Of a stretch of 64,000 nt of DNA, positions 1 through 64,000 are shown piece after piece (within the stretch, counting starts at the first letter, position 1; every line of letters begins with the position of its first letter). A model generated the notes under the pieces. It was not told the DNA's origin and searched no databases. It was given only the letters and a program-made list of their open reading frames with translations. This stretch comes from Elusimicrobiota bacterium. Lineage in GTDB: Bacteria > Elusimicrobiota > Elusimicrobia > Elusimicrobiales > UBA9959. Where the stretch lies: the NCBI GenBank assembly GCA_019135865.1, contig JAGVVD010000019.1, positions 186,001 to 250,000 of the forward strand, written 5' to 3'. The translations under genes and the position numbers were made by a program.

Positions 1-92
1 CGGGATGCAAAGGCGCGCGGGGGCCGGGTCTTGGGTCCCTTGGCCCGTCCCGGGTAGGACATTAGCCACTTACGGCCGCTCCTTCCGGGGTG

Positions 93-98
93 TATAAT
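93..98 (+). promoter_or_regulatory. -10 element TATAAT upstream of the first gene
   Basis: A consensus TATAAT lies 44 nt before the likely start codon at 142. No convincing -35 hexamer is visible 17 nt upstream; the region 20-60 instead holds a GGGTCC/GGCCC-rich palindromic stretch (see findings). The first 92 bases contain no gene that I can support. Confidence 0.45.
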
Positions 99-141
99 TT
101 AAGCACAGCCCCGAGCCGGCAGTCAACATATGGAGACAAAG

Positions 142-648
142 ATGAAAAAAACTTCCGCCGCCACCTTCGGTATCTTCGCCGCCGCGATCGTCGCGACGGT
201 CTTTTCATGGTCGGCCGCCTCGGCCGCCGGCAGCGTGGAGGACCTCAAGCCCGCGGCCCCGGCGGGGAACGCTGTCAGGCAGGAGGCCGCTGTTCCGGCC
301 GCCCCCGCCGCGGAAAAGGCGGTCCGCCCCAGCCGCACCCCCTTCGACGAATTCAGCGTGATAGGGGACCCGCTTTACCGCAAAGGCTCTATGGAACTCC
401 TGAAGAAGGCCGTGGAGTCCGGCGGCGAGGAGAAACCGGCCGCCGCTAAGGAAAAGACGGCTCTCCCCGCGGCCGAGGAAGTCAAGGCCAAGGCCGTCCC
501 CGCCAAAAAGACGGCCCCCGCCGCCCGTCCCGCCGACCTGCGCGACGCGCCCTCGGACTTCCGGAAAACGCTGCCCGTTCCCCGCATGAAGCGGCCGGCC
601 CCCAGGCCGCTGCCCGCGGACCCCGTGGCCCCGCGCAAGACCTCCTGA
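142..648 (+). CDS. secreted Ala/Pro/Lys-rich hypothetical protein
   Basis: This 168-residue protein begins with a typical signal peptide: MKKTS, a hydrophobic stretch and an Ala-rich region ending near ASAAG. The rest is low-complexity Ala/Pro/Lys/Glu sequence, probably disordered, with one more ordered patch (FDEFSVIGDPLYRKGSMELL). I chose the ATG at 142 because GGAGA lies 5 nt upstream; an in-frame ATG at 130 overlaps that ribosome site. It stands alone between its own -10 box and a strong terminator at 670-699. No family is recognisable. A periplasmic or envelope role is inferred from the signal peptide only. Confidence 0.7.
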   Translation: MKKTSAATFGIFAAAIVATVFSWSAASAAGSVEDLKPAAPAGNAVRQEAAVPAAPAAEKAVRPSRTPFDEFSVIGDPLYRKGSMELLKKAVESGGEEKPAAAKEKTALPAAEEVKAKAVPAKKTAPAARPADLRDAPSDFRKTLPVPRMKRPAPRPLPADPVAPRKTS

Positions 649-669
649 ACGTCTTTCTTCCCGCGCCCG

Positions 670-699
670 CCCCGTCCGCCGCCCGGACGGGGCTTTTTT
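670..699 (+). terminator. Rho-independent terminator
   Basis: CCCCGTCCG (670-678) and CGGACGGGG (684-692) form a 9-bp GC stem with a 5-nt loop, followed by CTTTTTT. It ends the transcript of the secreted protein gene just upstream. Confidence 0.85.
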
Positions 700-711
700 C
701 TGACCGGCGCT

Positions 712-740
712 TTGAACCCCCCCGGATAAATATATAGAAT
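712..740 (+). promoter_or_regulatory. sigma70-like promoter
   Basis: TTGAAC (712-717), a 17-nt spacer and TAGAAT (735-740) precede the channel-like gene at 776. AAGGAGGA (758-765) provides a strong ribosome site. Confidence 0.55.
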
Positions 741-775
741 AAGGCCTCACGGATCCAAGGAGGACCGCCCCAGCC

Positions 776-1456
776 ATGCTAAAAGACATCTCTAATCTCT
801 TCGTGCAGCCCGTCCTTAACGTCTGGCACATTTTCGCCAACTATCTTCCCAACGTCATAGCCGCGCTCATCTTCATCCTGTTCGGCCTCTTCATCGCGCG
901 TGTGTTCAGCTCGGTGGCGGAGAACTTCCTGCGGAGGGTCCGCCTGGACTCCTATACCAGCCGCGTGGGCATAAACGAGGTGCTCGCCAGGTTCGGCATG
1001 GGCAAATCGCTGGTTTCCGTGGTGGGCTTCGTGATCTACTGGTCGCTGATACTGGTCTTCTTCGTTTCCGCCGCCAACGTGCTCAATCTTACCGTCATCT
1101 CGGCCATACTCGAGCGCTTCGTGATGGATTTCATGCCGCGCATAACGGCCGCCATCTTCATAGCCTTCGGGGGACTGCTCTTCGCCAAGTTCCTGTCGGA
1201 GCTGGTCAATAATTCCGCCACCGCCAACAACCTGCGCGGCGGGCGCGCGCTCTCCCAGATCGTCTATTTCACCGTCATAGTCTTCGCGGCCATCATCGCC
1301 CTGGAACAGATGGGCATAGCCATGAAGACCATCCGTTCGAGCCTCAGCATAGTGCTGGGCTCCTTCGGCCTGGCCTTCGCCATAGCCTTCGGCCTCGGCG
1401 CCAAGGACGCGGCGGCCTCGTTGGTGAAGTCGATGTTCCAGGACGACAGGAAATAG
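776..1456 (+). CDS. small mechanosensitive-channel-like membrane protein (conserved TM-helix repeat type)
   Basis: The 226-residue protein has five or so hydrophobic segments (about residues 20-45, 75-100, 112-140, 155-175 and 185-205). Gly/Ala-spaced helices such as FGLAFAIAFGLGAKDAA resemble the pore helix of MscS-type channels and of the CmpX/TM_helix-repeat family. The beta domain of full MscS is missing, so the protein is a pore-helix-only relative. Family members are linked to osmotic or envelope stress; the role here is inferred from family. It has its own promoter and converges on rpoD, with a shared bidirectional terminator. Confidence 0.75.
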   Translation: MLKDISNLFVQPVLNVWHIFANYLPNVIAALIFILFGLFIARVFSSVAENFLRRVRLDSYTSRVGINEVLARFGMGKSLVSVVGFVIYWSLILVFFVSAANVLNLTVISAILERFVMDFMPRITAAIFIAFGGLLFAKFLSELVNNSATANNLRGGRALSQIVYFTVIVFAAIIALEQMGIAMKTIRSSLSIVLGSFGLAFAIAFGLGAKDAAASLVKSMFQDDRK

Positions 1457-1484
1457 CCCCGACCGGGAAGGCGGGAATGGAAAA

Positions 1485-1518
1485 GAGGCCCCGGGGCGAC
1501 CCGGGGCCTCTTCTTTTC
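1485..1518. terminator. bidirectional terminator between convergent genes
   Basis: GAGGCCCCGGG (1485-1495) pairs with CCCGGGGCCTC (1500-1510) around a 4-nt loop. It is followed by TTCTTTT on the plus strand and preceded by AAAA, so it can also end the minus-strand rpoD transcript. Confidence 0.85.
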
Positions 1519-1532
1519 GCGCGCAGGCCGGC

Positions 1533-3242
<1,710 letters not shown>

Positions 3243-3259
3243 TTCGTTCTCCTTGGATG

Positions 3260-5005
3260 TTACCGCTTTTGCTTTGGGGAGGATTTTATCTCCGCCGTTA
3301 GTTCCTGGAATTCCCGCAGCTGGTCCGGCCCCAGGGAGGCCATCGAGGCCTTGAGCTCCTTCCAGCGCCGCTCCTTGGCGAAACGGGTTATCATCGCCGC
3401 CGCCCTGGTCACGTTCAGGGCCGGGTCCGCGTCGGATTCCAGCTCCTGTACCGCCAGCTTCATGACCAGCGCCGCCGCGCCGGGATGGCCCTCTTTCAGG
3501 GCCTCGGCCAGCTCCGCCGGGGAGGCCGCCGGCGCTCCGCGGATGGCCGAGAGAGCCGCCCTGGCGTCCGGATGCGACAGGTGCTCCGCCGGCAGTTCGC
3601 GGATATGGTCGCAGAGCCCCGTATTCTTGAGCAGCAGCTGCAGGAAGCCCAGTTCTATGGCCGGCGGGGCGTCGGCGGGAGCTTCGGCGGGGCGTTCGGG
3701 CCTGACATGGCCGCCCGCGTCCGTCTTGGAGAGCTGGCGGGCCAGGGCTTCCTCCGGCACGGCCAGCCGGGCCGCGATCATCCTGAGCCATTCGCTCTTG
3801 ACTATCTCGTCGCGCTGGCGGGCCACGGTGTCGAGCAGCTTCGCCGCCAGGCGCGCCTTGTCCTGCGAGGAAAGTTTTTCCGCGCCGCCGGGCGCCAGCA
3901 GGCGCAGCTTGAACTCCACCGGGTCCAGGCCGGAGGTCAGCCGCTTCTCCAGTTCGGCGGCCCCGTGTTTCACGGCCAGTTCGTCGGGGTCCTTGGCGGG
4001 GGTGAATTCGGCCGCTTTCACGTAGAGCCCGGCGTCCATGAAGATCTCGGCCGCGCGCACGGCCGCGTTCCTGCCCGCGTTGTCGGAATCGAAGGCCACG
4101 GTTATCTCGGCCGAGTAGCGCGAGAGCTGGTGCGCGTGGTCGGAGGTCAGAGCGGTGCCCAGCGGGGCGACGGCGAAGGCCGCGCCGGCCTGGTGGCAGG
4201 CTATGACGTCCATATAGCCTTCGACGACGGCGATGCGGTTCTTCTTGCGTATCTCGGGCAGGGCCTCGTAGAGGCCGTAGAGCGTGCGGCGTTTGGGGAA
4301 AAGCGAGGTCTCGGGCGAGTTGAGGTACTTGGGTTCCGAGGCGTCCATAACCCGCCCGCCGAAGGCTATGACGTCGCCCGCGGGGTTGCGTATCGGGAAA
4401 ATCACCCGCTCGCGGAAATAGTCGCTGACCCTGCCGCCGTCGCGGGTGGAGGCCAGTCCGGCCATGAAGAGCAGGTCGGCGGAGAAGCCGCGCGACTTGA
4501 GTTCCCTGGCCACCGGCGCGTCGCCGCCGGGCGCCCAGCCCAGCATGAAGCGCTCTATCGTCCCGTCGGAAAGTTTGCGGTCGCGCAGGTAGGCCAGGGC
4601 CGTCCGGCCTTCGGAGGAGAAGAGGAATTTAGAGTAGAGGGCCGCGGCGGCGGCCATGAGCTTCTTGAGCTCGGTGCGCTCCTTCTCGCGGGCGGAGAGG
4701 GCGCCGTCCTTGTCCCGCTTCCACTCGACGCCGGCACGCTGCGCCAGGCGCTCAGCCGCCTCGGGGAAGCTGAGCCCCTCTATCTCGCGCAGGAAGGTGA
4801 AGATGTCGCCGCCCTTGTTGCAGCCGAAGCAGTAGAAGATCTGCTTGTCCTGGCTCACCGTGAACGAGGGCGTCCTTTCGCTGTGGAAAGGGCAGCAGGC
4901 CTTGTAGTTCCTGCCGGCCCGCTTGAGGGAGGGGACGTAATCGCGCACCAGGTCGACTATGTCGACCCGGGTTCGGATCTCGTTTATGGGGTCTTCGGGG
5001 CGCAT
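3260..5005 (-). CDS. dnaG: DNA primase DnaG
   Basis: DnaG makes RNA primers for DNA replication. Counted from the ATG at 5005 it is 581 residues. An N-terminal CHC2 zinc finger has C38, H41, C59 and C62, followed by the RNA-polymerase/Toprim core with [10 protein letters not shown] and [12 protein letters not shown]-terminal helical, helicase-binding-like region follows. The 5005 start has CAGGA 5 nt upstream and places the conserved [10 protein letters not shown] segment at the expected distance; an in-frame TTG at 5032 abuts a hairpin and is less likely. It lies between rpsU and rpoD, the classical macromolecular synthesis operon. Confidence 0.96.
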
Positions 5006-5032
5006 CCGGTCCTGTCGTTGAATAAGGCGCAA

Positions 5033-5058
5033 CGCCTTCCCCCGGCGGGGGGAAGGCG
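5033..5058 (-). promoter_or_regulatory. strong hairpin between rpsU and dnaG (possible attenuator or processing site)
   Basis: CGCCTTCCCC (5033-5042) and GGGGAAGGCG (5049-5058) form a perfect 10-bp stem in the rpsU-dnaG spacer. No long U-run follows on the minus strand, so it may be an attenuator, an mRNA processing or stability element rather than a full terminator. In E. coli the same intergenic position holds an internal terminator; the functional parallel is inference. Confidence 0.6.
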
Positions 5059-5119
5059 CTACGCGGCTGCGTTGTGTTCGCTTGTGGCCCGCGCCGAGGG
5101 AGCCGCGGGCCGCGGGCGC

Positions 5120-5308
5120 TCAATAGCGCCGGCCCTTGCGCATCTTGCGCCGGGCTTCCTGGGACTTGAGCTTGCGCTTGGCGCCGGGGGACAGATAATG
5201 CTCCCTGCGCTTGATCTCCTTGAGGATGCCGTTGCGCTCGCACTCGTGCTTGAAGCGCCGCAGCGCCTCTTCCACGGATTCTTCGTCGCGTACTTTTACG
5301 AATACCAC
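5120..5308 (-). CDS. rpsU: 30S ribosomal protein S21
   Basis: This is a 62-residue, very basic protein of the small ribosomal subunit that takes part in mRNA recruitment. VFVKVRDEESVEEALRRFKHECERNGIL-type sequence and the C-terminal RRKMRKGRR tail are diagnostic. The start codon is GTG at 5308, with AAGGTGGTGA 4 nt upstream. It is the first gene of the rpsU-dnaG-rpoD series and follows the HIT gene at a 53-nt distance. Confidence 0.96.
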   Translation of the reverse strand: MVFVKVRDEESVEEALRRFKHECERNGILKEIKRREHYLSPGAKRKLKSQEARRKMRKGRRY

Positions 5309-5361
5309 GTTATCACCACCTTATATCGCAAAACCGATCCCGAAAATCTTTTTCAGCCGTC

Positions 5362-5703
5362 TCAACCCGGGGGCCAGAGCAGCCTGCGGCCGCCCAGCAG
5401 GTGATAGTGGACATGGTCCACCGCCTGTCCGGCCTTGCGGCCGTTGTTGGCGACCAGCCTGAAGCCGTCGCCGATGCCCAGCTGCGCGGCGATCTTCGCC
5501 GCCGCCAGTTGTATGCGCCCGAGCAGGGCCCCGTCCTCCGGCCCGGCGTCCGAGAGTTTCGCTATGTGCTTCTTCGGCACTATCAGCACATGGGTCGGCG
5601 CCTGGGGGTTGAGATCGAGAAAAGCGAGGATGTCCTCTTCGTCCAGGACTATCCTGGCCTTGGCCTCCCCGGAGGCTATCTTGCAGAAAATGCAGTCGGA
5701 CAT
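5362..5703 (-). CDS. HIT family nucleotide hydrolase/transferase (HinT-like)
   Basis: The 113-residue protein has the complete histidine-triad signature HVHYHLLGG near the C-terminus and the family N-terminus DCIFCKIASGE, which contains a Cys pair. HinT proteins hydrolyse AMP-lysine and other purine phosphoramidates in the cytoplasm. The gene starts 39 nt downstream of a well-formed minus-strand promoter core and may be transcribed with rpsU-dnaG-rpoD. The C-terminus is short, ending WPPG, but the active site is complete. Confidence 0.93.
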   Translation of the reverse strand: MSDCIFCKIASGEAKARIVLDEEDILAFLDLNPQAPTHVLIVPKKHIAKLSDAGPEDGALLGRIQLAAAKIAAQLGIGDGFRLVANNGRKAGQAVDHVHYHLLGGRRLLWPPG

Positions 5704-5715
5704 GCGCGAAGGTCT

Positions 5716-5744
5716 ATTTTATCTTATTAACAGCCGGCAGGCAA
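5716..5744 (-). promoter_or_regulatory. sigma70-like promoter for HIT-rpsU-dnaG-rpoD
   Basis: On the minus strand, TTGCCT (5739-5744), a 17-nt spacer and TAAAAT (5716-5721) precede the HIT gene, whose start codon is at 5703. This is the best candidate promoter for the whole macromolecular synthesis operon. Confidence 0.65.
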
Positions 5745-5758
5745 CAACGTCCCCCTAC

Positions 5759-6343
5759 CTAAAGGCGGGAGAGGGGGAGTGTTTTTTCCCCGTATTTGCC
5801 GGGGGTCTGGGGGGCTTTGAAACGGGACTTGGGGTTCTTGAGCACCCTGACCGGGGTTATATCGAACCGCCTGGCCAGCGCCACCTGCTCGTCCGAGACC
5901 GCGAAGTAAAGAGTGTAGTCCTTCTTTTTCAGGAGCTCCGCCCGCTCTTCCGCCTTTATGAGGTGGAATTCGGCGGCCGGCGGCATCCTCCTGGCCAGCA
6001 GCGCCTCGGACCCCTCCCTGCCGCGTTCGGCGATGAGTTCCACCCTGAAACCGGCCAGGCGCAGCGCCCAGGAGAGCAGCCAGGGGGCGGGCTTGGTGCG
6101 CTCCTCGTCCGGGGAGCGGTTGACCAGGTTCCAGTAATCGGGCGACTCCCCGGGCAGGCCCCGCGCGTCGGCCTTCGCGAAGACGGGCGTGGTCCAGGCG
6201 TAGCCGTCCTCGTACTCGAAGGCGGCGGAGGCGCCCAGCACCGTCGAGGTGGCGAATATGACCGCCCAGGTGGCGGCGAAGAAGACGAAGGTCCTGAACC
6301 AGAACAGGCCGCTGAGCAGGATCCCGGTGAACCAGGCGTACAT
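5759..6343 (-). CDS. hypothetical membrane-anchored protein
   Basis: The 194-residue protein starts with one or two hydrophobic segments (residues 5-45, rich in Phe/Trp). A soluble domain follows with no motif I recognise. Its C-terminal part (TLYFAVSDEQVALARRFDITPVRVLKN) has the alternating pattern of an alpha/beta fold. The gene starts immediately after the lipoprotein gene at 6344 and is probably the last gene of that operon. Function unknown. Confidence 0.6.
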   Translation of the reverse strand: MYAWFTGILLSGLFWFRTFVFFAATWAVIFATSTVLGASAAFEYEDGYAWTTPVFAKADARGLPGESPDYWNLVNRSPDEERTKPAPWLLSWALRLAGFRVELIAERGREGSEALLARRMPPAAEFHLIKAEERAELLKKKDYTLYFAVSDEQVALARRFDITPVRVLKNPKSRFKAPQTPGKYGEKTLPLSRL

Positions 6344-7774
6344 TCAGAACTCCATGCCGGGCATGGCCGGTCTCGCCGGCTGCCGCCTGCCGAGGCACCA
6401 GCGCATGGTGTCCCGCACGGGATGCCGGGAATTAGCGAATTCCATGGCCGTCGAGAGTATGGCGTGGTCGTTCTCGCTTACCAGCGAATCGGGTATGGCG
6501 ACGCGGTAGAGGCGGCCCGGCTCTATCGGGCGGCCTCCGGCCTCGCCGGTCCCGGCCGCCGCGTCGTAGGCGAGCCCCGCGTAGGAGAGCCTCCTGCCGG
6601 AGGAGCCCCTCAGGTATTCGAGCAGTTCCTGGCCGCGTATCTTTACGAAGACCACGTTGTTCTCGCCCGGCATGGCGCGGTAGAGGTCGGCGAGACGGAC
6701 GGCGCCGCGCGGCAGGACGGAATGGATGTCCCCCGGGTCGAATACCGCCCCGTCGCTGCGCGCCCAGCGTTTCAGGCAGTCGGCGGCCCAGGTCCCGGCC
6801 GTCGAAGGACCGGCCTCGCCGGGCTCGAGCGCGTACTGGAGCTCGCCGACGACCCTGTCCAGGGCCGCGAGCGCCCCGCTGCGATGGGAGTCCAGCATGG
6901 CCTCGACGCCGGGGTCCGAGCCGTACTTGTCCCGGTCCATGGGCACGGTCCGATGGGCCGCGTTGAGCAGCGCGCCTTCCGGCGAAAGCTTCAGTTCCAC
7001 CCGGTTGAGCCCCTCCAGGACCGGGACCACCAGGGTGCCCTTGCGGGAGAAGATCCTGGTCGCGGCGGGGGATTTCACGAGCACGAGGTCGAGCCTGGAG
7101 CCGAAATGCGCGAGGAAATGGTCCAGGAATTCCATGGAGCCCTCTCCTTCCCCTATTTCCAGCAGCACCGCTTTTATCTTCGCCCCCTGGGACTTCATTT
7201 CCAGCAGCGCCCGCTCCGCCTCGTAAGTCTCCTTCTCGAACTTGTAACGCGGGCCGTATTTGGGCCAGGAGAGATGGTCCGGCCGTGGCGCGGTCAGGAC
7301 GGCCAGGCCCAGCGAGGTCTTTCCGACCCCGGAGGTTAGCGAACGCGAGGTGAACGACGGTCGGCCGCCGTTTTTGAGGTAGACGTTGGAGGCGAGGAGG
7401 GGGAGGGCGGCTCCTTTGAGGGCTCTTTCCAGCCGCGCCGGGTCCAGCAGCAGGTCCTCGCCCAGCAGGCCGGCGGCCGCATAGGGCATGCCGGCCATGC
7501 ATTCGGCGGCGGCCTTGGCGCGCTGGTTCAGGCTTTCCGGCGGGCCGGAGAGCCAGGGGCCGGCGTGGAAGAGCAGGAAGGGCCGTTCTTCGGCTTCGAG
7601 TATCTTCTTCAGGACGGGAAAGCCGGCGGGCGCGGGGCCGTCGTCCTCCGGGGCGCGGAAGACCCAGCCCCTGGCGTCGGAGGTGAGATAGACGACCGCC
7701 GAGTCCCGCCAGGAGCACGAAGCCAGCAGCAGCGGAGCGGAAAGGAAGAGGGCCTTCAGCGCCTTGCTACTCAT
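6344..7774 (-). CDS. degenerate 5'-nucleotidase-like lipoprotein (likely pseudoenzyme)
   Basis: The 476-residue protein begins with a lipoprotein signal peptide whose lipobox LASC puts the lipidated Cys at residue 20. Its sequence runs parallel to the intact 5'-nucleotidase encoded just upstream (7767-9329). SDARGW replaces SDVHGW, LLFHAGPWLSG replaces LLDGGDMFQG, and the GNHD and GGHNH motifs are absent. The C-terminal substrate domain (SVLPRGAVRLADLYRAMPGENNVV) is retained. Loss of the metal ligands argues against phosphatase activity; nucleotide binding or a scaffold role is possible. Its start overlaps the end of the upstream gene by 8 nt, so the two are translationally coupled. Confidence 0.8.
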   Translation of the reverse strand: MSSKALKALFLSAPLLLASCSWRDSAVVYLTSDARGWVFRAPEDDGPAPAGFPVLKKILEAEERPFLLFHAGPWLSGPPESLNQRAKAAAECMAGMPYAAAGLLGEDLLLDPARLERALKGAALPLLASNVYLKNGGRPSFTSRSLTSGVGKTSLGLAVLTAPRPDHLSWPKYGPRYKFEKETYEAERALLEMKSQGAKIKAVLLEIGEGEGSMEFLDHFLAHFGSRLDLVLVKSPAATRIFSRKGTLVVPVLEGLNRVELKLSPEGALLNAAHRTVPMDRDKYGSDPGVEAMLDSHRSGALAALDRVVGELQYALEPGEAGPSTAGTWAADCLKRWARSDGAVFDPGDIHSVLPRGAVRLADLYRAMPGENNVVFVKIRGQELLEYLRGSSGRRLSYAGLAYDAAAGTGEAGGRPIEPGRLYRVAIPDSLVSENDHAILSTAMEFANSRHPVRDTMRWCLGRRQPARPAMPGMEF

Positions 7775-9329
7775 CCAGTCTGACTATCCTTCCCGCGTCC
7801 GCCGGGGAGGAGACCGTGCCCGCGGCCTTCACGGCGGCGATCAGCGCGTCGCGCACCGGGACCATCGTGTCGGTAAGGCCCTCTCCCTCGGCGAAGACGC
7901 CGCCGCCGGTGCCGCCGGTGGTGAGATAGTTGTTGGTGACGACCTTGAACTTTTCGCCGGGCTTTATCGTCCGGCCGTTCCTTTCCAGCTTCAGCGCGCC
8001 GCCTTTCCCGGGCTTGAAGCTCACCTTCAGGCCCGAGAGCTGCAGCCTCGCCTTGCCGCCGGAGAGGTTATCCCGCAGGAGCTTCTCCAACTGGGCGCCG
8101 GTCAGGGTGACGGTGACCAGCGTGTTCTCGAAGGGCATGACCTGGTAGATCTCGCGTATGCGCACCGGTCCTTTTTTTATGTCGGACCTTATCCCCGCCG
8201 TGTTCTGGAAAGCCATGTCCGCTCCGGCGTGGGCCCTCATCGCGTCCGTCATCCAGTTGCCGACGGGGGAATCCAGACCTTCGGTACTGTAGCCGAGGTC
8301 GTCCGCGGCTTCGCCCAGTTCCTTGTCCATTTCCTTGTCCACCTCGGCGGTGAAGGCCGAGATTATGCTCTTCATCCCCTGGTCCTGTCCGGCTTCGTCG
8401 GTCCAGAGCGGGACAAGTTCCGCCTTCGAACTTTTCAGCGTCCCGGTCTTATCGTCGAATTCCAGTTCCACGCGGGTCACGTCGGTCAGGCCGTAGAAGC
8501 TCTCGGCCAGCAGCGTCGAACTGGCCTTGTCGTAGTAGCCTTTCAGCAGGCCGGTGTGATTGTGTCCGCCGAAGACGACGTCGGCCCCCGCCGCGCGCGC
8601 GACGGCGAGGGTCCCGCCCCTGCCGCAGTGTTTCTCCAGTTCGCCGGCGGTCCAGGTGGAGACGTCCACTTTCTGGGAGGTGAAGCGTCCGCATACGCCG
8701 AAATGGGCCAGTATCACCACGGCGTCGGGTTTGAGCTCCCGTATCTCCCTCACCCATTTCGCGGCTTCCCCGGCCTCGTCGCGGAATTCCAGGTGTTTGA
8801 CGTTGAGCGGGAGGGTCGAGGTGGCGGTATGCTCCCCGGCCAGCCCCAGCACCGCTATCCTCTTCCCGCCGCGTTCGAAGACCTTGTAAGGCTTCGCGTA
8901 GCCGGCCGGCGCGCCCGTTGTCTTGAGATAGATGTTCGCGCCCAGCATCGCGAAAGAGGCGCTGGAGACCATCGCGCGCAGGCTGTCCTCGGTATAGTCG
9001 TAATCGTGGTTGCCCACGACCGCCGCGTCGTAGCCGGCGGCGTTCATCAGTTGAACGCTGGCCATGCCGCGCGTGAAATTGCCTTCGGGCGTGCCCTGGA
9101 ACATGTCGCCGCCGTCGAGCAGCAGGTAGGGCCGTTCCTCGTTCTTTAGGAGGGTCGAGAGAGCGGGGAAGCCGCCGATGAGGCGGGCGGGGTCCTCCTT
9201 GTTCCACTTGGCGGGCCTGGCGCCGTACCAGCCGTGCACGTCGCTGGTGTGATAGATGACCACGGTGCCGGCCCAGGCGGCCTGGGCGGAAAGGAAGATG
9301 AGAGCTGCCGCCGTTCCGAGCTTGTTCAT
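7767..9329 (-). CDS. secreted 5'-nucleotidase / UshA-family metallophosphatase
   Basis: The enzyme hydrolyses extracytoplasmic nucleotides or related phosphoesters. The 520-residue precursor has an N-terminal signal peptide (cleavage near AWAG, residue 20) and all five metallophosphatase blocks: SDVHGW (D30, H32), DGGDMFQG, GNHDYDY, ILAHFG and GGHNHTG. The C-terminal 5'-nucleotidase substrate domain contains DAMRAHAGADMAFQN and YLTTGGTGGG. It is the first gene of a three-gene minus-strand set with the lipoprotein paralogue and the membrane protein. Substrate specificity (AMP, UDP-sugars, others) cannot be told from sequence. Confidence 0.92.
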   Translation of the reverse strand: MNKLGTAAALIFLSAQAAWAGTVVIYHTSDVHGWYGARPAKWNKEDPARLIGGFPALSTLLKNEERPYLLLDGGDMFQGTPEGNFTRGMASVQLMNAAGYDAAVVGNHDYDYTEDSLRAMVSSASFAMLGANIYLKTTGAPAGYAKPYKVFERGGKRIAVLGLAGEHTATSTLPLNVKHLEFRDEAGEAAKWVREIRELKPDAVVILAHFGVCGRFTSQKVDVSTWTAGELEKHCGRGGTLAVARAAGADVVFGGHNHTGLLKGYYDKASSTLLAESFYGLTDVTRVELEFDDKTGTLKSSKAELVPLWTDEAGQDQGMKSIISAFTAEVDKEMDKELGEAADDLGYSTEGLDSPVGNWMTDAMRAHAGADMAFQNTAGIRSDIKKGPVRIREIYQVMPFENTLVTVTLTGAQLEKLLRDNLSGGKARLQLSGLKVSFKPGKGGALKLERNGRTIKPGEKFKVVTNNYLTTGGTGGGVFAEGEGLTDTMVPVRDALIAAVKAAGTVSSPADAGRIVRLDE

Positions 9330-9365
9330 GGTTGTCTCCTGTGGTTTAAACCCCGGTCCCGCTTT

Positions 9366-9878
9366 TCAGACGTGCCGCGCGAGCCTGCCGGCCTCTTCTT
9401 CGGCCCGGAAAAAGCAGTCTTCCAGACCGGAGTATATGTTACTAAATTTGAGATTTTCCACGAATCCGGCGGGATCGCTCTCCGCGGCGCGGCGGGCCAG
9501 GCGCAGTTCCCTGGCCTCCGCGGCCGCGATCGCGCCTATCTGCCCCGCGGCGCCGGAGCGGCCCCGGCCGGACGCGAGGTCCGCGAGCAACGACAGGGCG
9601 CGTCGAAGGGAGTCGAGACTCCGCGGCAGAGGTTCGGGCAGAGGCGGCGGAGGTAGAAGGGCCGGCAGCTTTTCCGCGCAGGCCAGCAGCGTTTCCAGCG
9701 GCTCCAGCAGTTCCGGGGCGGAACCGTCGGCCGATACGGCCCCGCGCAGCGCCGCGGCCGCGGGCGGAAGGGCCTCCGCCTGGGCCGAGGGGTCCCGGCC
9801 GGCGGCCAGTGCCCCCGCCAGCGCGGCGCCGGCCGAGGCGGCGGCGGATACGGCCTTGAGCGTTCTTCTTTTCGCCAT
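9366..9878 (-). CDS. helical hypothetical protein
   Basis: This 170-residue Ala/Leu/Pro-rich protein begins MAKRRTLKAVSAAASAG. It looks almost wholly alpha-helical, with a proline-rich link near the middle (LPPPPLPEPLP). The C-terminal segment NIYSGLEDCFFRAEEEAGR is reminiscent of PhoU/DUF47-type helical bundles, but this is weak. It starts downstream of the rpsI terminator and ends 36 nt before the nucleotidase gene begins. Function unknown. Confidence 0.55.
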   Translation of the reverse strand: MAKRRTLKAVSAAASAGAALAGALAAGRDPSAQAEALPPAAAALRGAVSADGSAPELLEPLETLLACAEKLPALLPPPPLPEPLPRSLDSLRRALSLLADLASGRGRSGAAGQIGAIAAAEARELRLARRAAESDPAGFVENLKFSNIYSGLEDCFFRAEEEAGRLARHV

Positions 9879-9881
9879 GAT

Positions 9882-9917
9882 AAAAAGAAAGCCGCGGGAG
9901 GGTTCGCCTCCCGCGGC
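9882..9917 (-). terminator. terminator of the rplM-rpsI operon
   Basis: CCGCGGGAGG and CCTCCCGCGG, within 9891-9917, form a 10-bp stem with a 5-nt loop. On the minus strand it is followed by a T-rich run (TTTCTTTTTAT, ending near 9881). Confidence 0.85.
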
Positions 9918-9937
9918 AGGTCCCTCTCAGGAGGCGA

Positions 9938-10336
9938 TCACCTCTTGGAGAACTGGAAGCGCTTGCGGGCCTTCGGTTTGCCGGGCTTCTTGCGCTCGAC
10001 CATGCGGGGGTCGCGGGTCAGGTAGCCGGCCTTCTTCATCGGGCTCCGGAAGGAGTCGCCGAGGCTGGCGATGGCGCGCGAGATCGCGTGGCGTATGGCG
10101 CCGGCCTGGCTGGAGATCCCGCCGCCGTTCACCTTTATCACGCAGTCGAATTTCTGGTCCTTGACCAGGTCGAAGGGGGAGTTGATGACGTATTTCAGGC
10201 GGCTGTTGTTGCCGAAATACTCGTCGAGGCTCTTGGCGTTGACGGTCATCTTGCCGCTGCCGCCCTGGAGCATTTTGACCTGCGCCACGGAGGTCTTGCG
10301 CCTGCCGGTGGCCAGTATGAGATTGTTGTCGCTCAT
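9938..10336 (-). CDS. rpsI: 30S ribosomal protein S9
   Basis: A component of the small ribosomal subunit whose C-terminal tail reaches the P-site tRNA. The 132-residue protein has the family N-terminus ATGRRKTSVAQV, the central VNGGGISSQAGAIRHAI block and the conserved basic end RKRFQFSKR. It follows rplM by 24 nt, the standard L13-S9 pair, and is ended by the hairpin at 9882-9917. Confidence 0.97.
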   Translation of the reverse strand: MSDNNLILATGRRKTSVAQVKMLQGGSGKMTVNAKSLDEYFGNNSRLKYVINSPFDLVKDQKFDCVIKVNGGGISSQAGAIRHAISRAIASLGDSFRSPMKKAGYLTRDPRMVERKKPGKPKARKRFQFSKR

Positions 10337-10360
10337 TGTTTTTTTATCCTCTCGTCGGTG

Positions 10361-10789
10361 TTACTTTTTTTCCAGGCCGCCGAAGCCGTGCTCCGCGCCG
10401 GGGTAGATCTTGAGCCGCTTGAGCCTGCGGGCCCGCAGCTTGTTGTCGTCGAGCATCCGTTTGACCGCCAGCATGACGACCTTGGTCGGGTCGTTCTCCA
10501 TCTGGCGCTTGTAGGGGATGACCTTGGCGCCGCCGGCGTAGCCGGAGTGGCGGAAGTAGAACTTCTCTTCCGGCTTGGAGCCGGTCAGCCTCACCTTGGA
10601 GGCGTTGGTCACTACCACGAAATCTCCGCAGTCCATCGAAGGGGTGTAGGTCCGCTTGTGCTTGCCGGCGAGCAGCACCGCTATGCGGGTGGAGAGCCTG
10701 CCGAGCACCTGGTCCTTCGCGTCGAGGAAATGCCATTTCCTCTCGGCTTCGACTTTCTTGAGTTCGGGCAAAGTGGTTTTCTGTATCAT
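10361..10789 (-). CDS. rplM: 50S ribosomal protein L13
   Basis: An early-assembly protein of the large ribosomal subunit. At 142 residues it has the usual length, with WHFLDAKDQVLGRLSTRIA, YTPSMDCGDFVVVTNASKV and the C-terminal LKIYPGAEHGFGG block. It is the first gene of the rplM-rpsI pair, behind a promoter core at 10799-10827. The start is only 10 nt from the -10 box, so the leader is very short. Confidence 0.97.
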   Translation of the reverse strand: MIQKTTLPELKKVEAERKWHFLDAKDQVLGRLSTRIAVLLAGKHKRTYTPSMDCGDFVVVTNASKVRLTGSKPEEKFYFRHSGYAGGAKVIPYKRQMENDPTKVVMLAVKRMLDDNKLRARRLKRLKIYPGAEHGFGGLEKK

Positions 10790-10798
10790 AGGGGCTAT

Positions 10799-10827
10799 AT
10801 GATAGCAAATAGGACGGTCGCGCGCAA
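10799..10827 (-). promoter_or_regulatory. promoter for rplM-rpsI
   Basis: On the minus strand, TTGCGC (10822-10827), a 17-nt spacer and TATCAT (10799-10804) precede rplM. Confidence 0.55.
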
Positions 10828-10834
10828 CGGGGGG

Positions 10835-12754
10835 CTATTCGGACACCCGGCCGTTCACGCAGAGCTTGGGCGGAGCGGTGCCGCTGCGGCCGAAGAAGGC
10901 GGTGCCGCCCGTGGACTGGATCTCGGCGTTGCCGGCGCGGTAATCCTCTATGTTATGCGCTATCTGGTCGCTGATCCTGTTCCTGGCGATGCAGCTGCGG
11001 CAGATATAGTAGCGGACCCTGGCGGGGGTCCTCACCTCTTTCATGAGGATGGGCGGTTCCACCATGACTTCCGGCAGGCAGTCCGTCTTCTTGAGCAGCC
11101 AGAGATACTCGGGTTCCGAGATCTCTTCGAAGCCGCCGGAAAGCAGCGCGCCGGTTTCCGCTTTGGCCTTCTCGACCGCGGGCGAGTCCGGCACGTCCTC
11201 GTAAGGCAGCAGCCAGGAGGTCGCGCCCCCCAGGGCCTTCAGGTAGGCCGAGGCTCCCCGCCGCGTGAGTCCGCCTTTCTTGTCGAAGAAAGGAGCTCCC
11301 TCCCTGTCGCGCAGGGCGAAGATATGGCGGAAGTCCATCCCTTTCTTCTCGAAAAAGACCACGGCGTCGCGCGTCCTGGCCGCCAGCCAGGCTTCGTAGC
11401 CTTTGCGGGTCAGCGCCAGCCTGAGCCTCCCGTCCGGTCCCGTCCTTTCGACGGTGAGACCGTTGAGCCGGCCCAGCTTTCCCTTCAGATAGTCGACCGC
11501 GCCGCCTGCCTCGGCCTCGCGCATGGCCATCAGCAGTTCCCGTTCCTCCATCCCGGCCGAGGCTCCGTCCTCTGGGAAAGCCTCGCGGGCCCTGAGTTCC
11601 GCGGCCAGTCCGGCCGGAGACATGGCCGGGACCTCGAGCTCGGCCAGTTTCTCCGCGGCTTCCTTGTCCCCGGGCCTGAGCTTCAGCAGGCGGGAATACA
11701 GGTCGAAGGCCCCGGCGTGGTCGCCGTTCTTCTCCCTGACTCCCGCCAGTTCGCGCAGCAGCAGGGGGTCGCCGGGATACGCCCTGAGCGCGGCCTCGTA
11801 AGAGGTGCGGGCCTGGTCGCCCGCGCCCATCCTCAGGTGTATGCCGGCCTTCTTGCGCAGCGCCCGTCCGGCCAGCGCCCGGTCGCGGCCCGCCGCTTCC
11901 GCGGCCCCGGCATAGAGCTCCAGGGCTTTTTCATAGTAGCCGAGCTCGAAATACGCGTCTGCCAGGGTCTCCGTCAGGCCCGGATGCCCCGGCGCCGAAC
12001 GCAGGCAGGCCGAAGCGGTCTCTTCGGCCTCGCGCTGCCTGCCCGCGGCGTTGTGCGCCGCCGCCAGGGCCGCGCAGTCCTCCGCCTTCTTGCGGCCTGG
12101 GCCGGTGCCGCGGCGGGAGGGGCTTTTCCTCTCCGCCCGCGCGAGGGAGGCCGTCAGGGCGGCGGCACGCCTCCGCCAGGCCGGGGCCTCCGGGTCCTTC
12201 GACTTCCCGGCGAGCGCCGAAGCCCGGGCCAGCGCGGTCCTCGCGCCGGCGAAATCGCCGTAAACGGAACGCAGGCGGCCGAGTTCGGTCCAGGCCTTGT
12301 AATCGCCGGAGATCTCGGTCCATTGCGCGGCCGTCTCCAGCGCGCGCCGCTCGTCGCCGGCCGCTTCATGGGTCAGGGCCAGTTCCCGGTAGGAGGCGGA
12401 GAGTACCGGGTCCAGTTCCAGGGCCGACCGGCAGGCCGACCCCGCTTTTTCCTTCTCTCCAGCGGCGCGCAGGGACTTGCATAGGGCGAGGAAATAAACC
12501 GGCTTCTTGAGCCCCTTTTTCAGGTTCTTGAGGGAGGCCTCCCCCAGGGAGGCGACGGCCGGCGAGGAGTCCGGCAGGATCTCGAGCAGGAAAGAATAGG
12601 CCTCCTCGTCGGCGGGATCGGCCCTGACGGCGGCGGCCAGCGCTTCGCGGGCCTCCGCTTCGCGGCCCGCGCCGTAGTGCCGGCGCGCGTCCCCGGCGCC
12701 GCCCGCGAGGGCCGGCGCGGCGGCCAGCAGCAGCGGCAGGAGCAGCGCGTTCAT
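10835..12754 (-). CDS. secreted TPR-repeat protein with Cys-containing C-terminal domain
   Basis: The 639-residue precursor begins [19 protein letters not shown], a clear signal peptide. Many tetratricopeptide-type repeats follow (about residues 20-390; for example [22 protein letters not shown]). A C-terminal domain (about 430-639) has an [17 protein letters not shown] segment with a CxxC pair that could bind metal or heme-like ligands. TPRs mediate protein interactions, here in the periplasm. The ATG overlaps the dcd stop codon (ATGA), so it is translated with dcd. No named family fits the C-terminal domain. Confidence 0.75.
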
Positions 12755-13314
12755 CGGCGGCGCAGGATCCTGGGCAGGGTGACGCCCCGCTGGGACTGGT
12801 ACTTGCCCTTCCGGTCCTTGTAGGAGGTCTCGCATTCGACGTCGGAGCCGAGGAAGACGAGCTGGGCTATGCCTTCGTTGGAATAGATCTTGGCCGGCAG
12901 CGGGGTCGTGTTGGAGATCTCGAGCGTGAGATGCCCTTCCCATTCCGGCTCCAGCGGGGTGATGTTGACGACTATGCCGCAGCGGGCGTAGGTGCTTTTG
13001 CCGATACAGAGGCCTATCACGCCGCGCGGGATGCGGAAATACTCGACCGAGCGCGCCAGCGCGAAGGAGCGGGCGGGAACTATGCACCAGGGCGCCTTGA
13101 GGTCCACGAAGGACTCCGGCCGGAAGTCCTTGGGGTCCACCACGCAGTTATGGACGTCGGTGAAGACCTTGTACTCGTCGGCGACGCGGATGTCGTAGCC
13201 GTAGGAGGAGAGGCCGTAGGAGACCTTGTCCTTCGCCACCAGCTTCTCGGTGTAGGGCGTTATCATCCCGTGCCGGCGGCACATCTCTCGTATCCACGAA
13301 TCGGGTTTCAGCAT
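12751..13314 (-). CDS. dcd: dCTP deaminase
   Basis: The enzyme converts dCTP to dUTP (or to dUMP in bifunctional forms) for dTMP synthesis. The 187-residue protein has the trimeric dUTPase-like fold motifs: [20 protein letters not shown] at the N-terminus, [34 protein letters not shown] across the active site and [11 protein letters not shown]. The catalytic Glu falls in LEPEWEG. It overlaps the upstream terpenoid synthase gene by 7 nt and the downstream TPR gene by 4 nt, forming a three-gene operon. Confidence 0.95.
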
Positions 13315-14120
13315 ATTCTCCTAAAGGCCCTCCAGGCCGCGGCGGCTTTGCCGGCGGCGCCCGCGCGCGGGCGCCCTCCGGAGAAACCGTCCCGTTCCAT
13401 CTTCTCCAGCTGCGCCAGGTAGAGTTCTCCCATCATGAAGGCGGGAAAAAGTCCCGACGCTCCCCTGGCGGCCAGGCAGGCCTCGCGGTAAAAACCGCGC
13501 GCCCTGCCGGCCTCGAATTTCATCAATTCTACAAAATCGCGGGTGCCGGCCGAAGCCGCCGCCCGGCCCGGCTCTATGGCGAAGGCCCTCAGGTCCTCCT
13601 CCGGGACGTACAGGCGGCCCATCCCCGCGTCCTCCCTGAAGTCACGGACGATGTTCATCAGCTGCACGGCGTAGCCCATGTTCTCGGCGAAGCGCGGCAG
13701 GTCCCCGCCCGCCGCCCCGAACACCGGGAGGGCCAGCAGTCCCGGGACCGAGGCGACGCGGTACATGTAGCCCTTAAGGTCGTCCATGTCCCGGTACCGC
13801 CGGGGTTCGGCGTCCATCCCCACCCCTTCTATAAGGAGAAGGAAGTGCTCCTTGCGGAGCCCGAACTCGCGCACGGGGCCCGTCAGATAGGAGAGAGGCC
13901 CGCCCGCGCCCCCGGCGTAGAGCTCTTCCACGGCGGAAGCCAGGCCCTCCAGGCGGCGGCGTTTTTCCGCGGCCGGCAGGGCCGGGTCGTCGGCGATGTC
14001 GTCGGCCAGGCGCGCGAAGGCGTAGACGGCCGAGAGAGCGCGCCTGCGCCGCGGGGGGAGAAAAAAGAAAGCCGGTCCGAAACTGGATCGGCTTTCCGGC
14101 TTCTCGGCCGTTCTATCCAA
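13308..14120 (-). CDS. squalene/phytoene synthase family protein
   Basis: Members join two prenyl diphosphates head to head, giving squalene, phytoene or hydroxysqualene. The 270-residue protein has the first Asp-rich motif RLADDIADD (about residue 36) and the second motif [18 protein letters not shown], both complete. [12 protein letters not shown] is typical of CrtB/HpnC/HpnD-type enzymes. No desaturase or hopanoid genes are in the window, so the product is not determined. It is first in the operon with dcd and the TPR gene. Confidence 0.88.
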
Positions 14121-14123
14121 GGC

Positions 14124-15500
14124 TTACTCCAGGTTCTCCATGTATTCGACGAGGGCGCTCCAGCCCGAGGCCTTCTCGAAGGCCAGCTCGCCGTAGGACT
14201 GATGGTAGGGCAGCAGGTCGCCCTTGAGGCCGGGGATATTGAGGGCTATGCCGCGGGTCGCGGAGAAATCCTTGCCGGTCCGGTCCTTCCCCAGGAAGAC
14301 GTTCCTTACGACCAGTTCGGAGTCTATCCAGTCCCGCAGGTCCCTGCCGGCCGCGGCCGCGGCCGGGGCCGCGGGGCGCGACCCGTCCATCGCGGCCTCG
14401 TAAAGCGAGGTGAAATGATGGATATCGGCGTAGAAGGAAACGAGCTTCTGCGGGTCGGTGACCTCGTCGCCGACCTCGAAGCGCAGCACGTCGCGGCGGG
14501 CGGAGCGCAGCGCCGCGTCGTCGCCGTTCTTCAGCACGGCCTTCGCCCATTTGCCGGCGCGCTCGGCGAAGCCCTCCAGGGCCGCGCCGCGTATGGCCGA
14601 GAGGTGGGCGCCGAACTTGTACTCCGCCAGCATCGCCGAATGCTCGGGCCTGGAATACATCTCGATGTAGGTGTCCGCCAGCAGGGTCCCGGCCTTCTCG
14701 GCGTCGGCGCCCGGGTCGGCGGTCAGCGCGGCCAGGAAATCCTCGAAATTGAAGGTCGGGAACATCACGACCTCCTCGGAGCCCACTATGACGTCCGCCA
14801 GGCCCCTGAGCTCGTAGGCGACCTCGCCCATCTGCATGAAACAGGCCACGGAGGCGTAGAGGTCCACCCTGCCCGCCTCTTCGAGGATCTTCCCTATCTC
14901 GGTGGTCTTTATGTAGTTGCCGGTCTCGAAATCGTGCGAGATGGATTTGGCTCCGGCGCCGTCCGCCAGGTTCTCGCCCGGCTTGAGCGGGTCCAGCCAG
15001 CCCCAGCCGTGGTCCCAGATGATGAGCATGAAGCGCTTGGCGGGATAGGCCTCGCGGGCCCAGCGCACGAACTTCGCGGCCTCGCGCCAGTCGCCCATGT
15101 CGGAGGCGCCGATGTCCCGCAGCACGGGCGAGTTTATCTTCTCCATGTCGGCGTCCCTGGCGACCAGGTAGCGCCGCACGCCCGACCAGTCGCCCTCGGC
15201 GGCGGTGTCGTTCTCCAGCCCCTTCGAGCGGCCCAGCTCTACGACGATATTGACCTTTTCCGTGGAGCCGACGGTCTCGAGCCGGTTCATGTCGCGCAGG
15301 GCGAAAGGCTCGAGGTTGCTCTTGCCGTTCATGTAGATCATGACGGTCCAGTCGGCCGGAGCTTCGCGCCGGACGTCCGGGTCGCCGGGCGCGGCGACCT
15401 CGACGGAGGAAACGGCGGCGGCTCCGGCGGAATCGAGCCGGAAACCGGAAGAATGGGCGAGAACGGGGAAGGCGGCGAGCAGCAGCGCGATGATTTTCAT
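14124..15500 (-). CDS. secreted clostripain-family (C11) cysteine peptidase
   Basis: The 458-residue precursor has a signal peptide (MKIIALLLAAFPVLAHSSG). The C11 fold contains the catalytic His in IIWDHGWGW (H164) and the catalytic Cys in YASVACFMQM (C220). The N-terminal strand DWTVMIYMNGKSNLEPF is typical of the family, which cleaves after Arg/Lys and often self-activates. A second member is encoded at 45988-47391. The gene ends 4 nt before the terpenoid synthase gene starts and may lead that operon. Substrate unknown; it acts outside the cytoplasm. Confidence 0.9.
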   Translation of the reverse strand: MKIIALLLAAFPVLAHSSGFRLDSAGAAAVSSVEVAAPGDPDVRREAPADWTVMIYMNGKSNLEPFALRDMNRLETVGSTEKVNIVVELGRSKGLENDTAAEGDWSGVRRYLVARDADMEKINSPVLRDIGASDMGDWREAAKFVRWAREAYPAKRFMLIIWDHGWGWLDPLKPGENLADGAGAKSISHDFETGNYIKTTEIGKILEEAGRVDLYASVACFMQMGEVAYELRGLADVIVGSEEVVMFPTFNFEDFLAALTADPGADAEKAGTLLADTYIEMYSRPEHSAMLAEYKFGAHLSAIRGAALEGFAERAGKWAKAVLKNGDDAALRSARRDVLRFEVGDEVTDPQKLVSFYADIHHFTSLYEAAMDGSRPAAPAAAAAGRDLRDWIDSELVVRNVFLGKDRTGKDFSATRGIALNIPGLKGDLLPYHQSYGELAFEKASGWSALVEYMENLE

Positions 15501-15553
15501 AGTATCCATAATGTACAACAATGGCCGGCCTCGGGCAAGGGCCGAAAGGGCAA

Positions 15554-17803
15554 TCAGCGGTCCCCGCCGGTCACTTTCAGCTTTTCCTCCATCAGTTTGT
15601 CGTAATACTCCAGCAGGTCGTCCCCGGAAGAGGCGCTCCTGTAGACTTTGCCGATGGGGAAAACGAAGGTCTTCCAGGGGAACTGCATGGACCAGAGTCC
15701 GTCGTTCCCGTCCGTGTTGTGCCATACGCCCTTGAAGTCCTTTATGAGCACGGAGGTGAAGAGATGGGCGTAGCAGCGCAGCAGTTTCCAGCCGTCGGCC
15801 GTAGGAGGGACGCCGGGCGTGAAGCGTGCCTTCAGCCCCTGGGATATCTTTATGACCCCCGTGCGGGCGGTCTCGATGCCGGCGGTCTCTGAGAGGGTAG
15901 AGGCCAGTATGACCGTCCGCTTGTGCTCGGTCTCGGCGTCGACGATCCGCTCGGGGTGGCTGCGCACCCTCTTTTTGACCGCTTCCGCGCCCGAGACCTT
16001 GGCGGAGGGGGTCCTGAACTCGTTCTCCACCCACTGGAGGTAGCGGTTCAGCCAGCCCGGGTCCGGCAGGGTCTCGCTCCAGAGAAGACGCCATACCCGC
16101 TGTATCGGGTAGGTGAGGAAATCGGAGGCGGGCGCGGCCATGGGCCAGGTCCAGGGGTCGAAATCCTGGAACTTCAGCAGGCGCGCCCGGAACCTCTCCT
16201 GTATCATGTACGCCAGGAAAGCCGAACAGGAGAGCACGATGTCCGTGGACTCCAGCTGGGTGCGGTCGGGCCGGATGAACGTCAGACGCAGTTTTTTTTC
16301 GACTTCGGTCAGCCCGTCCGGGCTGAAATAGATCTTCTTGTCGAGCTCTTCCTCCAGCGACGAGGCCAGGGTGAACGCCCGGCTCATGAAGCCGTCCGTC
16401 CTCGCCTGTTCCGGCTTGGGGGATTCCGCCGCTTCGAAAAGTTCCCCGTAAGTCTCGAACCGGGCGTCGGGGGCGGGTTCGGCCGGCGCCGCGGCCGGGG
16501 CCGCAGCGGGCCCTCCAGGGCCCGGTCCCGCCGCCGGGCCCCGCGGCGAGGAGGGGCGGCGGCTCGAGATATCGGCCCTTTCCAGGGAGGCCGTCGGCCT
16601 GGTCCCGGCGGGGGGCTCCTTCCGGAAAACGTCTATGTAGTCGTAGTCGGTCTTCTTTTCCGGCGCCGCCGCGCGCGGCGCTTCGTCGGGCAGGGCGGCT
16701 AGGACCTTTTCCGCGGAAACCGGGTCCCAGGGGGAGAGTTCCGCGGCCGCGGCCGCGGCCGCTTCGTGATCGCCGAGCGCCATCATGGCGGTGGCGCGGC
16801 TGGCCAGCAGCGCGGGCGAGGGGGCCAGGGCGAAAGCCCTGTCCCAGTCGGCGAGGGCTCCCCGCATGTCGTCGCGGGAATATTTGATCGAGCCCAGAAG
16901 GGTCAGGGCTTTCACCGCGGTCCTGCCGTTCGCGGCGGCCGCGGCCGCCAGGGAGGCCGCTTCTTCCGGCGGGGGCGCGCCCGCGGCGGCGGCGGTCCGG
17001 TAGAGCAGGGTCGCGAGACCGCAGGAAGCCTCCGCGGCGAGCGGACCGGAGGTCATGGTCCTCAGCTGGTCGTCGCTTCCGGGGCCGCCCCCGGAGGCGC
17101 GCAGCAGCGCCTCCAGGAGGCGCCTTCTGCCCTCTATTCCCGTGCCCGGCGGTACGAGGGAGAGGAACTCGCGCGCGTGGACCAGGTCCCCGGTCTCGAA
17201 GTATACGAAGGCGAGATTGCACCTGGCCTCCGGGGCGGTCAGGTCCTTGAGCATGAAGTAGGCCTGCCGGTGCTGGCCCAGTTCCATGAGCACCTGCGGG
17301 TAGAGGGCCGTTATCTTCTCCTGTCCTTCCCGCTCGAAGAGCCTGTAGAAAAGGTAGTTGGCCCTGTGAAAGTCCCCCGCTTCGAGGGACGCGGCGGCCG
17401 CCTCCCGCAGGTCCGCCGGGTCGGAGGGGGAAGCCAGGCTGCCCGCGATGAGGGAGAGTTTCATCCTGTCCAGCCGCACTTCCTGGGCCGGGACCTTTAC
17501 CAGCGGTCCCTCGGGATTGAAGACCGCGGTCTCCGCGGCCGGGGAATGGAAAAGACGGCGCAGTGCTTCCCCGGCCGGCATGGAAAAGCAGGGGGCGGAG
17601 GAGATCCTGTCGTCGGTGACGACGGGGAAGCACGGGGAGCCCTCCCTCTCCAGCGGCGGGACCAGTCTGAGGACGCGCCCGCGCACCGTCTTTTCCTGAA
17701 AAGGGAAAAAAAGGTCCGTGAAACCGCGGAAACAGCCGAATATCTCGTCCAGGGAGGCCGAGTCGAGATGAAAAATGTTAAAATCTTTCCCGGAGTCCTG
17801 CAT
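15554..17803 (-). CDS. cytoplasmic TPR-repeat protein with novel C-terminal domain
   Basis: This 749-residue protein has no signal peptide. After an N-terminal segment of about 130 residues come TPR-like helical repeats (about 130-390), a Pro/Ala-rich low-complexity linker (about 390-460) and a conserved-looking C-terminal domain of about 280 residues. That domain is rich in Trp/Phe (FQDFDPWTWPM, GVWHNTDGNDGLWSMQFPW) and matches no family I recognise. It is transcribed from a near-consensus promoter at 17813-17841 and precedes the C11 peptidase gene. A scaffold role is inferred. Confidence 0.7.
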   Translation of the reverse strand: MQDSGKDFNIFHLDSASLDEIFGCFRGFTDLFFPFQEKTVRGRVLRLVPPLEREGSPCFPVVTDDRISSAPCFSMPAGEALRRLFHSPAAETAVFNPEGPLVKVPAQEVRLDRMKLSLIAGSLASPSDPADLREAAAASLEAGDFHRANYLFYRLFEREGQEKITALYPQVLMELGQHRQAYFMLKDLTAPEARCNLAFVYFETGDLVHAREFLSLVPPGTGIEGRRRLLEALLRASGGGPGSDDQLRTMTSGPLAAEASCGLATLLYRTAAAAGAPPPEEAASLAAAAAANGRTAVKALTLLGSIKYSRDDMRGALADWDRAFALAPSPALLASRATAMMALGDHEAAAAAAAELSPWDPVSAEKVLAALPDEAPRAAAPEKKTDYDYIDVFRKEPPAGTRPTASLERADISSRRPSSPRGPAAGPGPGGPAAAPAAAPAEPAPDARFETYGELFEAAESPKPEQARTDGFMSRAFTLASSLEEELDKKIYFSPDGLTEVEKKLRLTFIRPDRTQLESTDIVLSCSAFLAYMIQERFRARLLKFQDFDPWTWPMAAPASDFLTYPIQRVWRLLWSETLPDPGWLNRYLQWVENEFRTPSAKVSGAEAVKKRVRSHPERIVDAETEHKRTVILASTLSETAGIETARTGVIKISQGLKARFTPGVPPTADGWKLLRCYAHLFTSVLIKDFKGVWHNTDGNDGLWSMQFPWKTFVFPIGKVYRSASSGDDLLEYYDKLMEEKLKVTGGDR

Positions 17804-17812
17804 CGATGATAT

Positions 17813-17841
17813 TGTATATATTTAATCTCAAAAAGTGTCAA
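17813..17841 (-). promoter_or_regulatory. near-consensus sigma70 promoter
   Basis: On the minus strand, TTGACA (17836-17841), a 17-nt spacer and TATACA (17813-17818) drive the TPR protein gene starting at 17803. With the -10 only 9 nt from the ATG, the mRNA would be leaderless or nearly so. Confidence 0.75.
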
Positions 17842-17882
17842 GCCGCCGGCCGACGGCGCTCCCGCGGCCGGGGCGTTCCGTC

Positions 17883-18494
17883 ATGACCGGGACCCCCGTG
17901 CGGGTCGTCCTCGCCACCTTCAACGCGCATAAATCGGCCGAACTGTCCGCCCTGCTCGGACTGCCGGGACTGGAGTTCGCGCCCCTTTCCGCTTTCCCGG
18001 CCGCGGGACCGGTCGAAGAGGACGGCGGTACGCTGGAGGAGAACGCCGCCAAGAAAGCCGCGGCGGCGGCGCGGGCCTCGGGTCTGTGGGCCCTGGCCGA
18101 CGATACGGGCCTGGAGGTCCGCGCGCTCGGCGGCGCTCCGGGCGTCCATTCCGCCCGTTACGCCGGGGAAGGGTGTTCGTTCTCCGACAATAACGCCAAA
18201 CTGCTGCGCGCCCTGGAGGGGCTGCCGCACGAGGCCCGCTCGGCGCGGTTCCGCTGCGTCATGGCTCTCTCTTCGCCCGGCGGCCTGGTGGAGACCGCGG
18301 AGGGGAGCGTCGAAGGCTTCATCCTCGCGGCGCCGCGGGGCGCGGGGGGGTTCGGCTACGATCCGCTCTTCCTGCCGGCGGGCCTGGACAGGACGCTCGC
18401 CGAATTGACGCCCGGGGAGAAGAACGGCCTCAGCCACAGGGCCGCCGCCGTGCGCGCCATACGTCCCCTTCTCGAGAGGCTGGCCGGTGCCTAA
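17883..18494 (+). CDS. rdgB: XTP/dITP pyrophosphatase (HAM1/RdgB family)
   Basis: The enzyme removes non-canonical purine nucleoside triphosphates (ITP, XTP) from the nucleotide pool. The 203-residue protein has LATFNAHKSAEL at the N-terminus, LADDTGLEVRALGGAPGVHSARYAG in the middle and the C-terminal GGFGYDPLFLP, ELTPGEKNGLSHRAAA. The ATG at 17883 is favoured over upstream in-frame codons because it puts the conserved V-V-L-A-T strand at the usual distance. Its end overlaps the next gene by 8 nt. Confidence 0.95.
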   Translation: MTGTPVRVVLATFNAHKSAELSALLGLPGLEFAPLSAFPAAGPVEEDGGTLEENAAKKAAAAARASGLWALADDTGLEVRALGGAPGVHSARYAGEGCSFSDNNAKLLRALEGLPHEARSARFRCVMALSSPGGLVETAEGSVEGFILAAPRGAGGFGYDPLFLPAGLDRTLAELTPGEKNGLSHRAAAVRAIRPLLERLAGA

Positions 18495-19023
18495 GCGCGG
18501 GGCCGGCGGAGGCCGGAACCTCCTCGCCCTTCTCATGCTGCTGGGAGGCGCCTTCACCGCCGGTTACATGAACGCGGAACGTCCCGCGAGCCTTTCCTAC
18601 GGACTGCACGGTCCCCGGCCGGGGCCGCGTCCCGGCGCCCTGCGCCTGAAAAGGCCCTTCTACGACGCCGCCGCGCGGCTCATGGAGCACAAGATAGCCC
18701 TGGAGCGCTCCATAGAGGACAGCGTCTCCTCCCCGCCCTACGACGGCGACGATCTCCGGGCGCTGCTGGCCGAGCTGGACAGGACGGAGCCGCTGCTGGC
18801 GCCGATGCTTTCGGAGAACCTCCCGGAATCGCTGGCGTCCCAGGCCGCGGCCGCCGCCCAGGCGAGACGCGAAGCGCTGCTGGCCGCGGCCAGGCTGGAG
18901 GAACTGGTCAAAAGCGGGGGGGCGTCCTCTCCGGCGAGGTCCGCGAGGGAGAGGGCCGAACTGGAGAAGGCCGTGGCGGCCTTCCAGCATCACCTCGCCG
19001 CCCTGGCCAGGCTCCTGAACTAA
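18487..19023 (+). CDS. hypothetical single-pass membrane protein
   Basis: This is a 178-residue protein starting with GTG inside the 3' end of rdgB. A basic N-terminus precedes one hydrophobic helix (about residues 12-28, LLALLMLLGGAFTAGYM). The rest is Ala/Leu/Glu-rich and likely coiled-coil. No family is recognised. The overlap with rdgB and the position just before the sensor kinase suggest co-translation with rdgB; any link to signalling is speculative. Confidence 0.6.
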   Translation: MPKRGAGGGRNLLALLMLLGGAFTAGYMNAERPASLSYGLHGPRPGPRPGALRLKRPFYDAAARLMEHKIALERSIEDSVSSPPYDGDDLRALLAELDRTEPLLAPMLSENLPESLASQAAAAAQARREALLAAARLEELVKSGGASSPARSARERAELEKAVAAFQHHLAALARLLN

Positions 19024-19025
19024 TG

Positions 19026-19031
19026 TATAAT
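19026..19031 (+). promoter_or_regulatory. -10 element directly upstream of the sensor kinase
   Basis: TATAAT lies 10 nt before the ATG at 19042, which would give a leader of only a few nucleotides. The -35 region (CTGGCC at 19003-19008) is poor. Confidence 0.35.
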
Positions 19032-19041
19032 TGGAACGGGC

Positions 19042-21206
<2,165 letters not shown>

Positions 21207-21210
<4 letters not shown>

Positions 21211-22340
21211 TGGGGAAACTGTTGCGCGCACTGGCCGTGCTGGCCCTGCTGGCCCCGGCCGCCGGGGCCGAGGAACTGCAGACCGTGGTGGTGAGGCCGG
21301 GGGACACGCTCTGGAGCATAGCCAACACCTATCTCAAGGACCCCAAGCGCTGGAACGAGATCCTGCGCTACAACAAACTTCCGTCCGCCGATCCGTCCAT
21401 AGCGCTGCCCGGCATGCCGCTGAGGATCCCGGTGCGTCTCATAAAGGAGCAGTACCGCGCGGCCAGGCTGATCTATCATATCAACGAGGTGCTGCACCGT
21501 CCCGTAGGCGGGGCCAGATGGGGCGCCGTCAGGACCAACATGGACCTCTACCGCAGCGACACGCTGCGCACCACGATCAACGCCAGGGCCGACGTCAGGT
21601 TCTATACCGGCGAGGTGCTCAACCTGCTGCCCAATTCGATGGCCGTCCTGCGGCCGCCGCAGAAGGACGCCGACGTTCAGCTGCTCTCCGGCGAAATGAG
21701 GGGCCTGCGTTCGCGCGTGGTCACGGCCTCGGCCCGCATCGTGCCGCGGACCCGCGACACGGAGTTCGGCGCCAAGATCAAGGAGGACCTCACGACGCTG
21801 GTGCAGGTCTACAAAGGAAGGGCCGCCGTGGAAGCGCAGGGCAAGGTGGTGGAGGTCTCCGAAGGCTTCGCCGCGGAGGTCAAGATGGACATGCCTCCCT
21901 CCCAGCCGGTGAAGCTGCCCGCGGTCCCCGAACTGAGCGGTTCCTCCGGCCGGCTGGCGAAGTCCGGCCAGCCCCAGGTGCAGATGGACGGTTCCGTGGT
22001 CTCCCTGGACGTGGGGAAGGCTCCGCGGCCCGCCGCGGCCGCCCCGGCGACGAAAGCGGGAACGGGCGCCCCGGCGCCCGGCGACGCCTCGGCCGTGGAC
22101 GCCGACGAGATATCCAAGATGATAGCGGTGGCGAACCCGGTGCAGGGTTACCACCTGCAGGCCGCCAGGGACCAGGGGTTCTCCGATATCGCCCTCGACC
22201 GGACCTACGACGTTTTCGACCGCATAAACCTGGCCGACTACCTTCCCCCGGGCGCCTACTGGGTAAGGATCTCTTACATCGACCTGCTGGGTTTCGAGGG
22301 GAAATACAACACTCCCCGCCAGGTGAAGGTCTCCAGGTAG
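21207..22340 (+). CDS. secreted LysM-FecR domain protein
   Basis: The 377-residue precursor has a signal peptide (LLALAVLALLAPAAGAEE). A LysM domain follows (about 24-75, VVRPGDTLWSIANTYLKDPKRWNEILRYNK), which binds peptidoglycan glycan. A FecR-like beta domain is next (about 105-210, ADVRFYTGEVLNLLPNS). The C-terminal region (about 255-377) has no assignment. It is translationally coupled to the sensor kinase by a 4-nt overlap, so it may be a periplasmic partner sensing cell-wall state. That link is inference from gene order. Confidence 0.85.
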
Positions 22341-22354
22341 CGCGTCCGTCAATA

Positions 22355-22383
22355 TTGACAAGTCAAGGACTATCTGCTATACT
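22355..22383 (+). promoter_or_regulatory. near-consensus sigma70 promoter with no following CDS
   Basis: TTGACA (22355-22360), a 17-nt spacer and TATACT (22378-22383) form one of the best promoters in the window. The transcript it would make contains no plausible coding frame before the terminator at 22466-22517. Confidence 0.85.
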
Positions 22384-22389
22384 ACGGGT

Positions 22390-22517
22390 GTAGAAAGGTT
22401 CTGAGGGAGGCTGCGGCGGCCCGCAGGTCGTCCCGCGGGCCCGCCCTGTGCGGTGCGGTCGTGTGGAGGGAGCACGAAAGGTATCAGGCGCAATCCTTTC
22501 GTGCTCCCTCTCTTTTT
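22390..22517 (+). ncRNA. candidate small RNA of about 128 nt
   Basis: The 128-nt segment is defined by the promoter at 22355-22383 and an intrinsic terminator ending at 22517. Internally, GGCGG-CCCGC and GCGGG-CCCGCC (about 22407-22444) can fold into a GC-rich stem. The 3' part is the terminator stem. I compared it by eye with SRP RNA, 6S RNA, tmRNA and RNase P signature sequences and saw no match. It may act as a regulatory RNA. A short unannotated peptide cannot be excluded. Confidence 0.65.
22466..22517 (+). terminator. long-stem intrinsic terminator of the candidate small RNA
   Basis: GAGGGAGCACGAAAGG (22466-22481) pairs perfectly with CCTTTCGTGCTCCCTC (22495-22510) around a 13-nt loop, followed by TCTTTTT. 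Confidence 0.9.
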
Positions 22518-22520
22518 GGC

Positions 22521-22616
22521 AGGGGACGCTGATTCCTAAATGCCTGATCATGCGCGGTTCTTCCCGGTTCACGGACCGTGTGTCGGCAATTAGGCATTTA
22601 GGAATCAGCGTCCCCT
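22521..22616. repeat. 96-bp palindromic element with 25-bp perfect arms (REPIN/MITE-like)
   Basis: The arm at 22521-22545 (starting AGGGGACGCTGATTCC) is the exact reverse complement of 22592-22616. The centre of 46 nt is less structured. It sits in the spacer between the small RNA and the next gene. The GGGGACGCTGATTCC-type end resembles palindromes mobilised by REP-associated Y1 transposases; no transposase is present here. Confidence 0.85.
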
Positions 22617-22650
22617 TGTGGAACCGATTTTTAATTAATTAAATATCTGC

Positions 22651-24270
22651 GTGAAAAGAGCCCTGACAGCGGTTTTTGCCGCGCTTTGTGCCCTGGTCCC
22701 CTCCGCTTTTCCGGCGCTGCCGGCCGCCCCGCCGCCGGGCGAGCGCACCATCTGGGACGAGATAATGCGGGAGCAGAGCCGCATCAATCTGCGCAAGGGG
22801 CATTCCCTGATGTCCTCCGGCGATTACGCCGCGGCCGCGGCCGAGTTCTCCAGGGCCCTGGCCAAGGCGCCCTCGGACCCCGACGCCATACTCCTTTACG
22901 GCTCCAGCCTGTACTGGCTGGGCGAGGTGGACCGCGCCGTCTCCGAATACCTGAGGGCCATCGAGCTGGACCCGGAGAACGCCCTCGCCTGGCAGCTCAA
23001 GGGGATCGCCCTGGCCTGGAAGGGCGACGCCGAGGGCGCGCTGCAGGACTTCCTGAAAGCCCAGAAACTGGACCCGGTCCGTTCCGACGTCAAGATGAAC
23101 ATCGGTTCGGTCTATCATTCGCTGGGTCTCTACGGTTCCGCGCTGGAGTATTTCAGGGCGGCGGCCGCCTCCGACCCGGAGAACCCGCTCTACCATTATC
23201 AGCTGGGCCTGCTTTATTCGCGCCTGGGACGCAACGCCGAGGCCAAGGCCTCGCTCAAAACGGCGCTCAAGTATTTCCGCTCTTACGAGGACGCCATCCT
23301 CGAGCTGGCCGTCCTGGAGGAAAGGGACGGCGACCTGAAGGCCGCGGTCTCGCTCTACCGCGACGCGCTGCGCATAAAACCCAGGGATTCCGTGGCCAGG
23401 CTGCGCCTGGGCCTGGCCCTGCTCAAACAGGGCGGCGCCGCGGACCTGGCCCGGGAACTGGAGCCCGCCTTCATGCTGAGCCCAAGGAACGAGAAGGGCG
23501 GTATCTCCCTTTCGATGTCCTATGCCGGCGGCAGGAAGGCGGACGCCGCCTCCTCCGGGGATGCCGACGGACCGCTGCTCTCCTCGCTGCGCCGCCTGCC
23601 CGAGGACGAAGAGGTGCGGGTCCGGCTGGAACTGATACGCCTGCCCAGGCTGGAAAAGAGATCCGCTTCGGCGGAATCCCTTTCAGGGGCCCTGGCCCGC
23701 GCCGTGGAACGGCCCCGGCTTTCCTATGTCAAGAAGGAGTACGCCGTCCCGGCCGGAGCGGCCGGGCGCGCGGAACGGCTGCGCGAGACCGCCGAGGAGA
23801 TAGAGCGGCTCATCGCCTCGGCCTCCGCGGAAGGCGACGTTAAGGTCAGCCTGGACATCGAGACGGTCAGGCCCGCCGCGAGGACCGAGGCCAGGGTGGT
23901 CTACGAACCGCGTTCCGTCGGCAACGACATGGGACTCTGGGTGGTGGGCAATAACTGGCTGGAGAACGTCGAAGAAGCGCTGTCCGAACTGGAGAACCCC
24001 GCCCGCGGCGCGGGCGGCGGGGCCGCCGCGCTGCTGAAGGGACTGGCCTTCCTGCTCGGCGGCGAGCATGCCGGCGCCGCCGAAAGTTTCAACGCGGCCC
24101 AGGAGAACTGGCGGCCGCTGGCGCTGATGGGACTCTGCGTGGCGGCCGTGCAGGAAGGGGACGAAGGCCGCGCGCTGGACCTGGCCGGCGAAGCCCTCGA
24201 GGCCGCCCCCGCCAGCAAGGTGGCCAAAGAGAACCTGGCCTGGCTGAAGAGAGCGGGGGAGGGGAAATGA
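22651..24270 (+). CDS. secreted TPR-repeat protein
   Basis: The 539-residue precursor starts with GTG (VKRALTAVFAALCALVPSAFPALPAA) and has a signal peptide. TPR units fill about residues 40-290; for example SYDAAAAEFSRALAKAPSDPDAI-like and SLYGSALEYFRAAAASDPENP segments. The second half (about 290-539) is less repetitive and has one more helical pair near the end. It is first in an operon with the THEP1-like gene and murC (4-nt overlaps). The position suggests envelope biogenesis; function is otherwise unknown. Confidence 0.75.
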   Translation: MKRALTAVFAALCALVPSAFPALPAAPPPGERTIWDEIMREQSRINLRKGHSLMSSGDYAAAAAEFSRALAKAPSDPDAILLYGSSLYWLGEVDRAVSEYLRAIELDPENALAWQLKGIALAWKGDAEGALQDFLKAQKLDPVRSDVKMNIGSVYHSLGLYGSALEYFRAAAASDPENPLYHYQLGLLYSRLGRNAEAKASLKTALKYFRSYEDAILELAVLEERDGDLKAAVSLYRDALRIKPRDSVARLRLGLALLKQGGAADLARELEPAFMLSPRNEKGGISLSMSYAGGRKADAASSGDADGPLLSSLRRLPEDEEVRVRLELIRLPRLEKRSASAESLSGALARAVERPRLSYVKKEYAVPAGAAGRAERLRETAEEIERLIASASAEGDVKVSLDIETVRPAARTEARVVYEPRSVGNDMGLWVVGNNWLENVEEALSELENPARGAGGGAAALLKGLAFLLGGEHAGAAESFNAAQENWRPLALMGLCVAAVQEGDEGRALDLAGEALEAAPASKVAKENLAWLKRAGEGK

Positions 24271-24818
24271 CCGGCTTCCCCAGGGTCCTCCTGCTCCGGT
24301 TCCGCTCCGGGAAGTTCAAGAACTTCTTCCTGGGCCCCCTGGTCTCCTCCTACCGCGGCTGGCTCGGCGGCTTCGTCACCGAGGAACTGCGGGAAGGCCC
24401 CTCCCGGCTGGGATATTCCCTGCGCCCGCTCGACGGGGAGAGTACGGTGCTCGCTTCCAGGACCATAGTTTCGCCCGTCAGTTTCAACAAGTACGGGGTC
24501 AATCTCGACGCGCTCAACGGCGCCGCCGCCGGCGCCATACGGCGCGCCCGCGCCGGCAAGGCCGCGGTCGTAGTGGATGAACTCGGTTCGATAAGCCTGA
24601 AGGCCCCGGCCTTCATGGAGGAGCTCGTCGCCCTCTTCTCTTCCGGGTTCCCCGCGCTGGTCACGGTGCGCGAGAACGCCGCGGTCTTCCTCTCCACGTT
24701 CTCCGCGCTGGAGGGCTGCGTCCCCGTCGAGCTGGAGGAGAAGAAAGCCGCCGCCGCCGAAAGGACCGTCCGCGCCTGGCTGGATTTCTATGTGCGTCTC
24801 AAAGGAGTCTCCCGATGA
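24267..24818 (+). CDS. THEP1-like nucleoside-triphosphatase with degenerate P-loop
   Basis: The 183-residue protein follows the THEP1 (DUF265) family pattern: GFVTEELREGPSRLGYSLRPLDG, then FNKYGVNLDAL and the Walker B-like VVVDELGSISL. The Walker A site is not GxxGxGKT/S: the equivalent N-terminal strand reads VLLLRFRSGKFKNFF, with the first Gly and the Thr/Ser lost. ATPase or GTPase activity is therefore doubtful. It overlaps the TPR gene and murC by 4 nt each. An intact P-loop relative is fused to a membrane domain at 54901-56544. Confidence 0.75.
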   Translation: MTGFPRVLLLRFRSGKFKNFFLGPLVSSYRGWLGGFVTEELREGPSRLGYSLRPLDGESTVLASRTIVSPVSFNKYGVNLDALNGAAAGAIRRARAGKAAVVVDELGSISLKAPAFMEELVALFSSGFPALVTVRENAAVFLSTFSALEGCVPVELEEKKAAAAERTVRAWLDFYVRLKGVSR

Positions 24819-26197
24819 TCTGGAAGGCTGGTTTCTCGCTGGCCGGCTGCGGCAGGATACACTTCGTAGGCATAGGCGGCATAGGCATGAGCGGCATAGC
24901 CCGCCTGCTGCGGCTGGAGGGTTTCGCGGTCAGCGGCTCCGACGAGCGGGCCAGCGAGATCACGCGGCGCCTGGCGGCGGAGGGCTGCCGCGTCACGATA
25001 GGCCACGGCGCCGCCGCCGTGCGCGGGGCCTCGGTGGTGGTGATGAGCTCCGCGGTGAAGGAGGACAATCCCGAGGTCCGCGAGGCCCGGAGGCTCGGCG
25101 TTCCCGTCGCGCAGCGGGCCCAGATGCTGGCCGAACTGGCCGCCCGCAGGAAGACGATAACTTTCAGCGGCAGCCACGGCAAGACCACGACCTCGTCGAT
25201 GGCCGCCGCCGCCTTCGAAGCGGCCGGGGCCGATCCGACGGCGGTGGTGGGCGGCATACTGCGCTCGCTGTCCTCCAACGTCAGGCACGGCGGCGGGGAA
25301 TACCTGCTGATGGAGAGCGACGAATCCGACGGCTCCTTCCTGCATTACTCGCCGCTGGTCGCCTGCGTGACGAACATAGATTCGGACCATCTCGACTTCT
25401 ACCGCGGCATGGACAGGCTGAAGGGCGCCTTCGTCGAGCATCTGTCGCGGGTGCCTTTCTACGGCGCGGCGGTGCTGTGCGCCGACGATCCCGGCGTCCG
25501 TTCGATACTTCCGCGGGTCCCGTGCCCGTACCTGACCTACGGCTTCGGCCGCGGCCGCGACTGGAGGGCCACGGACCTGCGCACCGGACCGGAGGGCTCG
25601 TCCTACAGGGCCTGGTTCAGGGGGCGCGAGCGCGGTACCGTGCGGCTGCGCACGGGCGGCGCGCACAACGCGCTCAATTCGCTCTGCGTGCTGGCGGCGG
25701 GTTCCTACCTGGGGCTGACCTTCGAAAGCCTCGCGCGGGGGCTGGCCGGCTTCGGCGGCGTGAAGCGCCGGCTCGACCCGCACGGCGAGGCCGGCGGCGT
25801 GAAGTTCTTCGACGATTACGGCCATCATCCGACCGAGATACGAAATACGCTGACGGCCGTCCGCGCCATGCATCGCCCGCGCCGCCTGCTCGTCATGTTC
25901 CAGCCGCACCGCTACTCGCGCACCGCGCTGCTCTACCGCGACTTCGCGCGCGAACTGCGCGCCGCCGACAAGGTCTACCTGCTCGACGTGTACCCGGCGG
26001 GGGAAAAGCCGCTGAAAGGGATCTCCAGCCGGCTGATCCTCGGCGCGGCCGGCCGCCGCTCGCCCCTCGTCCCCTATCCCGGCGTGCTCGAGGTGGCCAA
26101 GGACCTGCGTCCCGGCGACCTGCTGCTGAGCCTGGGCGCCGGCGACGTCTGGAAGTCGCTCGACGAGGTCAGATCCAAGTTCGAACTTATCGGATGA
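24815..26197 (+). CDS. murC: UDP-N-acetylmuramate--L-alanine ligase
   Basis: MurC adds L-Ala to UDP-MurNAc in peptidoglycan synthesis, in the cytoplasm. The 460-residue protein has the Rossmann-type N-terminus IHFVGIGGIGMSGIA, the ATP-binding loop SGSHGKTTTSS, the central MESDESDGSF and NIDSDHLDFY, and the C-terminal YGHHPTEI and FQPHRYSRT blocks. Length and motif order are normal. No other mur genes are adjacent. It is the last gene of the TPR-THEP1-murC operon. Confidence 0.96.
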   Translation: MIWKAGFSLAGCGRIHFVGIGGIGMSGIARLLRLEGFAVSGSDERASEITRRLAAEGCRVTIGHGAAAVRGASVVVMSSAVKEDNPEVREARRLGVPVAQRAQMLAELAARRKTITFSGSHGKTTTSSMAAAAFEAAGADPTAVVGGILRSLSSNVRHGGGEYLLMESDESDGSFLHYSPLVACVTNIDSDHLDFYRGMDRLKGAFVEHLSRVPFYGAAVLCADDPGVRSILPRVPCPYLTYGFGRGRDWRATDLRTGPEGSSYRAWFRGRERGTVRLRTGGAHNALNSLCVLAAGSYLGLTFESLARGLAGFGGVKRRLDPHGEAGGVKFFDDYGHHPTEIRNTLTAVRAMHRPRRLLVMFQPHRYSRTALLYRDFARELRAADKVYLLDVYPAGEKPLKGISSRLILGAAGRRSPLVPYPGVLEVAKDLRPGDLLLSLGAGDVWKSLDEVRSKFELIG

Positions 26198-26230
26198 TGA
26201 TACGGAGACAGCCGGGGGTATGCCGGCGTG

Positions 26231-26413
26231 GCCCCGCTTTCATCGGGAAACAATGGGGGTGGCGGCGGATTCGCGGAGAAAAACCGTTCGGAGCCGCGAG
26301 CTTGCGAAAGCGCGAGCGGCGAGAGCCGGAAGCGCGCGCACGGTGTGCGCGACGCTGTTTTTTCGGAGCGAACCGCCGACAGGACCCCGATAGTTATTCC
26401 AGGAAAGCGGGGC
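26231..26413. repeat. 183-bp near-palindromic element between murC and rsmA
   Basis: Nested inverted repeats span the spacer. The outer arms GCCCCGCTTTC (26231-26241) and GAAAGCGGGGC (26403-26413) are perfect. The inner arms, CGGCGG-A-TTCGC (26263-26274) with GAAAAA and TTTTTTC with GCGAACCGCCG (26369-26379), are near-perfect, and further complementarity lies between them. The whole can fold into one long hairpin. No credible gene lies in it. It resembles a MITE or a dispersed structured repeat. Confidence 0.7.
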
Positions 26414-26437
26414 GGAAGGAAGACAACCAGGAAGTCT

Positions 26438-27214
26438 ATGCGTAAGTTCAGCCAGGTGTTCCTGACCAACGAGGGCGCGGCGCTTCGCATCGCCGGGACG
26501 GCCTGCGGTATCTCCGCCGGCCGCCTCGTCGAGATCGGCCCCGGCCGCGGCGCGCTCACCCGCCACCTCTACGCCCTGCGCCGCTGCCCGCTGACGCTGG
26601 TCGAGATAGACCGCGACCTGGCCCCGAAGCTGCCACCCGCGTACCCGGAGGCACGCGTCATAAATTCCGATTTCCTGCGCGTGGACCTGGAGAAGGAGTT
26701 CCCGGAGGACCGCGTCGTTTTCGCCGGCAACCTGCCCTACGACTGCGCCACGCCGATACTCGACCGGATACTTTCGTTCCCGCGGTTCGCCGGAGCGGTA
26801 CTCATGTTCCAGAAGGAGGTCGCGGACAAGGCTCTGGCCCGCCCGGGGGACCCGGAATACGGCTATCTCTCGGTCATGACCGCCGCGCGCTCCTCGGCCT
26901 GCAGGCTGATGGACCTGGGCCCGGGCAGTTTCAGGCCGCAGCCGAAAGTGGATTCCGCGGTCGCGGTGTTCGAGCCGCTGAAGGAGCCTTTCCTGCCGCC
27001 GGGCCTCGAACCGGTCTTCGCCCGCGCCGTGAAGGCCGCCTTCATGCACCGCAGGAAGACCGTGCTCAATTCCCTGTCCGCCGCCTTCGGGGGGGAGAAA
27101 GAGAAGGCCGCCGCGGCGCTGGCGGCGGCCGGCATAGAGCCGTCCCTCCGGGCCCAGGCCCTCGCCCCTTCGGATTTCCTGCGGCTGGCCTCGGCCCTGC
27201 GCGGGCCGGCCTGA
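26438..27214 (+). CDS. rsmA: 16S rRNA dimethyladenosine transferase (RsmA/KsgA)
   Basis: RsmA dimethylates two adjacent adenines in the 3'-end loop of 16S rRNA late in 30S assembly, using SAM. The 258-residue protein has FSQVFL at the N-terminus, the SAM motif VEIGPGRGALT, the acidic LVEIDRDLA and the catalytic NLPYDCATPI (NLPY). SFRPQPKVDSAV follows. The ATG at 26438 is chosen because the conserved KFSQVFL follows directly; longer frames run through the palindromic element. The N-terminus is short for the family. Confidence 0.93.
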   Translation: MRKFSQVFLTNEGAALRIAGTACGISAGRLVEIGPGRGALTRHLYALRRCPLTLVEIDRDLAPKLPPAYPEARVINSDFLRVDLEKEFPEDRVVFAGNLPYDCATPILDRILSFPRFAGAVLMFQKEVADKALARPGDPEYGYLSVMTAARSSACRLMDLGPGSFRPQPKVDSAVAVFEPLKEPFLPPGLEPVFARAVKAAFMHRRKTVLNSLSAAFGGEKEKAAAALAAAGIEPSLRAQALAPSDFLRLASALRGPA

Positions 27215-27228
27215 ACCCCCGCTTTCTG

Positions 27229-27257
27229 TTGCCGGGGCGCTCCAATTAAAATAAAAT
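27229..27257 (+). promoter_or_regulatory. sigma70-like promoter for pepQ
   Basis: TTGCCG (27229-27234), a 17-nt spacer and TAAAAT (27252-27257) precede the M24 peptidase gene at 27293, which has GGGGAGGA as ribosome site. Confidence 0.6.
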
Positions 27258-27292
27258 ATAAGGCCGGGCTATTTCGCAGGGGAGGACGACGC

Positions 27293-28330
27293 ATGACCAC
27301 CAATGAAAAGAGACTGCGGCAGCTTCAGGCGCTGCTCAGGAAGAACAAGCTCGACGCCCTGTTCGTCTCCAGGCCTCTCGAGGCCGGTTTCCTCACTGGC
27401 TTCCACCTGGAAGGCTGCCTGCTGGCCGCCGGGAAGGACGACGTCCGCGCTTTCCTGCCAAAAATGCTTTTCGACCATTTCCGCTCCGTAGTCCCTTTCG
27501 TGAAGGCCGAGGCCTCCGACGATCCCGCCGGCTCCGCCCTCGCTTTCATGAAGGACAAAGGCTGGCGCAAGGCCGCCTTCGAGCCCGAGACCGAGACCTA
27601 CCTGGGCGGCACCGCCTGGAGGAAGAAGGGCCTGGCCGAGTTCGGCGGCCTGACCGCCTCGCTGCGCCAGTGCAAGGAAGGCGACGAACTCGCCGCCGTC
27701 CGCAAGGCCTGCGCCATCGCCGCGAAGGCCTTCCGTATCGTCAAGCCCCGCATAAAGGCCGGCCGCACCGAGACGAGCGTCGCGCTGGAACTCGAGGACG
27801 TCATGCAGTCGATGGGCGCGACGAAGACCTCTTTCGCCACCATAGTGGGCTTCGGCCCCAACGCGGCCATGCCCCATCACGAGACCTCGGAAAGGCGGCT
27901 GAGGAAGAACGAGGCCGTGCTCATCGATTTCGGCTGCGTTTATCATAACTACTGCTCGGACATGACCAGGACCTTCTTCTACGGAAAGCCCGACGCGGAA
28001 TTCCGCAAGGTGTACGCCATCGTGCAGAAGTCCCATGACCTGGGGATAAAGGCCGTGAAGCCCGGCGTCTCCACGATAGCCGTGGACAAGGTCTGCCGCG
28101 ACCATATTTCCGACGCCGGCTACGGCCAGTATTTCATCCACGGCACCGGCCACGGGGTCGGGCTGGAGATACACGAGCCGCCGCGCCTCAACACCCGCTA
28201 CAAGGGCACGCTCAAAAAGGGCATGATAGTCACCGTCGAGCCCGGCATCTACCTGCACGGCAGATTCGGCGTCCGCATAGAGGATACCGTGCTGGCGACC
28301 GGCGCCGGCCGCGAAATTCTGACGAAGTGA
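27293..28330 (+). CDS. pepQ: M24-family Xaa-Pro aminopeptidase/dipeptidase
   Basis: The cytoplasmic metallopeptidase removes residues next to proline. The 345-residue protein has an N-terminal creatinase-like domain (1-120) and a pita-bread catalytic domain with dinuclear metal ligands: IDFGC...DMTRTF (two Asp), GTGHGVGLEIHE (His), TVEPG (Glu) and RIEDTV (Glu). Length is typical of short PepQ/PepP forms. It is first in a run with lemA and the M48 protease. Whether it acts on tri- or dipeptides is not evident. Confidence 0.9.
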   Translation: MTTNEKRLRQLQALLRKNKLDALFVSRPLEAGFLTGFHLEGCLLAAGKDDVRAFLPKMLFDHFRSVVPFVKAEASDDPAGSALAFMKDKGWRKAAFEPETETYLGGTAWRKKGLAEFGGLTASLRQCKEGDELAAVRKACAIAAKAFRIVKPRIKAGRTETSVALELEDVMQSMGATKTSFATIVGFGPNAAMPHHETSERRLRKNEAVLIDFGCVYHNYCSDMTRTFFYGKPDAEFRKVYAIVQKSHDLGIKAVKPGVSTIAVDKVCRDHISDAGYGQYFIHGTGHGVGLEIHEPPRLNTRYKGTLKKGMIVTVEPGIYLHGRFGVRIEDTVLATGAGREILTK

Positions 28331-28350
28331 AAGTCTAGGGAGGTTGGAAA

Positions 28351-28914
28351 ATGACTGTATTAGCGATAGTACTGGGCCTGCTGGCGGTCTGGCTGGTCTT
28401 CACGTTCAACAAGCTGGTGGGCCTCAAGAACCAGGTCCTCAACGCGTTCAGGCAGATAGACGTGCAGCTCAAGCGCCGGCACGACCTGATACCTAACCTG
28501 GTCAACTCGGTCAAGGGCGAGATGAAGTTCGAGAAAGAGACGCTGGAGAACGTCATACAGGCCCGCGCCGCGGCCGTAAACGCCGGACAGGGCGGCAATA
28601 TGAACGAGGTACTCGCCAAGGAAGGCATGCTGACCCAGGCCCTGGGCAAGCTCTTCGCCCTCACCGAGAACTATCCCAACCTGAAATCCATCGAGGTGGT
28701 CAGGACGCTGATGGAGGAACTGCGCACCACGGAGAACCAGATCGGCTTCTCCCGCCAGTTCTACAACGACATCGTGACGCGCTTCAACATACAGCAACAG
28801 GTCTTCCCGACCAATATGTTCGCGGCGATACTGGGCTTCCAGCCCGCGACGCTCTGGGAACTGCCGGCCGATTCCGTCGAGCGGAACGTGCCCAAGGTGG
28901 ACCTGACCGTCTGA
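28351..28914 (+). CDS. lemA: LemA family protein
   Basis: The 187-residue protein has one N-terminal transmembrane helix (about residues 2-20) and the LemA helical domain with FNKLVGLKNQVLNAFRQIDVQLKRRHDLIPNL (family signature) and ENYPNLKS. Family function is poorly defined; members often neighbour HtpX-type M48 proteases or TPM-domain proteins, as here. A ribosome site GGAGG lies 9 nt upstream. It is probably an outward-facing membrane-anchored helical protein. Confidence 0.92.
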   Translation: MTVLAIVLGLLAVWLVFTFNKLVGLKNQVLNAFRQIDVQLKRRHDLIPNLVNSVKGEMKFEKETLENVIQARAAAVNAGQGGNMNEVLAKEGMLTQALGKLFALTENYPNLKSIEVVRTLMEELRTTENQIGFSRQFYNDIVTRFNIQQQVFPTNMFAAILGFQPATLWELPADSVERNVPKVDLTV

Positions 28915-28978
28915 ACCGGGGAGCGCCGCGCGGGGGCCGGCGTTCCCGGCCCCCGGACCTCCCCTTTCTCCGCCACAG

Positions 28979-30019
28979 ATGAACATATACGAGCAGCAGA
29001 CGAGCAATAAGCGCACCACCATGGCGCTGCTGGGCGCTTTCTTCCTGCTCTTCCTGGTGCTTGGCGCGGGCTTCGACTATTTCTACCTCTCGTTCGACCC
29101 GGCGGGCGCGCAGCCGACCTACGTGATGAACGCCCAGGGATACTACGAGGCCGTGAACACCTCGCCGCAGCTGATACCCTACGGCACCATAGCGGCGCTG
29201 CTCTTCGGCGTGATCATGGTCCTCAACAGCGTTTTCAACGGGGCCGGGATGGTCCTGCGTTCCACGATGGCCCGCCGCGCCGTTTCCGCCGACCCGGCGG
29301 AACAGCAGTTCCTGAACGTGGTCAGGGAAATGTCCCTGGCCGCCGGCCTGCCTCCGCCGGCCGCCTACGTGGTCCCCGATCCCGACGTCAACGCCTTCGC
29401 CACCGGCTTCAGCCCGGAGAATTCCGTGATAGCGGTGACCGAGGGCCTGCTCAGGACGCTCGACCGCGAGGAACTGCAGGCCGTGGTCGCCCACGAGATG
29501 AGCCACATCCGCAACTACGACATGCGGGTCATGACCGTGGCGGCCGCGCTGATGGGCGCGATCGCGCTCGTCAGCGATTTCGCCGGACGGAGCATGCGCT
29601 ACGGCGGCCGCGGCGGCGGCCGCTCTTCCGGCGGCGGCCGGGGCAAGGGCGGCGGTCCCCTGGTCCTGCTCCTTTTCGCGGTCTGGGTGCTGCTCGTCAT
29701 CTTCGCGCCGCTGTTCTCGCGCATGCTCGCCATGGCCATCTCCCGCCAGCGCGAGTTCCTGGCCGACGCCTCGGCGGCCGAGCTGACCCGCAATCCGATG
29801 GGGCTGGTCTCGGCCCTCGAGAAGATACGGGCCGCGGTCAACCCGACCAGGGCGATCAATAACGGCGTCGCGCACATGTGCATCACGGACCCGCGCGGCA
29901 GCCTGATAGAGGAGAAGTCCGGTTTCGCGGCGGACCTGCTGGCCACCCACCCGCCGATGGAGAAGCGCATACTGGCGCTGAAGATGATGGCCTATCAGAA
30001 GGCCCCCGCGGGGGCCTGA
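28979..30019 (+). CDS. M48-family (HtpX-like) membrane metalloprotease
   Basis: This is a membrane protease involved in quality control of membrane proteins. The 346-residue protein has two N-terminal transmembrane helices (about 17-38 and 66-84), the zinc motif VVAHEMSHIRN (HExxH) and the downstream Glu ligand in REFLADASAAEL. Two further hydrophobic segments flank a Gly/Arg-rich loop. The C-terminal STHPPMEKRI-like segment (here ATHPPMEKRIL) is typical of HtpX. It follows lemA, a common pairing. Confidence 0.92.
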   Translation: MNIYEQQTSNKRTTMALLGAFFLLFLVLGAGFDYFYLSFDPAGAQPTYVMNAQGYYEAVNTSPQLIPYGTIAALLFGVIMVLNSVFNGAGMVLRSTMARRAVSADPAEQQFLNVVREMSLAAGLPPPAAYVVPDPDVNAFATGFSPENSVIAVTEGLLRTLDREELQAVVAHEMSHIRNYDMRVMTVAAALMGAIALVSDFAGRSMRYGGRGGGRSSGGGRGKGGGPLVLLLFAVWVLLVIFAPLFSRMLAMAISRQREFLADASAAELTRNPMGLVSALEKIRAAVNPTRAINNGVAHMCITDPRGSLIEEKSGFAADLLATHPPMEKRILALKMMAYQKAPAGA

Positions 30020-30048
30020 ACCCAAGTACGACATCCCGGAGGTACACG

Positions 30049-30615
30049 ATGATACTAGCGGTGGATCTTAAGAACGGAAACATATTCGAGAACGAGAACG
30101 GCCAGATGGTCACGGTGATAAATTACCAGCATCACCGCAAATCCCAGTCGCGCGCCGTGGTGCGCGTCAAGCTGCGCAACCTGGAGACCGGCTCCATCAT
30201 AGAGACCAGCTACAGGCCGGAGGACAAGTTCAAGGAGGTCTCCGTGGAGAAGCGCCCCAAGACCTTCCTCTACGCCGACGGTAAAATGGCCCATTTCATG
30301 GACGACCAGAGCTACGAGCAGCTGGAGTTCCCGGTCGAGAAGCTGGGCGACGCGCTCAAGTTCCTGACCGAGAACATGAAGGTGGAAGGGCTCTACCTCA
30401 ACGAGAAGTTCTTCAACATCGAACTGCCGGCCAACCTCGTGCTCGAGGTGACCAGCACCGTGCCCGGCGTGAAGGGCGACACCGTCTCCAACATGATGAA
30501 GCCGGCCACGCTCAGCACCGGCCTGGAGATTAAGGTGCCGCTCTTCATCAAGGAGGGCGACAAGGTCCGCGTGGACACGCGCACCTTCGAGTACGTCGAG
30601 CGCGTCGCGCAGTGA
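30049..30615 (+). CDS. efp: elongation factor P with an atypical tip residue (Gln33)
   Basis: EF-P relieves ribosome stalling at polyproline stretches. The 188-residue protein has all three domains, with C-terminal GLEIKVPLFIKEGDKVRVDTRTFEYVER. The start at 30049 has GGAGG upstream. In the domain I tip loop, where E. coli has the modified Lys34 in KPGKGQ, this protein reads HHRKSQSRA. Alignment through flanking QH and A-x-V-R places Gln33 at the tip, with basic residues nearby. No modification genes (epmA/B, earP, ymfI) are nearby. Confidence 0.95.
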   Translation: MILAVDLKNGNIFENENGQMVTVINYQHHRKSQSRAVVRVKLRNLETGSIIETSYRPEDKFKEVSVEKRPKTFLYADGKMAHFMDDQSYEQLEFPVEKLGDALKFLTENMKVEGLYLNEKFFNIELPANLVLEVTSTVPGVKGDTVSNMMKPATLSTGLEIKVPLFIKEGDKVRVDTRTFEYVERVAQ

Positions 30616-30623
30616 CCCCTCCC

Positions 30624-31307
30624 ATGATAAAGGCCGTCATCCTCGACATCGACAATACGCTGATGGACTTCATGCGCATGAAGCGGGCGGCCGTCGACGC
30701 CGCGGCGGACGCCATGCTGGACGCCGGCCTGACCATGGGCAAGGAGGAACTGCGGGACAAGATCTTCGAGATCTACTGGAAGGAAGGCATCGAGGACCAG
30801 AACATCTTCGACAAGGTGCTGATGAAGGAGTTCGGCAAGGTGGACCCCAAGATCCTGGCCGCCGGCATCATCGGCTATAAGCGGGCCAAGGAGGGGCATT
30901 TCACCCTCTACCCGCACGTGAAGATGGCCCTGACCGACCTGCTGAAGATGGGCGTGCGCATGGGCGTCGTCAGCGACGCGCCGCGCCTCTCGGTCTGGCT
31001 GCGCATAGTCGGCCTCGGGCTGCATCATTTCTTCGACCATGTCGTCACCTTCGACGACACCGGCGAGAAGAAGCCCTCGCCCAAACCCTTCCAGAAGATA
31101 CTCTCGCTGATGGGCTGCGAGCCGGGCGAGGCCATAATGGTCGGCGACTGGGCCGAGCGCGACATAAAAGGCGCGAAGGCCCTCGGCATGAGAACGGCCT
31201 GGGCCAAGTACGGCAACGAGTTCGACACCCCGGTCTCGGGGGCGGACTTCGAGCTCAACGATATCTATGACCTGGTCGGGATACTCAAAGAACTCAATGC
31301 GGCTTAA
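30624..31307 (+). CDS. HAD-superfamily hydrolase (phosphatase-like)
   Basis: The 227-residue protein (from ATG 30624) has HAD motif I ILDIDNTLMDF (nucleophile Asp and acid Asp), motif II VVSDAPR, motif III KPSPKPF and motif IV VGDWAERDIKGAKALGM. A helical cap lies after motif I. An in-frame GTG at 30612 overlaps the efp stop. Neither start has a good ribosome site, which suggests coupling to efp. Likely a small-molecule phosphatase; substrate unknown. Confidence 0.88.
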   Translation: MIKAVILDIDNTLMDFMRMKRAAVDAAADAMLDAGLTMGKEELRDKIFEIYWKEGIEDQNIFDKVLMKEFGKVDPKILAAGIIGYKRAKEGHFTLYPHVKMALTDLLKMGVRMGVVSDAPRLSVWLRIVGLGLHHFFDHVVTFDDTGEKKPSPKPFQKILSLMGCEPGEAIMVGDWAERDIKGAKALGMRTAWAKYGNEFDTPVSGADFELNDIYDLVGILKELNAA

Positions 31308-31833
31308 GGCCTTGTTCCTGTTCCCGCTGCTGCTGGCCTCCACGGCCGGCGCGGCGGAGCTTACCGCCTGGGAGATAAAGACCTCCAGCCCCTCCGTCCT
31401 GTCCGGCGACTTCGTCTTCGCCGGCGCGCTGGAGGTGCGCGGCGTGGAGATGCGCCCCGAAGGACTCTTCATGCCCGCCGAGGAGTCCGGAGGCCGGACC
31501 TACAGGGACGTTAAACTGCTTTCCCGCGCGGCTTATTCCTCCCTGGACGCCGCGTTCAAAAAAGGGGCCGGAGCGGGCGGGGCCCGGAAGGGACCGGGGA
31601 AGCTCCCCTGGACCATAAAAGGGATCAGGCGGCTGGGCGGCAAGTTCCGCAAGGCCAATGTGGACGTCGAGTTCGACGGCGACCTGCTGGTCACCGCCGG
31701 CCTGATGCTCTCGAACCGCGCCGGGGAGAAGCACTGGATAGCCTGGCCGCGGTCCCTGTTCTTCCTGGACAAGAAACTCAAAAAAGCCGTCGAGAAAGAC
31801 CTCCTGCAAAGGGCCGCCAAGGAAGGCCTGTGA
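31297..31833 (+). CDS. secreted hypothetical protein coupled to a subtilase
   Basis: The 178-residue precursor begins MRLKALFLFPLLLASTAGAAE, a signal peptide. The mature part is basic and beta-strand-rich, with no family I recognise. Its start lies inside the end of the HAD gene, and its stop overlaps the GTG start of the subtilase gene by 4 nt. Co-translation with the protease suggests a partner, chaperone or substrate, but nothing in the sequence proves this. Confidence 0.65.
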   Translation: MRLKALFLFPLLLASTAGAAELTAWEIKTSSPSVLSGDFVFAGALEVRGVEMRPEGLFMPAEESGGRTYRDVKLLSRAAYSSLDAAFKKGAGAGGARKGPGKLPWTIKGIRRLGGKFRKANVDVEFDGDLLVTAGLMLSNRAGEKHWIAWPRSLFFLDKKLKKAVEKDLLQRAAKEGL

Positions 31834-33383
31834 ATTTCCGGGCCCTTCTCGCCGTCTTCCTCCTGTTCTGCGCCTCCTCCGCCGGGGCCCTGGAGATAGA
31901 GAGCCATTTCTCGGTCTCCGCTTCCGGCGCGGTTTCCCGGGTGAAGGTGGTGAAGGGCGAAGTGCTGGCCAGGTTCTCCGCCTCGGTCTCCGCGGACGCC
32001 CTGCGCGCGGAGCTCCGCTCCCGCGGCGGCGAGGATGGCGGCGCGCTGGCGCTGCCCCGCTGGCGGCTGCTGAAACTGCCGCCCGGCATGCGGGTCGCGG
32101 ACGCCCTGGAGCATTTCAAAGGTCTGCCCGGCCTGGAGGCCATTCAGCCCAATCATGTCTACCGCCCATCGCGCATCCCAAACGACCCTTCCATCAATTC
32201 GCAGTACGCCCTCTCGCGCCTGAGCGCCTATGCCGGCTGGGAATACGAGACGGGGGATTCCAGCCCGGTCACCATAGCCGTCATAGATACCGGCATCGAT
32301 GGCACGCATCCGGAACTGTCGGGAAAACTCGTCGGCACCAGCAAGTACTTCAATCCCAACGGCAGTCCCGGAGTCGATGACACGCCGACCACCGACGTGT
32401 GCGGTCATGGCACGAAGGTCGCCGGCGCGGCGGCGGCGGAGACCGACAATGGCGGCGGTATAGCCGGGATCAGCTGGGGGGCGAAGGTTCTTTCGCTCAG
32501 GGTTTTCAATAGCTGCGTCGGCACCACCGACGCGGCCATCATAAACGCCGTAGACCACGCCGCCACGCTGCACGATGACCCCGCTTACGGCAAGATCGTC
32601 GTCAATATGAGCCTGGGCGATGAAGACGACAAGACCTGTTATCCGGCCATGCAGGAAGCGATCAGTTCTGCCCGCGAGGACGGGGTCTTGATCCTGGTCG
32701 CCGCCGGGAACGATGCCTCCGCCGTAAATTCTCCGGCCAGCTGCGCCCATGTCGTCCCCGTGGGCGCCACGGACGCGGAGGACAGGCTGGCTTCTTTCTC
32801 CTCGCGCGGCCCCGAGCTGGCGCTGCGGGGCGTTTCGGCGCCTGGCGTGGGCGTCTATACCACCGACATAAGCAGCGGTTACGCTTCCGCCGACGGCACC
32901 TCGTTCGCCACCCCGCTGGCCGCCGGCGCGGCGGCGCTGGTCTGGTCGGCCGCGCTTTCCCGCGATCCCGTTTTCACCTCAACCGACGTCGCCAACGCGC
33001 TGCGCAATACCGCCGACGACCTGGGCGCGACGGGCCCGGACAACAATTTCGGCTACGGCAGGATCAACCTGCACCGCGCTCTGCGTTACGCGGTAGAAGG
33101 GACGCTGGCCGGCTTCAAGGGCGAGAGCAAGCCTATCGCCTTCCCCAGCCCTTTCCGCCCCGCCTCCGACAGGCTGCTCTCCTTCTCTTTCCCGGCCGGC
33201 ACGGCCGGCAGCGGGCTCAAGATCGAGATCTACACGATGGAGGGCGAACTGGTGAAGAAGCTCGACGGCCTCACCTGGGACGGCCGCAACTCCGCCGGCA
33301 ATCCGGCCGCCACCGGCGTTTACCTCTTCCTGGTCAAGTCCGACAGCGGCAAGTCCCGCGGCAAATTCGCCCTCATCCGGTAG
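31830..33383 (+). CDS. secreted subtilisin-like serine protease with FlgD-like C-terminal domain
   Basis: The 517-residue precursor starts with GTG (VNFRALLAVFLLFCASSAGA, signal peptide). A propeptide of about 110 residues comes next. The S8 domain has Asp153 (AVIDTGIDGTHPE), His193 (CGHGTKVAG) and Ser358 (DGTSFATPLAAGAAAL). The last 80 residues (PFRPASDRLLSFSF ... WDGRNSAGNPAATGVYLFLVKS) form a FlgD-Ig-type module, common at the C-terminus of exported proteins in several phyla. It is a likely extracellular or surface protease. It is translationally coupled to the small secreted protein upstream. Confidence 0.93.
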   Translation: MNFRALLAVFLLFCASSAGALEIESHFSVSASGAVSRVKVVKGEVLARFSASVSADALRAELRSRGGEDGGALALPRWRLLKLPPGMRVADALEHFKGLPGLEAIQPNHVYRPSRIPNDPSINSQYALSRLSAYAGWEYETGDSSPVTIAVIDTGIDGTHPELSGKLVGTSKYFNPNGSPGVDDTPTTDVCGHGTKVAGAAAAETDNGGGIAGISWGAKVLSLRVFNSCVGTTDAAIINAVDHAATLHDDPAYGKIVVNMSLGDEDDKTCYPAMQEAISSAREDGVLILVAAGNDASAVNSPASCAHVVPVGATDAEDRLASFSSRGPELALRGVSAPGVGVYTTDISSGYASADGTSFATPLAAGAAALVWSAALSRDPVFTSTDVANALRNTADDLGATGPDNNFGYGRINLHRALRYAVEGTLAGFKGESKPIAFPSPFRPASDRLLSFSFPAGTAGSGLKIEIYTMEGELVKKLDGLTWDGRNSAGNPAATGVYLFLVKSDSGKSRGKFALIR

Positions 33384-33431
33384 CGGATGAAATGAGGCCC
33401 CGGCAGGCACGCAATAGTTATGCGAGGCGTC

Positions 33432-33767
33432 ATGATATTCCGCAGGAAAAGCGACGGGCTGGTGATAGCCGACAGAGCGGAGCGGGCGGAGACCTTCAAA
33501 ACGCGCCTGCTCGGCCTCATCCCCCGCAAATCCCTGGCCCCCGGCGAGGCCCTCTGGCTGGACCCCTGCACCGGCATACACACCTGTTTCATGGGCTTTC
33601 CCATCGACGCCGTCTTCCTGGACCGGGACCTGAAGGTCCTCAGGGTCGAGAGGAACCTGCGCCCCTGGCGGTTCTCCGTCTTCGTGGAGGACGCCCGCGG
33701 CGTCCTGGAACTGCCGGCCGGGGGGGCGGAAAAACTAGCCGAGGGGGACGCGCTGGAGACGGCCTGA
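33432..33767 (+). CDS. DUF192 family protein
   Basis: The 111-residue protein shows the DUF192 pattern: TFKTRLLGLIPRKSLAPGEALWLDPCTGIHTCFMGFPIDAVFLDRDLKV and the end GVLELPAG. Family members are small beta-barrel-like proteins of unknown function. The ATG at 33432 has GAGG 5 nt upstream; an in-frame ATG at 33420 is the alternative. There is no signal peptide here, unlike many relatives. It sits between the subtilase and pilB. Confidence 0.82.
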   Translation: MIFRRKSDGLVIADRAERAETFKTRLLGLIPRKSLAPGEALWLDPCTGIHTCFMGFPIDAVFLDRDLKVLRVERNLRPWRFSVFVEDARGVLELPAGGAEKLAEGDALETA

Positions 33768-33788
33768 CGACGCGGCCGGAAGCCCTTG

Positions 33789-33817
33789 TTGCCAACCGGC
33801 GGATATATAAATATAAT
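33789..33817 (+). promoter_or_regulatory. sigma70 promoter for pilB
   Basis: TTGCCA (33789-33794), a 17-nt spacer and TATAAT (33812-33817) precede pilB at 33863. Confidence 0.75.
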
Positions 33818-33862
33818 TGGGATAGTTCCCGGAAGGCGGAGCGTCCGCCGAACCGGGTCATT

Positions 33863-35653
33863 ATGGCCCCAGGAAAAGGTCTTCAAAGAAAGCGCAACGT
33901 CAGGGAGATCCTGATCGAGGACAAACTCGTCCCCGAGGACAAGCTCGCCGCCGCCGAGGAACTCGCGCGCAAAGAGGGCAAACACCTCCACCAGGAACTG
34001 GTGGACCAGAAGCTCATCCCCGAGCTGAAGCTCCTCAAGGTCCTCGCCGACGAGTGGGCCTTCAAGGCCGTCGACCTGACCAAGATGAAGCCCGAGACCG
34101 AGGTGGTCAGCCTCATCCCGGAGCAGATCGCCAGGCGCCAGGTCTGCGTCCCTTTCGCGCGCCAGGAGAACACCCTTTTCGTCGCGATGGCGGACCCCCG
34201 CGACTTCCTGGTGGTGGAGGACATCGGCCTGCGCACCGGCCTCGAGATCAAGCCCTACCTGGCCCTGGCCCACTGGATAAACAAGCTCCTCAACGACACC
34301 TACGGCGGCTCGGACAACGCCCAGGTCGAGAAACTGATGGAATCCGTTGCCCAGTCCGCCAAGCCGCAGGACGAGGAAGGGTTCTCCCTGGCCGAGGCCG
34401 GCGCGGAAAAAAAGGACATCAGCGAGGTCGACGCCAGCGCCCCGGAAGTCGAGAAGATGGTCAACGCCATCATCCTGGGGGCGCTCTCGATAAAGGCCTC
34501 CGACATACACGTCGAGCCTTTCGAGGACCCAAACGGCAAAAATTCCAAGGTCATGGTCCGTTACCGCGTGGACGGCATGCTGCGCCCGGCGTCCTTCACG
34601 ATACCGTGGGCCTTCCGCAACGCCATAGCCGCCAAGATCAAGATCATGGCGAGCCTTAATATCACCGAGCGCCGCATCCCGCAGAGCGGACGCATACAGA
34701 TCATCGCCAAGGGAAACCCGATAGAGTTCCGCGTCGAGATGGTCCCCACCGTCTACGGCGAGTCCTGCGTCATGCGTATCCTGGACCGCGCCTCCGTGCG
34801 CGTAGACATCAAGATCATGGGCTTCCTGCCGGACACCGAGAAAAAACTCCTCGACCAGTTCGCCGGCATCGGCGGCAAGAAGAACTTCGGCCTCGTGCTG
34901 GTCTGCGGCCCGACGGGCTCGGGCAAATCGACCACTCTTTACGGCTGTCTCAATTACGTCAACCGCCCCGACATCAAGATCCTGACCGCCGAGAACCCGG
35001 TAGAGTACAATATCGACGGCATCATCCAGGTCCCGGTGAACCCGGACGTCAAACTGGGCGAAGGCAAGAAATTCGACTTCGCCAGCGCGCTGCGCTCTTT
35101 CATGCGCCTGGACCCCGACGTCATCATGGTGGGCGAAATACGCGACGAAGAGACGGCGCATATCGCGCTGGAGGCCGCCATGACCGGCCACCTCGTTTTT
35201 TCCACGATACATACCAACGACGCGCCCTCCGCCCTGGAGCGCCTGACGCAGATGGGCCTGCCGCGCTTCGTCGTGGCCAATACGATGAAGGCCGTGCTGG
35301 CCCAGCGCCTGGCGCGCCGCCTCTGCAAGGACTGCAGGAAGGAGGGGGAGATGACCCCCGAGGAACTTGCGGTATTCGAGGCCAACAAGATAACCGTCAA
35401 GCCCGGCACGAAGATCTTCAAGCCGGTCGGCTGCGACGCCTGCAAGGGCAGCGGCTACAAGGGCCGCGTCGGCATGCACGAGCTCCTTATCCTCAACGAC
35501 GAGATACGCCAGCAGCTGCTCGACGACCCGTCGGCCATACCGGTCAAGAACATGGCCGTCAAGAACGGCATGCGCCTGCTGGCCCAGGACGGCCTGGAGA
35601 AGGTCCTGCAGGGCCATACCACGGTCAGGGAAGTCCTCGGAGGGGCGGGATGA
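33863..35653 (+). CDS. pilB: type IV pilus assembly / type II secretion ATPase (PilB/GspE)
   Basis: This hexameric ATPase powers pilus extension at the inner membrane. The 596-residue protein has the N-terminal GspE-N domain (about 10-160), Walker A CGPTGSGKST, the Asp and His boxes (MVGEIRDEETA as Walker B; HLVFSTIHTNDAPSALERL) and a C-terminal zinc site of four Cys in CKDCRK and CDACKG. It matches PilB more than PilT because of the N-terminal domain and the tetracysteine. The major pilin and prepilin peptidase are 1.7-3 kb downstream; pilC and secretin are not in the window. Confidence 0.95.
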   Translation: MAPGKGLQRKRNVREILIEDKLVPEDKLAAAEELARKEGKHLHQELVDQKLIPELKLLKVLADEWAFKAVDLTKMKPETEVVSLIPEQIARRQVCVPFARQENTLFVAMADPRDFLVVEDIGLRTGLEIKPYLALAHWINKLLNDTYGGSDNAQVEKLMESVAQSAKPQDEEGFSLAEAGAEKKDISEVDASAPEVEKMVNAIILGALSIKASDIHVEPFEDPNGKNSKVMVRYRVDGMLRPASFTIPWAFRNAIAAKIKIMASLNITERRIPQSGRIQIIAKGNPIEFRVEMVPTVYGESCVMRILDRASVRVDIKIMGFLPDTEKKLLDQFAGIGGKKNFGLVLVCGPTGSGKSTTLYGCLNYVNRPDIKILTAENPVEYNIDGIIQVPVNPDVKLGEGKKFDFASALRSFMRLDPDVIMVGEIRDEETAHIALEAAMTGHLVFSTIHTNDAPSALERLTQMGLPRFVVANTMKAVLAQRLARRLCKDCRKEGEMTPEELAVFEANKITVKPGTKIFKPVGCDACKGSGYKGRVGMHELLILNDEIRQQLLDDPSAIPVKNMAVKNGMRLLAQDGLEKVLQGHTTVREVLGGAG

Positions 35654-36366
35654 TGAAGCGCCTCGCCGCCGCTTTCCTGCTCCTGGCCGCCCTGGGCGCT
35701 CCCGCGCGCGCCGAAGGTTACGACGAGTTCATCACGGTCACCAGGCGGAGCCTGAAGCCTTTCGCCGCGGATATAGGCGGCCTGCTGGGCGCGGCCTCAA
35801 ATCACACGGCCCGCAGCCTGGGTTTTTCCGGTTTCGACATGGGCTTCAGGAGCGCCCTGCAGCTCAGGCCCTCCTCCGGCAACGATATCCTGCCGGCCAG
35901 GAAGGCTTTCGGGTTCAATTATTTCCAGGCCGAGATCGGGATGCCCTACCGCATAGACGGCTTCGTGCGGGCCGGGGGCGACGACGGCCTGGTCGTGACG
36001 TCGGCGGGACTGCGCTACGGCCTGAGGGCGATATCCGACCAGCCTTACTACATGCACGCGATGCTGGAAGCCATGGGCTCGCTGGCGGCGCACAAGTATT
36101 TCTACGCCAAGCATTTCGGCGCCAACCTGCGCCTCTCCATGAACCTCAAGTTCGCCGCGCTCTACGCCGGGGCCGGCATCGATAACACGGCGCTCACGGT
36201 GCAGACGGCCAACGACGCCGCGCTGGTCGACGAGACCGCCTCCGTTTCGGAGCCCAGGTATTTCGCGGGGCTCAAGAAGAAGATCAGGTACGGTTATCTC
36301 TCCGCCGGGTGGGCGGAGACGCACGGCCGGAATCTGCTGGAAGGCGCGCTGGGACTGCGGTTCTGA
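35650..36366 (+). CDS. secreted, probable outer-membrane beta-barrel protein
   Basis: The 238-residue precursor has a signal peptide (MMKRLAAAFLLLAALGAPARAEG). The mature part has alternating hydrophobic/aromatic strands such as FGFNYFQAEIGMPYRIDGFVRAG and IRYGYLSAGWAE, ending LGLRF with a C-terminal Phe, as in outer-membrane barrels. The start overlaps the pilB stop, so the two are co-translated. A part in pilus assembly is possible but unproven. Confidence 0.7.
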   Translation: MMKRLAAAFLLLAALGAPARAEGYDEFITVTRRSLKPFAADIGGLLGAASNHTARSLGFSGFDMGFRSALQLRPSSGNDILPARKAFGFNYFQAEIGMPYRIDGFVRAGGDDGLVVTSAGLRYGLRAISDQPYYMHAMLEAMGSLAAHKYFYAKHFGANLRLSMNLKFAALYAGAGIDNTALTVQTANDAALVDETASVSEPRYFAGLKKKIRYGYLSAGWAETHGRNLLEGALGLRF

Positions 36367-36372
36367 GCCCGG

Positions 36373-36858
36373 TCAGCCCTTGAATTTTTCCTTGAAGTCC
36401 CGCCTCAGTTCCCTGTCGATGTCCCGTTTCTTGATGAGTTCGTGCTTGTCGTGCGCCTTACGGCCCCGGCAGACGCCCAGCAGCAGCTTGGCCCAGCCGT
36501 TCTTGAAATAAAGCTCCAGCGGGATGAGGGAGAAGCCCTTGTTCTGGACCGAATTGCGCAGCTTGCGCAGCTCGGCTGACTTCAGCAGGAGCTTGCGGGT
36601 CCTGGTCTGGTCCAGTTCGGTGAGGGAATTGTACGCGTAGGGGGAGATCTGCACGCCGTAGAGCCAGAGTGCGTCGCCGTCGAAGCGCGCGAAACCCTGG
36701 TTTATGACCGCCTGCTTCCGGCGCAGGGACTTGACCTCAGGACCCTCCAGGACCAGTCCCGCTTCGTGGGTGGAGAGCACTTCGTAGTCGTGGCGGGCCT
36801 TGCGGTTGGTCGCCACCGTCTCTATCCGGTCCTCCCCGTCCTTCTTTTTTCCTTTCAT
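36373..36858 (-). CDS. smpB: SsrA-binding protein SmpB
   Basis: SmpB carries tmRNA to stalled ribosomes for trans-translation. The 161-residue protein has TVATNRKARHDYEVLSTHEAGLVLEGPEVKSLR, GVQISPYAY, LIPLELYFKNGWAKLLLGVCRGRKAHDKHELIKKRD and the basic C-terminal tail needed for decoding-site entry. No tmRNA gene is seen in the window. It converges on the barrel gene and is divergent from tRNA-Leu. Confidence 0.96.
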   Translation of the reverse strand: MKGKKKDGEDRIETVATNRKARHDYEVLSTHEAGLVLEGPEVKSLRRKQAVINQGFARFDGDALWLYGVQISPYAYNSLTELDQTRTRKLLLKSAELRKLRNSVQNKGFSLIPLELYFKNGWAKLLLGVCRGRKAHDKHELIKKRDIDRELRRDFKEKFKG

Positions 36859-36860
36859 CG

Positions 36861-36889
36861 TTGTTTTATGTTACCAAATATCCTAAAAT
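36861..36889 (+). promoter_or_regulatory. promoter for tRNA-Leu
   Basis: TTGTTT (36861-36866), a 17-nt spacer and TAAAAT (36884-36889) lie 49 nt upstream of the tRNA 5' end. Confidence 0.5.
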
Positions 36890-36937
36890 AGGGGAATCGG
36901 GCCCGGTATATAGACCTGTATGACGGGGCCCCAGGAT

Positions 36938-37021
36938 GCGCGGGTGGCGGAACTGGCAGACGCGCACGGCTCAGGACCGTGTGGCCGCAAGGCCTTATGG
37001 GTTCAACTCCCTTCCCGCGCA
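36938..37021 (+). tRNA. tRNA-Leu (CAG)
   Basis: The 84-nt class II tRNA has the acceptor stem GCGCGGG/CCCGCGC, the anticodon loop CTCAGGA (anticodon CAG), a long variable arm (GTGGCCGCAAGGCCTTAT region) and the T-loop GGTTCAACTCC. CCA is not encoded. A terminator hairpin follows 8 nt later. Confidence 0.93.
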
Positions 37022-37029
37022 TACGATTT

Positions 37030-37060
37030 AAGCCCGTCCTTCAAAGGACGGGCTTTTTAT
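37030..37060 (+). terminator. terminator after tRNA-Leu
   Basis: AAGCCCGTCCTT and AAAGGACGGGCTT form a perfect GC-rich stem with a minimal loop, followed by a T-rich tract (CTTTTTAT). Confidence 0.85.
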
Positions 37061-37121
37061 TGCGCGGTCGGGAGTTTCCAGGTTCAACGCCACGCATAGC
37101 CCGCATAGCGGGCTTACGCGG

Positions 37122-37185
37122 CCCCGCCTCGGCGTTTTTCGCTGAAAAAACGCCTCCGGCCTTGCGGCCCGCACGCGGCTTCCGC
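37122..37185 (+). repeat. left copy of a 64-bp perfect inverted repeat
   Basis: This segment (starting CCCCGCCTCGGCG) is the exact reverse complement of 38748-38811. Similarity with mismatches extends outward to about 37078. The repeat itself contains the hairpin GGCGTTTTT/AAAAACGCC. Together the copies bracket the pilin and prepilin peptidase genes. Confidence 0.9.
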
Positions 37186-37231
37186 GGGAAGCGGGCGGTC
37201 CTTCGATGTAACACAAATCACAAAAATATTG

Positions 37232-37260
37232 TTGACACGCATTCATGTATTAGTTAAATT
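37232..37260 (+). promoter_or_regulatory. near-consensus promoter for the pilin gene
   Basis: TTGACA (37232-37237), a 17-nt spacer and TAAATT (37255-37260). It starts 46 nt inside the left inverted repeat and gives a leader of about 60 nt. Confidence 0.75.
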
Positions 37261-37327
37261 GTAAAGAGTAAATCCTCATACGGCATCATACATCCATTAA
37301 TCCGTAAAGAGGGGAGGAACAAAGTAA

Positions 37328-37789
37328 ATGAAAAACAGCAAAAAGGGCTTCACCCTGATAGAGCTTATGATCGTCGTCGCGATCATCGGTATCCTGGCCG
37401 CGATCGCCATACCGAAGTTCGCCGACCTGATCAATAAGTCCAAGGAAGGCGCCACCAAGGGCGCGCTTTCTTCCGTCAGGAGCGCCATCAACGTGTACTA
37501 CGGCGACAACGAGGGCTGGTATCCGTCCGGTGCCGTGGCTGCGGCCAGCACCGCCAGCAATCTGGCCGTCGCGCTTACGCCGAAGTACATCAACGAGATA
37601 CCCCAGGCCAAGCTGCCGCAGACCGGTCACGCCGACAGCGCCCAGGTCGCGTTCACTTCGACGACCGTCACCGACGGTGCCGGCTGGGCCTATAACGGCA
37701 ACTCGCTCGACAACGTCAGGTGGGGTCAGTTCGTCGTGAGCTGCACCCACAATGACCTGAAGGGCTCCTCGGTCTGGTCTTCCTTCTAA
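37328..37789 (+). CDS. type IV major pilin
   Basis: This is the structural subunit of the pilus (or pseudopilus). The 153-residue prepilin has a short leader MKNSKKG, cleavage before Phe (G|FTLIEL) and the conserved Glu5. A hydrophobic N-terminal helix, LMIVVAIIGILAAIAIPKFA, follows. The globular domain has one C-terminal Cys (VSCTHNDLKG), so there is no disulfide pair. Strong promoter, strong ribosome site (GGGGAGGA) and its own terminator point to high expression. The prepilin peptidase follows directly. Confidence 0.93.
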   Translation: MKNSKKGFTLIELMIVVAIIGILAAIAIPKFADLINKSKEGATKGALSSVRSAINVYYGDNEGWYPSGAVAAASTASNLAVALTPKYINEIPQAKLPQTGHADSAQVAFTSTTVTDGAGWAYNGNSLDNVRWGQFVVSCTHNDLKGSSVWSSF

Positions 37790-37808
37790 GGACCGGTGCC
37801 TGAAAAAC

Positions 37809-37844
37809 ACGCCCCGCGCTTCCAGGTGCGGGGCGTGTTCTTTT
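37809..37844 (+). terminator. terminator after the pilin gene
   Basis: ACGCCCCGC (37809-37817) and GCGGGGCGT (37828-37836) form a stem with a 10-nt loop, followed by GTTCTTTT. Partial read-through into the peptidase gene 5 nt later would give a high pilin to low peptidase ratio. Confidence 0.75.
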
Positions 37845-37848
37845 GACC

Positions 37849-38634
37849 ATGCAGGAGACGATATTCATAGCGGCCCCGGCGCTGTTCGGCCTTATCATCG
37901 GCAGTTTCCTCAATGTCTGCATAGCCAGGGTCCCCGCCGGCCAGTCCATCGTAAAGCCGCGCTCGCGCTGTCCTTCCTGCGGGACCCCGATCCGTTCCCG
38001 CGATAATATTCCCGTCCTCAGTTTTATCCTGCTGGGCGGCAAGTGCCGTTCCTGCGGAGGCCGCATCTCCTGGCGCTATCCGGCCGTAGAGGTCCTGGCG
38101 GGAGCGCTGACCTGGTTTTTTTTCTGGAAATGGATAGGGACGCCGGTCTGGATGGCCGCCTCCCTGCTGGCGGTCTACCTCCTTATCGTCATAGCCGTGA
38201 TCGATTTTGAGACGATGCTGATAGCCGATATCTTCTCTTTCCTGCTGGGCGTCATAGGCCTGGCCGCGGCGGTGGTCAATCCGTATCTGGAGGGCGCGGT
38301 CGCGGACCGGCTGCTCCAATCCGCCGGAGGCCTGGTTTTCGGCGCCGGCCTGATATGGCTTATGGCCTGGCTGGGAAAGAAGATCTACAAGATGGACGCG
38401 GTCGGCGAGGGGGATATCTTCCTGATGGGCGGGTTGGGGGCTCTGCTGGGCTGGCAGGGCGTCATTTCCACCCTGGTCATCGGCGCTTTCTTCGGTTCCG
38501 TATACGGGATAGGGCTTCTGCTGATGAAAAGGGCCGGGCGCCGCGACCATATGCCCTTCGGCCCTTTCCTCGCCCTGGGCGGGGTCATCAACCTCTATTC
38601 CCTGGTAAGTCCCGTCCGGTTCCTGTTCCTGTAA
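37849..38634 (+). CDS. pilD: prepilin peptidase (type 4 prepilin leader peptidase / N-methyltransferase)
   Basis: PilD cleaves and N-methylates prepilins at the inner membrane. The 261-residue protein has GSFLNVCIARVP near the N-terminus, the zinc-type cysteines CPSC and CRSC, and seven to eight transmembrane segments. The two catalytic Asp are in VIDFETMLIAD and GEGDIFLMG. The ATG at 37849 is used; an in-frame TTG is at 37843. There is no clear ribosome site, as the pilin terminator lies directly upstream. Confidence 0.94.
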   Translation: MQETIFIAAPALFGLIIGSFLNVCIARVPAGQSIVKPRSRCPSCGTPIRSRDNIPVLSFILLGGKCRSCGGRISWRYPAVEVLAGALTWFFFWKWIGTPVWMAASLLAVYLLIVIAVIDFETMLIADIFSFLLGVIGLAAAVVNPYLEGAVADRLLQSAGGLVFGAGLIWLMAWLGKKIYKMDAVGEGDIFLMGGLGALLGWQGVISTLVIGAFFGSVYGIGLLLMKRAGRRDHMPFGPFLALGGVINLYSLVSPVRFLFL

Positions 38635-38654
38635 CTCCGCTCCCCTTCCGCAAT

Positions 38655-38690
38655 AAAGAAGAGCGCGGGTTACGCGCTCTTCTTTAATTT
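38655..38690 (+). terminator. terminator after pilD
   Basis: AAAGAAGAGCGCG (38655-38667) pairs perfectly with CGCGCTCTTCTTT (38673-38685); A/T tails on both sides suit either direction. Confidence 0.85.
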
Positions 38691-38747
38691 CCGCCCCTTA
38701 TATCTGGCGGAAGGGGAGGTGAGGCCCGCCCCTTGGAGCGGCTTCCG

Positions 38748-38811
38748 GCGGAAGCCGCGTGCGGGCCGCAAGGCCGGAGGCGTTTTTTCAGCGAAAAACG
38801 CCGAGGCGGGG
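38748..38811 (-). repeat. right copy of the 64-bp perfect inverted repeat
   Basis: Exact reverse complement of 37122-37185. Imperfect similarity continues outward to about 38855, including a CCAGGTTC block shared with about 37078-37085. The copy lies between pilD and tRNA-Ser. Confidence 0.9.
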
Positions 38812-38877
38812 TCGCGGAAAGCCGCTATGCGGCTTATCCGTGACTTCGAACCTGGAGAATCCCCGGTATAAAGAGAA

Positions 38878-38903
38878 CGGGAACGCTGTTTTCAGCGTTC
38901 CCG
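38878..38903 (-). terminator. terminator after tRNA-Ser (minus strand)
   Basis: CGGGAACGCTG and CAGCGTTCCCG form an 11-bp stem with a TTTT loop. On the minus strand TTCTCTTT follows. Confidence 0.7.
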
Positions 38904-38923
38904 TATTTCCGCCTTTCATGATC

Positions 38924-39014
38924 TGGCGGAAGGGGAGGGATTCGAACCCTCGAAGCCCTTTTGGAGCTTACAGACTTTCCAGGTCTGCGCCTTCAACCGC
39001 TCGGCCACCCTTCC
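38924..39014 (-). tRNA. tRNA-Ser (GGA)
   Basis: The 91-nt class II tRNA, with encoded CCA, has the acceptor GGAAGGG/CCCTTCC and the anticodon loop CTGGAAA (anticodon GGA). A long variable arm and the T-loop GGTTCGAATC follow. It is read on the minus strand, followed by a hairpin terminator. Confidence 0.93.
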
Positions 39015-39019
39015 ATTTT

Positions 39020-39210
39020 TCGGGCCCTCCCTTCGGTCGGGTCATCCTCGCTCCGAAAGGAATACTCCGCTCGGCCCTTCTACAAGGGGAGCTAAGCTCC
39101 CCGTTTCATCGTCGCTCGCTTATCCGGCCATGTGAGGCCGGAACCGCTCGCTGAACCCCTCTTATAAGGAACCCGCGCTCACTACGAAGGAACTCGCGCG
39201 GGCCTATATA
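39020..39210. other. structured spacer between tRNA-Ser and tRNA-Tyr
   Basis: No gene is seen. The spacer holds perfect small hairpins, for example GGGGAGC/GCTCCCC (39086-39092/39096-39102) and CCGGCC/GGCCGG near 39130, and CGCTCG-rich repeats. It may be processed tRNA precursor or relic repeat sequence. Confidence 0.5.
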
Positions 39211-39218
39211 GAGAAATC

Positions 39219-39305
39219 TGGTGGTTGGGAGAGGATTCGAACCTCTGTAGGGCGTAGCCCGACGGTTTTACAGACCGTTGCTTTTGACCGCTCAGCCACC
39301 CAACC
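39219..39305 (-). tRNA. tRNA-Tyr (GTA)
   Basis: The 87-nt class II tRNA, with encoded CCA, has the acceptor GGTTGGG/CCCAACC and the anticodon loop CTGTAAA (anticodon GTA). A variable arm and the T-loop GGTTCGAATC follow. It lies 204 nt upstream of tRNA-Ser on the same (minus) strand and could share its transcript. Confidence 0.93.
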
Positions 39306-39391
39306 TCTATGCGCCGGACGGCGGCGGCGAAGCGCCGTACCGCCCGACTCGCGGACAATAGTATATCAAAATTTGAAAATTCCAAAAATAG

Positions 39392-39397
39392 TATAAT
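39392..39397 (+). promoter_or_regulatory. -10 element for the hyp operon
   Basis: TATAAT lies 34 nt before hypC in an A/T-rich stretch; no clear -35 was found at 16-18 nt. GGAGG (39421-39425) is the ribosome site of hypC. Confidence 0.45.
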
Positions 39398-39430
39398 TCA
39401 GGTCTGGTAGCGCCCCCGTTCGGAGGTCCC

Positions 39431-39658
39431 ATGTGTCTGGCTGTTCCAGGAAAAATACTCTCTAAGAACGACGCTTCCGCCGAGGTGGATTTCGGCGGCA
39501 CCCGCCGCCGGGTCGCGCTCGACCTGGTCCCGGCCGCCGAAAAGGGCGATTATGTCCTGGTCCACGCCGGTTTCGCCATACAGGTCCTCGATCCCGGAGA
39601 GGCGAAGAAGACCCTCGACGTTTTCCAGGAACTTTATGAAAAAGGCTTCGAACCTTAA
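39431..39658 (+). CDS. hypC: [NiFe]-hydrogenase maturation chaperone HypC
   Basis: HypC carries the Fe(CN)2CO moiety together with HypD. The 75-residue protein begins MCLAVPGKIL, with the essential N-terminal Cys2, and has the beta-barrel core AEVDFGGTRRRVALDLV and GDYVLVHAGFAIQVLD. It is the first gene of the hyp operon, overlapping hypD by 23 nt. Confidence 0.95.
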   Translation: MCLAVPGKILSKNDASAEVDFGGTRRRVALDLVPAAEKGDYVLVHAGFAIQVLDPGEAKKTLDVFQELYEKGFEP

Positions 39659-40772
39659 ACTTCCCGCCGACACGGCGCCGCTTTTCCGCGACAGGGAACT
39701 GGCCGCCCGCATGGTCTCGGCCATCGGCGAAAAGGCCGCGCGCCTGGCCGCGTCCGGCCGCCGCCGCGCCAACTTCATGGAGGTCTGCGGCACGCATACC
39801 ATGTCCATCGCCGCGGCCGGCCTGCGCCGCCTGCTCCCGGCCCCGGTCAAGATGCTCTCGGGCCCCGGCTGCCCCGTCTGCGTGACTTCCCAGGGCGACA
39901 TCGACCGGCTCATAGAACTGGCCCTCGTCAAAGGCGTGACCGTCGCCACTTTCGGCGACATGCTGAAGGTCAAGGGCAGCAAGGGACTGGACCTGCAGGC
40001 CGCCCGCGAGAAAGGCGCCGACGTGCGCGTGGTGTACTCTCCCCTCGACGCGCTGGATATCGCCGGCGCGGGATCCTCCCGCAAGGTCGTCTTCATCGGC
40101 GTCGGCTTCGAGACCACCGCCCCGGTCATAGGCGGCGTGCTGGCGCGCGCCAGGGCCGCCGGCCTTAAGAACTTCTTCGTCGCGCCGCTCTTCAAACTGG
40201 TCCCTCCCGCCCTGGAAGCCCTTCTTTCGTCGGGCGAGGGGGAAGTGGACGGCTTCATCATGCCGGGCCATGTCAGCGCGATAATAGGTCCCGAACCCTA
40301 CCGTTTCGTGGCCGAAAAATACAAGGTCCCCTGCGTCATAGCCGGCTTCGAACCGCTCGACATCCTGCGCGGCGTGGACGCCCTGCTCGGCCAGATGCTC
40401 TCGGGCCGGCCGGAGGTCGATACCGAGTACAGCCGCGTGGTGAAAGCGGGCGGGAATCCCGCCGCCCTGAAGCTTATGTCCGAGGTCTTCGCCCCGGCCG
40501 ACGCCTCCTGGCGCGCCATCGGTAAGATCCCCGGCTCGGGCCTGGCCCTCTCGCCCGCCTACCGGAAGTTCGACGCTTTCGCGGAGTTCGGGGTTAAAGA
40601 GCGCGAGGCGCCGGAACCGAAAGGGTGCCTCTGCGGACTTATCCTGACCGGCAAGGCCTCTCCGCCGGACTGCCGCCTCTTCGGCAAGGCCTGCACCCCC
40701 TCGTCGGCCGTGGGGCCCTGCATGGTCTCTTCCGAAGGCGCCTGCGCCGCCTGGTTCAAATACGGCGGCTGA
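39636..40772 (+). CDS. hypD: hydrogenase maturation protein HypD
   Basis: HypD is the iron-sulfur scaffold on which Fe(CN)2CO is built. The 378-residue protein has MEVCGTHTMSI, SGPGCPVCVT and the C-terminal cysteine cluster GCLCGLILTG, PPDCRLFGKACTPSSAVGPCMVSSEGACAAW, which includes the [4Fe-4S] ligands. The ATG at 39636 inside hypC gives a normal N-terminus. The stop overlaps the LysR start. Confidence 0.95.
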   Translation: MKKASNLKLPADTAPLFRDRELAARMVSAIGEKAARLAASGRRRANFMEVCGTHTMSIAAAGLRRLLPAPVKMLSGPGCPVCVTSQGDIDRLIELALVKGVTVATFGDMLKVKGSKGLDLQAAREKGADVRVVYSPLDALDIAGAGSSRKVVFIGVGFETTAPVIGGVLARARAAGLKNFFVAPLFKLVPPALEALLSSGEGEVDGFIMPGHVSAIIGPEPYRFVAEKYKVPCVIAGFEPLDILRGVDALLGQMLSGRPEVDTEYSRVVKAGGNPAALKLMSEVFAPADASWRAIGKIPGSGLALSPAYRKFDAFAEFGVKEREAPEPKGCLCGLILTGKASPPDCRLFGKACTPSSAVGPCMVSSEGACAAWFKYGG

Positions 40773-41686
40773 TGATGACCATAGAGACGCTCAAGCTCTT
40801 CCGCGACCTGGCCGACACCGGCAGTTTCTCGCGCGCCGCCGAGCTCAACGGCGTCACCCAGTCGGCGGTCAGCCAGCAGCTCAAGAAACTCGAGCGCACC
40901 TTCCGCTGTCCGCTGGTCAACCGCGGCCGCGACGGCGTCACGCTCACCGACGAGGGGACTTCCCTTTACGAGGCGGCCAAAAAGATCTCGGCCCTCTACT
41001 CCTCCGTCCTCTCCTCCATCGTCAGGTCGCAGCCGGGCAAGTCCGCCGGTTCGGTCCGCATTTCCGCCATCTACAGCACGGGCCTTTACCTCCTCCAGGG
41101 CTACATAAGCCGGTTCATGTCGGCCCGCCCGGAGATAAAGGTCAGCGTCGAGTACCGTCAGTCGGAACAGGTGGCCGCCGACGTGCAGGCCGGCCGCGCC
41201 GATTTCGGTTTCCTGGCCTGCGCCCCCAAAAAACAGGGGGACATTTCCTACCTGCCGGTCTGCGCCGAGGAGATGATGCTGGCGGCCCCGGAGAATTCCC
41301 CCGCGGCGCGCGCCGACGAGATAGGCCGCGAGGCCCTGGGCTCCATGGACTTCGTGCTCTTCGACAAGGCCTACCCGTCGAGAAAGTTCATAGACGATTT
41401 CTTCGGGAGAGAAGGGCTGGCGCTCAGGGTGAAGATGGAGCTCGATGACATCGAGACCATAAAGACCGCGGTGCGCTCGGGCGTGGGCGCCTCGATCCTG
41501 CCCGTCTCCGCTTTCGGCGGGGGGGATTCGCGCGGCATAAAGGCCGTCAGGTTCCGCGACCTCGACCTGCGCCGCACCGTCTACCTGCTCCGCTCCCGCA
41601 CGCGCAAGCTCAGCCCGGCCGCGCGGCATTTTCTCGACACCGTCTTCGAAAAAGGAAAGTCCATATGCCCGGAAAGAGCGGCCTGA
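40772..41686 (+). CDS. LysR-type transcriptional regulator within the hyp operon
   Basis: The 304-residue protein has the N-terminal winged HTH (TIETLKLFRDLADTGSFSRAAELNGVTQSAVSQQLKKLE) and a LysR substrate-binding domain (about 90-295). It overlaps hypD by 1 nt and hypE by 22 nt, so it is translated within the maturation operon rather than divergently, which is unusual for LysR regulators. It probably regulates hydrogenase or maturation genes in response to a small ligand; the ligand is unknown. Confidence 0.9.
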   Translation: MMTIETLKLFRDLADTGSFSRAAELNGVTQSAVSQQLKKLERTFRCPLVNRGRDGVTLTDEGTSLYEAAKKISALYSSVLSSIVRSQPGKSAGSVRISAIYSTGLYLLQGYISRFMSARPEIKVSVEYRQSEQVAADVQAGRADFGFLACAPKKQGDISYLPVCAEEMMLAAPENSPAARADEIGREALGSMDFVLFDKAYPSRKFIDDFFGREGLALRVKMELDDIETIKTAVRSGVGASILPVSAFGGGDSRGIKAVRFRDLDLRRTVYLLRSRTRKLSPAARHFLDTVFEKGKSICPERAA

Positions 41687-42687
41687 AAGTCCCCGGCAGG
41701 ATAACGCTGGCTTACGGCAGCGGCGGCCGCCTTACCCACGAACTGGTCTCGGGCCTTTTCGCCCGCGCCTTCGCCAACAAGGCCCTGGCCGAGCTCGCCG
41801 ACTCGGCCGTCATAAAGGCCGGCCGCGAGCGCCTGGCCTTCACCACCGACGGCTACGTGGTCAGCCCGCTCTTCTTCCCCGGCGGCGATATCGGCAAACT
41901 GGCCGTCTGCGGCACCGTCAACGACCTGGCCGTCAAGGGCGCCCGCCCGCTGGCCCTTTCGGCCTCGTTCATAATCGAAGAGGGCTTCGACGGGGAACTG
42001 CTCAAAAAAGCCGTCCTCTCCATGAAAGCGGCGGCCGCCGAGGCCGGCGTCGATATAGTCACCGGCGACACGAAGGTGGTCGACAAGGGCAAGGCCGACG
42101 GGCTTTTCATCTCCACGGCGGGCGTGGGCCTCATCCCCGCCGGCAGGGACCTCTCCTTCGGGGCGCTGCGGCCCGGCGACGAACTTCTCGTCAGCGGTCC
42201 GTTGGGCGATCACGGCGTGGCGGTCATGAACGCGCGCAACAACCTGGGGCTGAGCGGCCTCAGGAGCGACTGCGCCCCGCTGAACGGCCTGACGGAGAAA
42301 GCCTTGTCCGCCGGCGCCGTGCGCGCCATGCGCGACCTCACCCGCGGCGGCCTGGCCACCGCGCTCAACGAGGCGGCGGCCGCTTCCGGCCTGTCGATAG
42401 AGCTCGACGAGGAAAAAGTGCCGGTCTCGCCGGTCACGGCCAACGCCTGCGCCCTGCTGGGCCTGGACCCCCTCTATTCAGCCAACGAGGGCAGGATGAT
42501 GCTGTTCTGCCCGCCCTCTTCTTCCGCTAAAGTCCTGCGCGCCCTGCGCTCCCACCGCTACGGCCGCGGCGCCGTCATAGCCGGGCGCGTCCTGGGAAAG
42601 GGCGGCGACGTCACGCTGCGCACCGCCGTGGGCGGTTCGCGCCTGCTGCGCATGCTGGAAGGCGAGCAGCTCCCCCGCATCTGCTGA
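41665..42687 (+). CDS. hypE: hydrogenase maturation protein HypE
   Basis: HypE dehydrates its C-terminal thiocarboxamide to thiocyanate, the cyanide donor. The 340-residue protein has the PurM-like ATP-binding fold (LAYGSGGRLTHELV, TTDGYVVSPLFFPGGDIGKLAVCGTVNDLAVKGARP, RDLTRGGLATALNE) and the diagnostic C-terminus PRIC with the acceptor Cys. It overlaps the LysR gene by 22 nt and shares one base with the next gene. Confidence 0.96.
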   Translation: MPGKSGLKVPGRITLAYGSGGRLTHELVSGLFARAFANKALAELADSAVIKAGRERLAFTTDGYVVSPLFFPGGDIGKLAVCGTVNDLAVKGARPLALSASFIIEEGFDGELLKKAVLSMKAAAAEAGVDIVTGDTKVVDKGKADGLFISTAGVGLIPAGRDLSFGALRPGDELLVSGPLGDHGVAVMNARNNLGLSGLRSDCAPLNGLTEKALSAGAVRAMRDLTRGGLATALNEAAAASGLSIELDEEKVPVSPVTANACALLGLDPLYSANEGRMMLFCPPSSSAKVLRALRSHRYGRGAVIAGRVLGKGGDVTLRTAVGGSRLLRMLEGEQLPRIC

Positions 42688-43502
42688 TGAAAAAAACCTC
42701 CTATTGGGCCATCGCCCTGCTGGTCACCCTTTTCTTCGCCGTCTTCCAGCGGGCGACGGGCCCGACCTACCCGGTGAAGGGAAAGAACCTGGAGTTCGGC
42801 GGGGCGCTCGTCTCCTCCTACCGCCTGCCGCGCAGCTGCACCACCGGCGGGGACGATTGCCTTATAAAGGTCGTGAGCGAAAACCCGGTGGAGGTCGGCC
42901 TGGCCTGGCGGCGCCTGGGCGCGAACGAACCCTTCTCGGGGACGGAGATCGCTTCCGACGGGCCCCTGTATTCGGCGCGCCTGCCCGACCAGCCGCCCGC
43001 CGGCAAGCTGGAGTATTATGTCACGCTGCGGAGCGGCGGAGAGAGCATGACGCTGGGGCCGGAGCGGGTGGTTACCCGCTTCAAGGGCGCGGTGCCCGGC
43101 CGGATACTTATACCCCATGTCCTGCTGATGTTCCTCTTCATGGTCTTCTCCGTTCGCATAGCCATAACACTCTTCACCCGCGACCTGGTGGTGAAGCACG
43201 CCGTGGCCTGGAACGCCGCTTTTCTTCTGCTGGGCGGCTTCGTCTTCGGCCCGCTGACCCAGTACCACGCCTTCGGCCATTACTGGACCGGCTGGCCTTT
43301 CGGCGGCGACCTCACCGACAATAAGACCCTCGTCATGCTCATATTCTGGCTGGCCGCACTGTGGGCTTCCTTCAGGGCGAAGAACCCGCGCCCCTGGGTC
43401 ATCGCCGCTTTTATCGTCACCCTCCTCGTCTATTTCATCCCGCACAGCATGTACGGCAGCCAGCTAGACTACTCCACCGGCCGGGTAGTCACCGGCCGCT
43501 AG
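42687..43502 (+). CDS. hypothetical polytopic membrane protein in the hyp operon
   Basis: The 271-residue protein has one N-terminal helix (about 5-22), an extracytoplasmic beta-rich domain (about 25-125, with Cys pair CTTGGDDC) and four transmembrane helices (about 135-155, 168-188, 210-228 and 235-255). His residues occur in QYHAFGHYW between helices. I recognise no family. The 1-nt overlap with hypE suggests a role with hydrogenase maturation or a membrane-bound hydrogenase, but this is only positional. Confidence 0.6.
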   Translation: MKKTSYWAIALLVTLFFAVFQRATGPTYPVKGKNLEFGGALVSSYRLPRSCTTGGDDCLIKVVSENPVEVGLAWRRLGANEPFSGTEIASDGPLYSARLPDQPPAGKLEYYVTLRSGGESMTLGPERVVTRFKGAVPGRILIPHVLLMFLFMVFSVRIAITLFTRDLVVKHAVAWNAAFLLLGGFVFGPLTQYHAFGHYWTGWPFGGDLTDNKTLVMLIFWLAALWASFRAKNPRPWVIAAFIVTLLVYFIPHSMYGSQLDYSTGRVVTGR

Positions 43503-43562
43503 CGGTCGTCATGAGGAGACAAACGGGATGGCGGGGGCCTCACCTAAGAAAAACCGTCCGAA

Positions 43563-43643
43563 GGCCCGAGCTTACGGAGTATGCGCCGCAGCTGACGGTG
43601 CTTTGCTCCTCGCGGAGCGGAGGCGCATACGAGCGCGAGGGCC
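43563..43643. repeat. hairpin element upstream of hypF
   Basis: GTATGCGCC (43579-43587) pairs with GGCGCATAC (43622-43630), with an outer GGCCC/GGGCC pair. The upstream part (AGAAAAACCGTCCGAAGGCCCGAG, split here as AGAAAAACCGTCCG and GGCCCGAG) is similar to the rsmA-upstream element at about 26276-26302. No gene lies here. Confidence 0.5.
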
Positions 43644-43682
43644 GAGGTCGCTGACATCAGGAAGAAAATAATCGTAAAAGGC

Positions 43683-45938
43683 GTGGTGCAGGGCGTCGGC
43701 TTCAGGCCGAACGTCTACAAGCTCGCCCTCGAGCACAAGGTCTCCGGCTGGGTCCGCAACGACCTCGGCGGCGTCACCATAGAAGCCCAGGGCCCCGCCT
43801 CCGCCTTAGAGGTCTTCATCTCCGGCATAAAACACAAATCGCCGCCGCAGTCCCGCGTCGATTCCCTGACGGTCTCGTCCCTTAAACCCGGCCCGGGCGG
43901 CCCTTTCACCATCAAGGAAAGCGCCGCCGCCGGCCCCTCCTCGGCCATGATTCCGGCCGACCTGGGCCTCTGCGCCGACTGTCGCCGCGAAATGCACGAC
44001 CCGCGCGACCGGCGCCATCTCTACCCCTTCACCAACTGCACCAACTGCGGCCCCCGCTTCACAATAGTGAAGACGCTGCCCTATGACAGGCCCAAGACCA
44101 CTATGGCGCCCTTTAAGATGTGCCCGGCCTGCTCCAGAGAGTATCACGATCCGCTCGACCGCCGCTTCCACGCCCAACCCAACGCCTGCCCCGTCTGCGG
44201 GCCCCGTGTCTATTGCTTCGCGCGGGGCAGGCGCGTCGAGGGGGCGAAGGCCCTGTCGCTGGCCGCCGCCGCCCTGAAAAAGGGGGAGATCGCCGCTCTC
44301 AAGAGCCTCGGCGGCTTCCACCTGGCCTGCGACGTTTCCGCCGCCATGCCCGTGGCGCGGCTGCGCGCGGCCAAGAGGCGCCCGCATAAGCCGCTGGCCA
44401 TCATGGCCCCGTCCCTGGCCTGGGCGCTGCGCCATTTCGATATTTCGTCCCGCGAGCGTGAGCTGCTCGCTTCCCCGCCGGCGCCGATAGTGACCCTGCG
44501 CAAGCTGCGTCCGGCTTCGTTCGGCGCCGCCGCGCCCCGCCTCTCCTCCGTCGGCGTCATGCTGCCCTATACGCCGCTGCACGAGGCCCTTTTCGCCGCC
44601 CTGGCCGCCCGCGGCTTCGCCGGGCCGCTGGTCATGACCTCCGGCAACAGGCGCGACGAGCCCATTTCGAAGGACGACGCGGAAGCTGAAAAGGCCCTGG
44701 CGGGCATAGCCGGCTTCTTCCTATTCCACGACCGCCCCATACACAACCGCATCGACGACAGCGTGACCTTCGTCGGCGCCGGGGAGCCGCGCTATATAAG
44801 GATGGCGCGCGGCGCCGTGCCGTTCGCGGTCAGGCTTCCTCTCAGGCCGAAAGCCCCGCTCTATTGCGCCGGGTCCGATCTCAAGAGTTCGTTCTGCCTG
44901 ACGCGCGGGGACGAGGCGTATCTTTCGCAGTACATAGGCGACCTTGAGGAAGCGGGGAACCGGGATTTCCACCTGGAGACTTACCGCAAGATGACGGCGC
45001 TGCTGGGCGTGAAGCCCCGCGCCGCCGTCGCCGATCTCCATCCGGATTATTTTTCCTCCGCCCTGCCGGCCAAGCTGGGCCTGAAGGCGGACCGCTGCCA
45101 GCATCACCTGGCCCATCTCCTGTCCGTCGCGGCCGAGAACGGCCTCAAGCCCCCGTTCTGCGGCGCGGCTTTCGACGGCACCGGCTACGGTTCCGACGGC
45201 GCCATCTGGGGAGGGGAATTCCTGTCGGTGACCGGCAGGTCCTGGCGCCGCGAAGGACGCCTGCGCCCTTTCCGGCTGCCCGGCGGCGACGCCGCCGCGC
45301 TGGAGCCCTGGCGGCCGCTGATTTCGATGGCCGCCGAATGCGGCCCGGCGGCGTTGGCGAAAGCCTTCAGGTTGGCGCCGTCCGCTTCAGCCGTCTCCAC
45401 GGTCCTGAAGATGGGGCAGGCGGGGGTCAACTCGCCGCTCTCCTCTTCGATGGGCCGCCTCTTCGACGCCGTCGCCTGCGCCGCCGGCCTCGGGACCTCT
45501 TCCACCTACGAGGCGCAGGGGCCGATGGAGCTCGAAAGCCTCTGCGGCGACCGTCCCGGCTCCGGTTATAAGTTCGGCGTGGCCGGCAAAGCCGGCAGCA
45601 TGGAGCTGGACTGGCGCCCGGTCCTGGCCTCCGCGCTGGCCGAAAAGGGCCGCGGTCGCGCCAGGGCGGCGGCCATAGCGGGGAAGTTCCACCTCGGCCT
45701 GGCCGAAGCCGCGGCGGACATACTGGCGGCCATGGCGCGCCGGCTCGGCGTTAAAGAGGTGATACTCTGCGGCGGCGTCTTCCAGAACCGCGTCCTGCTG
45801 GAATGGACCTCGGAACTGCTCGCCGCCCGAGGCCTGCGCCCGCTGGCCAACCGCTTCTCCCCCGTGAACGACGGCTGCATAGCCCTCGGCCAGGCCTATT
45901 TCGCCGCCGCCGGGCTGCCGACCCTCCCTTCCAAATAA
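43683..45938 (+). CDS. hypF: carbamoyltransferase HypF (start uncertain)
   Basis: HypF transfers carbamoyl phosphate to the HypE Cys. The protein has an N-terminal acylphosphatase domain (VQGVGFRPNVYKLA, GWVRNDLGG), two zinc fingers (CADC/CTNC and CPAC/CPVC), a YrdC-like domain and a C-terminal carbamoyltransferase domain (HHLAHLLSVAAEN, CGGVFQNRVL). From GTG 43683 it is 751 residues, but the first beta-strand of the acylphosphatase domain (IRKKIIVKGV) is encoded just upstream at about 43656-43685. No ATG/GTG/TTG precedes it after the in-frame stop at 43593. An ATC at 43656 with GAGG 8 nt upstream is a candidate unusual start. Confidence 0.92.
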   Translation: MVQGVGFRPNVYKLALEHKVSGWVRNDLGGVTIEAQGPASALEVFISGIKHKSPPQSRVDSLTVSSLKPGPGGPFTIKESAAAGPSSAMIPADLGLCADCRREMHDPRDRRHLYPFTNCTNCGPRFTIVKTLPYDRPKTTMAPFKMCPACSREYHDPLDRRFHAQPNACPVCGPRVYCFARGRRVEGAKALSLAAAALKKGEIAALKSLGGFHLACDVSAAMPVARLRAAKRRPHKPLAIMAPSLAWALRHFDISSRERELLASPPAPIVTLRKLRPASFGAAAPRLSSVGVMLPYTPLHEALFAALAARGFAGPLVMTSGNRRDEPISKDDAEAEKALAGIAGFFLFHDRPIHNRIDDSVTFVGAGEPRYIRMARGAVPFAVRLPLRPKAPLYCAGSDLKSSFCLTRGDEAYLSQYIGDLEEAGNRDFHLETYRKMTALLGVKPRAAVADLHPDYFSSALPAKLGLKADRCQHHLAHLLSVAAENGLKPPFCGAAFDGTGYGSDGAIWGGEFLSVTGRSWRREGRLRPFRLPGGDAAALEPWRPLISMAAECGPAALAKAFRLAPSASAVSTVLKMGQAGVNSPLSSSMGRLFDAVACAAGLGTSSTYEAQGPMELESLCGDRPGSGYKFGVAGKAGSMELDWRPVLASALAEKGRGRARAAAIAGKFHLGLAEAAADILAAMARRLGVKEVILCGGVFQNRVLLEWTSELLAARGLRPLANRFSPVNDGCIALGQAYFAAAGLPTLPSK

Positions 45939-45970
45939 GAAAGCCGCCCGCCTTGCGGCGGACGGCTTTC
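45939..45970. terminator. bidirectional terminator after hypF
   Basis: GAAAGCCGCCCGCC (45939-45952) pairs with GGCGGACGGCTTTC (45957-45970) with one G-T-type mismatch; A- and T-rich flanks serve both convergent genes. Confidence 0.8.
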
Positions 45971-45987
45971 CGAAGATCGCCGTTAGA

Positions 45988-47391
45988 TCACTTGGCGGTC
46001 ATCCACTGCATGAACTCGTCCCATTTGCCGTCGTTGGCCCAGGCGAGCTGGCCGTAGGTGGAGTCGAAGCTCCAGGTCGGCAGGTAGACGGCCAGGCCAT
46101 AGGCTTTTTCGAACCGGGAGCCCGTGGTGGCGTTGTCTATAAGGACGCGGTCGTAGAGGTGGTTCATGACCTCGACGGTCTTGTACTGCAGCGCCTTGTT
46201 CTGCGTCTTCTCATGGACCAGTTCCATGAAGTGGGTCAGGTCCCTGGACCCGGCGCCGCCGAAGCCGACGGCAGCCCCGCGGGCGGTTTTGAGCATTTCC
46301 TTGTCTTCCTGCATGGCGAGCTCCACCCACTGGTCGAGAAGCTGGCGGTAGCGGGCTATGCCGGAGGTCCTGACCGCCGACTGCGTGGTCGCGGTGCCCT
46401 TGGGCGAATAGAAGGCCTTGTAGCCCTGCACCGCGGCCGCGGCCATGACCTCGGAGGTCAGGTTGGACTGGTTGGAGTGCACGCGCGAGAGGAACTCGTG
46501 GTAGCCCCAGCCGTCGCCGGGCTCGTTCTCCTCGGAACCCACGACGATCCTGGCGGCGTCCTTGAGCTCGTAGACCACTTCCGCCATCTGCATCAGGCAG
46601 GCGTCGGAGGCGTAGATGTCCACGCCGCCCATCTCGCGGATGGCCTGGGCCAGCTCTACGGTGTTGATGTGGTTGCCGGTCTCGTCGTCGTAGGAGATGC
46701 CCTTCATGATCTCGGGCTGTATCCCTTTCATCTCCCAGCCGGAGCCGTGGTTCCAGCCGATGAGCATATAGCGCCTGGCGGGGTAGTTCTGCTTGACCCA
46801 CTTGCCGAACTCGGCGAGCTGCCGCCAGTCGCCCATGTCCACGCTGCCCATGTCCTGGACGAGCTTGGAGCTGAGGGAGGAGTTGTCGCCGTCCTTGACT
46901 ATCTCGTAGCGGCGCACGCCGGTCCAGTCGGTGCTGGCGTCCCTGGCCGCGTCCTTCATCATCATGGGGGGCATGTTCCAGTGCGGGTTAGGCCAGCCGG
47001 GATGCGGTACGATCGGACCAGGGGTGCTCCAGTCGTCGTAATAGCCGCCGCCGGGGTAATCCGGGTAGGAGGGAGCGGTGTACTTCATCCGCGCCGACTG
47101 CGTGATTATGTTCACGTTGGAGGTGGGCCCGAACTGCTCCATCTCGTTCATGTCCTGTATGACGTAGCTCGAGAGGTTGTTCTTGCCGTTTATGAAGACC
47201 ATTATGGTCCAGTCCTTGACGGCCTTGGTCTCGGCGGCGGGGGCCTGTATCTCGGGCGTCGCTATTTCCGCGGCCTGCCCTATCACGTCCTTGAGGTCCG
47301 TGAGCGTGTCGAAGGACACGTTCTGGGCACGCGCGACGGAGGCGGCCAGCAGGAGCGCCGGCACTATCTTAATGAGATGCGTTTTCCTCAT
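45988..47391 (-). CDS. second secreted clostripain-family (C11) cysteine peptidase
   Basis: The 467-residue precursor has a signal peptide (ending near VARAQ). The C11 core has catalytic His215 in IGWNHGSGW and Cys265 in YASDACLMQM. Compared with the paralogue at 14124-15500 it has a Pro/Tyr/Gly/Met-rich insertion (about 110-155) before the conserved DWTGVRRYE block. It lies convergent to hypF and divergent from nikR. It is probably an extracellular protease; no link to the nickel genes is evident. Confidence 0.9.
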   Translation of the reverse strand: MRKTHLIKIVPALLLAASVARAQNVSFDTLTDLKDVIGQAAEIATPEIQAPAAETKAVKDWTIMVFINGKNNLSSYVIQDMNEMEQFGPTSNVNIITQSARMKYTAPSYPDYPGGGYYDDWSTPGPIVPHPGWPNPHWNMPPMMMKDAARDASTDWTGVRRYEIVKDGDNSSLSSKLVQDMGSVDMGDWRQLAEFGKWVKQNYPARRYMLIGWNHGSGWEMKGIQPEIMKGISYDDETGNHINTVELAQAIREMGGVDIYASDACLMQMAEVVYELKDAARIVVGSEENEPGDGWGYHEFLSRVHSNQSNLTSEVMAAAAVQGYKAFYSPKGTATTQSAVRTSGIARYRQLLDQWVELAMQEDKEMLKTARGAAVGFGGAGSRDLTHFMELVHEKTQNKALQYKTVEVMNHLYDRVLIDNATTGSRFEKAYGLAVYLPTWSFDSTYGQLAWANDGKWDEFMQWMTAK

Positions 47392-47561
47392 CTTTTCTCC
47401 TATTGCGGCTGTGTTTGACTACGGCTACTATGATACAAATCAATATTTACATCCCTATGGGCTATAAGGGTAAGCCGCCGGACGGCAAAGGACCCAGGGC
47501 TTTACGGGACTTTGGCTCCATGACCGGCGTCAACCGGTAGGCGCCGCGGGGACCGGAGCGC

Positions 47562-47590
47562 TTGACCCTCGGGCGGTTAAGTGTTACAAT
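47562..47590 (+). promoter_or_regulatory. promoter for nikR with overlapping inverted repeat
   Basis: TTGACC (47562-47567), a 17-nt spacer and TACAAT (47585-47590). The ATG at 47601 is 10 nt past the -10, so the mRNA is nearly leaderless. GTTAA (47576-47580) and TTAAC (47591-47595) flank the -10 symmetrically and might be an operator for autoregulation (weak). Confidence 0.65.
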
Positions 47591-47600
47591 TTAACTAAAG

Positions 47601-48017
47601 ATGACACGCAAGACCTCCCTGTCCCGTTTCGGCGTCTCCCTGGAGGGGGACCTGCTCGAGCGCTTCGACGCCTACATCGCCTCCGAGGGCTACGACAACC
47701 GCTCCAAGGCCATAGCCGACCTCATCCGCAAGGAGTTCGTCTCCGACGATTTCAAAAAGGGCGCCATAGTGGCCGGCGCCGTCACGCTGGTCTACGACCA
47801 TCACCGCCGCGAGGTGGTCAACCGCCTCATGGACATACAGCACGACCACGGCGGGATCATAATCTCCTCGCAGCACGTGCACCTGGACCACGACAACTGC
47901 CTGGAGATCATAGCGGTGAAGGGCCGCGGGGCCGAAGTGAAGCTGCTGGCCGACGCCCTGAAATCCGTGAAAGGCGTAAAGCACGCTACGCTGAGCGTCA
48001 CCAGCGCCGGTAAATAA
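47601..48017 (+). CDS. nikR: nickel-responsive regulator NikR
   Basis: This is a ribbon-helix-helix repressor that binds DNA when loaded with Ni(II). The 138-residue protein has the N-terminal RHH domain (TSLSRFGVSLEGDLLERFDAYIASEGYDNRSKAIADLIR) and a C-terminal ACT-like domain. All square-planar nickel ligands are present: His81, His92, His94 and Cys100 in QHVHLDHDNC (E. coli numbering 76, 87, 89 and 95). It is followed by the outer-membrane protein and the nikMNQO importer, its expected targets. Confidence 0.95.
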   Translation: MTRKTSLSRFGVSLEGDLLERFDAYIASEGYDNRSKAIADLIRKEFVSDDFKKGAIVAGAVTLVYDHHRREVVNRLMDIQHDHGGIIISSQHVHLDHDNCLEIIAVKGRGAEVKLLADALKSVKGVKHATLSVTSAGK

Positions 48018-48071
48018 TTTTTTTGTTTTACGGTAGCACGAAAAACACAATAGTAACATCGAGGAGCCATC

Positions 48072-48812
48072 ATGAAAAAACACTTGTTCGCGGTCGGTTT
48101 GCTTGCGGTCTTTTGCGGCAGGGCGGCGGCCATGCACCCCCTGATAACCGAGGATACCGGCTTTTTGGGCAAAGGAGGGCGGCAGGCGGAGATAGGTTAT
48201 GAATATTCGGCCGCGGAGGAGGGGACCGATGTTTATTCCCGTTCCCTGGCGGCGGAGGTTTCCTACGGCCTCAACGACAGGACCGACTTACTGCTCACTA
48301 TCCCGTTCGGGGGCTGGAGTTCGGCCGGGACTTCGGAAGACGGCCCTGGCGACCTGGCGCTGGACGCTAAATTTCAGGTCGCCGAAAAAGCCGGCTGGGC
48401 CTTCGCCCTTAAACCCGGGCTTTCCCTGCCTACCGGGGACGATAAAAAAGGCCTGGGCGCCGGGAAGAGCGGTTACTGGGTTTACGGCGTAGCGGGGCGC
48501 GCTTCGGGCGCGTGGCAGTATTACGTGAACGCCGGCTACCTGCTCAACAAGAACAAAGCGGGCGAAAAAGAGGATATCCTCAAAGCCTCCGCCGCGGCCG
48601 CCTATGAGGTGATGGAGAAGACGCTGCTCTCGGTGGACCTGGCCTACGAGACTAACGCCGACCCGGCCGCGGCCTCACACCCGCTGTCCTCGGTCTTCGG
48701 CATTGTCTGGTCCCCAAAAGACACGCTGGACCTGGACGTCGGCGTGAAAGCCGGCCTTAACGACGCGGCCGACGACCTTGGCCTGCTGGCGGGCGCGACT
48801 TTTCGGTTCTAA
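48072..48812 (+). CDS. outer-membrane beta-barrel, copy 1 (candidate metal porin)
   Basis: The 246-residue precursor has a signal peptide (ending CGRAAA). The mature N-terminus MHPLITEDTGFLG is followed by alternating strands and the end DLGLLAGATFRF with a C-terminal Phe. It belongs to the transporter-type outer-membrane barrels (similar to the PF13557 family pattern). It lies between nikR and nikMN. A close paralogue at 51623-52366 shares STEDTGFLG, GLGAG, YGxAGR and GLNDAAD blocks. Nickel entry across the outer membrane is inferred from context. Confidence 0.75.
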   Translation: MKKHLFAVGLLAVFCGRAAAMHPLITEDTGFLGKGGRQAEIGYEYSAAEEGTDVYSRSLAAEVSYGLNDRTDLLLTIPFGGWSSAGTSEDGPGDLALDAKFQVAEKAGWAFALKPGLSLPTGDDKKGLGAGKSGYWVYGVAGRASGAWQYYVNAGYLLNKNKAGEKEDILKASAAAAYEVMEKTLLSVDLAYETNADPAAASHPLSSVFGIVWSPKDTLDLDVGVKAGLNDAADDLGLLAGATFRF

Positions 48813-48838
48813 GCCGGCTATTTAAGGAGAAAACTGAT

Positions 48839-49903
48839 ATGCACATGGCAGACGCTTTGCTCTCGCCCGCGGTGGGCGGTACTATGTGGACGGTTTCCGG
48901 CGGGCTTTTAGCTTACAGCGCTAAAAAAGTACGCGAGGAAGCCGACGACAGGAAGGTTCCGCTGATGGGCGTGCTGGGCGCTTTCATCTTCGCGGCGCAG
49001 ATGATAAACTTCACCATTCCCGCCACCGGTTCCAGCGGCCATATGGGCGGCGGCATGATCCTGGCCATCCTGCTGGGGCCCTGGTCGGCTTTCCTGGTGA
49101 TGGCCTCGGTGCTTACGGTGCAGGCGCTGTTCTTCGCCGACGGCGGGCTGCTGGCGCTGGGCTGCAATATCTTCAACCTGGGCTTCTTTACCTGCTTTGT
49201 CGCCTATCCGCTTATCTATAAAAAGATAGCCGGCGACGGCCTGGACGGGCGGAGGATAATGCTGGGCTCCACCCTGGCCGGGATAGCCGGCCTGCAGTTA
49301 GGGGCTTTCGGCGTGGTAGTGCAGACGCTGGCCTCCGGCATTTCCGAACTGCCGTTCAAGACCTTTGTGATGCTGATGCAGCCCATACACCTGGCCATCG
49401 GCCTGGTGGAGGGTCTGGTGACGGCGGGGGTAGTGTCCTTCATCCTGAAAGCCCGACCGGAAATACTTGCCGCCGCGACGGAGCGCAAACCGATCGGCGT
49501 CAGCGTTAAGGGCGCGCTGGCGGGGCTGACCGCCGCCGCGGTGCTTACGGGAGCCGCGCTCAGCTGGTTCGCCTCGGCCAACCCGGACGGGCTGGAATGG
49601 GCCATGCTGCGCACCTCCGGTAAGGAGGAACTTGAAAGCGGCGCAAAAGTGCACGGCCTGCTGGCGTCGCTGCAGGAAAAAACCTCCTTCCTGCCGGATT
49701 ACGGCTTTAAAAAAGCCGAAGTCGTTCACGAGCCCGCCGCGGAAGAGGGCGGGACGCAAGCCGCGCCGGAGGCCGGGGAGCAAGCGCCCTGGCCCGCGGT
49801 GGACGCCGGGACTTCGGTGGCGGGGCTGGTGGGCGGGCTGCTGACACTCGCCCTCGCCGGCCTTATAGGCTTCGCGCTCAGGCGCCGCAACGCCGCGGCC
49901 TAG
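48839..49903 (+). CDS. nikMN: ECF-type nickel transporter, fused NikM-NikN
   Basis: Substrate-binding and accessory subunit of a nickel (or cobalt) ECF importer. The 354-residue protein has the N-terminal metal-binding MHMADALLSP (His2), the CbiM/NikM membrane domain of six or seven helices (to about 210) and a C-terminal PDGLE domain (NPDGLEWAM) with a last transmembrane helix (about 325-345). The ATG at 48839 is required to keep His2. AAGGAG is 8 nt upstream. nikQ and nikO follow. Confidence 0.93.
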   Translation: MHMADALLSPAVGGTMWTVSGGLLAYSAKKVREEADDRKVPLMGVLGAFIFAAQMINFTIPATGSSGHMGGGMILAILLGPWSAFLVMASVLTVQALFFADGGLLALGCNIFNLGFFTCFVAYPLIYKKIAGDGLDGRRIMLGSTLAGIAGLQLGAFGVVVQTLASGISELPFKTFVMLMQPIHLAIGLVEGLVTAGVVSFILKARPEILAAATERKPIGVSVKGALAGLTAAAVLTGAALSWFASANPDGLEWAMLRTSGKEELESGAKVHGLLASLQEKTSFLPDYGFKKAEVVHEPAAEEGGTQAAPEAGEQAPWPAVDAGTSVAGLVGGLLTLALAGLIGFALRRRNAAA

Positions 49904-49923
49904 CGCCGGTACGCGCTTGGTAT

Positions 49924-49960
49924 AATAACCGCGGGCGCCCGCCGCGCCGGCGGTTATTTT
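49924..49960 (+). terminator. hairpin between nikMN and nikQ (attenuator-like)
   Basis: AATAACCGC (49924-49932) and GCGGTTATT (49950-49958), with a GC-rich inner loop, are followed by TT. It sits 5-7 nt before the nikQ ATG, so it may attenuate transcription or mask the start. Confidence 0.5.
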
Positions 49961-49964
49961 CAAT

Positions 49965-50777
49965 ATGGGACAACTCGCGCAGAACCTTACCGACATCGGC
50001 TATATGGATACGCTGGCGGCCGGTTTTACCCGGCTGCACAGGCTGGACCCGCGCGCAAAACTGCTGACCACCGCCCTTTTCATCGTCGCGGTGGTCTCCT
50101 TCGGTAAATACGAGGTTTCCGCGCTGCTCCCCTTCCTGCTCTACCCTGTTTATCTCGCGGCGCAAGGGCGGCTTCCTGTCGGTCATCTTCTGAAAAAGGT
50201 CTTATTGGTCTCGCCCTTCGCGGTGGTAGTCGGTATCTTTAACCCATTTTTAGACAGCGGCGTGCTGCTGCGGGTAGGAGACTTCGGCGTGTCCGGAGGC
50301 TGGGTCTCCTTCGCTTCCATCCTGCTGCGGTTCTTCCTGACGGTCTCGGCGGCCCTGCTGCTGCTGGCGCTGACCGGCATGAATTCCATCTGCGAAGCGC
50401 TGCTGCGGCTGGGGGTGCCGAAGGCCTTTGTTGTGCAGCTTCTTTTTTTGAACCGCTACCTTTTTTCCCTGACGGCGGAAGCGGAGAGCATGTCCCGCGC
50501 GCGTGCCTTGCGCTCTGCCGGGCGCGGAGGCATGGGCTTCGGCGTATTTATACAGATACTCGGCCATCTGCTGCTTAAAACGCTCGACCGCGCCGAGCGG
50601 GTCTACCGGGCCATGCTCTGCCGCGGTTTCGACGGGCATATCCGCGTGGCGCGCTTCTCGAACATAGGCCGGCCGGAGCTGCTGTTCTGCGGCGCCTGGA
50701 CGGCGCTGTTCATCGTTTTCAGGTTCGTAAATCTGCCTGTCGCTCTGGGACAGGCCGTAACAGGACTATTAAAATGA
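49965..50777 (+). CDS. nikQ: ECF transporter T component NikQ/CbiQ
   Basis: The transmembrane coupling protein links the ATPase to NikMN. The 270-residue protein has RLHRLDPRAKLL at the N-terminus, five or six transmembrane helices and the two ATPase-coupling helices with SMSRARALRSAGRG and RVYRAMLCRGFDG (the A-R-G signature). It overlaps nikO by 4 nt. Confidence 0.93.
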   Translation: MGQLAQNLTDIGYMDTLAAGFTRLHRLDPRAKLLTTALFIVAVVSFGKYEVSALLPFLLYPVYLAAQGRLPVGHLLKKVLLVSPFAVVVGIFNPFLDSGVLLRVGDFGVSGGWVSFASILLRFFLTVSAALLLLALTGMNSICEALLRLGVPKAFVVQLLFLNRYLFSLTAEAESMSRARALRSAGRGGMGFGVFIQILGHLLLKTLDRAERVYRAMLCRGFDGHIRVARFSNIGRPELLFCGAWTALFIVFRFVNLPVALGQAVTGLLK

Positions 50778-51523
50778 GCCATCACATAGTGGAAGCGCAA
50801 GGTCTGCGCTATTCTTATCCCGACGGTACTCCCGCGCTGGAAGACATTTCCCTGCGCGTGGAGCACGGCGAGGCCGTGGCGCTGGTGGGGGAGAACGGGG
50901 CGGGGAAGTCCACCCTGCTGCGGCATTTTACCGGCTGCCTTTTCCCCGCGGCCGGCACCCTGCGGATAGGCGGCCTGCCGGTGGCCAAGGAGCATCTCAC
51001 GGAAATACGGCGGGCGGTGGGCATGGTCTTCCAGAATCCCGACGACCAGCTCTTCATGCCTACCGTGTTCGAGGACGCGGCTTTCGGCCTGCTCAACCTG
51101 GGCGTGAGCGAAGCGCAATTGGAGGGGAAAGTGATGGGGGCCCTGGAGACCGTGGGGGCGGCGCATCTCCGCTCGCGGCCGCCGTACAGGCTTTCCCAGG
51201 GGGAAAAGCGGGCCGTTTCAATCGCCGGTGTGCTGGTCATGCAGCCGGACATTCTGGTGATGGACGAGCCTACTTCCAACCTGGACCCCAGGTCCCGCCG
51301 CCGTCTCATCGAGCTCCTTAAAACTTTTAAGCACACCAGGATAATCGCCACCCACGACCTGGATTTCGCCCTGGAGGTCTGCGGCCGCACCATCGTGATA
51401 CACAAGGGCCGCGTAACCGCCGACGGGCCGACCCGGGAAGTGTTCGGCGACGAAAAGATCCTCCGGCTCAGCAACCTCGAGCAGCCGGCGGCCTTGCGCA
51501 AATGCCCGGCTTGCGGCGGCTAG
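50774..51523 (+). CDS. nikO: ECF transporter ATPase NikO/CbiO
   Basis: ATP-binding subunit of the nickel importer. The 249-residue protein has Walker A GENGAGKST, the Q-loop MVFQNPDDQLF, the signature LSQGEKRAVSIA, Walker B ILVMDEPTSNLD and the switch His in IIATHDLDF. The C-terminus ends with a CPACGG motif of unknown relevance. A single ATPase gene implies a homodimer, as in Ni/Co ECF systems. Confidence 0.94.
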   Translation: MSHHIVEAQGLRYSYPDGTPALEDISLRVEHGEAVALVGENGAGKSTLLRHFTGCLFPAAGTLRIGGLPVAKEHLTEIRRAVGMVFQNPDDQLFMPTVFEDAAFGLLNLGVSEAQLEGKVMGALETVGAAHLRSRPPYRLSQGEKRAVSIAGVLVMQPDILVMDEPTSNLDPRSRRRLIELLKTFKHTRIIATHDLDFALEVCGRTIVIHKGRVTADGPTREVFGDEKILRLSNLEQPAALRKCPACGG

Positions 51524-51622
51524 GCCCGCGGCTTTGCTCCGGCGCCGGCCCCCTTCCGCTTCCGGGAAGGAACTGATTTACTAATTACCGCGATTTAGGG
51601 ATAATATTGCGGGGGTGAACAC

Positions 51623-52366
51623 ATGAAAAAGACCGCCATATTCTTTTCCTCTGTTTTATTCGCCTGCGGCACCGCCGCGGCTTTCCACCCGATGTCCACC
51701 GAGGATACGGGATTCCTGGGTCGGGACGTCATACAGGCCGAGGTCGGCTTCGATCATACCGAGGACACCGACGCTTCCGACTATTTCTCCAACACCCTGT
51801 CGGCCACTTTCTCATACGGCCTCTGGGACAAGCTGGACCTGCTGCTCAGCGCGCCCTGGCAGGGCTGGGATTCCGCCGGTTTCTCCGAGAGCGGCCTCGG
51901 CGACGTCTCCATGGAGGTCAAATTCTGGGTGGCCGAGCGGAGCGGCTGGGACCTGGCTCTCAAACCGGGCTTCTCACTGCCCGCCGGCGACGACGCCAAA
52001 GGCCTGGGCGCGGGGGAAGGACAAGTCTGGATCTACGGCATAGCCGGGAGGACCGACGGGCCGCGCCAGTACTATGTCAACGCGGGTTATAAGTACAACC
52101 GCAATTCCTCCGGCGAAGAGAAGAACATCCTCAGTGCCTCGGCTCTGGGCGCGCTGGAAGTGCTGCCAAGGACGCTGCTGGCCGCCGAACTGGCCGTCGA
52201 GACCAATACGGACAAGGACGCTGTCTCCCACCCGGTCAGCTCCATGCTTGGCCTGGTCTGGTCGCCGGTCCCGACGCTGGACCTCGACGTCGGAGTCCGG
52301 TACGGCCTGAACGACGCCGCCGACGAACTCTCCCTGATCCTGGGCGCCACTCTCCGTTTCGAATAA
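51623..52366 (+). CDS. outer-membrane beta-barrel, copy 2 (candidate metal porin)
   Basis: The 247-residue precursor has a signal peptide (ending CGTAAAF) and HPMSTEDTGFLG at the mature N-terminus. It is colinear with copy 1 (48072-48812) over its whole length, with shared SYGL-x-D/K-x-DLLL, LALKPG-S-LP-GDD-KGLGAG and LDLDVGV-GLNDAAD blocks. It sits between nikO and the second NikR-like gene and ends in Phe-Glu. The duplication and its pairing with each regulator suggest differential metal-dependent expression. Confidence 0.75.
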   Translation: MKKTAIFFSSVLFACGTAAAFHPMSTEDTGFLGRDVIQAEVGFDHTEDTDASDYFSNTLSATFSYGLWDKLDLLLSAPWQGWDSAGFSESGLGDVSMEVKFWVAERSGWDLALKPGFSLPAGDDAKGLGAGEGQVWIYGIAGRTDGPRQYYVNAGYKYNRNSSGEEKNILSASALGALEVLPRTLLAAELAVETNTDKDAVSHPVSSMLGLVWSPVPTLDLDVGVRYGLNDAADELSLILGATLRFE

Positions 52367-52402
52367 GCGCCGGGCTGTCGCGCCCCTGCCTGCTCTCCGG
52401 TC

Positions 52403-52432
52403 CCCCGGGTTCCGGCCCGGGGATATTTTTTG
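52403..52432 (+). terminator. terminator after outer-membrane protein copy 2
   Basis: CCCCGGG (52403-52409) and CCCGGGG (52416-52422) form a 7-bp stem, followed by ATATTTTTT. Its T-run runs into the -35 box of the next promoter. Confidence 0.8.
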
Positions 52433-52458
52433 GCGATACTCATAACTTTTGGTAGAAT
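52430..52458 (+). promoter_or_regulatory. promoter of the second NikR-like gene
   Basis: TTGGCG (52430-52435), a 17-nt spacer and TAGAAT (52453-52458). The ATG at 52468 is 10 nt downstream, again implying a nearly leaderless mRNA; an in-frame ATG at 52462 would lie upstream of the expected start site of transcription. Confidence 0.6.
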
Positions 52459-52467
52459 ATTATGACT

Positions 52468-52869
52468 ATGAAAATGGAAAGATACACCGTCTGCCTCGAA
52501 AAGGGCCTGCTGGGCAGGCTCGACGAGATAGTGGTCGAGCGCGGCTATCGCAGCCGCTCGCAGGCCATGGGAGACTTCATCCGCCGCGCCATAGTCAAGA
52601 GGGAATGGCGAGGCGGCCGCGAATGCGCCGCCTCCGTCTCCCTGGTCTACGGCCCTGGCGACGGGAGGATCTCCGCCGGCGTGGAGAAACTCCTCAAGGC
52701 CGGAGGGGCCTCCATCCTCTCCTCGACCTCGCACCTTCTGCCCGGCGGCCGCGCCATGATCACGATATCGCTGAAAGGTCGGCCCGCCGCCCTGCAGAAG
52801 CTCGCCGACTCGCTGCGAGCCCTTAAAGGCGTGACGCACGGCTCCTTCTCGATAATAGCCCCGCTCTAG
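52468..52869 (+). CDS. NikR-like regulator lacking the nickel site
   Basis: The 133-residue protein aligns with NikR: RHH domain (ERYTVCLEKGLLGRLDEIVVERGYRSRSQAMGDFIRRA) and ACT-like domain ending LRALKGVTHGSFSI. In the ligand segment, SSQHVHLDHDNC of NikR is replaced by SSTSHLLPGGRA, so the counterparts of His92, His94 and Cys100 are Ser, Leu and Ala; the partner His81 is lost too. It therefore cannot bind Ni(II) in the NikR way, although dimer and DNA-binding features are kept. It is followed by the TonB-dependent receptor. It may sense another ligand or act constitutively. Confidence 0.85.
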   Translation: MKMERYTVCLEKGLLGRLDEIVVERGYRSRSQAMGDFIRRAIVKREWRGGRECAASVSLVYGPGDGRISAGVEKLLKAGGASILSSTSHLLPGGRAMITISLKGRPAALQKLADSLRALKGVTHGSFSIIAPL

Positions 52870-52893
52870 GCGGATACTGTACGGGACCGGGAG

Positions 52894-54900
52894 ATGGGAA
52901 AATACCGCCTGCTGTGCGCTTCGCTGTTCCTTGCCGCCGCCGCGGAGGCGGCCGAGGTGCATCTGACCGTGCTCACGCCCGGCCGAGCGCCTCGCGCGCT
53001 GGCCGAAGTGCCGGCATCCGTGGAAGTGGTGCTCCCCGATCAGCTCGCTTCCGTTCCCGGCGCCGCTATCGACGAGAAACTGGCTTCGCTGGTGCCCGGC
53101 CTGGACACCGGCCGCGCCTCGGGGGACATAAACGACCGCACGGCCGCGGTGACCATGCGCGGCTTCGGCCTAGGCGCGCAGGGCGGCCGGGGCCAGGGGC
53201 GCACCCTGGTCCTGCTCGACGGTGTCCCTCTCAATAACGCGGCCAACGGCGGCGTCAACTGGAACGACCTCGCGGTCGGGGACATAGACCGAGTGGAGGT
53301 GGTCAAAGGCCCGGCTTCCTCGCTCTACGGCTCCAATTCCATGGCCGGCGTGGTCAATATCATCACCCGGAAGCCGGGGGCGGGCCGGCTCATAGAGACC
53401 TCTTTCGGTTCTTACAATACTTTCGACCTCGGCGCCCGCCTCGGCGGAAAGATCGGCCCACTCTCGCTGCAGGTATTCGGCAGGACCATGCGCAGCGACG
53501 GCTATACCAAGGCCCTGGAGGCCGACAGGGACGCCTATACGCGCCGGTCCTATACCGACGAGGACGCCGCGGGCCTGCGCGCCGCCTACGACCTGGGCGC
53601 CGGCGGCGCCCTGCGCGCCGATATCTCCCGCTTCGACGGCGTCGTCGGACTGGGCACCAATTACCGCGGCACGGCGCGGGGGGAATACCGAGAGAGCGTC
53701 ACCGACCTGGCCAGGCTGTCATGGAACGGGCCTCTTGGCGGCTTCGAGTGGTCCGCTTCGGTATTCGACCAGAGCACGGAGCAGACCCGCGAGGAGGGCG
53801 TCAGCACCACGAAACTGACCGATATAAGCGTGGACAGGTGCGACCGCGGCGCGCTGGTCTCGGCCTCCGGCGAAATGCTCGGCCTCGATTCCGTGTTCGG
53901 TTTCGACTGGCGCCGGGGCCGCGTCGACGGCTACGACGATTACAAAAACGGCAAGTACGCCCGCGATATCGGTGCGGCGGATACCGGCTCGCCTTTTCTT
54001 CATTTCGGCCGCAGGCTCGCCGGCGGCAGGCTCAGCCTGGACGCGGGCCTGCGCTACGACAGGGCGAAGTTCTACGACGGCTACGCCGAGAACACCAATG
54101 CCCCCGGATTTTTCACCGGCGCCCTGGCAGAGCGCTCCTGGTCGCGCCTGACCCCGGGTTTTTCGGCCGGCTATAAGTACGGCCCGGCTGTCTCGCAGTA
54201 TATCTCCTATGCCGGCGGCTTCAGGCCCGCGGAACTGGAGAACATGGTCCTGACGCTGGTGAAAGGATCCGGTGCGACCAAGTGGTACCAGAAGCCCAAC
54301 CCGGACCTGGGGCCGGAGAAGAGCGAGACCGTGGAGACAGGCTTCCGGCTGAACCCGCTGCCGGGCCTCTATTCCGATCCGTCCGCCTACCTGACCCGCG
54401 CGCGCGATTTCATCTACCAGATAACCACCGGCGTTACTGACCCGACCTACGGCACCGAGAAGATGTACACCAATGTCGCGAAGGTCGGGATATACGGCTT
54501 CGAGCTGCCCGTTAAATACATACGCGGCGGGTTCTCGGTCTCCGCCTCCTACGCGCAGTCGCATTCGCGCATTACGGACTCCCCGGCCCTGCCTTCTATC
54601 AAGGACAAGGAACTGACCTACGCGCCGCGGCATATCTGGTCGGCCGGGCTCGCATGGAAAAAGGGCCCCTGCGCCTTCTCCGCCTCATGGACGCATAAGA
54701 GCCGCCAGTTCACCGATGACGCCAATACCGCGTCGGTGTCCGGCTATTCTACCGCCGGTTTCGGCGTCTCGCGCGACCTGGGCGGCGGTTCCTCGCTCTC
54801 CCTGCGGCTGGACAATGCTTTCAAGGAACTCCATCAGAGCTCCGACGAAGAATTCGCGCCGGGCCGCATGGTCTCGGCGGCGCTGAAGGCGGCTTTCTAA
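52894..54900 (+). CDS. TonB-dependent outer-membrane receptor
   Basis: This is an energised outer-membrane importer. The 668-residue precursor has a signal peptide (ending AEAAE). A plug domain follows (about 35-165, with TMRGFG, VLLDGVPLNN, DIDRVEVVKGPASSLYGSNSMAGVVNIITRKP), then a 22-strand barrel ending LKAAF. It begins 24 nt after the NikR-like gene and ends directly before the membrane-NTPase gene. A nickel or metallophore substrate is inferred from context; a cobamide or iron chelate cannot be excluded. Confidence 0.9.
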   Translation: MGKYRLLCASLFLAAAAEAAEVHLTVLTPGRAPRALAEVPASVEVVLPDQLASVPGAAIDEKLASLVPGLDTGRASGDINDRTAAVTMRGFGLGAQGGRGQGRTLVLLDGVPLNNAANGGVNWNDLAVGDIDRVEVVKGPASSLYGSNSMAGVVNIITRKPGAGRLIETSFGSYNTFDLGARLGGKIGPLSLQVFGRTMRSDGYTKALEADRDAYTRRSYTDEDAAGLRAAYDLGAGGALRADISRFDGVVGLGTNYRGTARGEYRESVTDLARLSWNGPLGGFEWSASVFDQSTEQTREEGVSTTKLTDISVDRCDRGALVSASGEMLGLDSVFGFDWRRGRVDGYDDYKNGKYARDIGAADTGSPFLHFGRRLAGGRLSLDAGLRYDRAKFYDGYAENTNAPGFFTGALAERSWSRLTPGFSAGYKYGPAVSQYISYAGGFRPAELENMVLTLVKGSGATKWYQKPNPDLGPEKSETVETGFRLNPLPGLYSDPSAYLTRARDFIYQITTGVTDPTYGTEKMYTNVAKVGIYGFELPVKYIRGGFSVSASYAQSHSRITDSPALPSIKDKELTYAPRHIWSAGLAWKKGPCAFSASWTHKSRQFTDDANTASVSGYSTAGFGVSRDLGGGSSLSLRLDNAFKELHQSSDEEFAPGRMVSAALKAAF

Positions 54901-56544
54901 ATGAGCCCGGCGGCCCGCGAACTGCTCTGGCGCAAGGCCGCCGTGCTCGGCAGCCTCTGGGCCGCTTCCGAGATAATCCTGGGCAGTTTCCTCAAGAACG
55001 CGCAGGTCCCCTTCGCCGGCGTGCTGCTGACGGGCATCGGGGTCGCGATACTGATCGCCGGCCACCGCCTCTGGCCCGAGAAAGGGCTGCTCTGGCGCGC
55101 GGGACTCGTCTGCGCCGCCATGAAATCGGTCTCGCCCAGCGCGATACTGCTCAGCCCCATGGTCGCCATCTTCGCCGAGGGGATGCTGGCGGAACTGGCC
55201 GTGCGATTTATCGGCGGCAATGCCGCCGGCTATATCGCCGCCGGCGGGCTGGCCATGAGCTGGGGGCTCGTCCACAAGATAGGCAAGCTCCTGCTCTTCT
55301 ACGGCCCCGAGTCGCTGCAGGTCTATGTCAAAGGCCTCGAGAAGCTGCGCGACTGGCTGGGCCGGCCGGGCGGAGTCTGGGAGCCGCTGGCCTTTCTCTT
55401 CGCCGTCTATTTCGCCGCCGGAGCCGCGGCCGCGCTGATCGGCATGAAGGCTTCCGCGGACGGGGAAAAGGTCCCCGTCAAGAAGCGCGCGGCGGACATT
55501 TTTAAACCGCGCCGCGGCGGAGAGGAGCCCGGCTACTATTCGGCGGCTTTCCTCGCCCTGCACCTTCTGGCCATAGCCGGGCTGATGACTTCCGGCCGCC
55601 TGCCGCTTTTCCCGGCGGCCGGCCTGAGCCTCGTATACGGCCTCGTCTGCGCTTTCTTCTACCGCCGCGCCTCCGCCCTGCTCTCCCGGGCGGGGCTCTG
55701 GACCGGCATAGCCGCGGTCTCGCTGCTGGCCGGCTGGCTGCTGGGCGACCGGGGTTCCGGCCTGCGCATGGCCGCGCGCGCTTTCGCCGTGACGCTGGGC
55801 TTCGCCGCCGTCGCGCAGGAACTGATGAACCCGCGCGTCAGGGCCTGGCTGGAAAAAGCCGCCGGCCGCGGCTTCTTCGACACGCTCGAATATTCTTTCG
55901 CCTCGCTGCCGCTGGTGCTGGAATCCCTGCCGTCGGGGCGCGACATGGCGCTTCGCCCCGCCGCCTCGCTGCGCACCGTCATAGCCCGCGCGCCGGGGTT
56001 GCTCGACTCCCGCGGGGCGCCGGTCTTCTTCGTGTCCGGCCCGAGAGGTTCGGGCAAAAGCACCCTGATAGCCGGGATGGCCGCCCTGATGCGCGAAAAG
56101 GGCCTCAGGCCCGCCGGCATACTGGCCGAAGGCCTGGTGGAGAACGGCGTCCGCTCGGGTTTCGACCTCGTCGACCTTTCGACCGGCGCGCGGACACCGC
56201 TGTGCCGCCGAGGCGCCGCTTCGCCGGTGAAAGCGGGGGAATTCGGCTTCTTCGCCCAAGGACTGGCGGCGGGTGAAAAGGCGCTCTCCGCGGAAAGCCT
56301 GCGCGGCGCCGACGCGGTCTTCATCGACGAGATCGGCTTCCTGGAACTGGAAGGCGGCGGCTGGGCCCCGGCCCTGGAGCGCATCCTTAAAAAAAGCCGG
56401 GTTCCCTTGATACTTTCCGTCCGCGACGAACTTTTCGCTCCCGTCGCCTCCCGCTGGGGAATAGCGCCGGCGGCCGTCCTCCGGGCCGGGACTTCGCCCG
56501 TTTCGGCCCTCGCTTCCGTTGACGGCCTCCTGACGTATTGCTAA
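54901..56544 (+). CDS. polytopic membrane protein fused to a THEP1-like NTPase domain
   Basis: The 547-residue protein has two membrane modules and a soluble C-terminal domain. Module 1 (about 1-185) has five or six helices reminiscent of ECF substrate-binding subunits. Module 2 (about 200-330) includes ARAFAVTLGFAAVAQELMNPRV and could resemble an ECF T component. The C-terminal domain (about 375-547) is a THEP1-type P-loop NTPase: Walker A GPRGSGKST (380-388), Walker B AVFIDEIGFLEL and a helix pair. It starts directly after the receptor stop codon. Energised inner-membrane uptake of the receptor's substrate is a plausible role; similarity to ECF modules is weak and by eye. Confidence 0.75.
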   Translation: MSPAARELLWRKAAVLGSLWAASEIILGSFLKNAQVPFAGVLLTGIGVAILIAGHRLWPEKGLLWRAGLVCAAMKSVSPSAILLSPMVAIFAEGMLAELAVRFIGGNAAGYIAAGGLAMSWGLVHKIGKLLLFYGPESLQVYVKGLEKLRDWLGRPGGVWEPLAFLFAVYFAAGAAAALIGMKASADGEKVPVKKRAADIFKPRRGGEEPGYYSAAFLALHLLAIAGLMTSGRLPLFPAAGLSLVYGLVCAFFYRRASALLSRAGLWTGIAAVSLLAGWLLGDRGSGLRMAARAFAVTLGFAAVAQELMNPRVRAWLEKAAGRGFFDTLEYSFASLPLVLESLPSGRDMALRPAASLRTVIARAPGLLDSRGAPVFFVSGPRGSGKSTLIAGMAALMREKGLRPAGILAEGLVENGVRSGFDLVDLSTGARTPLCRRGAASPVKAGEFGFFAQGLAAGEKALSAESLRGADAVFIDEIGFLELEGGGWAPALERILKKSRVPLILSVRDELFAPVASRWGIAPAAVLRAGTSPVSALASVDGLLTYC

Positions 56545-56550
56545 CATCTG

Positions 56551-56572
56551 GTTATTGGCATATGCCAATAAC
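56551..56572. promoter_or_regulatory. 22-bp perfect palindrome abutting the DUF134 gene
   Basis: GTTATTGGCAT followed directly by its reverse complement ATGCCAATAAC ends 1 nt before the ATG at 56574. It is a likely operator, probably for the DUF134 protein itself. The internal ATG at 56562 is in frame with the gene. Confidence 0.75.
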
Positions 56573-56573
56573 T

Positions 56574-56900
56574 ATGTCCAGACCCCGGAAATGCAGAAGA
56601 ATAAAGGATTCTCCCAGGTCGTACTATTTCAAGCCTTGGGCCGTCCCGATGTGCGAACTTGAAGAAAACGTGCTGCTGCTGGAGGAGTTCCAGGCGCTCA
56701 AGCACGCCGACCTCGATGGGCGGGATCAGGCCGCCGGCGCCGCCGCCATGGGCGTTTCCCGCCAGACTTTCGGGAATATTCTCGCTTCCGCCCGGAGGAA
56801 ACTGACCGATGCCGTAGTCAACGGCAAAGCCCTGAAGATCTCGAAAGTTCAGGCACGGACCGCCGCCGCGGAGGCAGAGATGGGACAGCATGGAAAGTAA
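56574..56900 (+). CDS. DUF134 family DNA-binding protein
   Basis: The 108-residue protein shows the DUF134 pattern: MSRPRKCRRI, a Cys-containing FKPWAVPMCELEENVLLLEEFQALKHADLDG and the helix-turn-helix AAGAAAMGVSRQTFGNILASARRKLTDAVVNGKAL. Family members are small sigma-4-like HTH regulators common in anaerobes near NifX-family genes, as here. Met-56574 gives the family's standard N-terminus. It overlaps the thioesterase gene by 11 nt. Confidence 0.9.
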   Translation: MSRPRKCRRIKDSPRSYYFKPWAVPMCELEENVLLLEEFQALKHADLDGRDQAAGAAAMGVSRQTFGNILASARRKLTDAVVNGKALKISKVQARTAAAEAEMGQHGK

Positions 56901-57315
56901 GAGATCTGCCGCCGGTCACAAGTCGCATTCCGGCTGCGTAGCCTGCGGGGCGGATAATCCTTTGGGGCTGAAACTCAAGTTCCTGCCGCAGCCTGACGGC
57001 TCCGTGCGGGCCGCTGTTTTCTGCCGCCGGGAGATAACCGGCTACGACGGGTTCCTGCACGGAGGCATAGCCGCGCTGATGCTCGACAGCGCCATGACAA
57101 ACTGCCTGTTCGCGAAAGGGATAGCCGCCCTGACCGCGGAATTCAATCTTAAGTACAAGGCCCCTGTGCTGATAGGCCGCGCGGCCGAGGTGACGGCCAG
57201 GCTGGAGAAGGACATGGCGCCGCTGTACGTGATGAAGGCCGAACTGCTTCAGGACGGCCAGGTTAAGGTGCAGGCCGAAGCCAAGTTCCTGAAGAATATT
57301 TTCCTCAAAGATTGA
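56890..57315 (+). CDS. hotdog-fold thioesterase (PaaI-like)
   Basis: The 141-residue protein has the hotdog thioesterase pattern GYDGFLHGGIAALMLDSAMTNCLF, with the conserved HGG-x-x-x-x-x-x-D, and an N-terminal CVACGADNPLGLKL segment with a CxxC pair. Such enzymes hydrolyse acyl-CoA or acyl-ACP thioesters. The substrate is unknown. It overlaps the DUF134 gene and precedes the DsrE gene by 16 nt, so the three form an operon. Confidence 0.87.
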   Translation: MESKRSAAGHKSHSGCVACGADNPLGLKLKFLPQPDGSVRAAVFCRREITGYDGFLHGGIAALMLDSAMTNCLFAKGIAALTAEFNLKYKAPVLIGRAAEVTARLEKDMAPLYVMKAELLQDGQVKVQAEAKFLKNIFLKD

Positions 57316-57331
57316 GAACCACGGAGGCAAA

Positions 57332-57652
57332 ATGAAACTCGGCATGATAATCACGCAGACGGATCCGGAGACCGTTTTCAACGCGCTGCGCCTGGCTCTT
57401 TACGCCGTGAAACAGGGCGACGAAGTGAAGGTCTTTCTCTCGGGCCGCGGCGTGGAGATTGACAAGATAGAGGACGCGCGGTTCAACGTGAAGGAAGAGG
57501 CGGAGAAGTTCCTCGCCGCCGGCGGCAAATTCCTGGCCTGCGGCACCTGCCTCAAGATCCGCGACTCCAAGGCTTCCGAGATCTGCCCGCTTTCCACGCT
57601 CAAGGACCATTACGAGATAGTCAGGGATTCCGACCGTCTTGTCACGGTCTGA
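57332..57652 (+). CDS. DsrE/DsrF-like small protein
   Basis: The 106-residue alpha/beta protein (MKLGMIITQTDPETVFNALRLALYAVKQGDEVKVFLSGRGVE, shown in the DsrE pattern) has CGTCLKIR, with two Cys that could carry persulfide. DsrE-family proteins are sulfur-transfer or sulfur-sensing proteins. It closes the DUF134 operon and lies 62 nt upstream of the Fur-family gene. Confidence 0.88.
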   Translation: MKLGMIITQTDPETVFNALRLALYAVKQGDEVKVFLSGRGVEIDKIEDARFNVKEEAEKFLAAGGKFLACGTCLKIRDSKASEICPLSTLKDHYEIVRDSDRLVTV

Positions 57653-57663
57653 GGTCCGCTCTG

Positions 57664-57693
57664 TTGACATACCCGCCCGGTGAAATGTATTAT
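57664..57693 (+). promoter_or_regulatory. promoter of the Fur-family gene
   Basis: TTGACA (57664-57669), an 18-nt spacer and TATTAT (57688-57693). The Fur box starts immediately downstream of the -10, so binding would block transcription. Confidence 0.7.
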
Positions 57694-57708
57694 TGAGAAT
57701 AATTCTCA
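57694..57708. promoter_or_regulatory. Fur box 1 (7-1-7 inverted repeat)
   Basis: TGAGAATAATTCTCA is a perfect 7-1-7 palindrome of the Fur type; symmetry extends to 57690-57712. It overlaps the transcription start region of the fur gene, implying autoregulation. Confidence 0.85.
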
Positions 57709-57714
57709 ATAACT

Positions 57715-58182
57715 ATGAGCCGCCATAAATACCACGATCCCAACTGCTGCTGCCGCCATATGCGCGGTCACGGGCGCAGGATGACCCCGGCCCGCCATGC
57801 CGTGCTGGACGCGTTGGGAGAGAGGGGAGAGCACCTGACGGCCGAAGAGGTTTTCAGGAGCGCTTCCCGCCGCTGTCCCGATATCGGTCTGGCCACCGTC
57901 TACCGCACGCTGGAGCTAATGACCAGGCTAGGCGTGGCCAGCAAGTTCGATACCGGGGACGAAAAGGCGCGCTACGAGCTGGCCGAAGGACCGAAAGCCA
58001 AGGGTCATCACCATCACCTGGTCTGCACCTCCTGCCGGCGCATCGTGGACTATAAGGATTTCATAAAGGAAGAGACGGAACTGCTCAGGAAGACCGAGGA
58101 GGGGCTCGCCAAAAAATACGGCTTCCGCATCGACAGCCATCTGATACAGTTCCACGGCCTTTGCCCGGACTGTCGTAAATAA
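57715..58182 (+). CDS. Fur-family metalloregulator
   Basis: The 155-residue protein has a Cys/His-rich N-terminus (HDPNCCCRHMRGHGRR), a winged helix (TPARHAVLDALGERGEHLTAEEVFRSA ... GLATVYRTLELMTRLGVA) and a dimerisation domain with HHHHLVCTSC and the C-terminal CPDC structural zinc site. Both flanking Fur boxes are identical, so it likely controls its own gene and the downstream cluster operon. Fur, PerR or Zur specificity cannot be decided by eye; the TGAGAAT half-site favours iron. Confidence 0.92.
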   Translation: MSRHKYHDPNCCCRHMRGHGRRMTPARHAVLDALGERGEHLTAEEVFRSASRRCPDIGLATVYRTLELMTRLGVASKFDTGDEKARYELAEGPKAKGHHHHLVCTSCRRIVDYKDFIKEETELLRKTEEGLAKKYGFRIDSHLIQFHGLCPDCRK

Positions 58183-58199
58183 TTTTTTTTCGGATTTAA

Positions 58200-58214
58200 T
58201 GAGAATAATTCTCA
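58200..58214. promoter_or_regulatory. Fur box 2 in front of the metal-cluster operon
   Basis: An identical TGAGAATAATTCTCA lies 20 nt upstream of the DUF5320 start codon. It places the NifX-MinD-NifU-Mrp operon under the same regulator. Confidence 0.85.
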
Positions 58215-58234
58215 ATAGCTTTCAGGAGGTGCTT

Positions 58235-58474
58235 ATGCCATACGGAGACGGAACGGGCCCCAACGGAACCGGGCCCATAGGATGGGGCAGGGGCCCCTGC
58301 GGACGCGGCGGCGCGCGCCGCGCCGGCGGCGGACCTGGCCGCGGGCCCTGGCCGGGCCGGCGCGGAATGTTCCAGGCCCCGCAGGAAGCCGGTCCGGACA
58401 GGACCGCGGAACTGGAGGCCAGGATAGCCGAACTGGAGAACCGGCTCGGCGGACAGAAAGACCAGGGCAGGTAA
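58235..58474 (+). CDS. DUF5320 family small Gly-rich protein
   Basis: The 79-residue protein begins MPYGDGTGPNGTGPIGWGRG, the DUF5320 signature. A Gly/Arg/Pro-rich middle and a short C-terminal coiled-coil (TAELEARIAELENRLG) follow. Family members are routinely encoded next to NifX-family and MinD-like iron-sulfur proteins, but their function is unknown. CAGGAGGTG gives a strong ribosome site. It is first in the Fur-box operon. Confidence 0.87.
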   Translation: MPYGDGTGPNGTGPIGWGRGPCGRGGARRAGGGPGRGPWPGRRGMFQAPQEAGPDRTAELEARIAELENRLGGQKDQGR

Positions 58475-58529
58475 AAACCACGGCGCGGCGCGGGGCCTTC
58501 CCCGCGCCGGCCGACACCATGGAGACGCG

Positions 58530-58904
58530 ATGAAAATAGGGATAACTCTCAACGACGGCAAAGGCCTCGACAGCGAGGTCTGCGCCCATTTCGGGCAGTG
58601 CAGCCATTTTCTGATAGTCGATACGGACGGCGAAAAGATAACCGCCTCCAAAGTGGTCGAGAATACGGCCGTGCACGGGGGCGGAGGATGCCAGGCCGTG
58701 GGCGAGATACTCAAGTACGGCATCACCCATGTCATAGCCGGCGGGATGGGCATGGGCGCGCAGAACAAGTTCGCGGCCGCGGGCGTGCCGATCTTCGGCT
58801 ACTGCGGCAAGGCCGGGGACGCCGTTAAGGAACTGCTCGTCAGCAAGCTGGGCGGCATAGACCCCTGCAAGGACCACGGCCACGACGGGGACTGCGCGCA
58901 TTAA
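58530..58904 (+). CDS. NifX/NifB-family (dinitrogenase iron-molybdenum cofactor-type) protein 1
   Basis: The 124-residue ribonuclease-H-like domain protein (KIGITLNDGKGLDSEVCAHFGQCSHFLIV) belongs to the family that includes NifX, NafY and the orange protein ORP, which bind iron or molybdenum-sulfur clusters. The C-terminus is Cys/His-rich (PCKDHGHDGDCAH), suggesting metal binding. It ends directly before the first MinD ATPase. Confidence 0.9.
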   Translation: MKIGITLNDGKGLDSEVCAHFGQCSHFLIVDTDGEKITASKVVENTAVHGGGGCQAVGEILKYGITHVIAGGMGMGAQNKFAAAGVPIFGYCGKAGDAVKELLVSKLGGIDPCKDHGHDGDCAH

Positions 58905-59744
58905 ATGAAGCTCGCCGTAGCCAGCGGGAAGGGCGGCACGGGCAAGACCAGTCTCGCCTGCGCCCTGGCGCGCGCCCTGGGTGGGCGCGCCGCCCTGCTG
59001 GACTGCGACGTGGAGGAGCCCAACGCGGGCATCTTCCTGAACCCCTCCATAGACTCCGAAACGACGGTCGCCTCGCCGGTGCCCGTCATAGACCCCGGCA
59101 GATGCAAGGGGCACGGGCGCTGCCAGGAGGTCTGCGAGTACAACGCGATAAAACTTTTCAACGGCGAACCGTTCCTCTTCGAGCATCTCTGCCATTCCTG
59201 CGGCGGCTGCGTGATAGCTTGTCCCGAGGGCGCGATAACCGAGCGCCGGCGGCCGATAGGCGTGACCCGCGCGGGGATGGCGGGGGATATTTTCTTCGCC
59301 GACGGCCTGCTTGCCATAGGCGAGGCCGCGCCGGTGCCGCTCATAAAGGCGGTAAAAAAGCTGGCCCCGCCGGACCGGGACCTTATCATAGATTGTCCGC
59401 CCGGCACCTCCTGCCCGATGATAAACTCCGTCAAGGACGCGGACTTCTGCCTGCTGGTCAGCGAACCGACGCCTTTCGGCCTCAGCGATCTCAAGATAGC
59501 CGTCGAGACTCTTCGCAAGATAGATATTCCTCACGCCCTGATCATCAACCGCTCCGACAAGGGCGACGGGGAGATGGAGCGGTGGTGCGCGGAGGAAACG
59601 ATAGAGATACTGCTCAAGATCCCTTTCGACATCGAGATAGCCCGCGCTTATTCCCGCGGCAAGACCATGCTGGAGGCCAGGCCGGAATACGCCGCCGCGC
59701 TGCGCTCCATCTACGCCCGCCTGAAGGTGGAGGCCGAAGCGTGA
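58905..59744 (+). CDS. MinD/Mrp-type P-loop ATPase with ferredoxin insert, copy 1
   Basis: The 279-residue protein has the deviant Walker A SGKGGTGKTS and LLDCDVEEPN. An inserted 4Fe-4S region follows (about 60-110, with CKGHGRCQEVC and CHSCGGCVIACPEGA), then the switch region IDCPPGTSCPM. Paired ATPases of this kind occur next to NifX-family genes in many anaerobes and in the Desulfovibrio ORP locus. It overlaps copy 2 by 4 nt. It is likely a cluster-carrying or assembly ATPase, cytoplasmic. Confidence 0.92.
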   Translation: MKLAVASGKGGTGKTSLACALARALGGRAALLDCDVEEPNAGIFLNPSIDSETTVASPVPVIDPGRCKGHGRCQEVCEYNAIKLFNGEPFLFEHLCHSCGGCVIACPEGAITERRRPIGVTRAGMAGDIFFADGLLAIGEAAPVPLIKAVKKLAPPDRDLIIDCPPGTSCPMINSVKDADFCLLVSEPTPFGLSDLKIAVETLRKIDIPHALIINRSDKGDGEMERWCAEETIEILLKIPFDIEIARAYSRGKTMLEARPEYAAALRSIYARLKVEAEA

Positions 59745-60601
59745 AACAGGTTCTCGTAATAAGCGGCAAGGGCGGCACAGGCAAGACCACGCTGGCCGGT
59801 GTTTTCGCGCGAATGGCCGCCCCCTGCGTCATGGCCGACTGCGACGTGGACGCGGCCGACCTGCATATCATACTCGCCCCGGAAAAGGCGGAGGAGAAGG
59901 ACTTCTACGGCGGGTCCAAGGCCCGGATAGACCCGGCCGGCTGCGTTTCCTGCGGGGCCTGCTTCAGGGTCTGCCGTTTCGACGCCGTCCGCGAAGACCC
60001 TTACACGATAAATCAGGACCTCTGCGAGGGTTGCGGCGTCTGTGTCTGGAACTGCCCGGCCAAGACAATAATTTTCGAGAAGGCCCTCAGCGGACGCTGG
60101 GGTATCTCCTTCTGCCGTTTCGGCACTTTCGCCGGGGCAAGGCTTGAGCCCGCCGAGGAGAATTCCGGCAAACTGGTAGCTCTTATACGCGCCGAGGCGA
60201 AGAAAGCCGCAGAGGCAGCCGGGGCGGAATGGGTGGTCCTCGACGGGCCTCCCGGCATAGGCTGCCCGGTGCTGGCCTCGATAGGGGGCGTGGACGCCGC
60301 CGTCGCCGTGGCCGAGCCCACGCTTTCGGGGATACACGATTTCACGCGCCTGGCCGAGCTGCTTAAGAAGCAGGGGATAAAAGGCCGGCTGCTGGTGAAC
60401 AAATGGGACCTCAACCCGGAGAAGGCGGAGGAGCTGGAAAAGCTCGCCGCGGGTTACGGCTTCGGCCTGCTTGGCCGCGTGCCCTTCGATGAAAGTATAA
60501 TAGAGGAACTGCTGGCCCGCAGGACCGCGGGGGAAGCCCTGCCGGGGCCGGCCTCGGCGGCGATGGAAGCCGCCTGGAAAAAACTTAAGGAGTCGATATG
60601 A
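59741..60601 (+). CDS. MinD/Mrp-type P-loop ATPase with ferredoxin insert, copy 2
   Basis: The 286-residue paralogue starts with GTG (VKQVLVISGKGGTGKTTLAGVFARM). The deviant Walker A and ADCDVDAADLH precede a ferredoxin insert (CVSCGACFRVCRFDA and CEGCGVCVWNCPAKT) and the switch LDGPPGIGCPV. It probably forms a heterodimer with copy 1, as these genes are nearly always adjacent (family knowledge). Overlaps of 4 nt on both sides support co-translation. Confidence 0.92.
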   Translation: MKQVLVISGKGGTGKTTLAGVFARMAAPCVMADCDVDAADLHIILAPEKAEEKDFYGGSKARIDPAGCVSCGACFRVCRFDAVREDPYTINQDLCEGCGVCVWNCPAKTIIFEKALSGRWGISFCRFGTFAGARLEPAEENSGKLVALIRAEAKKAAEAAGAEWVVLDGPPGIGCPVLASIGGVDAAVAVAEPTLSGIHDFTRLAELLKKQGIKGRLLVNKWDLNPEKAEELEKLAAGYGFGLLGRVPFDESIIEELLARRTAGEALPGPASAAMEAAWKKLKESI

Positions 60602-60978
60602 CCGGGAAAAACGCCGCCGACGAGCGCAAGATGAAACTGGAGGACGCGGTGAAGGACTACGCCGGCCGCCTCAACGACGCCGACGCGAGTTCCAGCGTTA
60701 CGGGCCCCTGCGGTGACAGCATGGAGTTCTACCTGAATTTCGACGGCGACAGGATAAAGGAAGTGCGCTACCACGCCGACGGCTGCGATATAACCCGCGC
60801 CTGCGGCGCCATAGTCGCTTTTCACGCCGACGGCCGCACCATCGAAGAGGCTTTCTTCATCTCTCCCGGACTGCTGCTGCGCACGCTGGGCAAGGTCCCC
60901 GAGGACCACAGGCACTGCGCGATACTGGCCTGCACCTCTTTCTTCAGGGCGGTGGCGGACCGCCTGCTCGAACCATGA
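60598..60978 (+). CDS. NifU/IscU-like iron-sulfur scaffold protein
   Basis: The 126-residue protein shows the NifU_N pattern with three conserved Cys: GPCGDSMEFYL, HADGCDITRACGAIVA and HRHCAILACTS. These bind a [2Fe-2S] or [4Fe-4S] cluster during assembly. The Asp after the first Cys-Gly is kept. Its start overlaps MinD copy 2 and its stop overlaps the ZIP gene. It may be dedicated to clusters handled by the MinD pair. Confidence 0.88.
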   Translation: MTGKNAADERKMKLEDAVKDYAGRLNDADASSSVTGPCGDSMEFYLNFDGDRIKEVRYHADGCDITRACGAIVAFHADGRTIEEAFFISPGLLLRTLGKVPEDHRHCAILACTSFFRAVADRLLEP

Positions 60979-61706
60979 ACGGGAACGATAATTTCGGCTG
61001 GATCGCCGCTTTCCCCCTGGCCGCGGCCGTCGTGAACGGCGCCGGCATCTACGCCATCTACTTCAACGAAAAGTGGGCCGAGCGCGCCAAGGGCTGGCTG
61101 ATGTGCTTCGCCGCCGGCGTGCTTATCTCCTCGCCGCTGATGTTCGCCTTCCCCGAGGCGGTCGAGAAGAACCATAACGCCGGCTTCGCGGCCCTGGCGG
61201 GCTTCCTTTTCATGTTCTTCAGCAACAAGATCATAAAGCACAGGGCCGGGGAACGGAACCTGGCCTTCGGCATCACGGCCGTCGAGGGCATCGCGATACA
61301 TTCCTTCGTGGACGGCGTCATCTACGCCGTGGCCTTCAGCGTGAGCGTTCTCATAGGCCTGGCTTCGGCGCTGGGGCTGGTCATACACGAGTTCGCGGAA
61401 GGCGCGATAACTTTCTCTTTCCTGCTCAAGGGCGGCATGCACAGGAAAAAGGCCGCCATGTTCGCTTTTTTCGTTGCCGCGCTGACCACGCCGCTGGGCG
61501 CTTTCGTCGCTTATCCTTTCGTCAGTGGTCTGGGCCCGTCGGTGATGGGTTTGCTGCTCGGGTTCGTGGTCGGCGTGCTGGTCTATGTCTCCGCCTCGCA
61601 TCTGCTGCCCGAGGCGCAGGAGCACGAGAAGGGCCATTCTACGCTGGCCTTCCTGTCGGGGGTGGGCCTGGCGATCGTTATGCTCTTCGCCAAGCATACG
61701 CATTGA
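60975..61706 (+). CDS. ZIP-family metal transporter
   Basis: The 243-residue membrane protein has eight predicted helices and the ZIP metal-path motifs EGIAIHSFVDGV (TM4) and VIHEFAEGAI (TM5). It would import zinc, iron or a related divalent metal into the cytoplasm. Its place in the Fur-box operon makes ferrous iron the likelier cargo (inference). The His-rich loop common in eukaryotic ZIPs is absent. Confidence 0.88.
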   Translation: MNGNDNFGWIAAFPLAAAVVNGAGIYAIYFNEKWAERAKGWLMCFAAGVLISSPLMFAFPEAVEKNHNAGFAALAGFLFMFFSNKIIKHRAGERNLAFGITAVEGIAIHSFVDGVIYAVAFSVSVLIGLASALGLVIHEFAEGAITFSFLLKGGMHRKKAAMFAFFVAALTTPLGAFVAYPFVSGLGPSVMGLLLGFVVGVLVYVSASHLLPEAQEHEKGHSTLAFLSGVGLAIVMLFAKHTH

Positions 61707-61763
61707 CCGGCCGGCCCCGCCGCGTCGTTTTGAGATTTCGGCATCAATAAAAGGAGAAAGAAT

Positions 61764-62084
61764 ATGAAAATATGCGTTTCGGCGATGGGCGGTTCATTGG
61801 ATGCCAAGGTCAGCGAGCGATTCGGCCGCGCGCCGTACTTCGTCATAGTCGAGAGCGACGATATGACCTTTACCCCCGTGCTTAACGCCGCCGAGAGTAT
61901 GCAGGGCGGGGCCGGTCCCGAAGCCGTCCGCCAGGCGGCGGAAAAAGGCTCGAAAGTCGTACTGACCGGCGACCTGGGCCCCAACGCCAGGAACGCTCTG
62001 GCCGCCGCCGGCATACAGGGCGTCACCGGCCTTAAGGGCGAGAAGACGGTGCGCCAGGCCGTAGAGGGATACCTGAAGAAATAA
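61764..62084 (+). CDS. NifX/NifB-family protein 2
   Basis: The 106-residue single-domain protein (MKICVSAMGGSLDAKVSERFGRAPYFVIVES pattern) has no Cys-rich tail, unlike copy 1, and is nearest in layout to the orange protein (ORP) and MTH1175-like proteins. GGAG is 9 nt upstream. It is separated from the ZIP gene by 57 nt and precedes the Mrp gene. Confidence 0.9.
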   Translation: MKICVSAMGGSLDAKVSERFGRAPYFVIVESDDMTFTPVLNAAESMQGGAGPEAVRQAAEKGSKVVLTGDLGPNARNALAAAGIQGVTGLKGEKTVRQAVEGYLKK

Positions 62085-62107
62085 ACGCCGTTTTCAAGGA
62101 GCTGGAT

Positions 62108-62920
62108 ATGCAGATGAACGAAATGCTCAAGAAACAGGAGGAGGCTATAGCCGCCAGGATGGCCTCCGTGCGCAACAAGGTGCTCGTCATGAGCGGCAAG
62201 GGCGGCGTGGGCAAGAGCACGGTCTCCGTGAACCTGGCCGCCGCCATGGCCGCGGCGGGAAAAACGACCGGTCTGCTGGATATAGATCTGCACGGCCCCA
62301 ATATCCCGCGCATGCTCGGCGTGGCCGGTGCGCGGCTGGAGGCCGAGGGCGAGGAACTGCTTCCTTACGAGGCCGCCCCCAATCTCCGCGCCTGCAGCAT
62401 GGCGCTGCTCGGCGTCGATACTTCCACCGCGATAATCTGGCGCGGTCCCCGCAAGACCTCGGCTATCAAGGAGATGCTGGGTTCGGTGAAGTGGGGGGAA
62501 CTGGACTATCTCTTCCTCGACTCCCCGCCCGGCACCGGCGACGAGAGCCTGACGGTCGCGCAGTCGCTGCCCGGCCTGACCGGCGCGGTCATCGTCACCA
62601 CGCCGCAGGAGGTCGCGCTCGACGACGCCCGGCGCAGCGCGGCCTTCGCCTCCAGCCTGAAGGTGAAAGTACTGGGGGTGGTCGAGAACATGAGCGGTTT
62701 CGTCTGCCCGCATTGCGGCAAGGAGACCCATATCTTCAGCAGCGGCGGCGGGGAGAAACTGGCCGCCGAGCTGGGCGCGGAGTTCCTCGGCCGCATACCG
62801 CTGGACCCCGGAGCCGCGGCCCTGGCCGATACCGGCAAGTCGCTTTACGACGCCGGGAGCGGTCCTACCCGCGACGCGGTGCGCGCCATAGCGGAGAAAT
62901 TCGCGAAGGTCTGTCCCTGA
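62108..62920 (+). CDS. Mrp/NBP35-type iron-sulfur carrier ATPase
   Basis: The 270-residue protein has deviant Walker A SGKGGVGKST, LLDIDLHGPNIPRMLG, LFLDSPPGTGDE and the C-terminal CPHCGK Cys pair that bridges a cluster between subunits. Mrp proteins transfer [4Fe-4S] clusters to target enzymes. The N-terminal DUF59 domain of E. coli Mrp is missing, as in ApbC/NBP35 short forms. It closes the Fur-box operon, which is also the case in the ORP locus of Desulfovibrio. Confidence 0.93.
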   Translation: MQMNEMLKKQEEAIAARMASVRNKVLVMSGKGGVGKSTVSVNLAAAMAAAGKTTGLLDIDLHGPNIPRMLGVAGARLEAEGEELLPYEAAPNLRACSMALLGVDTSTAIIWRGPRKTSAIKEMLGSVKWGELDYLFLDSPPGTGDESLTVAQSLPGLTGAVIVTTPQEVALDDARRSAAFASSLKVKVLGVVENMSGFVCPHCGKETHIFSSGGGEKLAAELGAEFLGRIPLDPGAAALADTGKSLYDAGSGPTRDAVRAIAEKFAKVCP

Positions 62921-63049
62921 AGGCGAAGTTTCCGCCGGCGGCCGGGCCGGTAGCGCCGCCGACGGTATATATGATAAAGTCATACCGGACCGGGGCTTCG
63001 TCTCAGCTCTCCGGCCGGAACTTAGGGATAAAGCGAGGAGAAAACTAAA

Positions 63050-63595
63050 ATGCAATTCGTCCCCAGGGAAGTCTTCCTTACCAAAGGCGTAGGCCGCCAC
63101 GTCGAGAAGCTGGCGAGCTTCGAGGAAGCGCTGCGCGACGCCAAGATAGCTCGGTTCAATCTGGTCCACGTGTCCAGCATCTTTCCGCCCAAGTGCAAGC
63201 TCATAGCTCCGGCCAAGGGCCTTACCCATCTCAAGAGCGGCCAGATCGTGCACGCCGTGCTGGCGCGCAACGCCGTGCAGGAGAACCACCGCCTCGTCAC
63301 GGCCTCGATAGGCCTGGCCATCCCCAAGGACCGGTCCAATCACGGCTATATCTCCGAGCATCACAGCTGGGGCGAGACCGACAGCAAGGCCGGCGATTAC
63401 GCCGAGGACCTGGCCGCGATGATGCTTTCCACCACGCTGGGCATCGAGTTCGAGAAGGACGCCTCCTGGGACAAGAAGGAAGAGGTCTGGGAAGTTAGCG
63501 GCAAGATCGTGCGCACTATGAACATGACGCAGAGCGCCATCGGCCGCGAGGGCATCTGGACCACCGTGGTCTCGGCCGCCGTCTTCGTCCGCTGA
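63050..63595 (+). CDS. pyruvoyl-dependent arginine decarboxylase
   Basis: The enzyme forms agmatine from arginine for polyamine synthesis. The 181-residue proenzyme has the self-cleavage site LVHVSSIFPP (Ser42-Ser43), which generates the pyruvoyl group on the C-terminal chain. It also has the conserved AIPKDRSNHGYISEHH and the C-terminal block IGREGIWTTVVSAAVFV. This is the PvlArgDC family, best known from archaea and some bacteria. It stands alone between an AT-rich leader and a terminator. No other polyamine gene is nearby. Confidence 0.93.
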   Translation: MQFVPREVFLTKGVGRHVEKLASFEEALRDAKIARFNLVHVSSIFPPKCKLIAPAKGLTHLKSGQIVHAVLARNAVQENHRLVTASIGLAIPKDRSNHGYISEHHSWGETDSKAGDYAEDLAAMMLSTTLGIEFEKDASWDKKEEVWEVSGKIVRTMNMTQSAIGREGIWTTVVSAAVFVR

Positions 63596-63611
63596 ACCCG
63601 GCCCGGCAAAG

Positions 63612-63648
63612 AAAGAGGCCGCTCCCGCGAGGGGGCGGCTTCTTTTTG
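63612..63648 (+). terminator. terminator after the arginine decarboxylase
   Basis: AGAGGCCGCTCCC and GGGGGCGGCTTCT form a stem with two wobble pairs around GCGA, followed by TTTTT. Confidence 0.8.
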
Positions 63649-63775
63649 TATAGGACCAAAGACCCGCGAACTTAGGTCCCCGGCCCCTTACCCCGCGCCC
63701 GGTCCCATCCTATACTGTCCTTAAGGGCCGTTTTAAAGCCCGTGAAACCCGTATAAACAGGAGACCATTAAGAGG

Positions 63776-64000
63776 ATGAAAAAACTGACCATTATAGTCG
63801 TTTCCATGTCGTTCGCCGCATCTTTAAGCGCACAGGTCAACTTCGACCAGGGAGTGGACGTCAGGGCCTTCGCGGCCGAGGCATCCTCCGGGGAACTGGA
63901 CATCCCCGAGGCTAAAATGACCGGCATCCCGACCTACAGCAGCCGCGACTGCAGGAAGGTCGAGTTCAAGGCCGACAGCCCGCTTACCTCCGCCGACATC
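63776..64000 (+). CDS. secreted hypothetical protein (3' end outside window)
   Basis: The first 75 residues begin MKKLTIIVVSMSFAASLSAQ, a signal peptide with cleavage near residue 20. The mature part (VNFDQGVDVRAFAAEASSGEL) has no family I recognise and contains one Cys (SSRDCRKVEF). AGGAG lies 11 nt upstream and a nearer AGAGG directly before the ATG. The gene runs off the window. The FDQGVD... start is similar in style to the second C11 peptidase's mature N-terminus (NVSFDTLTD), but this may be coincidence. Confidence 0.75.
   Translation, partial: MKKLTIIVVSMSFAASLSAQVNFDQGVDVRAFAAEASSGELDIPEAKMTGIPTYSSRDCRKVEFKADSPLTSADI

Follow-up and report, generated by a model that had tools for sequence, protein, structure and literature searches.

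A NikR-family protein without its nickel site as the probable repressor of its own TonB-receptor operon in Elusimicrobiota

What can a NikR paralogue regulate, and in response to what, once its nickel ligands are gone? The question arises from a 64-kb stretch of Elusimicrobiota DNA (the window), which encodes two NikR-like proteins on the + strand: the canonical nikR1 (47601..48017), with all ligands present, and nikR2 (52462..52869), a NikR-family protein of 135 aa with a ribbon-helix-helix and an ACT-like part and with none of the four nickel ligands. The two proteins are 33% identical. An earlier note on this DNA had placed nikR2 at 52468-52869; the end was correct, and the ORF is taken here from 52462, position 52468 being the second of three possible ATGs. 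In this region, the CbiMQO transporter genes lie between the genes of two paralogous outer-membrane proteins (48072-48812 and 51623-52366; 57% identical, Phenol_MetA_deg-like), one beside each NikR paralogue.

The assignment of nikR2 to the NikR family relies on the following observations: (i) its best sequence matches in the PDB are NikR structures (P. horikoshii NikR, E 9.5e-16), (ii) it scores 32.9 bits against Pfam NikR_C (cut-off 22), the canonical copy scoring 110.7 bits, and (iii) its single-chain AlphaFold model (mean pLDDT 87.9) matches apo, nickel-bound and DNA-bound NikR structures, with a best TM of 0.87. Because of this structural match, both the ribbon-helix-helix and the ACT-like folds are taken as kept, as had been proposed from the sequence. 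The protein misses every cut-off of the NCBIfam NikR models (69.8 bits against a cut-off of 105, 59.1 against 83, 57 against 111, 50.8 against 119 and 46.4 against 175 for the curated NikR equivalog and subfamily models). By descent and modelled fold, nikR2 is a NikR-family protein; judged by the residues of the nickel site, the defining functional feature, it is not a nickel-responsive NikR.

The ligands H78, H89, H91 and C97 of P. horikoshii NikR correspond to H81, H92, H94 and C100 in the canonical NikR of the window and to K79, S90, L92 and A98 in nikR2. The loss of every nickel ligand claimed in the earlier note was thus confirmed as a change from His/His/His/Cys to Lys/Ser/Leu/Ala, and this loss is far beyond chance, since all four ligands are absent from 23 of 23 orthologous sequences. 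The former ligand positions are among the least conserved of the protein, with 7 to 9 different residues each: AEFGKLQRV at position 79, AIMNSTV at 90, FILMPQR at 92 and AILMSTV at 98. A conserved alternative nickel site, the finding named in that note as contradicting its interpretation, was sought at the old pocket, and any conserved replacement metal site there was ruled out by the free variation of these positions. A metal site may exist elsewhere in nikR2, through the invariant Cys11 and Cys55. The low-affinity K+ site is partly retained: D38 is present, and the Glu is replaced by Gln or Arg.

Relatives of nikR2 were collected from genomes that are mostly metagenome assemblies. One scan of species genomes, a procedure that recovers close relatives only, returned 13 relatives, of which one came from an unclassified MAG and the other 12 from Elusimicrobia records; distant ligand-free NikRs may also occur outside Elusimicrobiota. 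When 290 Elusimicrobiota genomes were searched with a profile, 21 nikR2 members were recovered (E <= 1e-46), all belonging to one family and followed, after an E-value gap of 15 orders of magnitude, by the canonical NikRs. In a maximum-likelihood tree of 73 rows, which had few columns for that many rows and in which the long outlier G129 may be misplaced, the 23 distinct orthologous sequences, all from one Elusimicrobiota family, form a single clade with a long stem and support 100/99. A ligand-free NikR clade, for which an alignment check had been suggested, therefore exists.

Conservation is unevenly distributed along the nikR2 proteins. Mean majority identity in the DNA-binding half is 88% in the nikR2 clade versus 84% in canonical NikR, whereas in the pocket region (75-99) it is 63% versus 91%; residues 106-132 average 85%, and the THGSFSI end is retained. 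The closest nikR2 pairs have pairwise dN/dS values of 0.15-0.31. The conservation pattern and these ratios together indicate purifying selection on the nikR2 gene and none on the nickel site. The same data bear on the reading of nikR2 as a decaying paralogue that is becoming a pseudogene. Such decay did happen in one relative, G245, which retains only a stop-interrupted C-terminal nikR2 fragment (L151) upstream of its membrane-NTPase gene; for the clade as a whole, however, this reading is hardly credible and was rejected in view of the depth of the clade, the dN/dS values and a DNA-binding half no less conserved than in canonical NikR.

Five residues, R7, T9, C11, C55 and Y63, are invariant in the nikR2 clade. 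The DNA-reading strand is R7-T9-C11, which resembles R3/T5/T7 in E. coli NikR. Both cysteines are found in 23/23 sequences and stand where canonical NikR has Ser and Val/Ile; Cys11 sits in the DNA-reading strand and Cys55 where the ACT-like domain begins, adjacent to the hinge.

In nearly every orthologue, the start of nikR2 is covered by a 28-bp palindrome, TTCATA-N16-TATGAA, that was read from the upstream sequences ahead of any pattern definition. The proposed operator of the window (TCATA-N16-TATGA; 52440..52465, + strand; TCATAACTTTTGGTAGAATATTATGA) overlaps the start codon and encloses a -10-like hexamer, TAGAAT (52453..52458, + strand). It is the sole exact match to the pattern in the 64-kb window, and nowhere else in the 2.95-Mb genome does a site come within 3 mismatches of the full pattern. 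With this arrangement, the nikR2 transcript would be leaderless or nearly so. The 24 sites compared have near-invariant arms that are 83-100% self-complementary, and they keep a TAnAAT -10 box inside, the palindrome partly coinciding with these bases, which are constrained anyway. Sites with at most two mismatches occur in 17 of the 18 nikR2-bearing genomes, usually one good site per genome, and the 18 family members without intact nikR2 have no site at 0-1 mismatches and a site in one genome at 2; the consensus was learned from nikR2-bearing genomes, and the fully independent evidence is the pattern-free reading of upstream sequences and the rearranged genomes described below. G260 has nikR2 and no convincing operator site. 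The E. coli-oriented operator, GTATGA-N16-TCATAC, was also sought in the window and gave nothing above chance.

The likely operon continues with three genes on the + strand. After 24 bp, nikR2 is followed by a TonB-dependent outer-membrane receptor (52894..54900; Pfam Plug and TonB_dep_Rec), then, with 0 bp between, by a membrane protein fused to a THEP1-type NTPase (MemNTP, 54901..56544; NTPase_1 at residues 376-510) and, overlapping the latter, by a DUF134 protein (56538..56900; Pfam assignment), the last gene. The receptor and MemNTP are the proposed targets; the receptor and the DUF134 gene are conserved neighbours. In most members nikR2 precedes a TonB-dependent receptor and/or the membrane protein, often with DUF134, and the long form of the membrane protein carries the fused THEP1-like NTPase. 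Across the family, the presence of nikR2 is associated with that of the membrane-NTPase gene (18/3/9/15, Fisher p 0.002, relatedness uncorrected). A structure search with MemNTP matched its NTPase domain only (THEP1), and its membrane part has no Pfam match. In the PDB, the receptor is related to receptors for haem, B12 and siderophores. Where a genome lacks nikR2, its membrane-NTPase protein often adjoins DUF364 'putative heavy-metal chelation' proteins; likewise, a MemNTP homologue adjoins DUF364/DUF4213 genes in related genomes, and an extra membrane-NTPase copy in G207 adjoins genes that by inspection resemble a zinc ABC transporter. Because of the DUF364 and zinc-transporter-like neighbours and the relatives of the receptor, metal chelate uptake is a reasonable guess for the function of the operon. 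No known riboswitch or RNA was found near it at Rfam gathering scores. Further downstream (57715-59744) lie a Fur-type regulator, named from a family-model search, and a NifX-like dinitrogenase-cofactor protein and a MinD-type ferredoxin ATPase, named by sequence inspection only; this group is partly conserved near nikR2 in relatives.

Gene rearrangement is the strongest evidence on the candidate operator. The genomes concerned are G272, in which the receptor gene and nikR2 are convergent, and G167, in which they lie on separate contigs; in both genomes the palindrome is found before the TonB-receptor gene and not before nikR2. A second copy in G167, with one mismatch, lies over the start of an unlinked membrane-NTPase gene. 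The placement in these two genomes indicates that the palindrome tracks the proposed targets and not just the nikR2 promoter. Candidate sites in the form of the NikR-type 27-28 bp inverted repeat were thus found at the starts of the nikR2, TonB-receptor and membrane-NTPase genes. In the deepest members, G167 and G260, the neighbour of nikR2 is a diaminopimelate decarboxylase gene (assigned by sequence in G167) and not the TonB operon.

The canonical paralogue appears to have a different address. For nikR1, which has an R-G-S reading strand, we propose the operator GTGTTAC-N13-ATGACAC (47581..47607, + strand), which covers the -10 box and the start codon of nikR1 and is the best match genome-wide. 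The canonical NikRs of the phylum mostly have the R-G-S strand, some having R-S-S, R-S-A or R-N-S, and mostly carry GTGTTAC-N13-GTAACAC over their own promoters, predicting autoregulation; the same operator was predicted for delta-proteobacterial NikR (PMC545781). Seven Elusimicrobiota NikRs outside the nikR2 clade (L174, L173, L187, L010:5910-6338, L170, L175 and L070) have lost one to four ligands, often by a change from His to Arg; they are scattered on the tree, and three of them retain a GTGTTAC-N13-GTAACAC-type operator. In L148 (G230, same genus), a TonB receptor and then a Gate-like membrane protein come immediately after a canonical NikR; TonB uptake in that genus may thus be under the control of an ordinary NikR as well.

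The distinct addresses bear on the suggestion that nikR2 forms mixed tetramers with canonical NikR and thereby lowers or redirects the nickel response. In the window the two genes lie close together, and most nikR2 genomes also carry another NikR; such close linkage is not general, however. Six genomes (G221, G222, G269, G167, G260 and G276; 81-99% complete) contain nikR2 and no other NikR, which implies that nikR2 needs no nickel-binding partner. As, in addition, the DNA-contact residues and operators of the paralogues differ, the hetero-oligomer reading of the earlier note is very improbable and is disfavoured. Its two other readings, namely that nikR2 works in the apo form or that it senses another ligand, are supported by the ligand-free clade, the purifying selection, and the putative operator and target operon of nikR2.

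We therefore favor the reading that nikR2 is probably a nickel-blind member of the NikR family and a dedicated repressor of its own TonB-receptor/membrane-NTPase uptake operon; it is the position of the operator that suggests repression. DNA binding, a tetrameric grip and nickel independence are predictions for this protein. A nikR2 tetramer would grip the two half-sites through two ribbon-helix-helix dimers, with R7, T9 and C11 on the strand. Once bound, it would block RNA polymerase at the operon promoter and limit its own level together with those of the TonB receptor and the membrane NTPase, probably in the service of metal-chelate import. Nickel at the classical site should be unable to switch this binding. 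The likeliest switch would be either a signal through Cys11 and Cys55 or none, that is, plain negative autoregulation.

A repressor switched by a non-nickel signal is a strong possibility that stops short of being probable. The signal could be thiol oxidation, a Cys-bound metal or cofactor held through C11 and C55, or the substrate of the TonB receptor acting on the ACT-like domain. The invariance of the two replacement cysteines agrees with such a sensor, as does the nature of the target operon, uptake systems being the usual kind of target for sensing repressors; however, no conserved ligand cluster was demonstrated in nikR2, and C11 may be merely a base-contact residue. A wider proposal, in which NikR was converted throughout this family to another sensor (e.g., a thiol switch via Cys11/Cys55), its operator was re-coded and a TonB-receptor/membrane-NTPase uptake operon became its dedicated target, is tentative and somewhat doubtful. 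Rather unlikely is an effectorless autorepressor, which would bind its operator constitutively, set a steady low level of the operon and sense no ligand. Consistent with it, no new set of ligands has replaced the old one at the drifting pocket positions, the operator overlaps the promoter, and there is usually one target site per genome, including the promoter of nikR2 itself. On the other hand, the ACT-like half is still under selection, as seen in residues 106-132 and in the retained end; the gain of two cysteines that have since stayed invariant points to a role in sensing or in structure; and nikR2 lacks an operator of its own in G167 and G272, where it would not be purely autoregulatory.

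On the preferred reading of nikR2 as a nickel-blind repressor, a metal-sensing repressor has apparently been turned into a regulator unable to sense nickel in the usual way. In this clade the metal site is gone but the fold remains; two cysteines have appeared and are invariant, the residues that contact DNA have changed, and a proposed operator distinct from that of canonical NikR has arisen. The clade thus offers a natural experiment on NikR allostery, above all on nickel-free DNA binding by the NikR fold, and supplies a candidate operator and regulon for a little-studied phylum. It also flags annotation errors, as nikR2-like genes would be called nickel-responsive by homology. NikR was described in a 2019 review as the only metal-regulated ribbon-helix-helix repressor (PMC7055735), and no published precedent for a ligand-less NikR was found in the open-access literature, subscription journals and preprints aside.

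Comparison with known systems delimits what is shared. With the NikRs of E. coli, P. horikoshii and H. pylori (NF003381/NF002815, PF08753), nikR2 has in common the RHH and ACT-like fold, the length, a predicted tetramer-type 28-bp inverted-repeat operator, and, as proposed here, uptake genes as targets; it differs in the missing high-affinity nickel ligands, the R-T-C reading strand and scores below all NCBIfam NikR cut-offs. The canonical NikRs of the same genomes are homologous and share a putative autoregulatory operator over their own -10 box and start, but have intact ligands, the R-G-S strand and another half-site. The E. coli operator is GTATGA-N16-TCATAC (PMC7055735), and its half-site GTATGA is that of nikR2 in reversed orientation. 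With half-sites this short, the orientation is ambiguous; NikR operators with reversed half-sites are known from earlier work (PMC545781). H. pylori NikR controls the TonB-system uptake genes fecA3, frpB4 and exbB/exbD (PMC7055735) and thus resembles nikR2, as proposed here, in being a NikR-family repressor over TonB-dependent outer-membrane uptake; in H. pylori, however, nickel is the switch, whereas in nikR2 the nickel site is missing.
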